Assembly (NCBI GenBank): GCA_947037125.1
Contig: CAMQTJ010000010.1
Span: forward strand, 1 to 50,609
Reading direction: 5' to 3'
Source: an uncultured Holdemania sp.
Lineage (GTDB): Bacteria; Bacillota_I; Bacilli_A; Erysipelotrichales; Erysipelotrichaceae
DNA: 50,609 bases
Shown: piece after piece, positions 1 through 50,609 of the stretch
How the letters are laid out: every line of letters begins with the position of its first letter
Numbering within the stretch: the stretch's first letter is position 1
Notes under the pieces: model-generated
What the model saw: only the letters and a program-made list of their open reading frames with translations
Told to the model about the DNA's origin: nothing
Database searches by the model: none
Translations under genes and position numbers: made by a program

Positions 1-49
1 ACGAGATTCTCCGGAGTGACTGGAGTTCAGACGTGTGCTCTTCCGATCT
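1..49. other. Illumina i7 adapter contamination at contig end
   Basis: Bases 1-7 (ACGAGAT) are the end of the Illumina P7 arm, 8-15 (TCTCCGGA) sit where the 8-base i7 index lies, and 16-49 match the TruSeq read-2 adapter (begins GTGACTGGAGTTC, ends CTTCCGATCT). The reverse complement of the index, TCCGGAGA, is that of TruSeq HT D702. This is not genomic DNA; genomic sequence starts at base 50. Confidence 0.98.
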
Positions 50-981
50 GTATTAATAGTAGTTCCAACACCTACACGTTTTTCAATAAAGATTCTTGAA
101 TCGTTTTTATTATTATAAGTACCATTTTCCCAATATTCATCTTCATCTACATAAATAACTTCATTTTCTATTTGTAGTAATTTACTTCTTAATTTTTTAA
201 TTTTACTATCTGCAATAATCATCGGTAATACTGTAATTAGACTTACAATACTAATTGAAATAACTGTATAAATTACATAATAATCATAATTTATTGTCAC
301 AAACATTGGAATAGCACCAATATAACTATATGATAATATTATCCAGCATTTACTCCAGTGATACTTATACGCCTTATTTAGAGCAGTATTTATACCACTA
401 TTTTGACTATATGTTATTGATCTTAATTTTATAGTAAATTCATATAAAACTATTGTTGTTATAAATATAGTTAAGCAATAAAAATTCAAAAATAAATTAT
501 CAAAATAAAACATACACCAAACTATAATCATAAATGATGGCAAAAATAATATACGACTAATAGGAAATGTATCTTTCATTCTACTTAGTTCAGTATCAAT
601 GCTTAAGATATTTTTATTTTCAGTATACCATTCATTTTCAACCTTTAATTTTTTTAATTGTTTTACATACTTATTAAATACAACATTATATATACCCATA
701 ACAGCAAGAAAATAAATTAAAACAAAAGCTAACATAAAAGATACATATTCATAAATTGGAAGCATCAATATATTCGCAAATAAGCATATAAGTAAAACAT
801 AATTACATTCTTTTTTTAATTCTTTACATATTTTTACTATTCTTTCATCTAAAAGGTGTGTAGTAGGTATTGATAGACCTAAAATTATATTACCATTTGG
901 CTTTATAGATGATACGGTTGTGTAATGCATTGCAATAAGTATTTGAATATTCACAAACAACATAATTATTAATACAAACAT
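50..981 (-). CDS. DUF5808-like integral membrane protein, C-terminus cut by contig end
   Basis: An open frame starts at ATG 981 after an AGGAGAAAA ribosome site, only one base past the stop of the GntR gene, and stays open for about 310 codons into the adapter. The N-terminus begins with a hydrophobic segment, and several further membrane segments follow, with charged loops between. The last visible residues carry a YW...N...IFIEKRVGVG pattern, which resembles the C-terminal motif of DUF5808 proteins (often DUF1648-associated, as in SdpI-like membrane proteins). The FYYNP part of that motif is not well kept. Pairing a YtrA-type GntR regulator with a membrane protein is common in Firmicutes, where the regulator represses its own operon. 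Function is unknown. The gene has no stop because the contig ends. Confidence 0.75.
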
Positions 982-982
982 A

Positions 983-1378
983 TTAATTTTCTCCTATAAT
1001 TTTTTCTTTATTCAAGTTATTCATTATATCTTGGCATAACTTTAATATTTCTGATGTATCAAAACCTTTAAGACTTGCCTCAGTTAATAATAAATTAAGT
1101 TCTGATTCCATTTTTTCTTGATAATCGTGTTGAATATTTTTATTAATCATAACTTTTGCACCATGTCGTCTATCAATCTCAATGAAACCTTCATTTTTTA
1201 ATATGCCATAAGCCTTGTTTACTGTCATCATATTAATTCCAATATCACTGGCAAGTTGACGTACTGTCGGCAATCCATCACCTTCATTTAACGTTTTATC
1301 TCCGATAGCTAAAACAATTTGATTACGTAGTTGCACATAAATTGGTATGGCACTGTTCATATCTAATTTAATAATCAT
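983..1378 (-). CDS. GntR family transcriptional regulator, YtrA subfamily
   Basis: 131 residues: an N-terminal winged helix-turn-helix (about 10-75, with IPIYVQLRNQI, LPTVRQLASDIGINMMTV and GFIEIDRRHG) followed by a short helical tail of about 50 residues. The absence of a large effector domain is the YtrA subfamily layout, which usually dimerises and represses its own operon of membrane or ABC genes. The ATG at 1378 is chosen because GGAGGGAAATT precedes it; an in-frame start 20 codons upstream lacks such a site. It is transcribed with the membrane protein that starts at 981. Confidence 0.9.
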   Translation of the reverse strand: MIIKLDMNSAIPIYVQLRNQIVLAIGDKTLNEGDGLPTVRQLASDIGINMMTVNKAYGILKNEGFIEIDRRHGAKVMINKNIQHDYQEKMESELNLLLTEASLKGFDTSEILKLCQDIMNNLNKEKIIGEN

Positions 1379-1409
1379 AATTTCCCTCCAACATAACTTT
1401 ATATTACAT

Positions 1410-1438
1410 ATACTAATACAAACAATACTTAATGTCAA
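1410..1438 (-). promoter_or_regulatory. Promoter of the GntR operon
   Basis: On the minus strand TTGACA (1438-1433), a 17-base spacer and TAGTAT (1415-1410) form a good sigma-A type promoter, with transcription expected to start near 1403, about 25 bases before the GntR start. Confidence 0.65.
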
Positions 1439-1458
1439 TTGTTTTTAAAAATAAGCAA

Positions 1459-1551
1459 TAAAAAAATCCATCTAAGGATTTTTTTATTTTATATGTGGCT
1501 TTCGCCAACTTCAACGGGGGAAAGAAGTTTAGTCAAATCTTCTTGACTAAA
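1459..1551 (-). ncRNA. Candidate small RNA with C-rich hairpin loop and own terminator
   Basis: On the minus strand four hairpins follow each other: TTTAGTCAA/TTGACTAAA (1551-1528), AACTTC/GAAGTT with loop TTTCCCCCGTT (1529-1507), TGGC-GAAA-GCCA with a GNRA tetraloop (1507-1496), and a terminator AAAAAATCC/GGATTTTTT with a U-run (near 1485-1460). A TATACT -10 box lies at 1560-1555; no good -35 is visible. The GNRA loop and U-run make sense only on the minus strand. It could instead be the structured 3' UTR of the MFS gene, whose stop is at 1612. A loop of CCCCC is typical of Gram-positive sRNAs that pair with Shine-Dalgarno sequences. No known RNA family was recognised. Confidence 0.5.
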
Positions 1552-1611
1552 TATAGTATACCGTTGTTTTGTGTAAGTTATATGACTACTTTGTGAAAAT
1601 TACATGAAATA

Positions 1612-2772
1612 CTAATTATTTTTAATACGCTTATAATAGATACCTAAGGCTAGAGGAAATATACCAGAAAGTCCTATAATTAATAATGATGTATCAATTC
1701 CAAAACTACTAATTAAAATACCTGAAATAAAAGGCGTTATTAGTAATGATACTCCCCCATAAAAAGCACCAGCTATATTTTGTCCACTACTTTTTAAATT
1801 ATCAGGAGTTGCCTCATCGATCAGAGTTTTTGATGTTATCATAATTAAAGGATAAGTTATACATTGCATAACAGCTACCAATATAATTGCATCCACCGAT
1901 TGAACGTATGAATATAAGACAAATCTTAATAGATACATTAATGTTCCAAACATCATTAATTTATAATCACCAAACTTTTTGATTAAATATGCTCCTGCAA
2001 AAAAAAGTGGTAATTCTAAAAATGCTTGAATACTCATTCTTGCACCTATTTGCGCTTCATTTGCACCTAGTAAAAGCATCTTATCTGTTGTTGTAAACAT
2101 ATCAGCTGTAGAAATTATATTAACAAATAAGAATATCAAAACTACTGTTACATATTTTTTTGAAAGTATTAAGATTTTTAAATCATTTATTTTTAACTTA
2201 ACTTCACTATGTGTTTTCACAGCATCACTCAAACACATTGTAAACAATATATTTGCAACTGACATTCCACAAAATACATAACCAAGAGCTGGATAACCAT
2301 ATTTCATAATAATAAAAGCACCAACCGGTGTTCCTATCATCCAACCTATCGCACCAAAAGCACGTATTGAACCAAAATTTTTCTTACAAGATTCATCGAT
2401 TTGTAATGTCCAAGTATCTTGTACCATAAGTGTAGTTTTAAACATACCACCTACCAAAGATACAAAAATTAAATGAAGATAAAAATTTTGTTGGGTTACT
2501 TGATACATAACTAAAGAACTAATTGCGAATATGATTAATGATATATTAAAGAATAATTTATCAGTTTTGTACTTATCACATAAATATCCAATAACAAATT
2601 GGGTAACTATTGCAACAATTGCACTACCTGATAATATAATACCTCTTTCGATTACATCATATCCCACAAAACTTAAAAATGTTTGCATGTAACCATAAGA
2701 AAATGCGAAAGATAAATAAGTAAATAAGTAAAACCCACTTAATTTTAAAATGTTGCTTCTTGATTTAGTCAT
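1612..2772 (-). CDS. Major facilitator superfamily transporter
   Basis: 386 residues with about twelve hydrophobic segments. The loop after helix 2 reads GYLCDKYKTDK, a form of the MFS signature G-x-x-x-D-(R/K)-x-x-x-(R/K). The best general match is the MFS_1-like or nucleoside:H+ symporter-like group of small-molecule permeases; the substrate cannot be told. The start ATG overlaps the stop of the HAD phosphatase gene by one base (TAATG), so the two genes are translationally coupled and probably act on one phosphorylated metabolite or its dephosphorylated product. Confidence 0.85.
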   Translation of the reverse strand: MTKSRSNILKLSGFYLFTYLSFAFSYGYMQTFLSFVGYDVIERGIILSGSAIVAIVTQFVIGYLCDKYKTDKLFFNISLIIFAISSLVMYQVTQQNFYLHLIFVSLVGGMFKTTLMVQDTWTLQIDESCKKNFGSIRAFGAIGWMIGTPVGAFIIMKYGYPALGYVFCGMSVANILFTMCLSDAVKTHSEVKLKINDLKILILSKKYVTVVLIFLFVNIISTADMFTTTDKMLLLGANEAQIGARMSIQAFLELPLFFAGAYLIKKFGDYKLMMFGTLMYLLRFVLYSYVQSVDAIILVAVMQCITYPLIMITSKTLIDEATPDNLKSSGQNIAGAFYGGVSLLITPFISGILISSFGIDTSLLIIGLSGIFPLALGIYYKRIKNN

Positions 2773-3596
2773 TAAATTATGCCTATTTTCTTAAATGCAT
2801 TATAAATTCCATCATCTAAAATATCTGTTGTAACAAAATTGGCACTATCTTTTGCGATTTGTTGAGCATTACCCATAGCTACTCCAATATTTGCATCTTT
2901 AAGCATTTCCACATCATTTGAACTATCACCAATCCCAACAGTATTAGAATAATCTTCATTAAATAAATCTAGTACAATTTTCATTCCACTTGATTTATTA
3001 ATATTTAAATATGTTATTTCTGCACAATATAAACTTGCCTCATGATTTACTACAGTATAAGTAACACTGTATTGATCTTTTACAAGTTCACTAAATTGTT
3101 CGAATTTTTCAAAGTCTTCACCATACATACAAACTTTTCCAATATTATCACGAACATCTCTTTGATTTAAATCAAAAAACCCACCCTCTAATAACATTTT
3201 TTCTAACACACTTTCACTATCTTTACTGCCACCAAAGTGTTTTTTCATTTGTTGCTTACCAATCGAATCCATATATGCTCCTGCATCACCATCTAAGCAA
3301 TAACCTATACCTAACATATTGAACTTATTAATTAATGAATCAATATCATCTTGGATAAAAATCTTTTCAAAAACACGTTTTCCATTTGCATATACAACTG
3401 AACCTGCACAAAATACAAAACCATCAACATCATAATTCAAAAAACTTTTAGCTTGCGCTAGTGATCGCCCTGTACATAAAAATATTTTATGACCATTTTG
3501 TTTAGCTATTTTAAGTGCATTAAGAGCAGATTCTGGCACCCCACTTGCTGTATGACTAAGTAAAGTTCCGTCTATATCTAAAAATATATATTTCAT
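2772..3596 (-). CDS. HAD superfamily hydrolase, Cof-type phosphatase
   Basis: 274 residues with the HAD motifs: FLDIDGTLL at residues 4-12 (nucleophile and acid aspartates), CTGRS, and GIGDSSNDVEMLKDA near the C-terminus. The C2-type cap between them marks the Cof/YbiV group, which dephosphorylates sugar phosphates and related small molecules in the cytosol. The start is placed at 3596, where AGGAGAAATT precedes ATG and the protein begins MKYIFLDIDG; the open frame extends five codons further. It precedes the MFS transporter gene with a one-base overlap. Confidence 0.9.
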   Translation of the reverse strand: MKYIFLDIDGTLLSHTASGVPESALNALKIAKQNGHKIFLCTGRSLAQAKSFLNYDVDGFVFCAGSVVYANGKRVFEKIFIQDDIDSLINKFNMLGIGYCLDGDAGAYMDSIGKQQMKKHFGGSKDSESVLEKMLLEGGFFDLNQRDVRDNIGKVCMYGEDFEKFEQFSELVKDQYSVTYTVVNHEASLYCAEITYLNINKSSGMKIVLDLFNEDYSNTVGIGDSSNDVEMLKDANIGVAMGNAQQIAKDSANFVTTDILDDGIYNAFKKIGII

Positions 3597-3736
3597 AATT
3601 TCTCCTGTCATTTCTTTATTTCGCTTATATTATAACATAGAAATTAATTCATAATTATTACATTGTAACTTTAAAGCTATTTTATTATTGTTTATTAAAT
3701 AATTACTACCACATCAATTATTAACTATATAATATT

Positions 3737-4309
3737 TCAGGCTGTAACTGTAAGTTTTTGAACACTTCTACCATTTGTCCAAAGTTTTAAATATATATCA
3801 TTGCATTTATCATAGTTTTGAAATTGCTTAATGCAAAGTTTCTTATCACCATAGACCTTCCAATATCCACAATGACTACAATTTTGACCCTTATGTTTAG
3901 AAAAACCAATTACATCAATAAGTGGATAACTTAAAAACAATCCAATTTCATGTGGAAAACAATTGCATTTCTCTATTCTATGCTTTAAATTTTCAAGATT
4001 TTGATTAATATTATTTTCTTTATATCCATAATCACTTAAATATGTTGATATCTTAGTATTTTTCAAATCTTTTTCAAGTGAAGTATAACGATAGACATAA
4101 ATAAGTGCTTTATTACTATTTTTTCTTAGTACATATATCTTTATTCCCTTTTCATTTAAAATATTCGACCAAAAATCGATATCACATTCAAGTTGATTAT
4201 CACAATTAAAATGTATACTAAACAAATTTGCACTTTTTATACTCGCTAAAGTAGGGGCACATTGAATAATTAATGATGATTCAAAATCTGTATCATATCT
4301 ATTCATCAT
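3737..4309 (-). CDS. DUF3793 family protein
   Basis: 190 residues. The C-terminal half carries the family's conserved features: FPHEIGLFLSYPLIDVIGF, then HKGQNCSHCGYWKVYGD with paired cysteines, and a final SVQKLTV. DUF3793 proteins occur in anaerobic Firmicutes, often near ferrous iron transport or flavodoxin genes; their biochemistry is unknown to me. The cysteine pattern could bind a metal, which is inference. Its ATG overlaps the TGA of the DUF2325 gene (ATGA arrangement), and both follow a metal-repressor-like operator. Confidence 0.88.
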   Translation of the reverse strand: MMNRYDTDFESSLIIQCAPTLASIKSANLFSIHFNCDNQLECDIDFWSNILNEKGIKIYVLRKNSNKALIYVYRYTSLEKDLKNTKISTYLSDYGYKENNINQNLENLKHRIEKCNCFPHEIGLFLSYPLIDVIGFSKHKGQNCSHCGYWKVYGDKKLCIKQFQNYDKCNDIYLKLWTNGRSVQKLTVTA

Positions 4310-4593
4310 ATAATATCCCCATAATTTTTCAAGATATTATGCAAAGCAAATGCACTACTTGTATGAGTTTTTTGAATTTCAATATTATTTTTTTTAGCAC
4401 ATTTTGATCCACTTATCAGCATTTTATGTGAAATTGTATTTGTAAAAAAGATTATTAGATCAGGATTACCTATTTTTTTGGTTATTTTTCCGTTTTCCTT
4501 TGTATATATTTTAGCCTTATGACCGTATTCTTTACAGATATTTATATACATTTTCTCCATTGATTCATTTCCACCCAACATTAGCACACTCAT
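4306..4593 (-). CDS. DUF2325 family protein
   Basis: 95 residues. It begins with the beta strand and glycine turn VLMLGGNE, continues with YINICKEYGHKAKIYTKE, and has PDLIIFFTNTISHKM with a conserved histidine followed by AKKNNIEI, matching DUF2325, a small Rossmann-like domain. DUF2325 proteins are often next to DUF3793, as here. No catalytic function is established to my knowledge. It is the first gene of a two-gene unit with a strong promoter and a DtxR-type operator directly ahead, so regulation by Fe(II) or Mn(II) is likely (inference). Confidence 0.85.
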   Translation of the reverse strand: MSVLMLGGNESMEKMYINICKEYGHKAKIYTKENGKITKKIGNPDLIIFFTNTISHKMLISGSKCAKKNNIEIQKTHTSSAFALHNILKNYGDII

Positions 4594-4606
4594 ACATACT
4601 CCTTCT

Positions 4607-4624
4607 AGTTAGTTATCACTAACT
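4607..4624 (-). promoter_or_regulatory. DtxR/MntR-type operator (TTAG-N6-CTAA)
   Basis: A perfect inverted repeat AGTTAGT-TATC-ACTAACT (7-base arms, 4-base centre) contains TTAG-N6-CTAA, the half-site spacing of DtxR/IdeR-type metal boxes. It lies between the predicted transcription start (about 4628) and the ATG at 4593, where a bound repressor would block the promoter. Confidence 0.6.
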
Positions 4625-4634
4625 TAATAAAAAG

Positions 4635-4663
4635 ATAATATCATTTATCTATAATATTGTCAA
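4635..4663 (-). promoter_or_regulatory. Promoter of DUF2325-DUF3793
   Basis: Minus-strand TTGACA (4663-4658), 17-base spacer and TATTAT (4640-4635), a near-consensus sigma-A promoter. Confidence 0.75.
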
Positions 4664-4817
4664 ATTATATGTTCATCTCATTTAAAAACAATAAAATTTT
4701 ATCGATTAAGCATTTTTAAAAAAAATTATTACAATCACGCATGCTACCTAAAATTAGATATACTAACAATTTGAAAATAAAGATTAATTAATATGATAAT
4801 TTTCAAATTAAGCTCAC

Positions 4818-4851
4818 AATTTTAAAAGAGCCACATTATATAATGTGACTC
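4818..4851 (-). terminator. Terminator of the sugar operon
   Basis: GAG-x-CACATTA-TA-TAATGTG-x-CTC forms a long stem with one internal mismatch and is followed on the minus strand by TTTTAAAATT. It lies 70 bases past the last gene of the operon. Between it and the DUF2325 promoter (4664-4817) I see only AT-rich sequence. Confidence 0.7.
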
Positions 4852-4920
4852 AACAATAAAATTTTCTCGTATTTACAACCATATTTTATGTCTAAATGCT
4901 AAAATAAGCACTAAATAAAT

Positions 4921-5370
4921 TCAATTTTCTAATAAAAAATCAATTGCTTTTATAATTAAATCATGATCTTCATTAGGTAGCATACCACTAACACAAATCG
5001 CGCCAATTACTCCAACATTTTTAATTGTAATTGGAAATCCACCATCAATTGCACTATAATCTTTACAATCAAGTCCGTATTTACTTTGCAATAATGTCAT
5101 ATCGCCTTTTATTTTACGATTTATAAACTGACTAGAATGATTAAAATGTAATACTACATTTCTTTTTCTTCTTAACCAATTATCATTATCTACTGTGCAT
5201 TTATCACTTGAAAAATGAAATAACTGTTTACCATTAGAAAATATATCTGTACAAATAGCTAAGTCGTTTTCAATTGCATAATTACTGATAAAGTTACCAA
5301 TAACTAATGCATCTTTACTTTTAAATCTTGTAAATTGATACTGTTCTTCTAGTTTTAGTGCGTTTTCCAT
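4921..5370 (-). CDS. UPF0303 (heme-degrading-domain/HbpS-like) protein
   Basis: 149 residues of the UPF0303 family, which shares the GlcG/HbpS/DUF336 fold: LFHFSS, DNDNWLRRKRNVVLHFNHSS, a KYGLDCKDYSAIDGGFPI segment and GAICVSGMLPNEDH near the C-terminus. Members are annotated as heme-degrading-domain proteins, but many sit in sugar and polyol catabolic operons where no role is proven. It is the last gene of the operon; its ATG overlaps the transketolase stop by one base (TAATG). A role on a phosphorylated intermediate is possible but unsupported. Confidence 0.85.
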   Translation of the reverse strand: MENALKLEEQYQFTRFKSKDALVIGNFISNYAIENDLAICTDIFSNGKQLFHFSSDKCTVDNDNWLRRKRNVVLHFNHSSQFINRKIKGDMTLLQSKYGLDCKDYSAIDGGFPITIKNVGVIGAICVSGMLPNEDHDLIIKAIDFLLEN

Positions 5371-6296
5371 TAGATATTCTCCTTGATAACTTTACAGATG
5401 CTTTCAGGCGTTAATCCATATTTTTCTAATAGTAAGTTTGGTTTACCACTTTCTCCAAATGTATCATTTACTCCAAGTCTAACTACTCTTGCTCCTTGAT
5501 ATTGTGCAACTATTTCACATACTGCACTACCTAATCCACCAATAATATTATGCTCTTCACAAGTTATAATCAATTCATGTTCAGAAGCGATTTGTTTAAT
5601 TAATTCAGTATCTATTGGTTTAATTGTATGTATATTTACAAGCGTTGGATTAATACCTTCTAATTTCAACTGTTCTATAGCACTAAAAGATTGCTGTACC
5701 ATAAGACCTGTTGCTATAATAGCAACTTTACTTCCTTTAGATAAAACCTCGCCTTTTCCAAATTCAAATATATAATTTTCATCATGAATACAGTCAACTA
5801 CTCCACGGCCAAGTCTTACATAGCATGGTCCATCTATGCTAGCAATCGCTTTAATACACTGTCTTGCTTCGATATCGTCACAAGGCTGTATTACCTTCAT
5901 ATTTGGTAAACTACGCATGATAGCAATGTCTTCAATCGCTTGATGACTTGCACCATCTTCACCAACAGTTAGTCCTGCATGTGTTCCACATACTTTAACA
6001 TTTAAATTAGGATAGCAAATACTATTTCTTATTTGTTCAAAAGCTCTACCTGTAGCAAAAACCGAAAAACTACTAGCGTAAACAATTTTATCACTAGCTG
6101 CAAGACCAGCCGCTACTGACATCATATTACCTTCAGCTATTCCCATATTAAAATGGCGTTCACTACATGCATTTTTCGCATCGATTGTTTTTGTTGACTT
6201 AGTTAAATCTGCATCAAGTACAATAATATTTTCATTCTCAACTATTAATTCAGCTAATGCTTTACCATAAGATTCACGCGTCGCTATTTTATTCAT
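5370..6296 (-). CDS. Transketolase, C-terminal subunit
   Basis: 308 residues covering the pyrimidine-binding and C-terminal domains of transketolase. Visible are MGIAEGNMMSVAAGLA with the catalytic glutamate, THAGLTVGEDGASHQAIEDIA, RSLPNMKVIQPCD, and the C-terminal domain around IIATGLMVQQS. It pairs with the N-terminal subunit encoded directly upstream to form one thiamine-diphosphate enzyme that moves two-carbon units between sugar phosphates. The ATG at 6296 follows GGAGAATAATT and overlaps the upstream gene by eight bases. Split transketolases are common in sugar operons of Firmicutes; some serve specialised substrates such as apulose phosphate or sulfosugars. Confidence 0.93.
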   Translation of the reverse strand: MNKIATRESYGKALAELIVENENIIVLDADLTKSTKTIDAKNACSERHFNMGIAEGNMMSVAAGLAASDKIVYASSFSVFATGRAFEQIRNSICYPNLNVKVCGTHAGLTVGEDGASHQAIEDIAIMRSLPNMKVIQPCDDIEARQCIKAIASIDGPCYVRLGRGVVDCIHDENYIFEFGKGEVLSKGSKVAIIATGLMVQQSFSAIEQLKLEGINPTLVNIHTIKPIDTELIKQIASEHELIITCEEHNIIGGLGSAVCEIVAQYQGARVVRLGVNDTFGESGKPNLLLEKYGLTPESICKVIKENI

Positions 6297-7110
6297 AATT
6301 ATTCTCCAATTCACAAATCGCTAAAGTTAATTCCTTATCACTAGGAGCTACACCGTGCCACGCATAATTATTTTCCATGAAACTAACACCTTTACCTTTA
6401 AAAGTTTTAGCCATGATCATAGTTGGCTTACCTTTTGTATTTTTAGCTGTTTCAAATGCATTTTCAATTTGTTCAAAATCATGCCCATCAATCTTAATAA
6501 CATTCCAACCAAATGCCTCAAATTTTAAATCAAATGGTTCAGGATTCATAACTTCAGTTATATTTCCGTCAATTTGTAGTCCATTATAATCTAAAACAAC
6601 ACATAAATTATCTAATTTATAATGTGCAGCAGACATTAACGCTTCCCAAACTTGACCTTCTTGTGATTCACCATCACCAATAAGACTGTAAACGCGATAG
6701 CTATTTTTATCTACTTTATTAGCCATAGCCATCCCAACAGCACATGAAATACCTTGTCCTAATGAACCGGTTGACATATCAACACCTTCAACATAATTCA
6801 TATTAGGGTGACCTTGTAATTTAGAATTTATTTGTCTGAAAGTTGTTAAATCTTCATTTAGTAGACCAAACTCATGTAGCGTCGCATACAAAAGAGGTGA
6901 TGCATGTCCTTTAGACAACACAAAACGATCTCTTTTATTTGTGGATACATTTCCTTTTGTGATATTCATCTCTTTACCAAATAGATAAACTAATATATCT
7001 GCACCTGATAAAGAACCACCTGGATGTCCAGATGAGGCATTATTAATCATTTTCAAAATATTAATTCTCACATTTTTTGAATTGCAATTTAATTCTTTAT
7101 ATTTATTCAT
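6289..7110 (-). CDS. Transketolase, N-terminal subunit
   Basis: 273 residues forming the thiamine-diphosphate-binding domain: SSGHPGGSLSGADILVYLFG, FVLSKGHASPLLYA, GHPNM, STGSLGQGISCAVGMA, and the Mg/ThDP motif GDGESQEGQVWEALM...N (GDG-x26-N type). The ATG at 7110 follows GGAGGAAACTT and overlaps the HAD gene by eight bases (ATGAATAA), the same arrangement as at its other end, so the subunits are likely made in equal amounts. Confidence 0.94.
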   Translation of the reverse strand: MNKYKELNCNSKNVRINILKMINNASSGHPGGSLSGADILVYLFGKEMNITKGNVSTNKRDRFVLSKGHASPLLYATLHEFGLLNEDLTTFRQINSKLQGHPNMNYVEGVDMSTGSLGQGISCAVGMAMANKVDKNSYRVYSLIGDGESQEGQVWEALMSAAHYKLDNLCVVLDYNGLQIDGNITEVMNPEPFDLKFEAFGWNVIKIDGHDFEQIENAFETAKNTKGKPTMIMAKTFKGKGVSFMENNYAWHGVAPSDKELTLAICELENNYE

Positions 7111-7885
7111 AAGTTTCCTCCATCATTTTTTCTAAAAATTTTGCAACACCATCTTCATTATTTGACTTAGTTACATAATTAGCATATTTTTTAATTTCAT
7201 CCTTAGCATTGTCCATAACAACGTTATAACCACCTAGTTCAAACATAGAAATATCGTTGATATTATCTCCAATAAAAATACAATTCGTAATTGATTTATT
7301 TAAATGTTTAACAATTTCTTTAACTGCACAACCTTTATCTGCAAATTTATTAAGCAATTCAAAGCCAATTCCATAATCAAAATAGATAAACTTTTGAGTA
7401 TTTACAACACAGTCTAAATTTACCTTATTATCTTTAGCATAAAACCCTATAAATTTAAAAATTTTCTTATCCTTTAAGGATTCCACACTAAATCCCTCAT
7501 AACATTTGGCTTTAGTATTTTTATTAACATTAAAAATAAATCGTTCAACAATATGTTTACTTGCATAAATTTCACTATCTGTTTTAATTATATAATTCTC
7601 AAGTTTATCGCCTAATTTATCAATTATGAACTTAATTTCGTCAAAATTAAGAGTGTGTTCTACCATATTTTCACAATAACCACCGTTATAACTAATAATA
7701 TTAATTCGTGGATCAATTTGATTCCTAATATTTTCAACAAAACCATTAGGTCGACCACTTGTCAAAAAAATTTGGTGATTATGATTCAATATTTCAATCA
7801 TTATTCTTTTATTGTAAGATGACACTTCTTTTTTATCATTCAATAATGTATTATCTAAATCAATGAAAAATAATTTAATTCCCAT
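7103..7885 (-). CDS. HAD superfamily hydrolase, Cof-type phosphatase
   Basis: 260 residues: FFIDLDNTLL near the N-terminus (DxDxT nucleophile motif with Asn in place of Gly), TSGRP, and FIGDNINDISMFELGG near the C-terminus, with a C2-type cap between. Such enzymes remove phosphate from sugar phosphates. Its place between an alcohol dehydrogenase and transketolase suggests that it clears accumulating phosphorylated sugars of this pathway. The ATG at 7885 has GAGGGG eight bases ahead; a GTG three codons earlier is in frame but overlaps that site. Confidence 0.88.
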   Translation of the reverse strand: MGIKLFFIDLDNTLLNDKKEVSSYNKRIMIEILNHNHQIFLTSGRPNGFVENIRNQIDPRINIISYNGGYCENMVEHTLNFDEIKFIIDKLGDKLENYIIKTDSEIYASKHIVERFIFNVNKNTKAKCYEGFSVESLKDKKIFKFIGFYAKDNKVNLDCVVNTQKFIYFDYGIGFELLNKFADKGCAVKEIVKHLNKSITNCIFIGDNINDISMFELGGYNVVMDNAKDEIKKYANYVTKSNNEDGVAKFLEKMMEETYE

Positions 7886-7921
7886 ATAATTCACCCCTCA
7901 ATACTAAAGTACTAAAAACTG

Positions 7922-9058
7922 TTACAATATACAAATATCCGCAATTATCTTATCAATTGAATCTCCACTAAATCTTGTTTGTTTTAATAAGTCATTTTTA
8001 AAATTTAATAATTCATCTTCATTTACACCATAACCACCAAGTGTTGAAGGAAGTTGAATTAACTCTAGAAATCTCTCCATAACTCTTTTAGCATCTTTAC
8101 CATTTGTAATAACAATATTATCCAAATTAATTATCTCTAAAACATCTTTTATATTATTATGAACTTCCTTATTATCATAATAATGTTCCATATAAGATGG
8201 ATAAACAATCGCTAATGAACAACCATGATTTACTTTCATTGCGTTACTAGTTATTTTTTCTCCAAAGAAATGTGGAACAGTTGCTCCTCCATTTGACAAA
8301 GAAATTCCAGCATATACATCAGCTTCTGATAACATTCTTCTAAGTTTTAAATTATTTTCAATCATTAATTTTGGTAATGCGTATGCAATTTTTTTCATTC
8401 CCTCAATAGCCATTAGTTTATCTATACAGCTAAAACGACCATTAATATATGATTCTGACAAATGACAAAACGCATCAAATGCTGTACTAGATGTTAGTGT
8501 TTTTGGTAGTGTCATTGTTAAAGTGTGATCAATAATTGCAACAGTAGGGAAAAAATCATAACTAAAAATCGTATGTTTTTGATTAGTTAAATCACTAACT
8601 ACAGATGCTTGTGTGCATTGTGAACCAGTACCTGATGTTGTCGTAATTGCAATTAAAGGTAACTTTTTACTATTCTCTTTTAATATTTGTGGGTTAAACA
8701 TACTTTCCCAATTAATTTCATATTCATTTGAAAATGACAGTATTTTTGCACTATCAATTACAGATCCACCGCCAATAGCAACAATAAAGTCAAATTTATT
8801 GTTTTGCACTAACGAAATCCCTTCATCAATATCTTTTGATAATGGATTAGGTCTAATTGACGTAAAAGAAATAACTTCCATATGACAAGCTTTTAGGATA
8901 TCTGCAGTTTTATCAAAAATTTGTTTCATAGGTGGATTATCATTTTGTCCTACAAGCAAACATTTTGTACCATATTGTGCCGCTATTTCTCCCAAATTTT
9001 CAATTGCTTTTTCTCCAAATTTTAAAATAACTGGATTGTAATGTGTATTTTCGATCAT
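7922..9058 (-). CDS. Iron-containing alcohol dehydrogenase
   Basis: 378 residues of the group III Fe-ADH family. An N-terminal Rossmann-like half carries AIGGGSVIDSAKILSF (nucleotide binding) and TTSGTGSQCTQASVV. The helical half carries FDAFCHLSESYING (Asp and His metal ligands) and NHGCSLAIVYPSYMEHYY (His ligands). These enzymes oxidise alcohols or polyol phosphates with NAD(P). Within a PTS operon, the likely substrate is an imported polyol phosphate or an aldehyde arising from it. RBS AGGAGAATATAA precedes ATG. Confidence 0.92.
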   Translation of the reverse strand: MIENTHYNPVILKFGEKAIENLGEIAAQYGTKCLLVGQNDNPPMKQIFDKTADILKACHMEVISFTSIRPNPLSKDIDEGISLVQNNKFDFIVAIGGGSVIDSAKILSFSNEYEINWESMFNPQILKENSKKLPLIAITTTSGTGSQCTQASVVSDLTNQKHTIFSYDFFPTVAIIDHTLTMTLPKTLTSSTAFDAFCHLSESYINGRFSCIDKLMAIEGMKKIAYALPKLMIENNLKLRRMLSEADVYAGISLSNGGATVPHFFGEKITSNAMKVNHGCSLAIVYPSYMEHYYDNKEVHNNIKDVLEIINLDNIVITNGKDAKRVMERFLELIQLPSTLGGYGVNEDELLNFKNDLLKQTRFSGDSIDKIIADICIL

Positions 9059-9068
9059 TTATATTCTC

Positions 9069-9554
9069 CTATTTCTCGTAATTTACAACAATATCTTTAC
9101 CTTTTGTAACATATTGTTGTTTTGAAAAGTTTAAATTTTTAAACGCTTGATGATTAATCATAATAATTGGGGTCATAAAGTTAATTTCTGGTGATCCAAA
9201 ATAACTTTCCTTAATAGATACTAATGGGTCGCCTTTTTTAACTTCTTCATCAACTGCGCAACGACATTCAAAGCATGTACCTTTTAAATGAACTGTATCT
9301 AACCCAACATGAACGATAAGCTCCAAACCATTAGAACAAATCAATCCATATGCGTGTAAAGTATCTGATATAAAGGATATTTTACCATCACATGGTGCCA
9401 CTATTAGTGGTTCACTTGGAATAATTGCGATTCCTTCCCCCATCATTTTCTCAGAAAATACAGGATCTGGTACATTTTCTAGTTGAACTAATTCACCTGT
9501 TGCACAGGCACATAGTTCCATTTGTTGTTTATTATTAAAAAGTTTTTTAAACAT
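9069..9554 (-). CDS. PTS EIIA component, glucose (crr) type
   Basis: 161 residues of the EIIA-Glc fold. The phosphorylated histidine is H82 in LIVHVGLDTVHL, with the accessory H67 in TLHAYG; PCDGKI and KGDPLVSI are also typical. It receives phosphate from HPr and passes it to the EIIB domain encoded in the same operon. The start at 9554 has AGAAGGAGATTAATT ahead; the open frame reaches 16 codons further into the upstream gene. Confidence 0.93.
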   Translation of the reverse strand: MFKKLFNNKQQMELCACATGELVQLENVPDPVFSEKMMGEGIAIIPSEPLIVAPCDGKISFISDTLHAYGLICSNGLELIVHVGLDTVHLKGTCFECRCAVDEEVKKGDPLVSIKESYFGSPEINFMTPIIMINHQAFKNLNFSKQQYVTKGKDIVVNYEK

Positions 9555-9567
9555 AATTAATCTCCTT

Positions 9568-10050
9568 CTAAAATATAATAAATATAGTTGAATACAATAC
9601 ACTTAACATAAAACCATAAATTATGGCATTAGCTAATAATAATAATCTATTTTTGTCACGAATGATTGCTTTGATGAGTTTAATTATTGAAATGTCATTT
9701 TTTCTAAATACCAAAAACAATAAAGCAGCTAAAGAAAAACCTGCAATGTAGTTAAAAGTAGCAACTAGTGACAACCAAACAATTATTATAGTCACTATAA
9801 AAAAATTATTCGATACTTTATCAATGTGTTTACTTAAATAATGCAACTCAAAAAAAGATATGATATTGATCATCGCAACCATCAAATAGATATTGTAACC
9901 AACATCTTTATTAACAAGATATTGTATAGTAGTATTTCCATGATTACTTACCATTAGTAACATCACAATGATTAGTAAACTAACTGCTAGCATGGACCAC
10001 TTACCAAAAGCATACATTTTATTGCTATAACTAACTTTATTCTCTTTCAT
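9568..10050 (-). CDS. Small integral membrane protein of unknown function
   Basis: 160 residues with about five hydrophobic stretches (roughly 15-37, 50-70, 80-100, 103-118 and 138-158) separated by short basic loops. I do not recognise the family and see no catalytic motif. It lies between the epimerase-like gene and EIIA, 13 bases from the latter, and has GAGAGG before its ATG. It could assist transport or be an accessory PTS membrane protein; both are guesses from context. Confidence 0.7.
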   Translation of the reverse strand: MKENKVSYSNKMYAFGKWSMLAVSLLIIVMLLMVSNHGNTTIQYLVNKDVGYNIYLMVAMINIISFFELHYLSKHIDKVSNNFFIVTIIIVWLSLVATFNYIAGFSLAALLFLVFRKNDISIIKLIKAIIRDKNRLLLLANAIIYGFMLSVLYSTIFIIF

Positions 10051-10076
10051 ATTTTAACCTCTCATTTTTAATTTAG

Positions 10077-10104
10077 AGAGGGTGAAAGTTTCCTTTCACC
10101 CTCT
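10077..10104 (-). other. Intercistronic 12-bp hairpin with GAAA tetraloop
   Basis: A perfect 12-base stem, AGAGGGTGAAAG/CTTTCACCCTCT, closes a GAAA (GNRA) loop when read on the minus strand. It lies between the epimerase stop (10124) and the next gene's ATG (10050). No U-run follows, so it looks like an mRNA processing or stabilising element rather than a full terminator. It could lower expression of the downstream genes relative to the transporter. Confidence 0.6.
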
Positions 10105-10123
10105 AGATATATATAGATTTGTA

Positions 10124-10846
10124 TTATTGTATATTATATTTAATAACAGCTTCATCAATTGCTTTACGGCATTTTTTAACTCCAGCAGTTATCCCTTCTG
10201 GGTCTAAATATAGTGCTGATGAGAAAATCAAAACATCTGGGTTACATTCAACGATAGGCGCTAAATTTTCTGGACGAATACCTCCATCGATCGCTAGTTC
10301 ACATGTTGGGTTACATTCATCAATCATTTTTCTTGTTTTCCTAATTAAATTGATTGAACTTCTTCTCCATGCCCATTTTGATTCTCCTTCAGGTGCTTTA
10401 CCAGCTCCATGAACTACAATATTTACACGGTCAATATCATAAATTGATTCATCTAAGAAACAAAGAGGTGTATAACAACCAATTGTTAAACCAACTTTCA
10501 TTCCAAATTCTTGGCAATATCCAATAATATAAGCTAAAGGAGCTCCAATGAAATTTTCTGCCGGTATAATCAACATAGTACATCCTGCTTTCGCAATTTT
10601 TTCAATGAATAAACGATCGCAATCTTTTGTATATAAATGACATTCAATTTCTTTGTCAGTAATTTCTCTTACCGCTTTAATAACGTTGTGCCCCCCAATT
10701 AGTTGTTGGTTTTTTAAATCATGCATGTCTGCTGCATCAGAGTGACAAATATCACATCCAGCATCTAAAGCTTCTTTCATGTTTTCTCTTACCGCTCCAT
10801 AATCGAAGCACCATGCCATTCCTGCAGCTATTTTAATATGTTTCAT
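10124..10846 (-). CDS. Ribulose-phosphate 3-epimerase-like TIM-barrel protein
   Basis: 240 residues with the RPE layout: AAGMAWCFDYGAVRENMKEALDAGCD at the N-terminus (the usual start is APSILSADF), CHSDAADMHD where RPE has H-x-D-x-MDG, and CELAIDGGIRPENL plus DVLIFSSALY for the phosphate site. The second metal-site region differs (NIVVHGAGKA), so the substrate is probably not plain ribulose 5-phosphate but another keto-sugar phosphate such as in the allulose-6-phosphate epimerases. RBS AGGAGAAAATT. A decayed partial copy lies just upstream. Confidence 0.75.
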   Translation of the reverse strand: MKHIKIAAGMAWCFDYGAVRENMKEALDAGCDICHSDAADMHDLKNQQLIGGHNVIKAVREITDKEIECHLYTKDCDRLFIEKIAKAGCTMLIIPAENFIGAPLAYIIGYCQEFGMKVGLTIGCYTPLCFLDESIYDIDRVNIVVHGAGKAPEGESKWAWRRSSINLIRKTRKMIDECNPTCELAIDGGIRPENLAPIVECNPDVLIFSSALYLDPEGITAGVKKCRKAIDEAVIKYNIQ

Positions 10847-10888
10847 AATTTTCTCCTTTTTTTAATATTATATATAGTATTATTTTGT

Positions 10889-11013
10889 AGCTTCATTAAT
10901 TACTTTACGATAATTTTTAATAGCTACATTTAAATCTAGTGCTTCTTTTATGTTTTTTTTACTGATCCATAATCGAAACACTATCTATTCCTGTTGCAAT
11001 TTTATATTTTACA
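10889..11013 (-). pseudogene. Internally deleted remnant of a second epimerase-like gene
   Basis: The plus-strand stretch GCTTCATTAATTACTTTACG (from 10890) aligns with the 3' end of the intact gene (GCTTCATCAATTGCTTTACG near 10151). The following part, from GCTTC at about 10941 to 11010, aligns with its first 27 codons, including CCATAATCGAA. The roughly 190 codons between are missing and a one-base deletion shifts the frame. It is the debris of a tandem duplicate and cannot encode an enzyme. Confidence 0.75.
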
Positions 11014-11015
11014 AA

Positions 11016-12647
11016 TTATTTTCCTAAGGCTTTTTTTACATCAGAGCATATATTAATTACTTGTGTTCCAAATATTATCTGAAAGTCACAACTGCTAACT
11101 ACAGCTCCCATTGCCCCTAATTCTTCAACCCAAAATTCTTTAGGTTGCACAACTGATGAATCTTTTACTTTAACTCTAAGTCTAGTAGCACAATTTTCAA
11201 CTGATAACATATTATCACTACCGCCAAAACCTTCAATTATTTTTCCTGTAAACATTTCTGATTTTGATTGACCTTTTGTATCACTTTTACCATTATCCAA
11301 TCCAATTGAAGATTGGTAATCTTTTTTACTTGATAGGCTAATCTTTGCATCTCTACGTCCAGGTGTTGGAATATCAAATTTCAAAATTGCCCATTTAAAG
11401 ATGAAGAAATATAATCCAAAATAGATAGGCACTAGGTACAATAATGACATAGCCTGAAGCTTATCTGGTTGTAGGATATTCGGAATCATGAATATTAATG
11501 CAAATCCTTGCACTGATACTTGTGTTAATTCAGTTAAGAAAAAAGATAATCCAGCTAGAGGTACATGAATCAAATAGTAAAGAAGTGGATTAGCAAATAA
11601 TATTGTAAATTCTATTGGTTCTGTAACTCCAACAAATGTTGCTGTAAATAAAGCTGGAATAAGTAATGCTAAAACTTTTTTGCGATTTTCTTTTTTTGCT
11701 GTAAAATACATTGCTAAAGTAGCACCTGGGAAACCTCCTAGGTTAGTTAATAAACGACCACTAGTAAAGTCTCTTATTAAATATGAAGTCGCTGTTGGCG
11801 AACCTATTAATGCATTTGAAATATTAGTTGTCCCTAAATACTCAATTCCATCTATCATCATTGCTCCACCCAATTCAGTATAACGTAAAGGAAGAGTTAA
11901 TAAATGATGTAATCCAAATGGTAATAACGCTTTGTCAACACATCCATAAACAAATGTTCCTAACAATCCCGTTTCTCCAATGAATTTAGCTAATAATTGA
12001 ATTCCTTCATTAAACATTGGCCATATAAAGTAAATAAGTGCTCCTAATATAGTCGCTACAAACGGAGTAAGTACCATTACAAATTTTGCACCTGCAAAAA
12101 ATGATAAGAAATTTGGAAGTTTAACTTCCCCATATTTATTCATTAAGATTGCTGACGCAGATCCTGAAATAATTGCAACAAATATACTTGTATCATATGT
12201 GAATATTCCCAAAACATTAGTGAAAAGCTTAGTGAAAATTAAAGCTTCATCATATAACATTCCTTTTGTTTCCATTAAGAATTCTACATTAAGTGTTAAT
12301 GCAGTAATACCATCAACTGATGCTAATATTCCAATAGCAGTATTTACACACATAAGCATGAATACTCCTACAAAAGCAGCATATCCTTTATTATTTTTAG
12401 ATAAACCAAAAGATAATCCAATAACAAACCATAGAGGTAAATTTCTCATAATCATTGAAGCCATCTTTGATAATATTAACGCAATTGTATGAAACAGTGA
12501 ACCTGGTTCTAAGATAAAGTTAACTAATGGACTCATGAACCCCATTAATAAACCACAAATAACTAATACGATGATTGGTATCATCATTGCGCCAGCTATA
12601 TATTGAAATTGTCCTGTAAACTTTGAAAACATTTTTTTCATATACAT
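11016..12647 (-). CDS. PTS EIICB permease, glucose/glucoside family
   Basis: 543 residues. The EIIC domain (about 1-405) has around ten membrane segments and the family's substrate-site motif GVTEPIEF. A hydrophilic linker is followed by the EIIB domain (about 455-543), with the phosphocysteine near residue 486 in ENCATRLRV. It imports and phosphorylates a hexose, pentose, glucoside or polyol; the sequence alone does not tell which. The start at 12647 follows CAGGAGGGAAT; the frame extends 12 codons upstream without a ribosome site. It is the first gene of the sugar operon. Confidence 0.92.
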   Translation of the reverse strand: MYMKKMFSKFTGQFQYIAGAMMIPIIVLVICGLLMGFMSPLVNFILEPGSLFHTIALILSKMASMIMRNLPLWFVIGLSFGLSKNNKGYAAFVGVFMLMCVNTAIGILASVDGITALTLNVEFLMETKGMLYDEALIFTKLFTNVLGIFTYDTSIFVAIISGSASAILMNKYGEVKLPNFLSFFAGAKFVMVLTPFVATILGALIYFIWPMFNEGIQLLAKFIGETGLLGTFVYGCVDKALLPFGLHHLLTLPLRYTELGGAMMIDGIEYLGTTNISNALIGSPTATSYLIRDFTSGRLLTNLGGFPGATLAMYFTAKKENRKKVLALLIPALFTATFVGVTEPIEFTILFANPLLYYLIHVPLAGLSFFLTELTQVSVQGFALIFMIPNILQPDKLQAMSLLYLVPIYFGLYFFIFKWAILKFDIPTPGRRDAKISLSSKKDYQSSIGLDNGKSDTKGQSKSEMFTGKIIEGFGGSDNMLSVENCATRLRVKVKDSSVVQPKEFWVEELGAMGAVVSSCDFQIIFGTQVINICSDVKKALGK

Positions 12648-12694
12648 ATTCCCTCCTGTTTTAATAAGTTCGCTAACGGCCATTAGATAATTTT

Positions 12695-12722
12695 ATTATA
12701 CAGTATATAAAAAAAGGTACAA
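12695..12722 (-). promoter_or_regulatory. Promoter of the sugar operon with overlapping CATTGTAC repeat
   Basis: On the minus strand TTGTAC (12722-12717), a 16-base spacer and a consensus TATAAT (12700-12695). Two direct copies of CATTGTAC (12733-12726 and 12724-12717) cover the -35 box, a likely binding place for an activator or repressor such as the adjacent PRD protein. Confidence 0.5.
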
Positions 12723-12744
12723 TGCGTACAATGTACCTTTTTTT
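12709..12744 (-). terminator. Bidirectional terminator after the regulator gene
   Basis: AAAAAAAGGTACA pairs with TGTACCTTTTTTT around a 10-base loop, giving a U-run on either strand. It ends the regulator transcript 23 bases past its stop and overlaps the promoter of the next operon, so it may also take part in antitermination. Confidence 0.75.
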
Positions 12745-12766
12745 GCATTAACTATAGTCTGTATTT

Positions 12767-14308
12767 TTACATTCCAAAAAATACATCTTTATCTTTATTT
12801 TTTACTATACGATTGTAATTTGTTTTTTGATATATATTATTAATTTTACCACTCAAACTATTTACTTCTTGACACCCTAACATTTTAGTTATCTTAATAA
12901 ACTCTTTTTCTTGTTCATTTTGTTCAATTTGAATTGTAGTTAATACTAAATCATAATCATCTAATGGTAATTTTATTGATGAAGTATCTAACAGGTCCAA
13001 ATACACAAAATATTTATTAATCTTATTTCGGATATGAGCAAGTTCTATAGAGTTACAATCATGGTACAATAAAGTTTTAAGTTTCAAAAGAGAAGATTCA
13101 ATAATATTCCAAATCATATATACTAAATTTGCCGATAAAGATCTAATATTAGCAAGCAAATAATATTTTGAAATAATATCTATAATTTTATTTGCTATTC
13201 CAGACACCAATTTAAATTCCGTTAAAACTTGTTGATAATACACATCATCCATATGATAATTCTCTTTGATTTGTATCAATAATTCTTTAGTTATGACCAC
13301 CCTGAAATTATCAACGAAGATACTCAAAACACTTTCATCAACAAGTAATTGACTTCTAATGTAGGACTTAATTTGCTCAATCATTTCTTCATTAATATCG
13401 AATAGTTGATAAGTATCACTTCCCATTAATGTTGATGAATTAATAATTAATGTGTATATAAATATTGTTTCATTGTCGATTAAATTAATATTGAAATTCA
13501 CCAAAATACTTTGCCTTATATATTCCAATATGTTATTTTTATCCAAATATTTTATTTGATTAATTCTTTCTTCTGTCATTTTCACAAATTGATTATTTTT
13601 AATTCTTAGTAGTGATATTTGAATAATTGTCGATAGGACTTGATAATCATATTTAGATATATCTAACTTTGCACTATATCTAATATCATTTATCATTTCC
13701 ACAACTTTTTCTTCATCCTTTGTTGTTATTACCTCTGATAAAAATCTCTGTAATTTAAAATAATCATTAAAATGTTCATTATAGGTAAGTGATTGTACAA
13801 AACAATTGCATTCTAGATACCAATGTACCAATACTAATCTTTTCCTTTTTTCTCCACTATCTATGACAATCCCTTTATTTCTAGTCTTAACCAGTTTAAC
13901 ATCATACTTTAATAGCCATTGATCTATTTCCTCAATCAACTTATATACTGATGGTCTTGAGATATTTAAAATTTGTGTCAATTCAACTATCCGACAACTA
14001 TCATTATCACTAATTAGTAAGTATAAAACATAATAAAATCTTTCCTTACTATACTGTTTTGCACCTGCTAATGAATCATCACTGATAATTCGTTTAAAAT
14101 TTATGTCTTTATCAACTATTTTATATCCCCTTCCTTTTGTGGCATCAAGTACATAGCCATGTTTTAAAATATAATCATTAACTTCATTCATATGATCCAT
14201 TATAGTTGATCTACTCACATTAATTTTTTTGGAAATATCATAAGACGTAATGTAATCGTCACTACTTGCTAATACTTTCAATATCAGTTGTGTTACATTA
14301 CTTGTCAT
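12767..14308 (-). CDS. PRD/Mga-type transcriptional regulator of the sugar operon
   Basis: 513 residues. Two winged-helix domains occupy the N-terminus: about 5-65 (SYDISKKINVSRSTIMDHMNEV) and about 85-145 (IVELTQILNISRPSVYKLIEEID), as in LicR/MtlR/Mga-type activators. The helical rest (about 170-460) corresponds to PRD-like domains, but the phosphorylatable histidines are not obvious, and no EIIB-like or EIIA-like tail is present. Such proteins sense PTS phosphorylation and activate the adjacent PTS operon. It is encoded immediately upstream in the same orientation but is separated by a terminator. Confidence 0.82.
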   Translation of the reverse strand: MTSNVTQLILKVLASSDDYITSYDISKKINVSRSTIMDHMNEVNDYILKHGYVLDATKGRGYKIVDKDINFKRIISDDSLAGAKQYSKERFYYVLYLLISDNDSCRIVELTQILNISRPSVYKLIEEIDQWLLKYDVKLVKTRNKGIVIDSGEKRKRLVLVHWYLECNCFVQSLTYNEHFNDYFKLQRFLSEVITTKDEEKVVEMINDIRYSAKLDISKYDYQVLSTIIQISLLRIKNNQFVKMTEERINQIKYLDKNNILEYIRQSILVNFNINLIDNETIFIYTLIINSSTLMGSDTYQLFDINEEMIEQIKSYIRSQLLVDESVLSIFVDNFRVVITKELLIQIKENYHMDDVYYQQVLTEFKLVSGIANKIIDIISKYYLLANIRSLSANLVYMIWNIIESSLLKLKTLLYHDCNSIELAHIRNKINKYFVYLDLLDTSSIKLPLDDYDLVLTTIQIEQNEQEKEFIKITKMLGCQEVNSLSGKINNIYQKTNYNRIVKNKDKDVFFGM

Positions 14309-14668
14309 AATTCACCTCTTTAGATTGTTATATTCTAATACACAACTATTTCATCAATAATTTAATTGTAACATTAATACTAATTATTGATATTATTATA
14401 ATTTTACCACTTACACCCTTAATTTACAAAATATTATAATATACATTAATACTAAAATTGCTATTTCGAGTAATTTGATCAGAATATTTTAATTAATTCA
14501 CCTTATATTAAATATAGTTTTATCATTATTAGGTATAATTAACAATTTAATAATATCTACATACAAAGAATATAAGAAATAATAGTAACAATTAAATTAA
14601 AAAAAGTACAATATTGCTATCCACAATTACTGTACTATTAATATCTTGTTATGATTACTTAAATAATT
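14309..14668. other. AT-rich intergenic region
   Basis: 360 bases without an open frame worth calling. The left end must hold the promoter of the PRD regulator (an AGAGGTG ribosome site precedes its ATG; a TTGATG -35-like box is seen near 14363). The right end holds the folD-DUF951 terminator. The middle shows only A/T-rich sequence. Confidence 0.6.
14598..14636 (-). terminator. Terminator of folD-DUF951
   Basis: On the minus strand AGTACA...TGTACT flank an inner AATTG/CAATA pairing, followed by TTTTTTT (14604-14598), 33 bases past the DUF951 stop. Confidence 0.6.
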
Positions 14669-14866
14669 TTACTCATCACCTTTAGTCACAAGCTTTTTAC
14701 ATTTACGTTCAAACTCAGTTCTTGGAAACATAATAGCAGCACCACATCCTAAGCACTTGATTTTAATATCAGCACCCATTCTAATAATTTTCCAATGTTT
14801 ACTTTCATAACATGGATGTTCCTTTTTCATTTCTACAATATCATTTAATTTATAATCTTTAATCAT
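14669..14866 (-). CDS. DUF951 family zinc-ribbon-like protein
   Basis: 65 residues: EMKKEHPC, HWKIIRMGADIKIKCLGCG and MFPRTEFERKCKKL, the hallmark DUF951 pattern with a CLGCG knuckle and an upstream Cys that may hold a metal. DUF951 proteins are small and widely conserved in Firmicutes, often near translation or replication genes; function unknown. The ATG at 14866 has GGGGGAA ahead. A GTG immediately before it overlaps the folD stop. Confidence 0.9.
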   Translation of the reverse strand: MIKDYKLNDIVEMKKEHPCYESKHWKIIRMGADIKIKCLGCGAAIMFPRTEFERKCKKLVTKGDE

Positions 14867-14868
14867 CA

Positions 14869-15723
14869 CTATTCCCCCTTAGTGTGTAATAAGTATGCAT
14901 TATAAGTATTTGATAACAACATAGCTATAGTCATTGGTCCAACACCTTTAGGAACAGGTGTAATAGCACTACATTTATGTGCTACATCATCAAAATCTAC
15001 ATCACCTATAAGTTTACCATCAACACGATTTATCCCCACATCAACAACATAAGCACCATCTTTTATCCAGTTACTTTTGATATGATTCGCTTTACCAATA
15101 CTTACAATAACAATATCAGCACGACTTGTAATTAATTCAATATCTTTTGTATTACTATGACATATTGTAACTGTACAATTATTTTTTTCTAATAAAGCTG
15201 CAACAGGTTTTCCAACTAAAATACTTCTACCAATTACAACAGCATTTTTACCCTTTAAATCGCATTTCATTTCTTTTAATATTTCCATTATACCTAAAGG
15301 TGTGCATGGTACAAAACCATCAAGTCCTAAATGTAATTTCCCAACATTTACAGGATGCAATCCATCCACATCTTTATTAGGATCAATTGCTTCAATAATA
15401 TTATATTGATTAATGTGTTTTGGTAATGGCATTTGAACTAAGATACCATCTACACTATTATCCATATTTAATTTATTTACTTCATTCAATAATTCTTTTT
15501 CACTTATATCTTCATTAAGGTTAACCATTTGTGATTCAAACCCCATTGCATTACAAGCATTTTCTTTACCTTTAATATAAGATAAACTTGCAGGATTATT
15601 ACCTACTAAAACAACCACAAGTTTAGGTAATCTTTTATTATTCACTTTAAGGTTTTCCACATTAGTTTGAATTTCTTGTTTAATTCTTAATGAAACATCA
15701 CTACCATATACTATATTTACCAT
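14869..15723 (-). CDS. folD: Methylenetetrahydrofolate dehydrogenase/cyclohydrolase FolD
   Basis: 284 residues, standard length. The catalytic lysine motif is YIKGKENACNAMGF; GILVQMPLPKHI and DVDGLHP follow, and the NADP site has VIGRSILVGKPVAALL and TICHSNT. The C-terminus has ITPVPKGVGPMTIAMLL. It interconverts methylene- and formyl-tetrahydrofolate in the cytosol for purine and formate metabolism. RBS AGGAGAG precedes ATG; DUF951 follows without a gap. Confidence 0.97.
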   Translation of the reverse strand: MVNIVYGSDVSLRIKQEIQTNVENLKVNNKRLPKLVVVLVGNNPASLSYIKGKENACNAMGFESQMVNLNEDISEKELLNEVNKLNMDNSVDGILVQMPLPKHINQYNIIEAIDPNKDVDGLHPVNVGKLHLGLDGFVPCTPLGIMEILKEMKCDLKGKNAVVIGRSILVGKPVAALLEKNNCTVTICHSNTKDIELITSRADIVIVSIGKANHIKSNWIKDGAYVVDVGINRVDGKLIGDVDFDDVAHKCSAITPVPKGVGPMTIAMLLSNTYNAYLLHTKGE

Positions 15724-15732
15724 ATTTCTCTC

Positions 15733-16179
15733 CTATAATTCATTTGAATCAATAACAATAGTTACTGGTCCATCATTTACTAATTCTATTTTCATATCTG
15801 CTGCAAACTTACCAACTTGTACTTCAATATCTAATGTTCTTAAATATTCATTAAATTCATCATACATTTTAGATGCATAATCAAAATTACCTGCTTTAGA
15901 AAAACTTGGTCGATTACCTTTTTTACATTCCGCAAATAATGTGAATTGTGATATTGATAAAATCTTACCTTTAATATCTTTAATTGAAAAATTCATTTTC
16001 ATATTTTCATCTTCAAATATTCTAAGTGTTGATATTTTATTTGCTACTTTAATTAGATCATTTTTACTATCTTCATTTGCGATACCTACAAATAATAACA
16101 TACCTTGGTCAATTGCTCCAACAATACTATTATCAATCGTACATTTCGCATTTAATACTCTTTGAATAATTATTTTCAT
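15733..16179 (-). CDS. dtd: D-aminoacyl-tRNA deacylase
   Basis: 148 residues, the usual length. It begins MKIIIQRVLNAKCTI and carries SQFTLFAE, the GNRPSFSKAG active-site segment and NDGPVTIVIDS near the C-terminus. It hydrolyses D-amino acids from mischarged tRNA. The ATG at 16179 matches the family start; an in-frame ATG four codons upstream is also possible. It is transcribed with folD and diverges from rarA across 63 bases. Confidence 0.95.
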   Translation of the reverse strand: MKIIIQRVLNAKCTIDNSIVGAIDQGMLLFVGIANEDSKNDLIKVANKISTLRIFEDENMKMNFSIKDIKGKILSISQFTLFAECKKGNRPSFSKAGNFDYASKMYDEFNEYLRTLDIEVQVGKFAADMKIELVNDGPVTIVIDSNEL

Positions 16180-16242
16180 TTTTATCACCATATCTATTTT
16201 ACTATATAAATGTTAATGTTAAAATAGATATGAGGTAATTTT

Positions 16243-17508
16243 ATGAAACAACCACTAGCTTTTAGATTAAGACCAACAAAATTAGATGAAATTATAGGAC
16301 AAAAGCACCTTTTAGGTGAAAATATGGTTTTTAGAAAGTGTATTGAAAATAAACGTTTGTTTTCAATGATTTTTTCAGGTCCTCCAGGAACTGGAAAAAC
16401 AACACTTGCTATGTGTCTTGCGCAAGAACTTGAACTACCATATAAATTAATCAATGCTGTTACCAGTACAAAAAAAGATTTGGATACCATATTTGAACAA
16501 GCAAAATATTATAATGGCTTTGTTTTAATTATTGATGAAGTTCATCGTTTAAATAAAGATAAACAAGATTTATTACTTCCACATGTAGAAAATGGAACAA
16601 TTATTTTAATAGGTGCAACAACATCAAATCCATACTTTGCTATTAATCCTGCAATAAGAAGTCGATGTCACATTTTTGAAATTAAACCATTAAATGATAG
16701 CGATATTGCTTTTGCTATTAAAAGAGCACTTAATGATACTAATGGATTGAATGGTGAATATAGTATTGATGATGATGCTTTAGAAATAATCACTAAAAAT
16801 TGTGGTGGTGATTTGCGTTATGCTTTAAATGTTTTAGAGATATGTGCCATTGCTTCTGATAGTGTTATTACAAAAGAAACAGTACTGCAATATAGCAATA
16901 AAGTTAATTCAAGTATTTCAAGTGGTGATGATGGTCACTACGATGCTGTAAGTGCCTTTCAAAAGTCAATAAGAGGAAGTGATGTACAAGCTGCATTATA
17001 TTATTTAGCACGCTTAATTCAAGCTTATGATATGGATTCTATTGAAAGAAGACTACTTGTCATTGCATATGAAGATGTTGGTCTTGGAAATCCTGCAGCA
17101 GTTGGCAGAGTAATTAGTGGAATTGATGCTGCAAAAAGAGTTGGTTTTCCTGAGGCTATGATTCCATTATCTGTTGTTGTAACGGATTTGTGTTTATCAC
17201 CTAAATCAAAAACTGCAAGCAATGCAATTCATGAAGCATTAGACTTAGTAAATAAAACAAGTTATGCTGTACCTGATTATTTAAGATTAACACCAATTTC
17301 ATTAAACACTGATGAAAAATATGATTATGGCAGAGCTGATCTTTGGCCATTAATTCAATATTTACCTACACAAATAAAAAATGTAGAATTTTATGTTCCA
17401 GAAAATACATCACAATATGAAAAACAATTAGGAATTAATTATTATAATTTAAAGAAAACTAAGCGATCAAATAATCTAAAGCAATTAAAAATAGACAACA
17501 AAAAATAA
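16243..17508 (+). CDS. rarA: Replication-associated recombination protein A (AAA+ ATPase)
   Basis: 421 residues. The start MKQPLAFRLRPTKLDEIIGQ is typical; Walker A is GPPGTGKTT (46-54), Walker B IIDEVHRLNKDKQD, with ATTSNPYFAINPAIRSRC as sensor 1 and the arginine finger. The C-terminal part has YEDVGLGNP and the tetramerisation region. RarA/MgsA acts at stalled replication forks. GAGGTAATTTT lies before the ATG. It is monocistronic, with a terminator shortly after. Confidence 0.96.
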   Translation: MKQPLAFRLRPTKLDEIIGQKHLLGENMVFRKCIENKRLFSMIFSGPPGTGKTTLAMCLAQELELPYKLINAVTSTKKDLDTIFEQAKYYNGFVLIIDEVHRLNKDKQDLLLPHVENGTIILIGATTSNPYFAINPAIRSRCHIFEIKPLNDSDIAFAIKRALNDTNGLNGEYSIDDDALEIITKNCGGDLRYALNVLEICAIASDSVITKETVLQYSNKVNSSISSGDDGHYDAVSAFQKSIRGSDVQAALYYLARLIQAYDMDSIERRLLVIAYEDVGLGNPAAVGRVISGIDAAKRVGFPEAMIPLSVVVTDLCLSPKSKTASNAIHEALDLVNKTSYAVPDYLRLTPISLNTDEKYDYGRADLWPLIQYLPTQIKNVEFYVPENTSQYEKQLGINYYNLKKTKRSNNLKQLKIDNKK

Positions 17509-17555
17509 TAGATCTTTAATTATAGAATAGACAGATATATAAATTATAATCATAT

Positions 17556-17584
17556 AAACCAGATATTAATAATCTGGTTTTTTA
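17556..17584 (+). terminator. rarA terminator
   Basis: AAACCAGAT and ATCTGGTTT form a 9-base stem with a 7-base loop, followed by TTTT. Confidence 0.85.
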
Positions 17585-17645
17585 TATAAAAAAACTAATC
17601 CAAATAACAACTTGAATTAGTTTAGTCTTTTATAAAATAATATTA

Positions 17646-18008
17646 TTAGTTAAAGTATACTGTATCTAAAAATGCTTTTAAATCATTTCTTAAAACATCT
17701 AATTCTTCAACATAAGTTACCGAATTATTTTTAGGAGTACGATCATTTATAAAACGACCATAGTTATTAACACCCCAAAATTTAGCTGTATCATCATCTA
17801 ATACTTTAAAAGCATTCATGTAAACGTTCCAAGCTTCATCATCAATTCCTACACCATTATCAATATAACCACGTCCTCCACCAAGGAACCCAGCATTCAT
17901 AATTGTGAAAATAGATTTATCTACAAGTTTACCAGCTAAACCTTTACTTGTTGATTCATATGCAAATTGTTTTGCGAATACTGTTTCCATGTATTTGATT
18001 TGCTTTTT
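17646..18008 (-). pseudogene. C-terminal fragment of a flavodoxin-fold oxidoreductase
   Basis: The readable frame begins after TAA (18011-18009) with KKQIKYMETVFAKQFAYES, which matches the LKxWxDRVFxxGFAY helix in the middle of NAD(P)H:quinone or FMN-dependent oxidoreductases (Flavodoxin_2 fold), and continues about 110 residues to the C-terminus. The N-terminal FMN-binding half is absent and the ATG at 17990 has no ribosome site. It is a 5'-truncated remnant, lying just after a broken LysR gene, its likely former regulator. Confidence 0.6.
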
Positions 18009-18031
18009 TTATAAATAGCATTTCTTTTAAA

Positions 18032-18328
18032 TCATTGTTGTATATAATTTTTTTTATTTGCAAGTGTCGAATTATTTGATAACATAATTCTTAAATCACC
18101 TTGAAATATTTCAACTATTTTTATTGCATGTTTATAAAATTGTACACCCTAACAAGTAAGTTGTACTCCACGATTATTTCTTTCAAATATTTTGTAACCA
18201 ATTTGTTTTTCCATCAAATTAATAGACTTACTTAATGTCGATTGTGACATAAACAAACTATTTGCAGCTTTTGACATGCTTCCCATTTCTACAATCTTTG
18301 TTATGTATCTTAAATAATTATATTCCAT
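18032..18328 (-). pseudogene. Truncated LysR-type regulator
   Basis: From ATG 18328 (AGGGGATTT ahead) the frame encodes the LysR helix-turn-helix: ITKIVEMGSMSKAANSLFMSQSTLSKSI and YKIFERNNRGVQLT. A TAG at 18151-18149 interrupts codon 60, yet the same frame continues in LysR style (GVQFYKHAIKIVEIF) to 18032. The entire effector domain is missing. A 60-residue DNA-binding stub could still be made. Confidence 0.75.
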
Positions 18329-18670
18329 AAATCCCCTACCGGTTTCCCATCTATATGTTAGCATAATAACAAACATTTCGTTATTCCAATAAATATACTC
18401 TAGCACATAAATTTTTCGATTGCAATTTCGCGCTAATAAATTTAAAATGAAAAAAATGTATTGATTTTTTTTGAATTAATTTTTAAAACTATATTTTATT
18501 TGTTTATTTAGTTTATTTCACATAATTTCTTGAATTTTGTCACCTTATAAATAATAATGGGTATTAGTTATATAATATTATATTGATTACAAACATATAT
18601 TTTTAATTCACTATGTAACCGTATTCTATTGGAATATTATAGTAAAAGTCTTAAATTATTACAACAAAAT
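18329..18670. other. AT-rich intergenic region before the CAP gene
   Basis: About 340 bases without a supported gene. Bases 18329-18406 extend the LysR frame upstream but lack a ribosome site. The rest is A/T runs, ending in the CAP gene promoter at 18671. Confidence 0.6.
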
Positions 18671-18699
18671 TTGACAAAAGTCTTAATAACGCGTATTAT
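18671..18699 (+). promoter_or_regulatory. Promoter of the CAP-domain gene
   Basis: TTGACA (18671-18676), 17-base spacer and TATTAT (18694-18699), close to sigma-A consensus, 25 bases before the ATG. Confidence 0.75.
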
Positions 18700-18723
18700 A
18701 CACAGGTGTCTAGGAGGAAAACT

Positions 18724-19743
18724 ATGTTGAAAAAAGATTTATATAAGATTTTTATATCTTCATCACTAGCAATATTATGTATGTTATTTATGTCAAATAA
18801 TACATATGTACATGCCGAAAACGTCAAAAAGTCACCACTAAAAATTATATTAGAAGTAAATGATTTAGAATCTGCGCAAACTATTAAAGAGGTTATTATT
18901 AATAATAACACCAACTATATGTTACACCCTTTCTTAATTGATAATATTGATTATGTTAATTCAACTATTTCAATTGATAATATCGATATCACAAAGACTG
19001 GAAGTCATAACAGTGTTGCCACTGTAAAGATTGCAACAATTAATCCATTGGATAGTAAACAATTATTCAATAAAGTAATTACTGAAAATGTTGCAGTTGA
19101 GGTTGTTGATACAACAGCTCCTGTTATCGCTATTGAAAATGAAGTAATTAATTTACGTTATAATCAAGTATTTGATGCAAACAATTATATCACTAGCTTA
19201 AGTGATAATAGTCTTGAAGCTGAATTAGTTCTTCAAATTGAATCAAATGTTGATACATCTGTAGCAGGTGAGTATTCTGTAACATATGCTGCTTATGACT
19301 CTAGTTTAAATGAAGCAAAATCTCAAATTATTGTGAATGTTGCAGAAGAAGTAAATTATTCAAATTATGGAACAGATGCCGATAAGATTAACGAAATGCT
19401 TACATTAATTAATGAGTATCGTGATGAAAATGGATTAGCTGCTTACGAACTTGGTTCAGCTGATGCACAAACAGCAATCGGTGTAAGAGCTTGCGAATCA
19501 ATTGGTGATACAAGTCATAATCGTCCTGATGGTAGCCATTATAAAACAGCATTTGATGATTACAATGTTGATTATAAAAATAATCCTTATGAAATTCTTA
19601 CTTATTTTGGAAAAAGTGTTGAAGATAAATTAAGTTGGTGGCAATCATCACCTGGTCATAATCGCTTTTTATTAAATGTTGAATCAGAAAAAATTGCTAT
19701 TGGTTATTGTGATAGTATGTGGGCTGCAATAGTTTACGAATAA
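18724..19743 (+). CDS. Secreted CAP-domain (SCP/PR1) protein with Ig-like domain
   Basis: 339 residues. A signal peptide (about 1-31, KK start, hydrophobic core, end near HA-EN) is followed by a poorly defined region to about 130. Then comes a DUF5011-like immunoglobulin domain of about 75 residues (DTTAPVIAIENE...AGEYSVTYAAYD), and a CAP domain to the C-terminus (NEYRDENGL, SHNRPDGSHY, LSWWQSSPGHNRFLL). Bacterial CAP proteins are secreted; their activity is mostly unknown. The ATG at 18724 is set by TAGGAGGAAAACT. It is monocistronic, with a terminator right after. Confidence 0.88.
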   Translation: MLKKDLYKIFISSSLAILCMLFMSNNTYVHAENVKKSPLKIILEVNDLESAQTIKEVIINNNTNYMLHPFLIDNIDYVNSTISIDNIDITKTGSHNSVATVKIATINPLDSKQLFNKVITENVAVEVVDTTAPVIAIENEVINLRYNQVFDANNYITSLSDNSLEAELVLQIESNVDTSVAGEYSVTYAAYDSSLNEAKSQIIVNVAEEVNYSNYGTDADKINEMLTLINEYRDENGLAAYELGSADAQTAIGVRACESIGDTSHNRPDGSHYKTAFDDYNVDYKNNPYEILTYFGKSVEDKLSWWQSSPGHNRFLLNVESEKIAIGYCDSMWAAIVYE

Positions 19744-19750
19744 AATAGTT

Positions 19751-19778
19751 AAAGTAGACACAACGTCTACTTTTTTTT
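19751..19778 (+). terminator. Terminator of the CAP gene
   Basis: AAGTAGAC/GTCTACTT stem with ACAAC loop followed by eight T. Confidence 0.9.
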
Positions 19779-19820
19779 ATGAATTTTATATATAATATAA
19801 TCTTTACTTGTTATAGTTAA

Positions 19821-19857
19821 AATAGTAGCCGACCAATATTAGTCGACTACTATTTTT
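19821..19857 (-). terminator. Bidirectional terminator near dacA 3' end
   Basis: AATAGTAG-x-CGAC pairs with GTCG-x-CTACTATT, with T-runs on both sides. It lies seven bases past the dacA stop on the minus strand. Confidence 0.8.
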
Positions 19858-19863
19858 TTATAT

Positions 19864-21120
19864 TTAAATTCTTTTTTTCTGTTTTGCAATAGACAATAAT
19901 GTAACAAATAAGAATACAAATCCTGCCATGAATATAACTGTTATTCCATCTAATATATTCAATATGATTGGTAATGTAGTGGCTGAAAAACTTATATCAT
20001 ATACTTCTATTTCTTTATCCATTAATACTTCACCAATTTTTACATTATTACTATACATAACAAGGTTTGCACCGATTAAGTCTTTATCTTTTTCTTCAAA
20101 AACTTCTATTACAAGTTCGATATTTGATGTATCTTCATTTTTATCAGCTAGCATATAAAAATCATCACTCATAGAAAATGTCACTAATGCCTCTAAGTTT
20201 CTACCATTCATTATTTCTACTTCTGTTGGTATAGTTTTAGATGCTTCTATTAATACTTCTTTATAATTATTAAAGCCATAGTCTAATATTTTTTTACTTT
20301 CTTCAAAACGAATATTAGAATCTTGTGAATTCATAGTTACAACTATCAGTTTTAAATCATCACTTTTCGCATATTCCACAAACGAATACCCTGCAACTTT
20401 TGTGTATCCCGTTTTTCCAAGGACTGCATTTTCATATTCAAATTTACCTGATTTAATGTGTTCATTTGAGTTGGCAAAATAACGAATATCATCTTGTTTA
20501 TTAGTTGGTGCCATTTCATATCTTACAGTAGAGGAAATTGTTACAAATTCATCAAAGCTAATCGCTTCTTTAAGTATTAAAGCTAAATCATATGCCGTTG
20601 TATAATGATTATCATCAGGTAATCCATGAGGATTCATAAAATTAGTATTCATTGCTCCAATTGATTTGGCTTTATCATTCATCATAACTATAAAATTATC
20701 ATAAGTTCCACCAATATGTTCAGCAATCGCATAAGCAACATCATTAGAGCTTTGAAGTAATAGTGCATATAAACCTTGTTCTAATGTAAACTGTTCACCA
20801 TAATCTAAATAAATATGACTAGATGTTCGATCTATATTGTTAACAGCATCTTCTGATACAGTAATAACATCATTAAGATTTCCATGTTCAATCGCTAAAA
20901 GAGCTGTCATTATTTTTGTAGTCGAAGCTGGAAACATTTGCATTGTTGCATTTTTTTCATATAAAACAGCACCCGATGTTGCATCAATTAAAACTGCAGC
21001 CTCTGTACTTAATTGAATATCTTCATCACCATCTTCTGCTACTATATTTTTGGTATTTATAACCAAACTGCTACTTACAATAATTAGAAAACATATAATT
21101 ATTTTAATAATTTTTTTCAT
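19864..21120 (-). CDS. dacA: D-alanyl-D-alanine carboxypeptidase (PBP5-type)
   Basis: 418 residues. A signal peptide occupies about 1-28. The serine peptidase S11 motifs are all present: S66-T-T-K69, SSN in LLQSSNDVAYAIAEHIGG, and KTG in VLGKTGYTKVAGY. A C-terminal beta domain precedes a membrane anchor at about 390-412 ending in basic residues. The enzyme trims the terminal D-Ala of peptidoglycan stem peptides outside the membrane. The upstream ribosome site is weak (GAAAG). It follows the P-type ATPase gene by 11 bases and may be read through from it. Confidence 0.95.
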   Translation of the reverse strand: MKKIIKIIICFLIIVSSSLVINTKNIVAEDGDEDIQLSTEAAVLIDATSGAVLYEKNATMQMFPASTTKIMTALLAIEHGNLNDVITVSEDAVNNIDRTSSHIYLDYGEQFTLEQGLYALLLQSSNDVAYAIAEHIGGTYDNFIVMMNDKAKSIGAMNTNFMNPHGLPDDNHYTTAYDLALILKEAISFDEFVTISSTVRYEMAPTNKQDDIRYFANSNEHIKSGKFEYENAVLGKTGYTKVAGYSFVEYAKSDDLKLIVVTMNSQDSNIRFEESKKILDYGFNNYKEVLIEASKTIPTEVEIMNGRNLEALVTFSMSDDFYMLADKNEDTSNIELVIEVFEEKDKDLIGANLVMYSNNVKIGEVLMDKEIEVYDISFSATTLPIILNILDGITVIFMAGFVFLFVTLLSIAKQKKRI

Positions 21121-21131
21121 TGATTAACTTT

Positions 21132-23414
21132 CTATTTTACTTTTAAGGCCCTTATTGCGTTTATTATTGCAATTAATGAAACTCCTACGTCAGCAAAGAT
21201 TGCCCACCACATTGTTGCAAATCCAGTAGCACCTAATAATAATACTACAAATTTGACCAAAAGGGCACCCACAATATTTTGAATAACGATTTTTCTTGTT
21301 ATTTTAGCACCTTTTATAGCTAAAATTATATTACTAAGTTTATCATTCATGATAACAATGTCGGCTGCTTCAATTGCAGCATCAGATCCTATATGCCCCA
21401 TTGCAAAACCAACATTAGACAATGCAATAACTGGAGCATCATTAATTCCATCACCAATAAAAGCAACATTATGCTTATTATCAATTAACTCTTGCAGTTT
21501 ATTGACTTTATCTTGTGGTAATAATTCACTATAATACTCATCTACCTTCACGCTTTCACAAACATCAAATGCAACTTTTTGATTATCACCCGTTAACATG
21601 ATTGTTTTAATATTTAATTTTTTAAGCTGGTTTATCGTTTCTATTGCCTCATCTTTAATTTGATCTTTAATAATAATAACACCAAGAAACTCTAAATTTT
21701 TAATAACATAAACTAAAGTACCTATTTCATTATACTGTTTAACCCTTATTCCTAAATCTTGCATATAAGCAAAATTACCAACAAAATACTTATCGTTATC
21801 AATAACACCACTTAAACCACGTCCAGAAATTTCTTGGACATCACTGACAACTAAATCAAGTTTATTACCATATTGACTTAAAATACTTTTTGCTATAGGA
21901 TGATTAGAATTAGCTTCTAAATGAGCTGCGTACTTTAAACACATTTTTTCATCATCTGAAATTATCTTAGATACAACAAAATTTCCTTTTGTTATTGTTC
22001 CTGTTTTATCAAAAACCATTGTGTCAATTTTATTTAAAGCATCCAGATAGTTGCCACCTTTAACAAGTATTCCGTGTTTACTAAGCCCACCAATTCCTGC
22101 AAAATATGTTAAAGGAACAGATATAACAAGTGCGCAAGGACATGAAATAACTAAAAATGTTAAAGCGCGATATAAGTAATCACTAAATGAAGCATTTGGA
22201 ATCAACATTGGTAAAACAAAAGCAATAATTACTGCAAGAAATACAACAAATGGAGTATAGTATTTCGCAAACTTTGTGATGAAATTTTCAGCACTTGCTT
22301 TATTAACACTCACATTTTCTACAAGATCTAGTATTTTACTAACTGTGCTATCCTTATATTCTTTTGTAACTTTAACTTCGATAACTCCATCTAAATTAAT
22401 CATTCCACTAACAATATCAAAACCTTCTTCCACAAAATATGGCATACTTTCACCTGTTAGTGCAACACAATCCAAAGATGTTTTCCCATTCAATACAATA
22501 CCATCAACTGCAACTTTTTCACCCGCTTTAATAATTATAATATCATCAACTTTTACCATTTCTGGTGAAACTTTAACAATTTGATTATTTCTTTTCACAT
22601 TTGCGAAAAGTGGTTTGATATCCATTAATCCTGCAATTGATTTACGACTAGATTCAACTGCTCTTTTTTGAAAATATTCGCCTACTTGATAAAATATCAT
22701 AACTGCTGCTGCTTCATGTATTTCACCAAGAAATAGTGCACCTATAGTTGCAATTGCCATTAAAAAATTTTCATCGAAAACTTTACCTTTTAAAATATTT
22801 TTAAATGCTCTAATTAAAACTTCAAGTCCTACAACTAAATAACAAGTCATAAATAGCGCATACGAAACATATGTGTACTCATTTAAAACAATTGCTGTAA
22901 AAGCTAAAGTTATTGCTATTAATATTTTAGACTTTGAATAATCCTTTTTTACATTAACTTCAACTTCTTGACTTACATATACACCATCTTCAATTGTTTT
23001 AATTTTACTATTCAACGTTTTAATTGCCTCATTAATAGACATTTTAGTATCAAAATATATTTTTTTATTCATAAAAGATATTACTACATCATCAAACTCA
23101 ACAAGTTTATTTAATTCTCTTTCAACTTTAGCTGCACAATTTGCACAGTCCAAATTATTAATATTAAGAACATTTTTTTGTTTGTCTATTTGCTTTTCAT
23201 CAAGTTTTTGTTTAATACTACAAGAGCAATCAGAACCATGTTTATGAACATGAACTTTATTTATTTCTTGTATAGTTTGATGATTACCACAACCACAATT
23301 TTCTTTATGTTTATGATCATCATTACTATTTTTACTTTGTTGGTTTTTATTAACCAACTCATTTATTTTATTATCTGTTGTGTCATTTTTAATTAGATTA
23401 CCAAATGCTTTCAT
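21132..23414 (-). CDS. Zn/Cd/Pb-exporting P1B-type ATPase (ZntA/CadA group)
   Basis: 760 residues. The N-terminus holds a His/Cys-rich stretch (DDHKHKENCGCGNH and VHVHKHGSDCSCS), then an HMA domain with LDCANCAAKVE. The pump core has the metal-site motif SCPCALVIS, the phosphorylation site FDKTGTIT, the SNHP motif and GDGINDAPVIALS. CPC plus the aspartate-rich soft-metal pattern supports Zn(II)/Cd(II) efflux; I would not name cadA or zntA without alignment. ATG 23414 is preceded by TGGAGGTAAAT; the frame extends ten codons upstream into the operator. An SmtB-type operator lies at the promoter. Confidence 0.93.
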   Translation of the reverse strand: MKAFGNLIKNDTTDNKINELVNKNQQSKNSNDDHKHKENCGCGNHQTIQEINKVHVHKHGSDCSCSIKQKLDEKQIDKQKNVLNINNLDCANCAAKVERELNKLVEFDDVVISFMNKKIYFDTKMSINEAIKTLNSKIKTIEDGVYVSQEVEVNVKKDYSKSKILIAITLAFTAIVLNEYTYVSYALFMTCYLVVGLEVLIRAFKNILKGKVFDENFLMAIATIGALFLGEIHEAAAVMIFYQVGEYFQKRAVESSRKSIAGLMDIKPLFANVKRNNQIVKVSPEMVKVDDIIIIKAGEKVAVDGIVLNGKTSLDCVALTGESMPYFVEEGFDIVSGMINLDGVIEVKVTKEYKDSTVSKILDLVENVSVNKASAENFITKFAKYYTPFVVFLAVIIAFVLPMLIPNASFSDYLYRALTFLVISCPCALVISVPLTYFAGIGGLSKHGILVKGGNYLDALNKIDTMVFDKTGTITKGNFVVSKIISDDEKMCLKYAAHLEANSNHPIAKSILSQYGNKLDLVVSDVQEISGRGLSGVIDNDKYFVGNFAYMQDLGIRVKQYNEIGTLVYVIKNLEFLGVIIIKDQIKDEAIETINQLKKLNIKTIMLTGDNQKVAFDVCESVKVDEYYSELLPQDKVNKLQELIDNKHNVAFIGDGINDAPVIALSNVGFAMGHIGSDAAIEAADIVIMNDKLSNIILAIKGAKITRKIVIQNIVGALLVKFVVLLLGATGFATMWWAIFADVGVSLIAIINAIRALKVK

Positions 23415-23427
23415 ATTTACCTCCACG

Positions 23428-23445
23428 TATGAACAGTTGTTCATA
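23428..23445 (-). promoter_or_regulatory. SmtB/ArsR-type operator (TATGAACA-N2-TGTTCATA)
   Basis: Perfect 8-base arms TATGAACA and TGTTCATA around GT. This is the TGAACA-N2-TGTTCA pattern bound by zinc-sensing SmtB/ZiaR-type ArsR regulators. It covers the transcription start of the metal-pump promoter. Confidence 0.75.
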
Positions 23446-23449
23446 TATT

Positions 23450-23477
23450 ATTATATGCTTATATAAAATAAAGTCAA
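23450..23477 (-). promoter_or_regulatory. Promoter of the metal ATPase
   Basis: Minus-strand TTGACT (23477-23472), 16-base spacer, TATAAT (23455-23450); start near 23443, inside the operator. Confidence 0.7.
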
Positions 23478-23530
23478 CATTTTATGTAATTTTATTTATA
23501 TTATTACAAAAGGCAATCTTTTATAGCTTC

Positions 23531-26179
23531 TCAATTCTTTTTTTGGTAATCAAATTCATATAAACTAGCATTTTCATTTAACTGCTTAAACCAATTAAAA
23601 TCATTAATCCATATTCCATTGTAATCATCACTAAAAGGTTTGTAGTTATCCACAAAACGAATTTTATAGAGCTCATTTATTTTTTTATTTATTTCATAAT
23701 CTATGTCATAGATAAATTTAAATTCATTATACCCGATAGCACTGGATTTTATTTGATATTGATATTTATTCTTTTTTAGTTTTTTATCAGTGTACCATCT
23801 TTTTTGACCGTCGATTAAATCAGGTTTATTAACTCTAAATACTTCACCACTTTTTTTATCCACAAATACATTAGGTAAACTAAATGTGCTATTTTCATTA
23901 ATCATTTTTATTTTGTAGGTACCATTATTTAAATAATCTTTTCTTATTGGTATTGCACCATTATCAAAGATAGCATATGTTTCAAAATCAATATTATTAA
24001 CACTGCCTACTTCACATTTATAATTATTGACACTTAAACATTCATTGTAATAATCATAACTTAAATTTGTTTCAATACCTTCACCTGCAAAATAAAAAGG
24101 CTTTTGCATATTTATTTTCACATTAAAATTTTCATAATAATCAACTTGATCAATATCCTTAGATTTCATTGATACACTTACAGCTTTAATTGTAATATCA
24201 TCATTATCACTATGATAAGTTTTTTTATCTTTTTTTGCTATTGTTAGTAATTCACTATTAATTTTATCATCGTCAATTATTTCAAGCTTTGCAGTTATGT
24301 TATTAGTCCCTTTATGATAATACGGTATACTAATATCTTCAACTTTATTGATGATCATTTCTTTTGTATAGTATAATTCATCATTTAGATATAAGTTAAC
24401 TTTTATCTCATTATCTTTTTCATCTAATTCATTCCCATATTCAAAATATAATAAATTTTGTTTTTCATCATCATAGGCAAAACTGTACATTTGATTGATT
24501 TGTGCCTGTTTAATATTCGCAATATAGGTAGATGATAAACTAATATCACTATTATTTGCATTATCATAACTTTCTGTTTTTATGACATATTCACCGCTTT
24601 CACTAATCATAATAATGGATTTTTTATTATCATAAATATAATCACTTGTATAATAAAAAGATTTACCATTGTCATTTGATATACTATATCGATATTTCTT
24701 AACCCCGCTATGTTTGTCTTTTACCAAAATGCCAATATTAAATGGTTTTTGATAATCACTAAGATTTTCATCAAAATTCACATACGGACTTAAATTATCC
24801 ACATGAAATACATTTGATTTAATTGCACCATGATTTCCAAATAAATCATAAATCACAGCCTCAATAATCCATTTCCCCGTATCTTTAATCGTTATATATT
24901 GTAGTTCATCTTTTGCTTTCATCAAAAATTTTCGTTTACCTGTATTCTTATCAACTAAATAATATTCAACATAATCAATAACCCTTAATAATGGATCAAC
25001 TACATTTTTATAGGTTATAATTGTGAGGTTGTAACTATTTAACCTTGAATTATTACTATGACCTATATGTTTGTAACAAGGTGTTTTTCTACTTCCCGTA
25101 GTTTCATAACACCACCCAGAATTATATTCTTTAGCAATATAATTTTTTCCTTTTTTTGATGCCCAATAAATTGGTAATGAACTAAACTGTACGCCACTTT
25201 TACTTGCATCAGAAATAATATAAGGAAATTGTTCACCACCATCACCATAAGAAACCCATGTCATATATGGAGCACTACCAATTCTTGTGAATCCCTTTAT
25301 TTTTTTAGCATTACTATCATAATTTTTAATAATATTAGGTTCACTATATGCACCAATATAATTACCACGGCCATAATCGTATGAGGCAATTTGATTTGTA
25401 ATTATTGGCTTATAATCGATTGCAATTGATGCATCTGGCATAAAGGCACTACTAACAACATTTTCCCAAATACTATTCCCATTGGGCTCATATACCCCAT
25501 TATTTGCACAAACTAATACATCTTTATAATCAGTATTCACAATTTCATCTAATGTCCATTCTACATGTTCAAATACTTTATATTTAAGTACCTTAAATGA
25601 TTTCAATACATAAGTACATTCTTTAGTTTTATTATCAAATGTTATATGAATGCTATTAGTTTTAATATCATTAAATTTTAATGTCACAATGTCATCTTTA
25701 CCACTATAAATTTGTTTGCCACCAACAAGTTCAAAACCATTATCACCAAGTTTAACACTGGACCCTATACTTAGGGTTTTATTAATTTTATTTTGCATAT
25801 TATCAAAAACATCAATTTCAAATTGGATTTCACTTACTTTAATATCCATACCAAGATCAATTGAAAAATAATTAAGTTCGTCACTTAAATCACTTGATAA
25901 AACAGTAAAGTCATTTTGATTATTAAGTGAATTACTATTTATTCTTAAAGGATAAGAGTGATTACCAAAAGCATTAATTTGAATTAATACATCTTTTGAG
26001 TTAAGGGTTGCACTATCTTTATCACTAAATGTAGTATCGATTAAATTATTATATTCAACCCAATCTTTTTTAGAATAGTACCTAACTTTAGTACAATTCT
26101 TCGCACTAACACTAATACATGCACATATAATCAATAAAAGTATAATCAACAGCTTGTTTACATATTTAAGTTTTTTCAA
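23531..26179 (-). CDS. Large secreted surface protein of the Tad-like locus
   Basis: 882 residues with a signal peptide (about 1-27, ending VSA). The early part (about 60-200) has a discoidin-like strand pattern (YFSIDLGMDIKVSEIQFEID and KSFKVLKYK). Around 470-560 is an Ig-like module of the type found in adhesins (KDKHSGVKKYRYSISND, SGEYVIKTESYDNANNS). The rest is beta-rich and unrecognised. There is no LPxTG motif or C-terminal anchor, so it is probably exported and held by the pilus or wall. The start is TTG at 26179, overlapping the previous stop by three bases (TTGA); the open frame offers no better ATG. It is the last gene of the pilus operon and likely its adhesin. Confidence 0.75.
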   Translation of the reverse strand: MKKLKYVNKLLIILLLIICACISVSAKNCTKVRYYSKKDWVEYNNLIDTTFSDKDSATLNSKDVLIQINAFGNHSYPLRINSNSLNNQNDFTVLSSDLSDELNYFSIDLGMDIKVSEIQFEIDVFDNMQNKINKTLSIGSSVKLGDNGFELVGGKQIYSGKDDIVTLKFNDIKTNSIHITFDNKTKECTYVLKSFKVLKYKVFEHVEWTLDEIVNTDYKDVLVCANNGVYEPNGNSIWENVVSSAFMPDASIAIDYKPIITNQIASYDYGRGNYIGAYSEPNIIKNYDSNAKKIKGFTRIGSAPYMTWVSYGDGGEQFPYIISDASKSGVQFSSLPIYWASKKGKNYIAKEYNSGWCYETTGSRKTPCYKHIGHSNNSRLNSYNLTIITYKNVVDPLLRVIDYVEYYLVDKNTGKRKFLMKAKDELQYITIKDTGKWIIEAVIYDLFGNHGAIKSNVFHVDNLSPYVNFDENLSDYQKPFNIGILVKDKHSGVKKYRYSISNDNGKSFYYTSDYIYDNKKSIIMISESGEYVIKTESYDNANNSDISLSSTYIANIKQAQINQMYSFAYDDEKQNLLYFEYGNELDEKDNEIKVNLYLNDELYYTKEMIINKVEDISIPYYHKGTNNITAKLEIIDDDKINSELLTIAKKDKKTYHSDNDDITIKAVSVSMKSKDIDQVDYYENFNVKINMQKPFYFAGEGIETNLSYDYYNECLSVNNYKCEVGSVNNIDFETYAIFDNGAIPIRKDYLNNGTYKIKMINENSTFSLPNVFVDKKSGEVFRVNKPDLIDGQKRWYTDKKLKKNKYQYQIKSSAIGYNEFKFIYDIDYEINKKINELYKIRFVDNYKPFSDDYNGIWINDFNWFKQLNENASLYEFDYQKKN

Positions 26180-26529
26180 TAGCTCATCCGCCTACTCATT
26201 TTTTTACTTATGATTTTATAATCCAATCCGATCAATTTAATCACAACTTTATTAGAAACAATTATTTCATACTTATAAAAACTATCATCAATCTTAACTT
26301 CATTTATTTGATAGCTTACATCAGGATATTTAATTGTATGCTTTAAAATAATTGCATTAATTTCATCCATATCATAAACATCATCATATCCCTCAACACA
26401 ATCAATTGCATACATAACAATACTATTACAACGAGCATACGCCATTGAAAAATTAAGGAGTTGAGGAATAAAGAAGACCATAAAAGTGAAAACTATCAAC
26501 ATACCATATATTTGTATAGCCCCCTTCAT
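26176..26529 (-). CDS. TadE-like pseudopilin
   Basis: 117 residues starting MKGAIQIYGMLIVFTF: a short basic N-terminus and one hydrophobic helix (about 4-28), then a small soluble domain (CVEGYDDVYDMDEINAII, ISKKM). This is the size and layout of TadE/TadF minor pilins, though the usual prepilin glutamate context is not clear. The ATG at 26529 overlaps the TadC stop (TAATG); the longer frame to 26589 would run inside tadC. Confidence 0.6.
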   Translation of the reverse strand: MKGAIQIYGMLIVFTFMVFFIPQLLNFSMAYARCNSIVMYAIDCVEGYDDVYDMDEINAIILKHTIKYPDVSYQINEVKIDDSFYKYEIIVSNKVVIKLIGLDYKIISKKMSRRMSY

Positions 26530-27290
26530 TAAGCAAGACCTGACAAATCCATTTTTGTAATAAACATAATAATAACCATACCTATCCATAAAAAATTAAT
26601 CCATGGTATTAATTGTTGTTTTCCAAGCATATTATCAAATTGCATTTTCCTTGCACTTTTAACTTTATCACTCGCAATCTTAGCTAGTGATGTTATTATT
26701 ACATCTTTATTTTCACAGGTTATTGAAATACTATATAAAGTACGCATAATTCGTTTAATATCATCCACTTGATCAAACTTATCAGCAAAATCTAAATAAG
26801 GCTGTAGCCCAATTCTTTTACCGCTATGAGCATCTTGCACTAGTATTAAAAGGTCTTGTTTAAAGATATCAGGAGAATTATCAATTGACTTATATATTGC
26901 ATTAATTACAGGATAATCTAAAACTAATATACATAAATTATTTAAAAAATAAGGAAAGTCAATTACTGCCTGATTAAGTTTAACTTTATATTTATTTAAC
27001 TGGATAAAATATTGTATTTTAAATATCACAATAAATATTATAATCAGTGAAATATAATTAAGACTATTTATTTTATCAATATTTAATAATATATATATGC
27101 TACAAGCAAAAAAGCTAAAGAAATAACGCTGTTTAATAATTTGATTCACATCTTTATTAGTAGTATGTTGTACTATAAAATAATAATTTTTTTCAATTAA
27201 AATTTTACTTATAGATCCAACATTTAAAATCACATCATTGTAATTTGTATTTATTAACCATATTAATATAATCATAATTACTATAATCAT
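26529..27290 (-). CDS. TadC-like pilus assembly membrane protein (T2SSF domain)
   Basis: 253 residues. An N-terminal membrane helix, two more near 80-110, a helical cytosolic region (QAVIDFPYFLNNLCILVLDY, SGKRIGLQPYLDFADKFD, IKRIMRTLYSISITCEN) typical of the T2SSF domain, and a final membrane helix. TadC pairs with TadB as the inner-membrane platform moved by the ATPase. The ATG at 27290 overlaps the tadB TGA (TGATG), with AGGAG just ahead. Confidence 0.72.
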   Translation of the reverse strand: MIIVIMIILIWLINTNYNDVILNVGSISKILIEKNYYFIVQHTTNKDVNQIIKQRYFFSFFACSIYILLNIDKINSLNYISLIIIFIVIFKIQYFIQLNKYKVKLNQAVIDFPYFLNNLCILVLDYPVINAIYKSIDNSPDIFKQDLLILVQDAHSGKRIGLQPYLDFADKFDQVDDIKRIMRTLYSISITCENKDVIITSLAKIASDKVKSARKMQFDNMLGKQQLIPWINFLWIGMVIIMFITKMDLSGLA

Positions 27291-28171
27291 CAAGTTCTCC
27301 TTTCCTTTAAATTATTCATTTTATTACAATAGATTTCATAAAAGTACACAGTAAAGATATTTAATAAATAAAAGATGAAAATAATAATTTGTGTACTATT
27401 ATCACTTTGTAACATTTGAGTATCATTAAACATAGCCTTTATTATATATACTGCAAAAAAATCTAAAAACATCATAAAATAATATGCCTTTTGATTTGCT
27501 GCTTTATTTAATTTAAAATTACTAATCATTAATTCATAATCTTCAATATCATGATATAAAAAATCATATAGATTATTATTAATAGTTCCATATTTCAGTT
27601 TACCTTTTAGTAAAATATGAAGATTTTTGATACAAGTATGTCTATATTTAGACTCAATATTGTCTAATGCCTTATCAAAATCACTTGTCTTATCAATATA
27701 TTTAATTGCATCACACAAGTCCTTTTTTAATGGATTAGAAACATTATTAACACATTCATTAAGGATGTTGTATACAGTCTTTTCTTCTTTTAAAAAGATA
27801 ATTGAACTTTGAGTATAACTAAAAATATTACTTTCAATAAATTCATCAAATCGTGATTTAAAATTTAAGTATTGAATATATGGAAATAGAAATAAACATA
27901 TTATTAGTAATATTAAAGTATAAAACAGATTATTTATAGTGAAATAAAATGTAGTACCTAAAACAAGAGTCAAGATTGTACAATTAATTAAATATTTGCG
28001 ATTACTATATTCAATTCCAATAATTTTAAATTTAATTTTCATACTAATAAAAGTTAAATCTATTATTTTATTAATAATTTTATATTTACATAAATTATTA
28101 TAGTCCATAGCATTAAAATTAAGATTAATTAAAACCAATGTAAATATAATTAAAATAGTGATAATTACCAT
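27290..28171 (-). CDS. TadB-like pilus assembly membrane protein
   Basis: 293 residues with N-terminal hydrophobic segments (about 1-18, 58-75 and 78-100), a cytosolic helical part (FDEFIESNIFSYTQSSIIFLKEEKTVYNILNECV) and two C-terminal membrane helices. The layout and place after the ATPase identify it as TadB. The ATG overlaps the ATPase stop by seven bases. Confidence 0.72.
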   Translation of the reverse strand: MVIITILIIFTLVLINLNFNAMDYNNLCKYKIINKIIDLTFISMKIKFKIIGIEYSNRKYLINCTILTLVLGTTFYFTINNLFYTLILLIICLFLFPYIQYLNFKSRFDEFIESNIFSYTQSSIIFLKEEKTVYNILNECVNNVSNPLKKDLCDAIKYIDKTSDFDKALDNIESKYRHTCIKNLHILLKGKLKYGTINNNLYDFLYHDIEDYELMISNFKLNKAANQKAYYFMMFLDFFAVYIIKAMFNDTQMLQSDNSTQIIIFIFYLLNIFTVYFYEIYCNKMNNLKERRT

Positions 28172-29196
28172 TGAATACCTCGCAGTTTATTCTCTAAAAA
28201 ACTTGTTAAATTATCTGAAAAAGGTATTGTTTCTTTATTAAGTTGGTAAATCAAACGATCACTAATTTGATTAGTCTGATTATCAAACATAAATTCTGTA
28301 ATACTATAAACAAATCTTTTTGTTCCATTAGATGTATTTATTTTATCTAAATACACCACTAAATCAACAAGTGAGTAAACCCTTTTTTGTAAAGATTCAT
28401 AGGTTTCATTATCATCAATCATTTGTTTAATCCGAGATACAACACTTTGTGCACCTCTAGCATGCATTGTTGTTATTACACTATGCCCAGATGACATAGC
28501 ATCTAATAAGTCCTTAACTTCAATGCCACGAGCTTCTTGCAAGAAAATTCTTTCTACATTTAAACGTAAAGACATTGCAATTAATTTACGATAATCAAAA
28601 TTAGGCCTAATCCTAAAAGACGTAACTGATGCTTTAGGATTTATTTTTTTTATATTAAATTCTAAACTATCTTCAATAGTTACAATGACATCTAATGGAT
28701 TTATATATTGAGCCAAAAACTTAACTAGCTCCGTTTTACCACATCCTGTTTCACCAATAAATAAGATATTAGCCTTACCACTTGTCGCCATAATTAATTG
28801 ATCCAATGCACTTTTAGTGATATATCCACTACTTAATAGTTGATCATATTTTAAATAGGCTTTTTTTTGAATTTTTCTTATTGCCATAGTAATACCATCA
28901 ACTGATAGATATTCATGAACAATAGCAATTCGATAATCACAATTAACTGATTGAATATCACCCTCTAAATTAGGGTTGGTAGGGTTAAATTCTTTACCCA
29001 TTTTGTTGGCAATTTGTAAGGCTATCTTATTTAAGCTGATTTGATCAATTTTTTTAATGTCTTTATAATGTCCTAAAGTATTTGAAGTAACCCATATTTC
29101 AGTCTTGTTTTTGCAGCTTATATCTGTGACATCATCACGATTTATAAGGTCTGTAAGCACATTAAAATCAATAATATCAAATAAATTTTTATTCAT
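28165..29196 (-). CDS. TadA/CpaF-type secretion ATPase
   Basis: 343 residues, shorter than most CpaF proteins because the N-terminal domain is short. It carries Walker A GETGCGKTE (148-156), an Asp box IEDSLEF, Walker B-like VERIFLQEARG with the catalytic Glu, and a His box SGHSVITTMHARG. It is a hexameric ATPase that drives pilus assembly at the inner face of the membrane. Walker A ends in KTE rather than the usual KTT. Overlaps both neighbours. Confidence 0.92.
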   Translation of the reverse strand: MNKNLFDIIDFNVLTDLINRDDVTDISCKNKTEIWVTSNTLGHYKDIKKIDQISLNKIALQIANKMGKEFNPTNPNLEGDIQSVNCDYRIAIVHEYLSVDGITMAIRKIQKKAYLKYDQLLSSGYITKSALDQLIMATSGKANILFIGETGCGKTELVKFLAQYINPLDVIVTIEDSLEFNIKKINPKASVTSFRIRPNFDYRKLIAMSLRLNVERIFLQEARGIEVKDLLDAMSSGHSVITTMHARGAQSVVSRIKQMIDDNETYESLQKRVYSLVDLVVYLDKINTSNGTKRFVYSITEFMFDNQTNQISDRLIYQLNKETIPFSDNLTSFLENKLRGIQW

Positions 29197-29971
29197 TATC
29201 TGTGCTCTTTACTAATATAACATCAATGGAGTTCCCTAAAATAATTTGTTTCATTTTTTCTAAATCATAATAATTATTAGTTACACTCTCATTTAAATTG
29301 TCATAAGAAATGATTGGCGACACATAACCTAAGGCCTTTGCAACATTCACAATATGTGCATCCTCTTGCTTTAATGCAACAACAATTACATCAGTTTCAA
29401 AAGCATCTCCATTCATCGAAAATCCATCTTTATCCTTTACATCAATTACTCTTGCACTTTTTACTATTTGTCCATAAACAATAATATTTTCATTACTGTT
29501 ATAACTCGTGGCATCTCCTTGATAATATAAATCAACATTGTGTCCTACTATAATAGAATTTGCATATGATGATTTTATATCGGCATCAATTTGAACTGCA
29601 ACTTCTCCACTATTTAATTTATATATTGATGAATCACTTATTTCTGATTCTTCTGTTAGTAATTCAGTATAAAACATTGAATTTTGTGCAACTGAATTAA
29701 ATATTTCAACGCGCTTATTAATAATTTTATCCACATCAACTATATAAAAAGGATCTTTTAAATGTTGACAAACCTCAAGATAATCAATGTCATCAACTGT
29801 AATTAATTGTCCTGATTTTAAATGTTTATTTGCTACAGGAACTAAAATTAAATCCAAGCTTTTATTAACTGCAGCATTATAGGTATAAATTGTTGTAATA
29901 CATAAAATTATACACATAATAAAGCTTAAAACGATTTTATTTTTATTAAAAAAAGTCATTATTTTATTCAT
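29189..29971 (-). CDS. CpaB/RcpC-like SAF-domain protein
   Basis: 260 residues: a membrane helix (about 12-32), then a SAF-type domain at about 42-120 (LVPVANKHLKSGQLITVDDIDYLEV, INKRVEIFNSVAQN) and a second beta-rich region (DADIKSSYANSIIVGHNVDLYY). CpaB/RcpC lies in the periplasmic or wall space in Tad systems; in Gram-positives, without a secretin, its role is unclear. It overlaps the genes on either side by eight bases. Confidence 0.8.
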   Translation of the reverse strand: MNKIMTFFNKNKIVLSFIMCIILCITTIYTYNAAVNKSLDLILVPVANKHLKSGQLITVDDIDYLEVCQHLKDPFYIVDVDKIINKRVEIFNSVAQNSMFYTELLTEESEISDSSIYKLNSGEVAVQIDADIKSSYANSIIVGHNVDLYYQGDATSYNSNENIIVYGQIVKSARVIDVKDKDGFSMNGDAFETDVIVVALKQEDAHIVNVAKALGYVSPIISYDNLNESVTNNYYDLEKMKQIILGNSIDVILVKSTDNE

Positions 29972-30365
29972 CTTTTATACCTTCTATAATTACTACATTT
30001 TCATATTTATTTACAAGCTTTTGATCACTCATTAGCTTATCACTATAACTCTTAACATTCACAGCAATAGCTGCAGGTTCACTATTAACATCAACAATTT
30101 TTATTTGATATTTTATATTTAAATCACTGTTATACTCAAAATTATCTTTATAATTTTCATTGATATCTTTAGTATCCATAGAAAAATTTTGATTTACAAT
30201 TATATCACCAATATTTAAATTGTCCTCTAATGTTGTAATCTGTGTTTGTCTTACACAATCAAATACATCACTATTCATAATAATTGATTTATTTAAGTTT
30301 AATGAAATATATAACATAAATAATCCAATAATAATTAGTGCGTATATTTTAATTGAACCTGCCAT
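29964..30365 (-). CDS. Single-span pilus-locus protein, pseudopilin-like
   Basis: 133 residues: MAGSIKIYALIIIGLFML gives one N-terminal membrane helix (about 5-24), followed by a soluble domain of about 105 residues without recognised motifs. Its start is the base right after the stop of the pilin candidate (TAGATG). Position and topology fit a TadE/TadF-like minor pilin or assembly factor; sequence support is weak. Confidence 0.55.
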   Translation of the reverse strand: MAGSIKIYALIIIGLFMLYISLNLNKSIIMNSDVFDCVRQTQITTLEDNLNIGDIIVNQNFSMDTKDINENYKDNFEYNSDLNIKYQIKIVDVNSEPAAIAVNVKSYSDKLMSDQKLVNKYENVVIIEGIKDE

Positions 30366-30515
30366 CTAATTACCTAAATTTGCGATATTTTCCATCTGTG
30401 TATTAATATTTTCATTAATAGAACCTATAAACCCTCCTTTAAGTGCAACAATTAATGCACCAATTAAAACAACTGACAAAATAAATCCTCCGTACTCTTG
30501 TAATATTTCTTTCAT
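30366..30515 (-). CDS. Flp-like pilin candidate, 49 residues
   Basis: A small frame from ATG 30515 (GGAAAGGTAAAATAAA ahead) to TAG 30368-30366: a short polar start with E7-Y8, then GGFILSVVLIGALIVALKGG as one hydrophobic helix (about 9-28) and a polar tail. Size, EY before the helix and its place as first gene of the Tad-like operon fit an Flp major pilin. The usual prepilin cleavage glycine before the EY is not seen and no prepilin peptidase gene is present in the window. Confidence 0.65.
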   Translation of the reverse strand: MKEILQEYGGFILSVVLIGALIVALKGGFIGSINENINTQMENIANLGN

Positions 30516-30561
30516 TTTATTTTACCTTTCCGCATTTAGCTAATTACTTATACACCATAGA

Positions 30562-30592
30562 AAAAATAATCCTAAAATATAGGATTATTTTT
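30562..30592 (-). terminator. Terminator between the symporter and the pilus operon
   Basis: AAAAATAATCCTA/TAGGATTATTTTT, a 13-base stem with a 5-base loop and flanking A/T runs, ten bases past the symporter stop on the minus strand. The pilus operon therefore needs its own promoter between 30516 and 30561; a TGTATAAG extended -10 box is visible there on the minus strand. Confidence 0.85.
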
Positions 30593-30601
30593 CATATTAT
30601 T

Positions 30602-32035
30602 TTATTTTCTAAGTTTAATAAATGCATCCGCCTTTTGATATTCTTCATCACTTTTAAAGATATAACTTACTACAAGATATATAATTAAAGATCCCAAAGC
30701 ACCTATAATAACTTGTTGTGTAGATTGTAATTCCCAAAATCTAGGTAAATTAATCCCTATTGTAATTATAAAGTTATATAAACAAAAGACACTACCATAA
30801 ATCATTGAAGCAAGAGCACCTTTACTATTACCTATTCTAAAGAAAAATCCTAAAATTAATGGTACAAATACTCCTGTAGTAATGATATCTGAAGCAATCC
30901 ATGAAACACTTAATATTGATTGAACTCTAAGTGATATCAGTACTGCAACAATAGTTACAACAAGAGTTGATAGTTGACTATATCTTAATTTTTTCTTTTC
31001 ATCTTTTTCATCATTTAAATCTACAGACAAAGTCATTGCAGCTGTATTAATTAATGAATCAGTTGTCGACATAATAGCAGCAGAAATTCCTACAAATACA
31101 ATAGCACCTAAAAAGGGATTCATATAATCTTGAATAATTGCTAAAACAACTCCCCCAACAGGCATTGTATCATAAATAACAAAGGCTGCCATACCTGTAA
31201 ATACTACCATTAAATAAAGTGGTATATAAGCGAAAAAACTCATAATTGTCATTTTTTGCGCATCTTTTATATTTTTTGCCGCTGAAATTCTTTGCCATAC
31301 ATTAGCTTGTATCATCCAAGCACAACCAAATGTAATTATGTATGTTAAATATTTTGATACGCCACTAAAAACATTAGTATAGTCACTTAATCCTTGTTGT
31401 TGTGCCTTCATTGCAATTCCACTAAATCCATCAGCATAAAACATTGCTATACAAAAGATTACAATAGCTGACACAAGTAATAAAACAAATTGAATAATAT
31501 CAGTGATAACTACACCTCTAAATCCACCAAACATTGAATAAATTAAGATAATTGAAGTTCCAACTATAACAGCAAATTCATAATTTAAGCCTAAGTATGT
31601 ACCAAAGAAGTCACCCAAAGCTACCATTTGTGATGCCGCTGTTATTGTCATAAATACTACAATTAATGCCGACAACATTTTTGAAACTGTTTTGTTATAA
31701 CGTTCTTTCATCATTTGACCCTGTGTTAAATAATTTACTTTTCTGATCATTTTTGCCATTAAAATCATTAAAAAAGATGAAATTAATACAGGTGCTCCAT
31801 AATACCAAAAGGCACTAATACCTTCGACATACGCTAAATCAGCTGTAGAAATTGCTGAACCTGCACCCCACCATGATGCAATAAATGTTATTGATAAAGC
31901 CCAAAATGGTATTGTTCTTCCCCCAAAGAAATAATCTAAAACATTGTTATTTTTTTTCTCTTTAGATACTGCAAATAACAGTATTCCAAAATAAAGAATT
32001 AATCCTAAAATTGATATTATTTGTAAAGTTGACAT
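30602..32035 (-). CDS. Sodium:solute symporter (SSS family)
   Basis: 477 residues with about thirteen membrane segments. The N-terminal pattern NNNVLDYFFGGRTIPFWALSITFIASWWG and the segment FGGFRGVVITDIIQF are characteristic of SSS transporters (sodium site helices 1 and 5). Helix 8 has ISAAIMSTTDSLINTAA. The substrate is unknown. GGGAGAAAAAT precedes ATG. It is divergent from an HxlR regulator and both promoter regions hold a GTAACTTA-TTAC palindrome, so HxlR control is likely. Confidence 0.9.
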   Translation of the reverse strand: MSTLQIISILGLILYFGILLFAVSKEKKNNNVLDYFFGGRTIPFWALSITFIASWWGAGSAISTADLAYVEGISAFWYYGAPVLISSFLMILMAKMIRKVNYLTQGQMMKERYNKTVSKMLSALIVVFMTITAASQMVALGDFFGTYLGLNYEFAVIVGTSIILIYSMFGGFRGVVITDIIQFVLLLVSAIVIFCIAMFYADGFSGIAMKAQQQGLSDYTNVFSGVSKYLTYIITFGCAWMIQANVWQRISAAKNIKDAQKMTIMSFFAYIPLYLMVVFTGMAAFVIYDTMPVGGVVLAIIQDYMNPFLGAIVFVGISAAIMSTTDSLINTAAMTLSVDLNDEKDEKKKLRYSQLSTLVVTIVAVLISLRVQSILSVSWIASDIITTGVFVPLILGFFFRIGNSKGALASMIYGSVFCLYNFIITIGINLPRFWELQSTQQVIIGALGSLIIYLVVSYIFKSDEEYQKADAFIKLRK

Positions 32036-32082
32036 ATTTTTCTCCCATATTTCTCTTTAATTATACACTATTTTGCTACTAG

Positions 32083-32094
32083 GTAACTTATTAC
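32083..32094. promoter_or_regulatory. GTAA-CTTA-TTAC palindrome upstream of the symporter
   Basis: GTAACTTATTAC, 48 bases before the symporter ATG, nearly identical to the palindrome at 32213-32225. Confidence 0.45.
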
Positions 32095-32145
32095 GCTTTT
32101 TAATATAATGATTAATTGTTACAAATGTCGGTATTAAAGTATAAC

Positions 32146-32174
32146 TTGAATTTATTTATCACAAGTAATATAAT
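32146..32174 (+). promoter_or_regulatory. hxlR promoter
   Basis: TTGAAT (32146-32151), 17-base spacer and TATAAT (32169-32174), giving a leader of about 75 bases. Confidence 0.65.
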
Positions 32175-32212
32175 ATAATTAAGCATCCCATTTGTAAAGT
32201 AAGCACATATTA

Positions 32213-32225
32213 GTAACTTAGTTAC
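32213..32225. promoter_or_regulatory. GTAACT-T-AGTTAC palindrome in the hxlR leader
   Basis: Perfect 6-base arms around one base, within the predicted hxlR 5' leader; shares the core GTAACTTA...TTAC with 32083-32094. Confidence 0.5.
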
Positions 32226-32256
32226 AAAAAGATACATAGCAATTAAAGGAGTCTTT

Positions 32257-32592
32257 ATGACAAAAAAACAATTACCAGCATGTCCTGTAGAAACAACACT
32301 TTCACTGATAGGTGATAAATGGAAAATTTTAATAATTCGTGATTTATCAAGTGGCACTAAAAGATTTACTGAATTAAAAAATTCAATCGGTAGTGTTTCA
32401 CAAAAAGTATTAACTGCCCAACTAAAAACAATGGTTGAAAATGATTTAGTAATTCGTAAAGCATACGCCCAAGTTCCACCTAAAGTTGAATATTCACTTA
32501 CAAAAACTGGACATAGCTTACGACCTGTTCTTGATGCTTTAGCTATTTGGGGCATAGAATATCAAGCAAAAAATGAAATAGATGACAAATAA
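32257..32592 (+). CDS. HxlR family winged-helix regulator
   Basis: 111 residues. The start MTKKQLPACPVETTLSLIGDKW is typical of HxlR, with a conserved cysteine at position 9 that in HypR/YodB-like members senses electrophiles or disulfide stress. The winged helix has RDLSSGTKRFTELKNSI and SQKVLTAQLKTM; the wing is PPKVEYSLTKTG. AAAGGAG precedes the ATG. It is divergent from the symporter. Confidence 0.93.
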   Translation: MTKKQLPACPVETTLSLIGDKWKILIIRDLSSGTKRFTELKNSIGSVSQKVLTAQLKTMVENDLVIRKAYAQVPPKVEYSLTKTGHSLRPVLDALAIWGIEYQAKNEIDDK

Positions 32593-32618
32593 AAAGATGT
32601 TATTCACATCTTTTTTTA
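32592..32618 (+). terminator. hxlR terminator
   Basis: AAAGATGT/ACATCTTT stem, TATTC loop, then a T-run, directly after the stop. Confidence 0.9.
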
Positions 32619-32698
32619 TATCAATTTTTTCAATACTATTCAATAATATTAGATAATTTATACCAAAATAATTTAGTATTATAAATATATCAAATAAT

Positions 32699-33328
32699 TT
32701 AATTATAAATCACATTAACTGTAACTAAATAATCACCTTGTTGTAATTGTTTTTTTGTATGTTGATCTTGTTTATTAGTTGAAAAGTATGCTTTATCATT
32801 TTTTTTAAATTCATCCACAGTATATACAGTATACGCAATTGTGAACTGTTGGTTTACAGAAATATCATCCAATACTTTATTATGAATATTGCTTGATTGC
32901 CCTTTTAAATTCGCAGCATAACCACTTTGCTTCACATAAATTAATTCCTCACTTATATTCATATCATTTAAATAAAAGCTTTCACTATGAATAATTTTAT
33001 CATTTTGAATAAAGGCAACATATCCTTTTTCATTACTAAATCCTGTTGAGAAAATAAATTTTTTATTTGAATCATTATTAAATTCATCCAATTCCACATT
33101 AGCTATTTCATTACCTTGATAATCACTTACTTGCACATTTAGTTTTACACTATCAATGTTTGAACTAAATTCATAAGCAGCACCATCTAATCCACTTTCC
33201 TTTGCATTCACATCCGATAAAAGTATATTGATAATATTGCTTTTAGTACTGATAAGTTTAATGTTACTATTTAAAGAACAACCTAAAATAAATAATGATA
33301 TAAGTATTACTATTAGTATCTTTTTCAT
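32699..33328 (-). CDS. Lipoprotein of unknown function
   Basis: 209 residues. The N-terminus MKKILIVILISLFILGCS is a type II signal peptide with lipobox ILGC (Cys about 17). The mature part is beta-rich, with repeats of short strands (VKLNVQVSDYQGNEIANVELDEF, KGYVAFIQNDKIIHSESFYL), and ends in a polar segment. No domain recognised. AAGGAGATTAT precedes ATG. It is monocistronic. Confidence 0.8.
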   Translation of the reverse strand: MKKILIVILISLFILGCSLNSNIKLISTKSNIINILLSDVNAKESGLDGAAYEFSSNIDSVKLNVQVSDYQGNEIANVELDEFNNDSNKKFIFSTGFSNEKGYVAFIQNDKIIHSESFYLNDMNISEELIYVKQSGYAANLKGQSSNIHNKVLDDISVNQQFTIAYTVYTVDEFKKNDKAYFSTNKQDQHTKKQLQQGDYLVTVNVIYN

Positions 33329-33494
33329 ATAATCTCCTTGTTTGTATTTTTAGTATACCACTAACTTATTACTATTAATAGTTTTCTTATATATTTCACA
33401 CCAAATAGAATTCATGATATTGTCTTATATTTATTATTCAAATCATTTATTCATAAAATTTAGTAATACTAAAATCTATATATTTATTAACTAC

Positions 33495-33520
33495 AAAAAA
33501 AAGTGCCTATGCACTTTTTT
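33495..33520 (-). terminator. Terminator after the membrane XRE gene
   Basis: AAAAAAGTGC-CTAT-GCACTTTTTT; U-runs on both strands, 28 bases past the stop of the XRE gene. Confidence 0.85.
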
Positions 33521-33547
33521 ATCCACGCTACTTTAAATTATAGTTTC

Positions 33548-33904
33548 CTAATTATCATTACCATTAAGTAATTGATCTACTGTTATATTATATAACTTTG
33601 CAAGTGCTAAAAGATTTGTAGTGCTTGGTTCACAACTACCATTTTCCCACTTCGATACAGCTTGTCTTGTAACACCTATTGACTCAGCTACAAATTCTTG
33701 GGTGAATTTTTTGTTGTTTCTATGTTGCTTTAAAATTTCACTTAATTTACGTTTTCCAATAACTGTATTTTTTACTGAATTATTGTTTCTTAAATATTTT
33801 CTCATACATTCAATTATTAAATATAAAATATAGAAAATAAAACCATAAACAATTGTCGGAAGTATCATCAATGATAAATCCATCCAATTTATATTAATAT
33901 CCAT
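33548..33904 (-). CDS. Membrane-anchored XRE family regulator
   Basis: 118 residues. A hydrophobic helix (about 8-33, LSLMILPTIVYGFIFYILYLII) precedes a basic linker and a C-terminal XRE helix-turn-helix (about 55-115) with FTQEFVAESIGVTRQAVSKWENG and LLALAKLYNITVDQLL. The order membrane helix then HTH is the reverse of the common XRE-membrane layout. AAGGAGTGATATT precedes ATG. It may sense an envelope signal while bound to DNA (inference). Confidence 0.85.
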   Translation of the reverse strand: MDININWMDLSLMILPTIVYGFIFYILYLIIECMRKYLRNNNSVKNTVIGKRKLSEILKQHRNNKKFTQEFVAESIGVTRQAVSKWENGSCEPSTTNLLALAKLYNITVDQLLNGNDN

Positions 33905-33980
33905 AATATCACTCCTTAAGTAGTAATCTACCTAGTAAAATTATAACATATTATACAAGTTGCACCAGTAACTTATCTGT

Positions 33981-33993
33981 CAACTTTAAGTTG
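33981..33993. promoter_or_regulatory. CAACTT-T-AAGTTG palindrome upstream of the XRE gene
   Basis: Perfect 6-base arms, about 77 bases before the XRE ATG. A further GCAACTT copy lies nearer the gene, ahead of a TATAAT box. A possible autoregulatory site. Confidence 0.4.
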
Positions 33994-34014
33994 CTATGTA
34001 ATTAATTGAATATT

Positions 34015-34887
34015 TTAAACTTTTTTCTTACTTTTTTTCAATAATAAAGCTACTGATGTCATTATCAAAATACTACCGATGATTTGCATTAGACTTACAC
34101 TTTCGCTTAATAATACTACACTAAAAATCATTGCGGATACAGGTTCAAACATTGATAATAGACTTGCCAAAGAACTACCTATCACATTAATTCCCTCTTT
34201 TAATAGTATAACTGCAATAAACTGAGCTAGTATTGCAACTATCAACATTAACAAATACGATTCTATTGGTTGTACAAATATTATTTCATTCGTAAATATA
34301 TTTAAGATAAACAACACCATTGTAACTATCAATGCCAAATAAAAAGATAATTTGTATCCATGCATTTTCGACAATCCAAATTTATCTATACCTAATAGAT
34401 ATACAGCGAATGTTAATCCACTTATTAATGCCATAATAACACCTGTTAATTTTGTCATGTTATTTAAATTAATAAAACACATAATTCCTAATATTGAAAT
34501 TATTAATGATAAAAATTGTAGCCTTGTTATCTTCACTTTAAAAACTAAATAATGTGTAATTATTATAAATAGTGGATATAAAAAATGTAATGTAGTTGCT
34601 GTTCCAACGTCAATATAATTATAACTATTATACAGCAATAAGGTTGTAATAACAGAACCTGATAATGCAACAATAATAATATTTATTGCTTCTTTTAGAG
34701 TTAATCGAAATGAAATACTATTTTTAATCATAAGAAAAAAAAGTACTGGAACTACTAAAGCGCTCCTAAAGAAAGTTAAAGAATATGCATTGTTCCCCAT
34801 TTCATATGTATATGAACAAAATATAGGTGTTAATCCATATATTAACGCAGACATAATAACGCATATAATTGCTTTGTTTTTAGACAT
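34015..34887 (-). CDS. EamA/DMT family transporter
   Basis: 290 residues with ten membrane segments in two EamA repeats (about 5-135 and 150-285). SALIYGLTPIF, FFRSALVVPVL and the C-terminal FEPVSAMIFSVVLLSES are typical. DMT members export amino acids, sugars or drugs; the substrate is unknown. ATG 34887 has AAGGAGATTT ahead; the frame extends 15 codons upstream without a site. A terminator separates it from gnd. Confidence 0.9.
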   Translation of the reverse strand: MSKNKAIICVIMSALIYGLTPIFCSYTYEMGNNAYSLTFFRSALVVPVLFFLMIKNSISFRLTLKEAINIIIVALSGSVITTLLLYNSYNYIDVGTATTLHFLYPLFIIITHYLVFKVKITRLQFLSLIISILGIMCFINLNNMTKLTGVIMALISGLTFAVYLLGIDKFGLSKMHGYKLSFYLALIVTMVLFILNIFTNEIIFVQPIESYLLMLIVAILAQFIAVILLKEGINVIGSSLASLLSMFEPVSAMIFSVVLLSESVSLMQIIGSILIMTSVALLLKKSKKKV

Positions 34888-34920
34888 GTTTTTAAATCTC
34901 CTTATTAAATTAACATTAAT

Positions 34921-34950
34921 TAAAAAGCACAAATTAGATTTGCGCTTTTT
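34921..34950 (-). terminator. Terminator of the gluconate-type operon
   Basis: AAAAAGC-x-CAAAT/ATTTG-x-GCTTTTT with TAG loop, abutting the gnd stop codon. It ends the PTS-amidohydrolase-gnd transcript. Confidence 0.85.
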
Positions 34951-36351
34951 TTACCAAATTGTATGAAACTTTCCGTCTTTATCTGTTCTTTGATATGTAT
35001 GTGCTCCAAAATAATCTCTTTGAGCCTGTAATAGATTTGCACTTGTAACTTCGCATCTATATCCATCAAAATACTCAAGTGTACTAACAATTGCAGGAGC
35101 GTATATTCCTGTTTTAATCAAAGAAATTATTGTATTTCTCCAATCTTTTTCATAAACTAGTAAATTTTCACTAAATATTTCACTCATAATAAGATTTAAT
35201 GATTTATCTATATCAAAAGCTTTTTTTATTTCATTTAAAAACTCTGCTTTAATTATGCAACCTTCTCGCCATATCATAGCGATTTGACCATAGTTTAAAT
35301 CCCATCCGAACTCATTAGAAGCATCTTTCAATAAATCGAATCCTTGAGCATAACAGCATATTTTAGCGCAATACATTGCATTTTCAATCTCATTTATTTC
35401 TTCAGTACTAATTTTATTAAGTTCATTCGCTTTTAAATTAAACATTTTACTAGCTAACATTCTTTCAGATTTTTTCGCAGATATATGTCTTGCGAAAACT
35501 GAGGCTGTTATAGTAGGTATTGTTGACGATATAGCTAATGCTTCTATACATGTCCATTTACCAGTACCTTTTTGTCCAGCGACATCTAAAATCATATCAA
35601 TTAAATAATTTTCTGTTAAGTCATCCTTTTTTTTAAGAATTTCACTTGTGATTTCTACAAGATATGACTTTAATTTCCCTTTATTCCATTGTTCAAATAT
35701 TTTTTGTATTTCACATACTGATAGTTTATAACCATCTCTTAGTAGCGAATAAACTTCACATATAATTTGTATATCTCCGTACTCAATGCCATTATGCACC
35801 ATTTTTACATAATGACCAGATCCATGTGTTCCAATGTATTCGCAACATGGCATTCCATCATCCGCTTTAGCAGAAATGGCTTTCAATATAGTATCCACTT
35901 TGTTATATGCACAAAGATCTCCAGATGGCATTATTGAAGGACCATTTAATGCACCCATTTCTCCTCCTGAAATCCCTACACCTAAATAATAAATTTCAGA
36001 ATTGCTTAAATGATTACTTCGTTTAATTGAATCTTTGTAATATGAATTACCACCATCCATTATTATATCTTTTTTATCAAGATATGGTATCAATTGATCT
36101 ATTACTTTATCTACTGTGTCTCCTGCAGTTACCATTAAAATTATTTTTCTAGGTTTTTCTAGTGATTCCACAAAATTTTTCAAATCTAAATATGGAAATA
36201 AATTTGTCTTATCGCTATTACGATTAATGTAATCAGTAGTTATTTCATTTTCATAATTGTATACTGCCACTTTATAATCATGATTACAAAGATTTAAAGC
36301 AATACTTTTACCCATGACACCTAAACCATAAACACCTATATCGTTTTTCAT
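34951..36351 (-). CDS. gnd: 6-phosphogluconate dehydrogenase, decarboxylating
   Basis: 466 residues, normal length. NAD(P) motif GVYGLGVMGKSIALNL at the N-terminus, DGGNSYYKDSIKR and GVGISGGEMGALNGPSIMPSG at the substrate site, HNGIEYGDIQ with the catalytic residues (usual form K-M-V-H-N-G-I-E-Y), and WREGCIIKAEFL. It converts 6-phosphogluconate to ribulose 5-phosphate and CO2. The asparagine in VYNYEN after the second strand may bear on cofactor choice. It is co-transcribed with a mannose-class PTS. Confidence 0.96.
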   Translation of the reverse strand: MKNDIGVYGLGVMGKSIALNLCNHDYKVAVYNYENEITTDYINRNSDKTNLFPYLDLKNFVESLEKPRKIILMVTAGDTVDKVIDQLIPYLDKKDIIMDGGNSYYKDSIKRSNHLSNSEIYYLGVGISGGEMGALNGPSIMPSGDLCAYNKVDTILKAISAKADDGMPCCEYIGTHGSGHYVKMVHNGIEYGDIQIICEVYSLLRDGYKLSVCEIQKIFEQWNKGKLKSYLVEITSEILKKKDDLTENYLIDMILDVAGQKGTGKWTCIEALAISSTIPTITASVFARHISAKKSERMLASKMFNLKANELNKISTEEINEIENAMYCAKICCYAQGFDLLKDASNEFGWDLNYGQIAMIWREGCIIKAEFLNEIKKAFDIDKSLNLIMSEIFSENLLVYEKDWRNTIISLIKTGIYAPAIVSTLEYFDGYRCEVTSANLLQAQRDYFGAHTYQRTDKDGKFHTIW

Positions 36352-36379
36352 AATATTAATCCTTTCAACAACTATCTAT

Positions 36380-37576
36380 TTATTCATTTTCTAATCTTAT
36401 TTTTAATTCGTTTTTCGCAAGTTCAATTAAACTCGGATCAATAAATAATTGAATACATGTTCTTGCAATTGATTTACTAGATATTTCAACACATTTTAAT
36501 CCTGCCTTTGAAACTGCAAGTTGTTTAAATTGTTCTGTGTGGTTTGAAATTTTATATTCTGGAAATATAGTTATATATGGATTGCATATAGGTATATGTC
36601 TAGATATATTACCTAAATCTTCTCCACCAAAATCAATCGGCATTCCTTCTAATAATGGTTCATTTAACTTAACTAGTTCATTTTTACAAATATCAGATAA
36701 TACTTTATTTGGTATTCTACCTTGATATCCATCTTCTATAATAATTTCAGTTTTACACCCCATTGCATTCCCGCAACCAATCGCACAGTTTTTTATTATA
36801 TCAGCACATTTTTCTAAATCATTTAGCTTAAAACAGCTAAGTGAACCTTTTATTTGTGATAATTCAGGAATTAGACCAGTTTGATTGTTACTATTAACAA
36901 TAATTTGTGAAAGTCTTATATCAGCTTTAAAATGTTGTCTCAACATTCCGGTTGCTACAAGATGAAGATTAGCAGCAGATAAAGCATTAATTCCATTTTC
37001 AGGATGAGCCCCTGCATGAGCAACTTTACCAGTATATTCTATTGATATTCTTTTAGATGATAAACACTCTCCTGCAAGTCTTGATGGAGCACTTGTTGGA
37101 TGCATCATTATAACCGAATCGACATCATCAAATACATGATTAATTAAAAGTATAATTTTGCCACCCCCGCTTTCCTCAGCAGGAGTACCAATAATTTTAA
37201 TAGTTCCATTGTAATTATTTGTTTCTAAGAAATTTTTAATTCCTATTGCTGCACCTAATGCTGATGTTGCAATTAAATTATGACCACAAGCATGACCTAT
37301 TGTAAGTGCATCATATTCAGATAAAACAGCGATAACAGGTAATTTTGTTCCAAAACTTAATGTAGCACAAAAGGCTGTATCAAGTGTACCTATATTTTTA
37401 GCAACAGCAAATCCGTTATTTTCTAAAAAAGTACACTGTGCATCACACGCTTTATATTCTTCAAAACACATTTCTGGATTTTCATGAATGTATGTTGAGA
37501 TATTCCATAATTCATTTATTTTTGAATCGATTGCTTTATCACTATTTAGCTTAATGTTTTCAATTATTTCTTTCAT
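36380..37576 (-). CDS. M20 family amidohydrolase
   Basis: 398 residues of the M20D aminoacylase/carboxypeptidase group. HENPEMCFEEYKA, SEYDAL, IGHACGHNLIATSALGAA (metal histidine and aspartate region), TPAEESGGGK (catalytic glutamate pair), MMHPT and a C-terminal NHTEQF. Such enzymes cleave N-acyl or amide bonds of amino acids or PABA-glutamate (AbgB-like). In this operon it may deacylate an imported amido sugar acid; that is inference. Four bases separate it from the PTS IID stop. Confidence 0.9.
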   Translation of the reverse strand: MKEIIENIKLNSDKAIDSKINELWNISTYIHENPEMCFEEYKACDAQCTFLENNGFAVAKNIGTLDTAFCATLSFGTKLPVIAVLSEYDALTIGHACGHNLIATSALGAAIGIKNFLETNNYNGTIKIIGTPAEESGGGKIILLINHVFDDVDSVIMMHPTSAPSRLAGECLSSKRISIEYTGKVAHAGAHPENGINALSAANLHLVATGMLRQHFKADIRLSQIIVNSNNQTGLIPELSQIKGSLSCFKLNDLEKCADIIKNCAIGCGNAMGCKTEIIIEDGYQGRIPNKVLSDICKNELVKLNEPLLEGMPIDFGGEDLGNISRHIPICNPYITIFPEYKISNHTEQFKQLAVSKAGLKCVEISSKSIARTCIQLFIDPSLIELAKNELKIRLENE

Positions 37577-37580
37577 TATA

Positions 37581-38408
37581 TTATCCTAAAATTCCTAAGA
37601 AAGCACATCCTAATGAAATTGCGATTAATGAGAAAATAACTTTATTATAATTTTGTCCTTTATGTGTGAAATAATAATATATTCCAAAAATTGCACATAA
37701 TGGTAAAATACCTGGTAAAATTTGATCTAATATATTTTGTAATACTACAGGATCTGCATTATTAATAGAAAATTGTAAAGGAGTCTCAATTTTTACATAA
37801 GCTGAAGATAGTGCACCCATCATAAATAGACCTAGTATACTTGAACCAGTAATAATATCATTTATAAGACCAGACTTCATAACTTGCATGATTGATTCTT
37901 TACCAACTTTGTATCCGAAATTTAAACAAGCATAACCGATTAAGTATCCAAATAAAGGGAATAAGAATGGAATAAATGCGCCTAATAAATTACCTTGCAT
38001 TGCAAATGTACACGCTAGTGCCAAAATAATTGGTTTCATTGTACCCCAAATAATTGTATCTCCAATTCCTGCAACAGGTCCCATTAATCCTGTTTTAAGA
38101 CCAGTGATTACTTCCCCAGGAATTGGTTCACCATTTGATTTTTGTTCTTCCATTGATAATGTAATACCATGAATTAAGCAACCAAATGTTCCCTCTGAAT
38201 TATAAAATTGTAATTGTCTTTTTAAAGCATCTTTATATTCATCATCATCACTGTAAAGTTTTCTTAAAGGTTTTGCTAAAGCATTACAGAAAGCTAGTGC
38301 TTGTAATCTTTCGTATGAGTTGCTTAGTTCTGTTGATAAATACCAAGTATTATAAGCACCTCTTAAATCTTTTTTTGTTAACTTTGTGATTTTAGCATTT
38401 GTCGTCAT
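37581..38408 (-). CDS. PTS EIID component, mannose family
   Basis: 275 residues. LTKKDLRGAYNTWYLSTELSNSYERLQALAF, FFNSEG-like FYNSEGTFGCLIHGITLSMEE, and GLKTGLMGPVAGIGDTIIWGT are EIID signatures; membrane segments fill the second half. Its ATG overlaps the IIC stop (TAATG). It forms the membrane transport unit with IIC. Confidence 0.95.
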   Translation of the reverse strand: MTTNAKITKLTKKDLRGAYNTWYLSTELSNSYERLQALAFCNALAKPLRKLYSDDDEYKDALKRQLQFYNSEGTFGCLIHGITLSMEEQKSNGEPIPGEVITGLKTGLMGPVAGIGDTIIWGTMKPIILALACTFAMQGNLLGAFIPFLFPLFGYLIGYACLNFGYKVGKESIMQVMKSGLINDIITGSSILGLFMMGALSSAYVKIETPLQFSINNADPVVLQNILDQILPGILPLCAIFGIYYYFTHKGQNYNKVIFSLIAISLGCAFLGILG

Positions 38409-39163
38409 TATAGTGTAGCCCCCTTACTGTTTTTTCTTGCATTAAATATTGATAAAATAGCAATACATGATCCGAATACTGCTGCAGCCATTGTATTAAT
38501 GCCTAAGTATGCAACTGCAAAGAATCCAATAAAGAAATATGGTAATAATTCTTTTCTACCAATAGTAATAATAATAATTGAAAATCCTAATGCAGGAAGT
38601 AATCCACCAGCTATGCTAAATCCTGTAATAACCCACGTTGGTAAGATATCCATTACAAAAGTAACTGCCTCAGCCCCAACTAAATTAATTAAAAATACTG
38701 GGAAAAATCTTAAACAAAATCCAAAGATTGCTGGGTATATAATGGCACATTTCATAATCCCCTTCATATCAGCAGCTTCTGCAAATTTATCTGCTTTATG
38801 AACCCAAATTGAGTTAGTTGTTCTACGAATTTGATCAAGAAACACGCCTAATACTCCAAATGGTACTGCAAGACCAACTGCTACTTCAGCACTTAATCCT
38901 GTTTGTAAAGCAATAGGTATTGCAATAGTCGCAGCCAACGCTTGATCGGCAGGTACATTTCCACCTGTTGCTATAACTCCTAAATACACTAACTGAATAG
39001 TTGCACCAATTAATAAACCTTGAGCCACATCATTATAAATTAAACCAAGTACAAGACCGATTACGATTGGTGAACCTAAAGCTGTTGTAAAATGATAACC
39101 AATTTTTGATGTTCCTAAAAAATACATTATTCCACAAACTGCAGCTACAAATATTATATTCAT
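38408..39163 (-). CDS. PTS EIIC component, mannose family
   Basis: 251 residues, about eight membrane segments. VIGLVLGLIYNDVAQGLLIGATIQLVYLGVIATGGNVPADQALA is the EIIC-Man core (the motif is split here for reference: GLxxGD-like Gly-rich turn, then GG-x-PAD). AGGGAGAAAATAAA precedes ATG. It couples substrate entry to phosphorylation by IIB. Confidence 0.95.
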   Translation of the reverse strand: MNIIFVAAVCGIMYFLGTSKIGYHFTTALGSPIVIGLVLGLIYNDVAQGLLIGATIQLVYLGVIATGGNVPADQALAATIAIPIALQTGLSAEVAVGLAVPFGVLGVFLDQIRRTTNSIWVHKADKFAEAADMKGIMKCAIIYPAIFGFCLRFFPVFLINLVGAEAVTFVMDILPTWVITGFSIAGGLLPALGFSIIIITIGRKELLPYFFIGFFAVAYLGINTMAAAVFGSCIAILSIFNARKNSKGATL

Positions 39164-39181
39164 TTTATTTTCTCCCTTATT

Positions 39182-39673
39182 TTAAAATAGATTTTTCGCT
39201 AATACTTTACTAAATTCTAAACTTGGATCATCTGGTACTTGATGTAGGTAAACATGCACACCATTGTCAGAAAGTTCCTTTAATTGATGAATATCATTTT
39301 TGTCCATAGTAATTGGTCCATAAACCACTTTACGACCAGGACCTGCTCCTAATCCACCTATTTGTACATCTTTAACCTCAAATCCTTTTTTATAGGCTCT
39401 ATAGATAGAATCAACATCTTTGAATAATACAAATAATTTCGCATTTTGATAACCATTATTTAACCATTTTTCACAAGCTTCATCAACTGTGTGAGTTAAA
39501 ACTTCAATACCTGGAGGGGCTGCCATCATATAAATTGATGACATAAATTCATCATTAGCCAAAGCATCATCAATTATTAAAATTTTATTCGCTGTTGTTT
39601 GTCTAATCCATTTAGTTATTACTTGCCCGTGAATCAATCTGAAATCTGCTCTTAGTAATTTTATCTCTGCCAT
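39182..39673 (-). CDS. PTS EIIB component, mannose family
   Basis: 163 residues, the usual size. The phosphohistidine is H15 in ADFRLIHGQVITKW. DDALANDEFMSSIYMMAAP and VQIGGLGAGPGRKVVYGPI are also typical. ATG 39673 is set by AAGGGAGATCAAA; the open frame reaches 13 codons upstream into the IIA gene. Confidence 0.94.
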   Translation of the reverse strand: MAEIKLLRADFRLIHGQVITKWIRQTTANKILIIDDALANDEFMSSIYMMAAPPGIEVLTHTVDEACEKWLNNGYQNAKLFVLFKDVDSIYRAYKKGFEVKDVQIGGLGAGPGRKVVYGPITMDKNDIHQLKELSDNGVHVYLHQVPDDPSLEFSKVLAKNLF

Positions 39674-39686
39674 TTTGATCTCCCTT

Positions 39687-40091
39687 TTATATTCTATTGT
39701 TGAATTTTTCAATAACGTTTAAACAACTATCTTTACCAGTGCTAACTGCACAAGTGCAAAGTTGCTCACTATCCATAGCCGACATGTTCATGTAAACTTC
39801 AAGTAACATAGCTAAGTTAACTCCTGAAACAACATGATTATTATATTTCTTTGATAAGGCTGCAAATGTATTACTTGGTGTTCCACCAAATAAATCAACT
39901 AAGCATAATGTTTCCTTAGGCATATTTACCATTGCTTTTTCTATATCAATCAAATAATCTTGCATTGACATATGAGGTAATAAAGAAAACACATAAACAT
40001 TATTCATTTTTCCAATAATCATTTCTGCCGATTTTACTAATTCCTCACCAAACTTTCCGTGAGTCCCTATTATTAAGTATTTATTTTCCAT
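39687..40091 (-). CDS. PTS EIIA component, mannose family
   Basis: 134 residues with the phosphohistidine at H11 (IIGTHGKFGEELVKSAEMI) and DLFGGTPSNTFAAL. It is the first gene of the operon, separate from IIB as in many gluconate- and amino-sugar-type systems. AGAAAGGGGTT precedes ATG. Confidence 0.94.
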   Translation of the reverse strand: MENKYLIIGTHGKFGEELVKSAEMIIGKMNNVYVFSLLPHMSMQDYLIDIEKAMVNMPKETLCLVDLFGGTPSNTFAALSKKYNNHVVSGVNLAMLLEVYMNMSAMDSEQLCTCAVSTGKDSCLNVIEKFNNRI

Positions 40092-40114
40092 TTATGTAAC
40101 CCCTTTCTACATAT

Positions 40115-40142
40115 AGAATACCACAAAATATTTTTTTGTAAA
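40115..40142 (-). promoter_or_regulatory. Promoter of the gluconate-type PTS operon
   Basis: Minus-strand TTTACA (40142-40137), 16-base spacer and TATTCT (40120-40115). The spacer lies in CACAAAATATTTTTTTGT (40122-40139), and a similar TTCAAAAAATATTTTTTT stretch follows at 40151-40168; these may be RpiR sites. Confidence 0.55.
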
Positions 40143-40364
40143 TACTTTTATTCAAAAAATATTTTTTTATTATTTTTTTTAGGATTTCATTATCACTTAT
40201 GATTTTTTAATTTTTGAATCATTAGCATTTTGCAGGCAAATGGTTTTAGTGGAAAAAATTTGTTTATTAATTTTTTAATTTAAGTTAATTTACATTATTT
40301 AGTTAATGTGATATTCTATAAATATAGATTTTCACTATATATTGGGGAAATGCGAGGATTAATC

Positions 40365-41213
40365 ATGGTTAATTATTCTGTTAAAATTAAAATAAAAAGT
40401 TTGTATCGTGAAATGAGTTCAACAGATAAATTAATTTCAGATTATGTTTTAAAAAATATAAAAAACGTGTCAAGGAGTACTATAAGTGATATTTCAAATG
40501 AACTTAACATAGCAGATTCTACATTTTTCCAGTTCACAAGAAAATTAGGATATAAAGGTTTTAAAGACTTTAAAATAGCATTACTAACAGAAAATTTTGA
40601 TCCTGGTATTTCTATTCATGAGAAAATTTCAAAAAAAGATAATGAAATATTAATGGTACATAAAGTTTTTGATTCTAGTATTCGTTCAATAGAGGACACA
40701 AGAAAGCTAATCGATGATAATGTATTTAATCAAACAATTAGTATATTAACAGAATCTAGTTCAGTAACTTTCTATGGTTTAGGTGGATCAAATGCAGTTG
40801 CTTTTGACAGCTATCATAAATATTTACGTTCACCATTAAAAGTAAATTACGCATCGGACTTTCATATCCAACTAATGAACGCTTCTTTATCAAGTGAAAA
40901 TGATTGTGCTTTTATTATTTCTCATACAGGTCTTAGTAAAGAAACAATTGAGATTGCTCAATTACTAAAGGAAAACAATTCTAAAATAATTGTTTTGACC
41001 AGCTACCCGCTTTCACCGCTTGCAAAACTAGCTGATACCGTTTTAGTTACATCATCTGAGGAAACTGCATATCGCTCAGAATCATTATCATCAAGACTAT
41101 CACAATTATGTATTATTGATGCCCTTTTTGTAACTATTATGTTTAAAAAAGAAAAGAAAGCTAAATTATCATTATCAAAAATAAGAGATGCAATTTCAGT
41201 AACAAAAGAATAG
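40365..41213 (+). CDS. RpiR family regulator with SIS domain
   Basis: 282 residues. N-terminal HTH_6 domain (about 1-80: LISDYVLKNIKNVSRSTISDISNELNIADSTFFQFTRKLGYKGFKDFKIAL), then a SIS sugar-phosphate-binding domain (about 125-260: VTFYGLGGSNAVAFDSYHKYLR, AFIISHTGLSKETIEIAQLLKENNSKIIVLTSYP). It likely senses a phosphosugar such as 6-phosphogluconate and controls the divergent PTS operon. ATG 40365 has GAGGATTAATC ahead. Confidence 0.92.
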   Translation: MVNYSVKIKIKSLYREMSSTDKLISDYVLKNIKNVSRSTISDISNELNIADSTFFQFTRKLGYKGFKDFKIALLTENFDPGISIHEKISKKDNEILMVHKVFDSSIRSIEDTRKLIDDNVFNQTISILTESSSVTFYGLGGSNAVAFDSYHKYLRSPLKVNYASDFHIQLMNASLSSENDCAFIISHTGLSKETIEIAQLLKENNSKIIVLTSYPLSPLAKLADTVLVTSSEETAYRSESLSSRLSQLCIIDALFVTIMFKKEKKAKLSLSKIRDAISVTKE

Positions 41214-41270
41214 TAATGCACTTGTTGATTAGTCACTAGATTTAGCTTTGTTTTTCACCAAAAGTTTATT

Positions 41271-41302
41271 GAGCATATGAAAATTCATTGCTCTTTTTTT
41301 TA
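41271..41302 (+). terminator. rpiR-type gene terminator
   Basis: GAGCA-(T)-ATGAA pairs with TTCAT-TGCTC, followed by eight T. Confidence 0.75.
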
Positions 41303-41345
41303 TGTCGTAAAATAACCGATTAATACTAATAATTTTCAACTAAAA

Positions 41346-41372
41346 AAGCTATTCTATTTAATAGAATAGCTT
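41346..41372 (-). terminator. Terminator of the DUF2089 unit
   Basis: AAGCTATTCTATT/AATAGAATAGCTT, a perfect 13-base stem with a single-base centre, followed on the minus strand by TTTTT. Confidence 0.85.
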
Positions 41373-41392
41373 AATATTTAATTGTATAAACA

Positions 41393-41656
41393 TTATAAAT
41401 CATTGATATTCATTTTTTTAATTTCTGTTGCCGTAATATTTTTTTTACTTTTTTCATTATTCATCAAATAATAAATAATTCCCATTAAACCTGCAATCAT
41501 TAATGCATATAATCCTGTTAGTATAAAAAAACAAGCGACTACAAATGGCAGTTTTGATGCGAAAGTTGACTCTTTCTTACAAAGATACCACTGTAATATA
41601 AGTAATGATGGTGTAACAAATAGATAAACGAAACCTAACACAGCTATAAATCTCAT
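41393..41656 (-). CDS. Small membrane protein next to DUF2089
   Basis: 87 residues with two membrane helices (about 5-25 and 38-66) and a polar lysine-rich tail. No family recognised. It follows the DUF2089 gene by 56 bases, is probably co-transcribed and may be its target. AAAGGAA lies ahead of ATG. Confidence 0.65.
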   Translation of the reverse strand: MRFIAVLGFVYLFVTPSLLILQWYLCKKESTFASKLPFVVACFFILTGLYALMIAGLMGIIYYLMNNEKSKKNITATEIKKMNINDL

Positions 41657-41712
41657 ATATATTCCTTTCTTTATGTTTTCAACATATTAAATAACTTATT
41701 ATTTCTATAAAT

Positions 41713-42015
41713 TTATTTCTTTTCAGCTTTAATTTTTTTATACTCATTGATTAATATTTTAGCCGTATCAAAATCAAGTTTGTCATCAACAGCTAATCTT
41801 TTAATAAGTGAAATATAAGGATCGTTAGTATTATCATCAACTATTGCAATCTTTTGAATTAATTTATCAAGTCTTAGTCTTACTGTAGGATAAGTAACAC
41901 CATATTGAAGTGCTATTTCTTTAAGTGAGCCTGATGCCAAAAGAAATTTCTTAATGTAAGCAAGATCTTCATCGTCTAACCCAGTTATCCATTCTGGAAC
42001 TACTTCTAATGCCAA
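41713..42015 (-). CDS. DUF2089 family regulator-like protein
   Basis: About 100 residues with the DUF2089 pattern: VPEWITGLDDEDLAYIKKFLLASGSLKEIALQYGVTYPTVRLRLDKLI, a sigma-like helix-turn-helix, then a charged C-terminal helix. These proteins are presumed regulators of neighbouring membrane genes. No ATG exists: TTG at 42015 sits seven bases after AAAGGTGG and is preferred; GTG at 42027 or 42024 lies within that site. Confidence 0.85.
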   Translation of the reverse strand: MALEVVPEWITGLDDEDLAYIKKFLLASGSLKEIALQYGVTYPTVRLRLDKLIQKIAIVDDNTNDPYISLIKRLAVDDKLDFDTAKILINEYKKIKAEKK

Positions 42016-42041
42016 ATCAATCACCACCTTTAATAATGTTA

Positions 42042-42070
42042 AGTATAAACCTTAATATTATTAAAGTCAA
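42042..42070 (-). promoter_or_regulatory. Promoter of the DUF2089 unit
   Basis: Minus-strand TTGACT (42070-42065), 17-base spacer, TATACT (42047-42042). Confidence 0.7.
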
Positions 42071-42188
42071 TATTAATATTATTGTTATTTATATTATAAT
42101 ATTTAAAAGTTTTTATCATATATAAACATTTTTTCCCTTATAAACAAATGATTATTAGATATTTTCAGTCATAACAGCAAGTTAAATG

Positions 42189-42217
42189 TTGACAACTATA
42201 TCGGGAGACGTTATACT
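42189..42217 (+). promoter_or_regulatory. Promoter of the PadR-DUF2812 cluster
   Basis: TTGACA (42189-42194), 17-base spacer, TATACT (42212-42217), overlapped by the first PadR-type operator. Confidence 0.75.
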
Positions 42218-42239
42218 AACTATATCGACAACCGTTATA
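42197..42239. promoter_or_regulatory. Two tandem operators TATATCG-N5-CGTTATA
   Basis: Two copies, 42197-42215 and 42221-42239, each an inverted repeat TATA-t-CG-N5-CG-t-TATA. Their centres are 24 bases apart. The first covers the spacer and -10 box, the second the transcription start. Binding by the adjacent PadR protein, giving autorepression, is the simplest reading. Confidence 0.65.
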
Positions 42240-42265
42240 ACGGCTAACGAATAGGAGTGAATATT

Positions 42266-42592
42266 ATGACAAAACCAACCCCAGCTTTAACTGAAGGTGT
42301 ATATTATATTTTATTATCTTTAATACAACCAATGCATGGATATGGAATTATGCAAAATGTAGAAACTATTTCAAAAGGCAGAGTTAAACTTGCGGCAGGA
42401 ACTCTATATGGCGCAATAAATACAATGCTTGAAAAAAATTGGATAAAAGCCCTTCCCGAAAGATGGGATAGTCGCAAAAAAGAATATCAGATTACAGCTG
42501 TTGGAAAAAAGGCATTAACAATTGAACTAACTCGTTTAAAAGAATTACTAGATAATGGATCATCATTATTAGGAGGGATAAATAATGATTAA
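42266..42592 (+). CDS. PadR family transcriptional regulator
   Basis: 108 residues: PALTEGVYYILLSLIQPMHGYGIMQNV and RVKLAAGTLYGAINTMLEKNWI form the PadR winged helix, followed by the wing SRKKEYQIT and a C-terminal dimer helix. AGGAGTGAATATT precedes ATG 42266. The stop overlaps the first DUF2812 gene by eight bases, the common PadR-DUF2812 pairing in Firmicutes. Confidence 0.94.
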   Translation: MTKPTPALTEGVYYILLSLIQPMHGYGIMQNVETISKGRVKLAAGTLYGAINTMLEKNWIKALPERWDSRKKEYQITAVGKKALTIELTRLKELLDNGSSLLGGINND

Positions 42593-43127
42593 AACAGTAC
42601 GTAAAATTTATGCAGTATGGAATTATGACGAAGAAGAAACATGGTTGAATGAAATGGCGTCAAAAGGATACAATTTAATCTCAGTAGGATTTTGTAAATA
42701 TGTCTTTGATGAATGCCAACCTAATGAATATGTTATTCGTATTGAATACCTTAATAAAAATCTATTTAACATAAATTCTGATAAATATCTTAATTTCATA
42801 GAAGAAACTGGTGCGAATTATTTAGGTAACGTTATGAGTTGGGCCTACTTTTCAAAAAAATCTGAAGAAACTAACTTTGAATTATACTCTGATAATTCAT
42901 CAAAAATCAGCTATATAGAAAAAGTTCTAATTTTAATTAAAACTGTATTTTATGTAAATATTTTATTAGGAATAATCAACATTGTATTTTCAATTATTTC
43001 ACCTTTTTCAATAAACATATTTATCGGATTAATCAATTTATTCATCGCAATAATATCTATAAAAGGTTATCAAAAAATCAATAGCAAGAAAAAATCTCTA
43101 CAACAAGTTAATGTATTATTTGAATAA
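42585..43127 (+). CDS. DUF2812 family membrane protein, copy 1
   Basis: 180 residues. The DUF2812 domain (about 1-110) has EETWLNEMASKGYNLISVGFCKYVFDECQPNEYVIRIEYL and FIEETGANYLGNVMSWAYFSKK; two membrane helices lie at about 122-145 and 147-165. The role is unknown; PadR-controlled DUF2812 proteins are usually linked to envelope or antimicrobial response. GGAGGGATAAATA precedes ATG. Confidence 0.9.
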   Translation: MIKTVRKIYAVWNYDEEETWLNEMASKGYNLISVGFCKYVFDECQPNEYVIRIEYLNKNLFNINSDKYLNFIEETGANYLGNVMSWAYFSKKSEETNFELYSDNSSKISYIEKVLILIKTVFYVNILLGIINIVFSIISPFSINIFIGLINLFIAIISIKGYQKINSKKKSLQQVNVLFE

Positions 43128-43201
43128 TATAGCAAGTTTTATTCTCTTATTACTACCTTAATAGTAGTGTAAAAAGATATATCTTAAAATGGGAGGATTT
43201 T

Positions 43202-43753
43202 ATAAACAAAGTTATTTATAAATTTTTTTGGATATGTAATTATGATCTAGAAGAAAACTGGTTAAATGATATGTCGAGCAAAGGTTATGAACTTAAATCA
43301 GTAGGTTTTTGTCGATACAAATTTAAAAAATGTGAATGTAATGAATATATCCATCGTATCGAATTCTACAACAATTTTATTAAGGTATCAAAAAGAGTAA
43401 AATACATCTCATTCATTGAAGAAACAGGTGTAAAATATATCGGAACAGTAAATCATAACCTATATTTTTCTAAAAAATCTAATCAAGGTGATTTTGAAAT
43501 ATACTCAGATAATACTTCAAAAATAAAGTATTTAAATCAAATGCTTATTTTTATGATAACCTTCAGCATAATTAATTTAATAGCTGGTTCATTTAATTTA
43601 TTTATTGCTTCAACACTTACTAGCTACATTAATCCTATGAATTTTATGGTGGGAATTATTAATGTAATTTTAGGATTAATAATTATAAAAGGTGCTTATA
43701 TAATTTATAGAAAAAAACAATTATTAGAGCATCAAAAACAATTATTTGAATGA
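43202..43753 (+). pseudogene. DUF2812 copy 2 with ATG start changed to ATA
   Basis: The frame aligns with its sisters from its first codon: ATA-AAC-AAA-GTT after GGGAGGATTTT, where the other copies read ATG-AAT-AAA-ACT or ATG-ATT-AAA-ACA. It gives 183 residues without a stop: NKVIYKFFWICNYDLEENWLNDM, then CRYKFKKCECNEYIHRIEF and two C-terminal helices. The first ATG in frame is at 43271, inside the conserved domain and without a ribosome site. Either the gene starts rarely at AUA or it is a recent pseudogene. Confidence 0.7.
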
Positions 43754-43832
43754 TCCACATTAATTATCATTTAAGTCTATAATAATTCACATTCTCTAAA
43801 AAAATCATATTAAATTATAGGAGGAATTAAAA

Positions 43833-44378
43833 ATGAATAAAACTATTTATAAATTGTTTAATAGTTATAATTATGAAAAACAGGAAAATTGGTTAAATTT
43901 TATGGCAAGTGATGGTTGGATTCTTGAATATGTTTGTATTTTTAGATATGTTTTTAGAAAATGTGAACCTAATGAATATAATGTAAGGATGGAATTTTTA
44001 CCTGATGTTTCAACCTATGAAACAAGTCTTGATTATATCTACTTTATGAAAGCTAACGATATCCAATGTATTGAATCTAAACCTGTATCCCACTATGTTT
44101 ATTTTATTGGTAAAAAAGATAATGATAATTTTAATATATATTCAGACAATAAATCTAAAATTAATCATCTAAATCGTATGATTATTTATCATGGTGTAAG
44201 TATATTTATTATTACACTTTGTAATTTCAGTATTTTTTATAACAACTACAAAAGACAAGAATTGAATTACTTCTTATTAATACTTTTAATTATTGCATTA
44301 ATATCAACTATTCCTAGCTATTTTCAATTAATAAAAATGAGAAACAAGCTAAAAAATGAAGATACTTTATACGAGTAA
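43833..44378 (+). CDS. DUF2812 family membrane protein, copy 3
   Basis: 181 residues: KQENWLNFMASDGWILEYVCIFRYVFRKCEPNEYNVRMEFL, YFMKANDIQCIES, YSDNKSKINHLNRM, then membrane helices at about 128-145 and 150-168. AGGAGGAATTAAAA precedes ATG. Intact; same cluster and likely same role as copy 1. Confidence 0.9.
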   Translation: MNKTIYKLFNSYNYEKQENWLNFMASDGWILEYVCIFRYVFRKCEPNEYNVRMEFLPDVSTYETSLDYIYFMKANDIQCIESKPVSHYVYFIGKKDNDNFNIYSDNKSKINHLNRMIIYHGVSIFIITLCNFSIFYNNYKRQELNYFLLILLIIALISTIPSYFQLIKMRNKLKNEDTLYE

Positions 44379-44449
44379 AATACTTTAAACTTTAATAATT
44401 ATTCATATTTATATATATTGAATACAACATATAGAAAAGAGGATAAGTT

Positions 44450-44991
44450 ATGAATAAAACTGTATATAAAAAATATCGTTATTGTAATTTTGTGAGAGAA
44501 GAACTTTGGCTAAATAAAATGGCTTCACAAGGTTGGGTTTTAACTTATGCTGGTTTCTTTAGTTATCATTTTGAAAAGACTGAACCTAATGAATATGTCG
44601 TAAGACTACAATATTTAGAGAAGGGTTGTGAACATACTGATAGCTTAAAATACATTATGTTTATTAAAGAAATGGGTGCTAACTATATTTACTATTAAAA
44701 GATAATACTGCAAAAGTCTATTTTTCACAAAAAGCAAATGATGAAGAATTCAATTTAATAACTGATAATAAATCACTAATTAAAGTGTATGAGAATTCAA
44801 TTTCATACTCTATTTTGGGTTTGATTTTATTTCTTCAACATTTTTTCAGATATATCAACATTAGTTATTCTTGGCTTCTTTTATTTGTTTTTATAATCAA
44901 TATTACTGGCATAATAATTTTTACTAGAGATCTAATTTTGTCAATTAAAAGACGACATATATTAAAAAAGGAAATCAATCTATACGAATAG
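44450..44991 (+). pseudogene. DUF2812 copy 4 with a frameshift
   Basis: The first frame (44450-44698) encodes REELWLNKMASQGWVLTYAGFFSYHFEKTEPNEYVVRL and ends TAA just after MGANYIYY. The homologous continuation KDNTAKVYFSQKANDEEFNLITDNKS and the two C-terminal helices lie in another frame to 44991. The total length is one base short of a multiple of three, fitting a one-base deletion near 44690-44700. GAGGATAAGTT precedes ATG, so the N-terminal domain may still be made. Confidence 0.8.
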
Positions 44992-45056
44992 TAATACTTT
45001 AATTAATAACTAATCTAACTATATATAAAGATTTGCTACAAATATTAGAAAATAAA

Positions 45057-45086
45057 AGCCGTAATATCAATTAAGATTTTACGACT
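45057..45086 (-). terminator. tRNA-Arg terminator
   Basis: AGTCGTAA/TTACGGCT stem (one G-U pair) followed by TTTATTTT on the minus strand; T-run also on the plus side. Confidence 0.75.
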
Positions 45087-45099
45087 ATTTTTTATATAA

Positions 45100-45174
45100 T
45101 GGCGCCCTCAGTAGGAATCGAACCTACATTTAACCCTTAGGAGGGGCTTGTATTATCCATTGTACGATGAGGGC
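45100..45174 (-). tRNA. tRNA-Arg(CCT)
   Basis: Minus strand: acceptor GCCCTCA/TGAGGGC, D arm GTAC...GTAC-type with AATGGATAAT, anticodon arm AGCCC-CTCCTAA-GGGTT with anticodon CCT, T arm GTAGG-TTCGATT-CCTAC, discriminator G and an encoded CCA (45102-45100). It decodes AGG. Confidence 0.95.
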
Positions 45175-45367
45175 ATATTAATTTTTCTAAAATAATTAGT
45201 ACTATAATTAACTATTTATTTCACCTATAATTATATCAAATTTTCAACCAATTTAATAGATATATTTATTTAGGAATAAATTTAAGATTGATTAATCATA
45301 TTAAGTAAGCAAATAATCCTTCATCTCTTATCATTTCTAATAAATAAAAAATATTAATCAAATTCAT

Positions 45368-45420
45368 TTGACAAATAAAGTTGTCAATGGTATTATTCAC
45401 ATGACAAGAATAGTTGTCAT
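45368..45420 (+). promoter_or_regulatory. XRE operon promoter with two perfect operators
   Basis: Promoter TTGACA (45368-45373), 17-base spacer, TATTAT (45391-45396). Operator 1 is TTGACAA-N6-TTGTCAA (45368-45387), covering the -35. Operator 2 is ATGACAA-N6-TTGTCAT (45401-45420), just past the start. Centres are 33 bases apart, about three helical turns. Between the tRNA and 45367 only AT-rich sequence is seen. Confidence 0.75.
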
Positions 45421-45435
45421 TCAGAAAGGAACTCT

Positions 45436-45648
45436 ATGCCACTTATAAATAAAGTTAAACATTATCGAGAATTAAGTTGCATATCGCAAAGTGAACTCGG
45501 TTTGATGTGCAAGACATCAAGGCAAACAATTAGTTCAATTGAACGTGGGGATTATCATCCATCAATTGTACTATCATTAAAAATAGCGAAAATATTCAAT
45601 ACAAGTGTAGAAGAATTATTTCAATATGAGGAGGATGAAAATGTATAA
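45436..45648 (+). CDS. XRE family transcriptional regulator
   Basis: 70 residues, a single HTH domain: NKVKHYRELSCISQSELGLMCKTSRQTISSIERGDYHPSIVLSLKIAKIF (helices about 3-60) and SVEELFQYEED. This minimal form is typical of regulators preceding DUF3169 and ABC genes. AGAAAGGAAC precedes ATG. Its last codons overlap the next gene's start. Confidence 0.93.
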   Translation: MPLINKVKHYRELSCISQSELGLMCKTSRQTISSIERGDYHPSIVLSLKIAKIFNTSVEELFQYEEDENV

Positions 45649-46399
45649 AAAATTAAAACCACTAATCAATATATTAGTACTGATGATTATTACTGTAATA
45701 GTTGCTTCGATTGTAATGACATTATTAATTATGTCCAACAATACAAAAGCTATCAACACTCTACAAAAAATATCGTTTTTTGCTCCAATGTTATTATTAT
45801 TTTTATCAGTTATATCGTTTATATCCCATTTTTATTTTCGATATCATATCAAAAAAGATAATTATAGCCAAGAAGAAAATTCTTACTTTACAACACATGA
45901 ACAAGTATGGTCAGTAATCTCTGGTTATCTGTGTGAAATATGTATTATACTTAACATTACCTTTATGGGACTAAATTATAATTCTATTTTTCATGAAATA
46001 TATCCTACAATATCTATTTATAATTCTTATGCATTTTATATCATTGTATTCCTATGTTTTACAATTGAATGTTTAAATAGTAATCTTCAAAAGAAAATGC
46101 GCCCAGAATTGAATAGTGACATAACTTCTGTAAACTACAACAATGATATATTTAATAAAATGGATGAAATGGAAAAAAAGCAAATCGGTGAAGCAGCTTA
46201 TAGATCTTTTGTATTTTTAACTAATATTTATGTATTCACAATATTGTTTGCATTATATTTAATTATTGTATTTGATATTGATACTATCATCGTGTTACCG
46301 GTAGGTTTTTTATGGGTATCTCACATGCTAACATTTTATTACAACAACTACAAATTAGAAAAAAAGAAGAAACATAAAAATAAAGGGGAAACAATATAA
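45641..46399 (+). CDS. DUF3169 family membrane protein, copy 1
   Basis: 252 residues, six membrane helices (about 8-32, 45-68, 85-110, 122-143, 185-205 and 212-232). The family stretch is KDNYSQEENSYFTTHEQVW and NKMDEMEKKQIGEAAYRSF. Function unknown; DUF3169 genes go with XRE regulators in Firmicutes. ATG 45641 has GAGGAGGATGAAA ahead and overlaps the regulator stop by eight bases. Confidence 0.82.
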   Translation: MYKKLKPLINILVLMIITVIVASIVMTLLIMSNNTKAINTLQKISFFAPMLLLFLSVISFISHFYFRYHIKKDNYSQEENSYFTTHEQVWSVISGYLCEICIILNITFMGLNYNSIFHEIYPTISIYNSYAFYIIVFLCFTIECLNSNLQKKMRPELNSDITSVNYNNDIFNKMDEMEKKQIGEAAYRSFVFLTNIYVFTILFALYLIIVFDIDTIIVLPVGFLWVSHMLTFYYNNYKLEKKKKHKNKGETI

Positions 46400-47193
46400 T
46401 GAGTGAAATAAAATTAATAGTTACAGACATGGATGGTTGTTTATTAAATTCTGATAAACAAGTTCCAATTGAAATATTTTCAATTGTTGATGAACTAAAG
46501 AAAAAAGATATCATGTTTTGTGTTGCCAGTGGTAGACAATATTCTAATATTTATGAAAAACTAAATAAACGAAATGATATATTATTTATCGGTGAAAATG
46601 GTGGTGTTGCCATGATGAATCAAGAATTATTACACATCAACAGCTTAGATGATAATATAATCAAAGAAATAATTACAAGAGTTAGAACTATTGATCAAGC
46701 ATATCCTGTGTTATGTGCAAAAGATGTTGCCTATATCGAAAATACTAATGAAGATTTCACATATCAAGTATCACTATATTATTCAACTGTAATCATTGTG
46801 GATAACTTACTTGATGTTAAGGATAAATTTTGTAAGGTAGCAATTTGTGACTTTAAATATGCCCAAGAAAATACATTAGCACATTTTATTGATATGCGTG
46901 ATAAATACCAAGTAATTGTTTCAGCTGATATTTGGTTAGATATCTTTTGTTTAGGTCAATCAAAAGGTGATACTTTACAAATGCTACAAAATAAGTTTAA
47001 TATTACAATGGATCAAACAATGGCATTTGGTGATTATTTAAACGATTATGAAATGCTACAAATGGCAAAATATTCATACGCCATGGAAAACGCTGTTGAC
47101 CCAATTAAAGAAATTGCGAAATACATTGCACCATCTAACGATGATAAAGGTGTAATCACAATCATCAATCAATTTTTAGAAGATTTAGAATAA
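46399..47193 (+). CDS. HAD superfamily hydrolase, Cof-type
   Basis: 264 residues: VTDMDGCLL (nucleophile motif with Cys in place of Thr), VASGRQYSN, GENGGVAMM, LGQSKGDTLQ with the lysine, and AFGDYLNDYEMLQMAKYSYAM. A phosphatase of sugar phosphate or similar. Its ATG overlaps the DUF3169 stop (TAATG), with GGGGAAACAA ahead. A metabolic phosphatase between two DUF3169 genes is unexpected; its link to the operon is unknown. Confidence 0.9.
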   Translation: MSEIKLIVTDMDGCLLNSDKQVPIEIFSIVDELKKKDIMFCVASGRQYSNIYEKLNKRNDILFIGENGGVAMMNQELLHINSLDDNIIKEIITRVRTIDQAYPVLCAKDVAYIENTNEDFTYQVSLYYSTVIIVDNLLDVKDKFCKVAICDFKYAQENTLAHFIDMRDKYQVIVSADIWLDIFCLGQSKGDTLQMLQNKFNITMDQTMAFGDYLNDYEMLQMAKYSYAMENAVDPIKEIAKYIAPSNDDKGVITIINQFLEDLE

Positions 47194-47205
47194 TAAGGCG
47201 CTAAT

Positions 47206-47964
47206 ATGGAAAAAAAACATATAAAATCACAACTAATTTCATTATTAAAATGGGCTGGTTTTGGTGCTGTAATCGGTTTATTAATCGTTTTGACTAAAAT
47301 ATATGGAATAGAGAAAGCACAAGGTCATGTAGCTGCAATATCAACTTTCTTTATTAATAATGGATTATTAATAACATTATTATTAACTATATTGTCATTA
47401 TTTGTTTTAATGACTATTCGTTATAAAATAAGCAAAGATAATTATAGCGATGCAGAAGATAGTGTCTTTGAAAAATCGGAATTTATCCTAAATATAACTT
47501 TAATGAGTAATGTTGTTTGTATTTGTTTAAACTTCATGTTTTTAGGATTATATCTAAATGCAACCAACACTTCAGTATCACTTATATACACAAATGCTAT
47601 TACAAATGATTTTAATATGCTCAATATTATCTATTTTATTTTAATACTTGTTGTTGCAGGATTTAATGATTATTTTTCTTTAAAACTAATTAAAAGAATT
47701 CAACCAGAAAAATACATTAAAGCAATAGATCCTGATTTTGATGAAAAGTTAATCAATTCTTTAGATGAAGGTGAATTAAGAAAGCAAGGTTATACCGCAC
47801 TTATTGTTTTAAGAAAGATGATATTTGTTTATTGTATATTATTTATGTTAGGAATAGTCTTGCACTTAGATAATTCATTTTATCTAGCCATTGCAATCAT
47901 ATGGATTAGTCAAAATATTATAACAGTCTATACAGATAAAAACTATAAGTTATCAAATAATTAA
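47206..47964 (+). CDS. DUF3169 family membrane protein, copy 2
   Basis: 252 residues, six membrane helices in the same places as copy 1. KDNYSDAEDSVFEKSEFILNITL, IQPEKYIKAIDPDFDEKLI and DEGELRKQGYTALIVL are clearer DUF3169 motifs than those of copy 1, so the two are old paralogues. The ribosome site is weak (AAGGCGC). Co-transcribed with the HAD gene, 12 bases away. Confidence 0.85.
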   Translation: MEKKHIKSQLISLLKWAGFGAVIGLLIVLTKIYGIEKAQGHVAAISTFFINNGLLITLLLTILSLFVLMTIRYKISKDNYSDAEDSVFEKSEFILNITLMSNVVCICLNFMFLGLYLNATNTSVSLIYTNAITNDFNMLNIIYFILILVVAGFNDYFSLKLIKRIQPEKYIKAIDPDFDEKLINSLDEGELRKQGYTALIVLRKMIFVYCILFMLGIVLHLDNSFYLAIAIIWISQNIITVYTDKNYKLSNN

Positions 47965-48028
47965 AACTGATAATAGTAATAATTATAATTATTTATAAAG
48001 TAATAAAATTACTTAAAAGGAGAAAAAT

Positions 48029-48943
48029 ATGATTTTAGAAGTTAAAAACATTAAAAAATCTTTTGGTGAAGCAGAAATATTACACAATATTTCATTCACT
48101 GTTCAAAGTGGTAGAGCTTTTGGTCTACTTGGAAGAAACGGAGCTGGAAAGACTACAACAATTAGAATCTTAATGGGTGTCTTTAATGCCAATGAAGGAG
48201 ATATATTACTTGATGGTATCCCTTTTGATCAAACTAAATATAAGATTGGTTACCTTCCTGAAGAACGTGGTTTATATCCAAAAAAACCTGTTATTGAACA
48301 ATTAGTTTATCTAGGTCAATTACGTGGTTTAAAAAAAGCAGAAGCATTAAAGAATTCAATTTATTGGCTTGAAAGATTAGGTGTAATTGAATACAAGAAA
48401 AGAAAACTTGAGACATTATCAAAAGGTAATCAACAAAAAATTCAATTAGCGTCAACTCTTGTGTCAAATCCTGATTTAATTATTTTAGATGAACCATTTT
48501 CAGGTCTTGATCCTGTAAACTCACAACTATTAAAAGATGTAGTACAAGAATTAATTGATATTAATAAACTTGTTATATTCTCATCTCATCAAATGAGTTA
48601 TGTAGAAGAATTTTGTGATGATATCTTAATTATGAATCAAGGTGAAGTTGCAATACTTGGTAGTTTAAACCAAATAAAAAAAGACTTTGGTCATAATCGT
48701 TTATTTGTTTCAAGCACAAATTATACGCACCAAAACCTTAAAGAATTCATGCAATCAAATTTTTCTGAAAATGTTAAGGTTGAAGCAATTCTTAAAAAAG
48801 GAATTATTATTGAATTATTAAATAATACATCTAAAAAAGAATTATTAAATCTATTATTAAAAACAGATATTGATATTGATACGTTCCAAATGTATGAACC
48901 ATCATTGAATGACATATTTGTAGATAAGGCAGGTGACAAATAA
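48029..48943 (+). CDS. ABC-2 type transporter ATP-binding protein
   Basis: 304 residues. Walker A GRNGAGKTTT (about 36-45), Q-loop region YLPEERGLYPKK, signature LSKGNQQKIQL, Walker B LIILDEPFSGLDP, H-loop SSHQM, then a DUF4162-type C-terminal domain (about 215-304). This NatA-like form pairs with the permease encoded next. AAGGAGAAAAAT precedes ATG; an AAGTAAT/ATTACTT inverted repeat lies at 47998-48014. Confidence 0.94.
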   Translation: MILEVKNIKKSFGEAEILHNISFTVQSGRAFGLLGRNGAGKTTTIRILMGVFNANEGDILLDGIPFDQTKYKIGYLPEERGLYPKKPVIEQLVYLGQLRGLKKAEALKNSIYWLERLGVIEYKKRKLETLSKGNQQKIQLASTLVSNPDLIILDEPFSGLDPVNSQLLKDVVQELIDINKLVIFSSHQMSYVEEFCDDILIMNQGEVAILGSLNQIKKDFGHNRLFVSSTNYTHQNLKEFMQSNFSENVKVEAILKKGIIIELLNNTSKKELLNLLLKTDIDIDTFQMYEPSLNDIFVDKAGDK

Positions 48944-50187
48944 TGAAACAGTTTTTTACGGTATTCAAATTTGAATTATTGCATTACTTTAAAAATAAGG
49001 CTTACATTATTACAACATCAATATTATGTGTTGTTGCAGTTATTGGTTTATCAGTTCCAACTATTTTAGATTTATTTGGATTTGGTGAAGATAAAGAACC
49101 TACAGGACCATCATCAAGTGAAACTAGTGATTTTGATACTTATGGTGTTATTACAAATGATATCATTGATTTAAATGATCCATCACTTACAATATACTTT
49201 CCATCAATTAATTTTATTGAATATACATCACCTGATCAACTTAATGAAGATGTAATAAGCGAAACAATTGAAGCAGGATTTGTAATAGAATCAGATTTTG
49301 AATATCAATACCTAGTTAAAAATAGTTCAATGCATGATCCACTAGTATCTAAATTCAGTAATTATTTAAAACATAATTATCAATTAGTTACCTTTGAATC
49401 ATTAAATATTGATTCAGATAAAGTATTTGAAGTACTAAATACTAAAGTTTCATCAGAAACAATTGTTTTAGGAAAAGATTCAGTTAATAACTACATGTAT
49501 ACTTACATCTTAATTATGATGTTGTACTTTATGGTAATCTTCTATGGTCAAATGATTGCTACAGGTGTTGCTTCAGAAAAAAGTAATCGTGCAATTGAAG
49601 TACTTGTTACAAGTGCAAAACCAAATAACTTAATATTTGGTAAAGTATTTGCAGGAGCATTGGCAGGAATTATTCAATTTGGTGCAATTATTGGTTTCTC
49701 ATATATTTCATACGAAATAAATTCTGCAGCATGGAATAATGGACTAGATATGATTTTCCACATCCCATTAGATGCAATATTATCATTTGCGGTATTTGGT
49801 TTATTAGGTTATTTATTTTATTCATTTATCTTTGGTGCTCTAGGTGCTCTTGCTTCAAAAACCGAAGATATCAACACTTCAGCAATGCCAATCACATTAA
49901 TCTTTGTTGGGGCCTTTCTTGTTGTTATGGCTGGAATGAATGATCCTACAGGTTCATTGCTTACAATAGCATCATATATTCCATTTTCAAGTTTTATGGC
50001 AATGTTTGTACGTGTTGCTATGACTGATGTATCAATGGTTGAAGTAATTATATCATTAGTAATTCTAGTATTATCTACAGGATTAATTGGAATTATTGCA
50101 GCAAAAATATATCGTCAAGGTACACTTAGATATGGTAATCCGCTTAAACTTAAAGATGCTTTTAAAATGTTGAAATCAAAAGATTAG
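48943..50187 (+). CDS. ABC-2 type transporter permease (NatB-like)
   Basis: 414 residues. A first membrane helix (about 20-42), a large extracellular domain (about 50-170), then five or six helices from about 180 (YTYILIMMLYFMVIFYGQMIATGVASEKSNRAIEVLVTSA) to 400. This is the NatB/YhaP layout of sodium- or antimicrobial-exporting ABC-2 systems. Its start overlaps the ATPase stop (TAATG). A terminator follows. Confidence 0.93.
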   Translation: MKQFFTVFKFELLHYFKNKAYIITTSILCVVAVIGLSVPTILDLFGFGEDKEPTGPSSSETSDFDTYGVITNDIIDLNDPSLTIYFPSINFIEYTSPDQLNEDVISETIEAGFVIESDFEYQYLVKNSSMHDPLVSKFSNYLKHNYQLVTFESLNIDSDKVFEVLNTKVSSETIVLGKDSVNNYMYTYILIMMLYFMVIFYGQMIATGVASEKSNRAIEVLVTSAKPNNLIFGKVFAGALAGIIQFGAIIGFSYISYEINSAAWNNGLDMIFHIPLDAILSFAVFGLLGYLFYSFIFGALGALASKTEDINTSAMPITLIFVGAFLVVMAGMNDPTGSLLTIASYIPFSSFMAMFVRVAMTDVSMVEVIISLVILVLSTGLIGIIAAKIYRQGTLRYGNPLKLKDAFKMLKSKD

Positions 50188-50194
50188 ATTAAAT

Positions 50195-50224
50195 AAAAAC
50201 ACATATCTACTATGTGTTTTTATT
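50195..50224 (+). terminator. Terminator of the XRE-DUF3169-ABC operon
   Basis: AAAACACATA/TATGTGTTTT stem with TCTAC loop and a following T-run. Confidence 0.9.
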
Positions 50225-50262
50225 TTCCTTGAACATCTGTTTAATTTTATGATTAAAATAAC

Positions 50263-50403
50263 ATAACATAATATCACATATTACTAACACACAATCAATT
50301 AAAGTTAATGGTATATTAAGTGTGTAAGAAAAATAATAGTTCTTACACATATGAATACAACCCCCTATTGTAATCATAAATATTCTATCCCTTATAAAAT
50401 AAA
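50263..50403. repeat. 141-bp tandem repeat, copy 1
   Basis: Matches 50469-50609 with three mismatches over 141 bases (50286-50350 region only); the period is 206 bases. The repeat includes a TATATT -10-like box, a 10-bp hairpin and a CCCCC-loop hairpin. Confidence 0.95.
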
Positions 50404-50425
50404 GAAACCCGTTGAGGTTTTTTTA
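50321..50425 (+). ncRNA. Candidate small RNA with CCCCC hairpin loop, copy 1
   Basis: Hairpin 1 is TGTGTAAGAA/TTCTTACACA (50321-50349, 9-base loop). Hairpin 2 is GA-x-TACAA/TTGTA-x-TC with loop CCCCCTA (50353-50375). The end is AAACC-CGTTGA-GGTTT plus a T-run (50405-50424). A TATATT -10-like box lies at 50312-50317; the -35 is poor. The total is about 100 bases. The order (hairpin, C-loop hairpin, terminator) mirrors the element at 1459-1551. No family recognised. Confidence 0.5.
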
Positions 50426-50468
50426 TTTTGTTTGTTTATATTTATCTATTTAATCAATAAAAATCACT

Positions 50469-50609
50469 ATAACATAATATCACATATTACTAACACACAA
50501 TCCATTATAGTTAATGGTATATTAAGTGTGTAAGAAAAATAATAGTTCTTACATATATGAATACAACCCCCTATTGTAATCATAAATATTCTATCCCTTA
50601 TAAAATAAA
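50469..50609. repeat. 141-bp tandem repeat, copy 2, reaching contig end
   Basis: Second copy of 50263-50403. The last 55 bases (50555-50609) are identical to 50349-50403; the contig stops there. Further copies may follow in the genome. Confidence 0.95.
50527..50609 (+). ncRNA. Candidate small RNA, copy 2, cut by contig end
   Basis: Same hairpins as copy 1. The one change in hairpin 1 (C to T at 50554) turns a G-C pair into G-U, keeping the stem. The terminator would lie beyond the contig end. Confidence 0.4.

Follow-up and report, generated by a model that had tools for sequence, protein, structure and literature searches.

A predicted multicopy small RNA family with C-rich loops in the Erysipelotrichaceae and its promoter likeness to htrA and a two-component regulator gene

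We analysed a window of 50,609 nucleotides (contig C10 of an uncultured Holdemania genome), whose last 347 bases hold two copies of a repeated unit with a period of exactly 206 bp, spanning 50265-50609. Compared from 50263 to the contig end, the copies differ by three mismatches (50297 A/C, 50302 A/T and 50348 C/T), in line with the three differences that the first-pass annotation had counted. Each copy carries, in 5' to 3' order, the direct-repeat box AACATAATATCACATA, a -10 box (TATATT), hairpin 1, hairpin 2 and the single strand ATTCTATCCCTTATA. Copy 1 also has an intrinsic terminator; copy 2 is interrupted by the contig end, and its terminator would fall past it. The -10 box, the CCCCCTA-loop hairpin and the terminator after copy 1 were all found as the annotation had described them, as was its first hairpin, with a stem of 11 rather than 10 bp. 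It had also read the change at 50348 as a compensated one in stem 1. The C to T exchange does give a tolerated G-U pair, but it is one-sided rather than compensatory and proved little alone. The features are listed here, R2 and R3 being the covariance and promoter models described below.

50265..50280, plus strand: copy 1 operator, direct repeat AACATAATAT-CACATA with a 10-bp period; most conserved columns of 40 aligned promoters; R3 match at 50262-50319, E=2.6e-8. These are the first half-sites of an array of 3-4 repeats that extends to about 50305.
50312..50317, plus strand: copy 1 -10 box TATATT, extended form GGTATATT; the TAT..T columns are nearly invariant in the promoter alignment.
50320..50350, plus strand: copy 1 hairpin 1, 11-bp stem GTGTGTAAGAA/TTCTTACACAT, loop AAATAATAG; minimum free energy (MFE) fold; two-sided changes among relatives in 10/10 modelled pairs.
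50351..50377, plus strand: copy 1 hairpin 2, loop CCCCCTA at 50361-50367, the proposed C-rich seed; MFE fold; 9/9 modelled pairs covary.
50382..50396, plus strand: copy 1 single-stranded motif ATTCTATCCCTTATA, the proposed second C-rich seed; nearly identical across most relatives.
About 50396..50429, plus strand: copy 1 intrinsic terminator AAACC-CGTTGA-GGTTTTTTT, from sequence and fold.
50471..50486, plus strand: copy 2 operator; R3 match at 50468-50525, E=5.1e-7.
50518..50523, plus strand: copy 2 -10 box TATATT, by correspondence with copy 1.
50526..50602, plus strand: copy 2 RNA, with hairpin 1 at 50526-50556 (one G-U pair), hairpin 2 at 50557-50583 and the single-stranded motif at 50588-50602; R2 match at 50471-50606, 100.1 bits.

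Beyond the two copies in the window, full copies lie on contig C74 (10977-11118, minus strand) and on contig C12 (559-696, 1370-1506 and 1581-1718), and cut copies lie at the ends of contigs C101 and C74. Since C74 opens with the 3' end and terminator that match copy 2, the assembly evidently broke at the repeat. Counting joined fragments once, the genome holds at least seven copies, so that the annotation's figure of at least two was correct and understated. As judged from reading translations, the flanking genes vary from an ABC exporter pair in the window to acetate kinase on C101 and an XRE-type regulator on C12.

Plain DNA similarity yielded convincing foreign copies in two genomes only, with quite different stem letters and the same layout, and covariance models were therefore needed. 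A first model (R1), built from six copies of the genome itself, found matches in 19 of 118 relatives. The second (R2), built from 65 matches, detected the element in 244 of 273 Erysipelotrichaceae genomes, covering 52 of 60 genera and 144 of the 152 high-quality genomes, often with two to seven copies per genome, many of them in tandem. Across the phylum, matches at E<=1e-4 occurred in 20 of 295 genomes, all 20 of them Erysipelotrichaceae; no sampled genome outside that family had one at this cut-off, and the sister family gave a few weak matches to the model. Exact-pattern matches confirmed by the model were found in Holdemania, Anaerorhabdus furcosa, Traorella, Solobacterium and many uncultured Erysipelotrichaceae. 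Those outside the family (Chryseobacterium, archaea, Lachnospiraceae and others) had no model match and were set aside as chance.

We then asked how far the fold is maintained across these relatives, the covariation analysis that the annotation had proposed. In the alignment fitted with R1, each of the 19 modelled pairs shows two-sided changes in some sequences, and 91.1% of cells are paired, compared with 61.6% in shuffles and 27-45% in controls with slid partners. Because this alignment leans toward the model, 48 non-redundant copies were also folded one by one. Their mean MFE z-score was -4.0 against dinucleotide shuffles; exactly two hairpins formed in 46 of the 48, and CCC lay inside a hairpin loop in 44 of 48, as against 143/450 (32%) when the flanks were shuffled around a fixed C run. 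In hairpin 2 the loop letters are conserved in relatives and the stem letters are not. The constant parts are the loop CCCC(C)UA, the hairpin 1 loop GAUAAUAR, the strand AUUCUAUCCC(C)UUAUA (that is, UAUCCC(C)UUAUA) and the promoter, while the stems vary freely. Nearly all copies have both the C-rich loop 2 and the C-rich single strand, and several genera have a C-rich terminator loop as well. The GAUAAUAR loop of hairpin 1 (50331-50339 and relatives) is kept across genera, its stem is not, and it is not C-rich. Thus the structure is retained through complete turnover of stem letters, with abundant two-sided changes, and the reading of the unit as a multicopy small RNA (sRNA) with a fold conserved across relatives was borne out. 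The presence of multiple copies in a genome, which often stand in tandem and at the ends of contigs, might also suggest a mobile or palindromic repeat of the REP or MITE kind that carries a promoter and terminator by chance. We rejected this as very improbable: nearly all stem letters differ across 52 genera, yet fold, promoter spacing and loops are kept; 144 of 152 good genomes carry the sRNA, usually in 1-5 copies; and the regions read contained no transposase or target duplication.

Forty promoters align almost gap-free as ATCACATAATTTCACATA-TTT-AACATA-TTT--CGATA----TTGGTATAnT, with 3-4 half-sites at a 10-11 bp period leading up to an extended -10 and with no -35 consensus. The operator consensus of the unit, upstream of the extended -10, is the direct repeat (A/C)ACATAAT(A/T)TCACATA. 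Known sites for Rex, CcpA, CodY, Fur, CiaR and WalR were compared by eye and dropped, the present site being a direct repeat of 10-11 bp period with other letters. R3, a promoter model using sequence only, was run against 39 genomes. R2 mostly fails in the sister family; the hairpin RNAs that follow the same promoter there are different ones, with the loops CUCUCCC, UUCCC or CCCUCUCCC (genomes G040, G045, G047, G042, G038 and G049). Within the Erysipelotrichaceae the promoter also precedes other short RNAs with CCTCCC or CCTTCCTTCC (loci L155 in G001, L143 and L166 in G012, and L145 in G011), stretches that mimic the anti-Shine-Dalgarno end of 16S rRNA.

R3 matches were also found directly upstream of htrA and of a gene for an OmpR-type response regulator that is followed by a histidine kinase gene (Pfam PF00072+PF00486 for the regulator, PF13365 for HtrA). 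We quantified this with a position weight matrix (PWM) scan against a reversed-sequence null, the strict threshold being the 99.9th percentile, 2.2 per 250 bp; by chance about 0.1 passes would be expected among 60. In the sister family 13 of 15 regulator genes passed, or 14 of 15 counting G045, which has an R3 site just upstream of the gene, and 13 of 14 htrA genes passed the strict threshold. In the sister family one operator thus stands before C-rich sRNAs, htrA and the regulator gene alike, whereas among the Erysipelotrichaceae the strict PWM accepted it only at the sRNAs and at 2 of 16 htrA genes; at the regulator gene it was absent by this standard in 15 of 15 genomes. Upstream of htrA in the window's own genome there is only a degenerate repeat (AACTTCACACAAATAACATAATAAATCCACATT, 5% null). 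Autoregulation of the regulator seems to have been lost or altered in the Erysipelotrichaceae.

At the E cut-off applied, 38 of the 39 genomes have the regulator, most of them a close ortholog of at least 60% identity; in the window's own genome the ortholog lies on contig C3 at 65984-66640. The 20 regulator proteins compared, from both families, agree in every letter of GSDRVVDDTLRRLR, the stretch predicted to contact DNA. We infer that this response regulator activates the sRNA genes. A different activator, with an operator that only partly coincides with that of the htrA and response-regulator promoters, would leave the sRNA real and would account for the missing operator at the regulator gene in the Erysipelotrichaceae. 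We regard it as rather unlikely, since nearly every genome has the regulator and its recognition stretch does not vary, and since one operator serves regulator, htrA and C-rich sRNAs within the sister family (for example G040, G045, G047, G042 and G049).

Two further observations concern the regulator locus. In most sister-family genomes the regulator promoter carries, besides the direct repeats, an overlapping inverted repeat ATTGCCAT-N-ATGGCAAT, a putative second operator (L219-L233). The regulator-kinase pair often lies directly 3' of glmM, a cell-wall precursor gene for phosphoglucosamine mutase by its translation (L186 and several regulator loci, such as L234 and L236); in the window's genome it comes after an unrelated lipoprotein/hydrolase gene (L245).

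A second element with a C-rich loop lies near the other end of the window, on the minus strand, with these parts.

1463..1606, minus strand: candidate diverged sRNA of the same kind; R2 25.2 bits, E=0.072; R3 10.6 bits; three more copies on contig C1.
About 1552-1606, minus strand: repeat-type promoter of this candidate, with its -10 at 1555-1560.
1528-1551, minus strand: its hairpin 1.
1508-1529, minus strand: its C-loop hairpin, loop TTTCCCCCGTT; the candidate also has a GGCGAAAGCC hairpin.
1463-1492, minus strand: its terminator.

The annotation had called the element at 1459-1551 unrelated to the tandem unit, which is not clearly so: its R2 score is the third highest in the window, where the next noise match reaches 17.9 bits, and both this match and that to R3 are weak. 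Its copies on C1, a contig of the same genome (62044-62199, 64087-64244 and 64307-64408), are 82-86% identical. The core TAGTCAA..TTTGAC..AAACTTCTTTCCCCCGTTGAAGTTGGCGAAAGCC is near-identical in all four copies and the promoter looks related, two of the C1 copies having the form TTTTCACATT...CATATAACAT. The element looks like another C-loop sRNA family of the same kind, and the annotation's suggestion of a class of C-loop RNAs in this organism is upheld.

Each unit would then be an independent small-RNA gene. In 31 loci compared, no neighbouring gene recurs at more than 5, which supports action in trans; the unit has the own promoter and terminator, the lack of a constant neighbour and the covarying structure that are expected of a trans-acting base-pairing sRNA. 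The intrinsic terminator at the end of the unit recalls attenuators, and one might take the unit for a cis-acting leader (riboswitch or attenuator) of the next gene. There is no common downstream gene, however; copy 1 precedes copy 2, and in the genome itself the neighbours are as different as an ABC transporter and acetate kinase, so that we rejected a leader as having almost no chance of being right.

Since the promoter matches those of htrA and of the two-component regulator, the trans-acting sRNA probably silences translation within a cell-surface stress response. In the mechanism we propose, a regulator of the OmpR/PhoB family would bind the direct repeats of 10-11 bp period that lie 5' of the extended -10, turning on the sRNA gene together with htrA under cell-envelope or secretion stress. 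The resulting RNA, predicted at about 100-110 nt, would consist of two hairpins and the terminator. Several mRNAs may be kept from translation by pairing of their G-rich Shine-Dalgarno regions with the loop CCCC(C)UA and the strand UAUCCC(C)UUAUA of this RNA, joined in some genera by a C-rich terminator loop, and the several gene copies could provide dose and slightly different pairing ranges. Hfq was found in none of the 25 genomes searched, in a search that did match Hfq of B. subtilis, and pairing is therefore probably Hfq-free. A duplex scan of 64 start regions of the genome gave energies no better than a reversed-site control, and specific targets are thus unsupported. The best duplex with the CCCCCUA loop was at a gene whose translation reads as mannose-PTS-IID-like, with the ribosome site AGTAAGGGGGCTACAC, and did not exceed the control; this open reading frame lies on the minus strand of the window, its start at position 12202 of the reverse complement.

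The absence of a signal in the target scan would also agree with a structured sRNA that has a protein or RNA partner (a sponge or decoy, or a site for a KH-type protein), in which AUUCUAUCCC(C)UUAUA and GAUAAUAR would be binding sites rather than mRNA seeds, and the single-stranded motif is more strictly conserved than an anti-Shine-Dalgarno seed requires. The fact that the sister-family RNAs keep C-rich loops while their other letters differ fits pairing with G-rich ribosome sites instead, and we consider a partner of this sort unlikely. Our favoured explanation, an Hfq-independent, multicopy base-pairing sRNA that blocks Shine-Dalgarno sites in an envelope-stress regulon like those of CiaRH and LisRK, appears likely; from sequence we infer its transcription, regulator binding, stress signal, anti-Shine-Dalgarno action and targets.

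The Erysipelotrichaceae are common gut bacteria for which the literature searched reports almost no small RNAs. Searched by cmscan with all 4227 families of Rfam 15, the window and homologous loci gave no hit at the gathering score, and none for the sRNA at E<=2; in the open-access literature we found no paper that describes this Erysipelotrichaceae sRNA. In this sense it is undescribed, as the annotation had surmised, although Listeria and streptococci are known to have sRNAs of its kind (multicopy, C-rich, Shine-Dalgarno-blocking, under a two-component system). What is new for the Erysipelotrichaceae is a nearly universal structured sRNA family outside Rfam 15, with a covariance model, named culturable hosts such as Holdemania filiformis DSM 12042 and Anaerorhabdus furcosa ATCC 25662, a predicted regulator and a predicted co-regulated protease.

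C-rich loops and strands with a UCCC motif block Shine-Dalgarno sites in sRNAs of Gram-positive bacteria (PMC4132741). Among them, LhrC1-5 of Listeria monocytogenes are multicopy, carry UCCC in loop, single strand and terminator loop, block Shine-Dalgarno sites, depend on LisRK and are induced by cell-envelope stress (PMC4132741), and LisRK is reported to affect htrA (PMC12826053). The Erysipelotrichaceae sRNA is likewise multicopy, with C-rich motifs in loop and single strand and, for some of the genera, in the terminator loop too. It differs in its sequence, in having no Rfam match, in its extra, C-free hairpin 1 and in its bacterial family; LhrC moreover binds Hfq, which was not found in the 25 genomes searched. 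The streptococcal csRNAs, several similar ones per genome, are controlled by the OmpR-type system CiaRH, which also controls htrA, through direct-repeat sites at strong promoters (PMC8186281, PMC12826053). Several similar sRNAs per genome and a direct-repeat promoter are shared with the family described here, but the sequences are unrelated at Rfam sensitivity, and the CiaR box TTTAAG-N5-TTTAAG is not found in a promoter that reads ATCACATAATTTCACATA...ACATA...CGATA...GGTATAnT, with (A/C)ACATA repeats of 10-11 bp period.

Across the order, whose members are gut and animal-associated bacteria, it is conceivable, at somewhat less than an even chance, that one ancient two-component system has kept its operator and a split between HtrA and C-rich sRNAs that work without Hfq, with the bodies of these RNAs recast or exchanged from one family to the next (CCCCUA in the Erysipelotrichaceae, UUCCC/CUCUCCC in the sister family, CCUUCC in some genera). 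If so, CiaRH with the csRNAs and LisRK with LhrC would be examples of a circuit that recurs in the Firmicutes or is ancestral to them. The present sRNA family opens a wider question to testing, whether HtrA and multicopy C-rich sRNAs under envelope-stress two-component systems form one old circuit or arose repeatedly in the Firmicutes.

With RsaE/RoxS and other UCCC-type sRNAs of low-GC Gram-positive bacteria the sRNA shares C-rich loops that block ribosome binding sites, as proposed here, and it is set apart by the lack of an Rfam match and by other regulators. RsaE/RoxS and these other sRNAs are not known to be multicopy in tandem. RsaE is conserved between Staphylococcus and Bacillus (PMC4409812). 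Since the Erysipelotrichaceae sRNA has no Rfam match and a different operator, the best reading is that it belongs neither to LhrC nor to the csRNAs and forms a separate family that would work like both.
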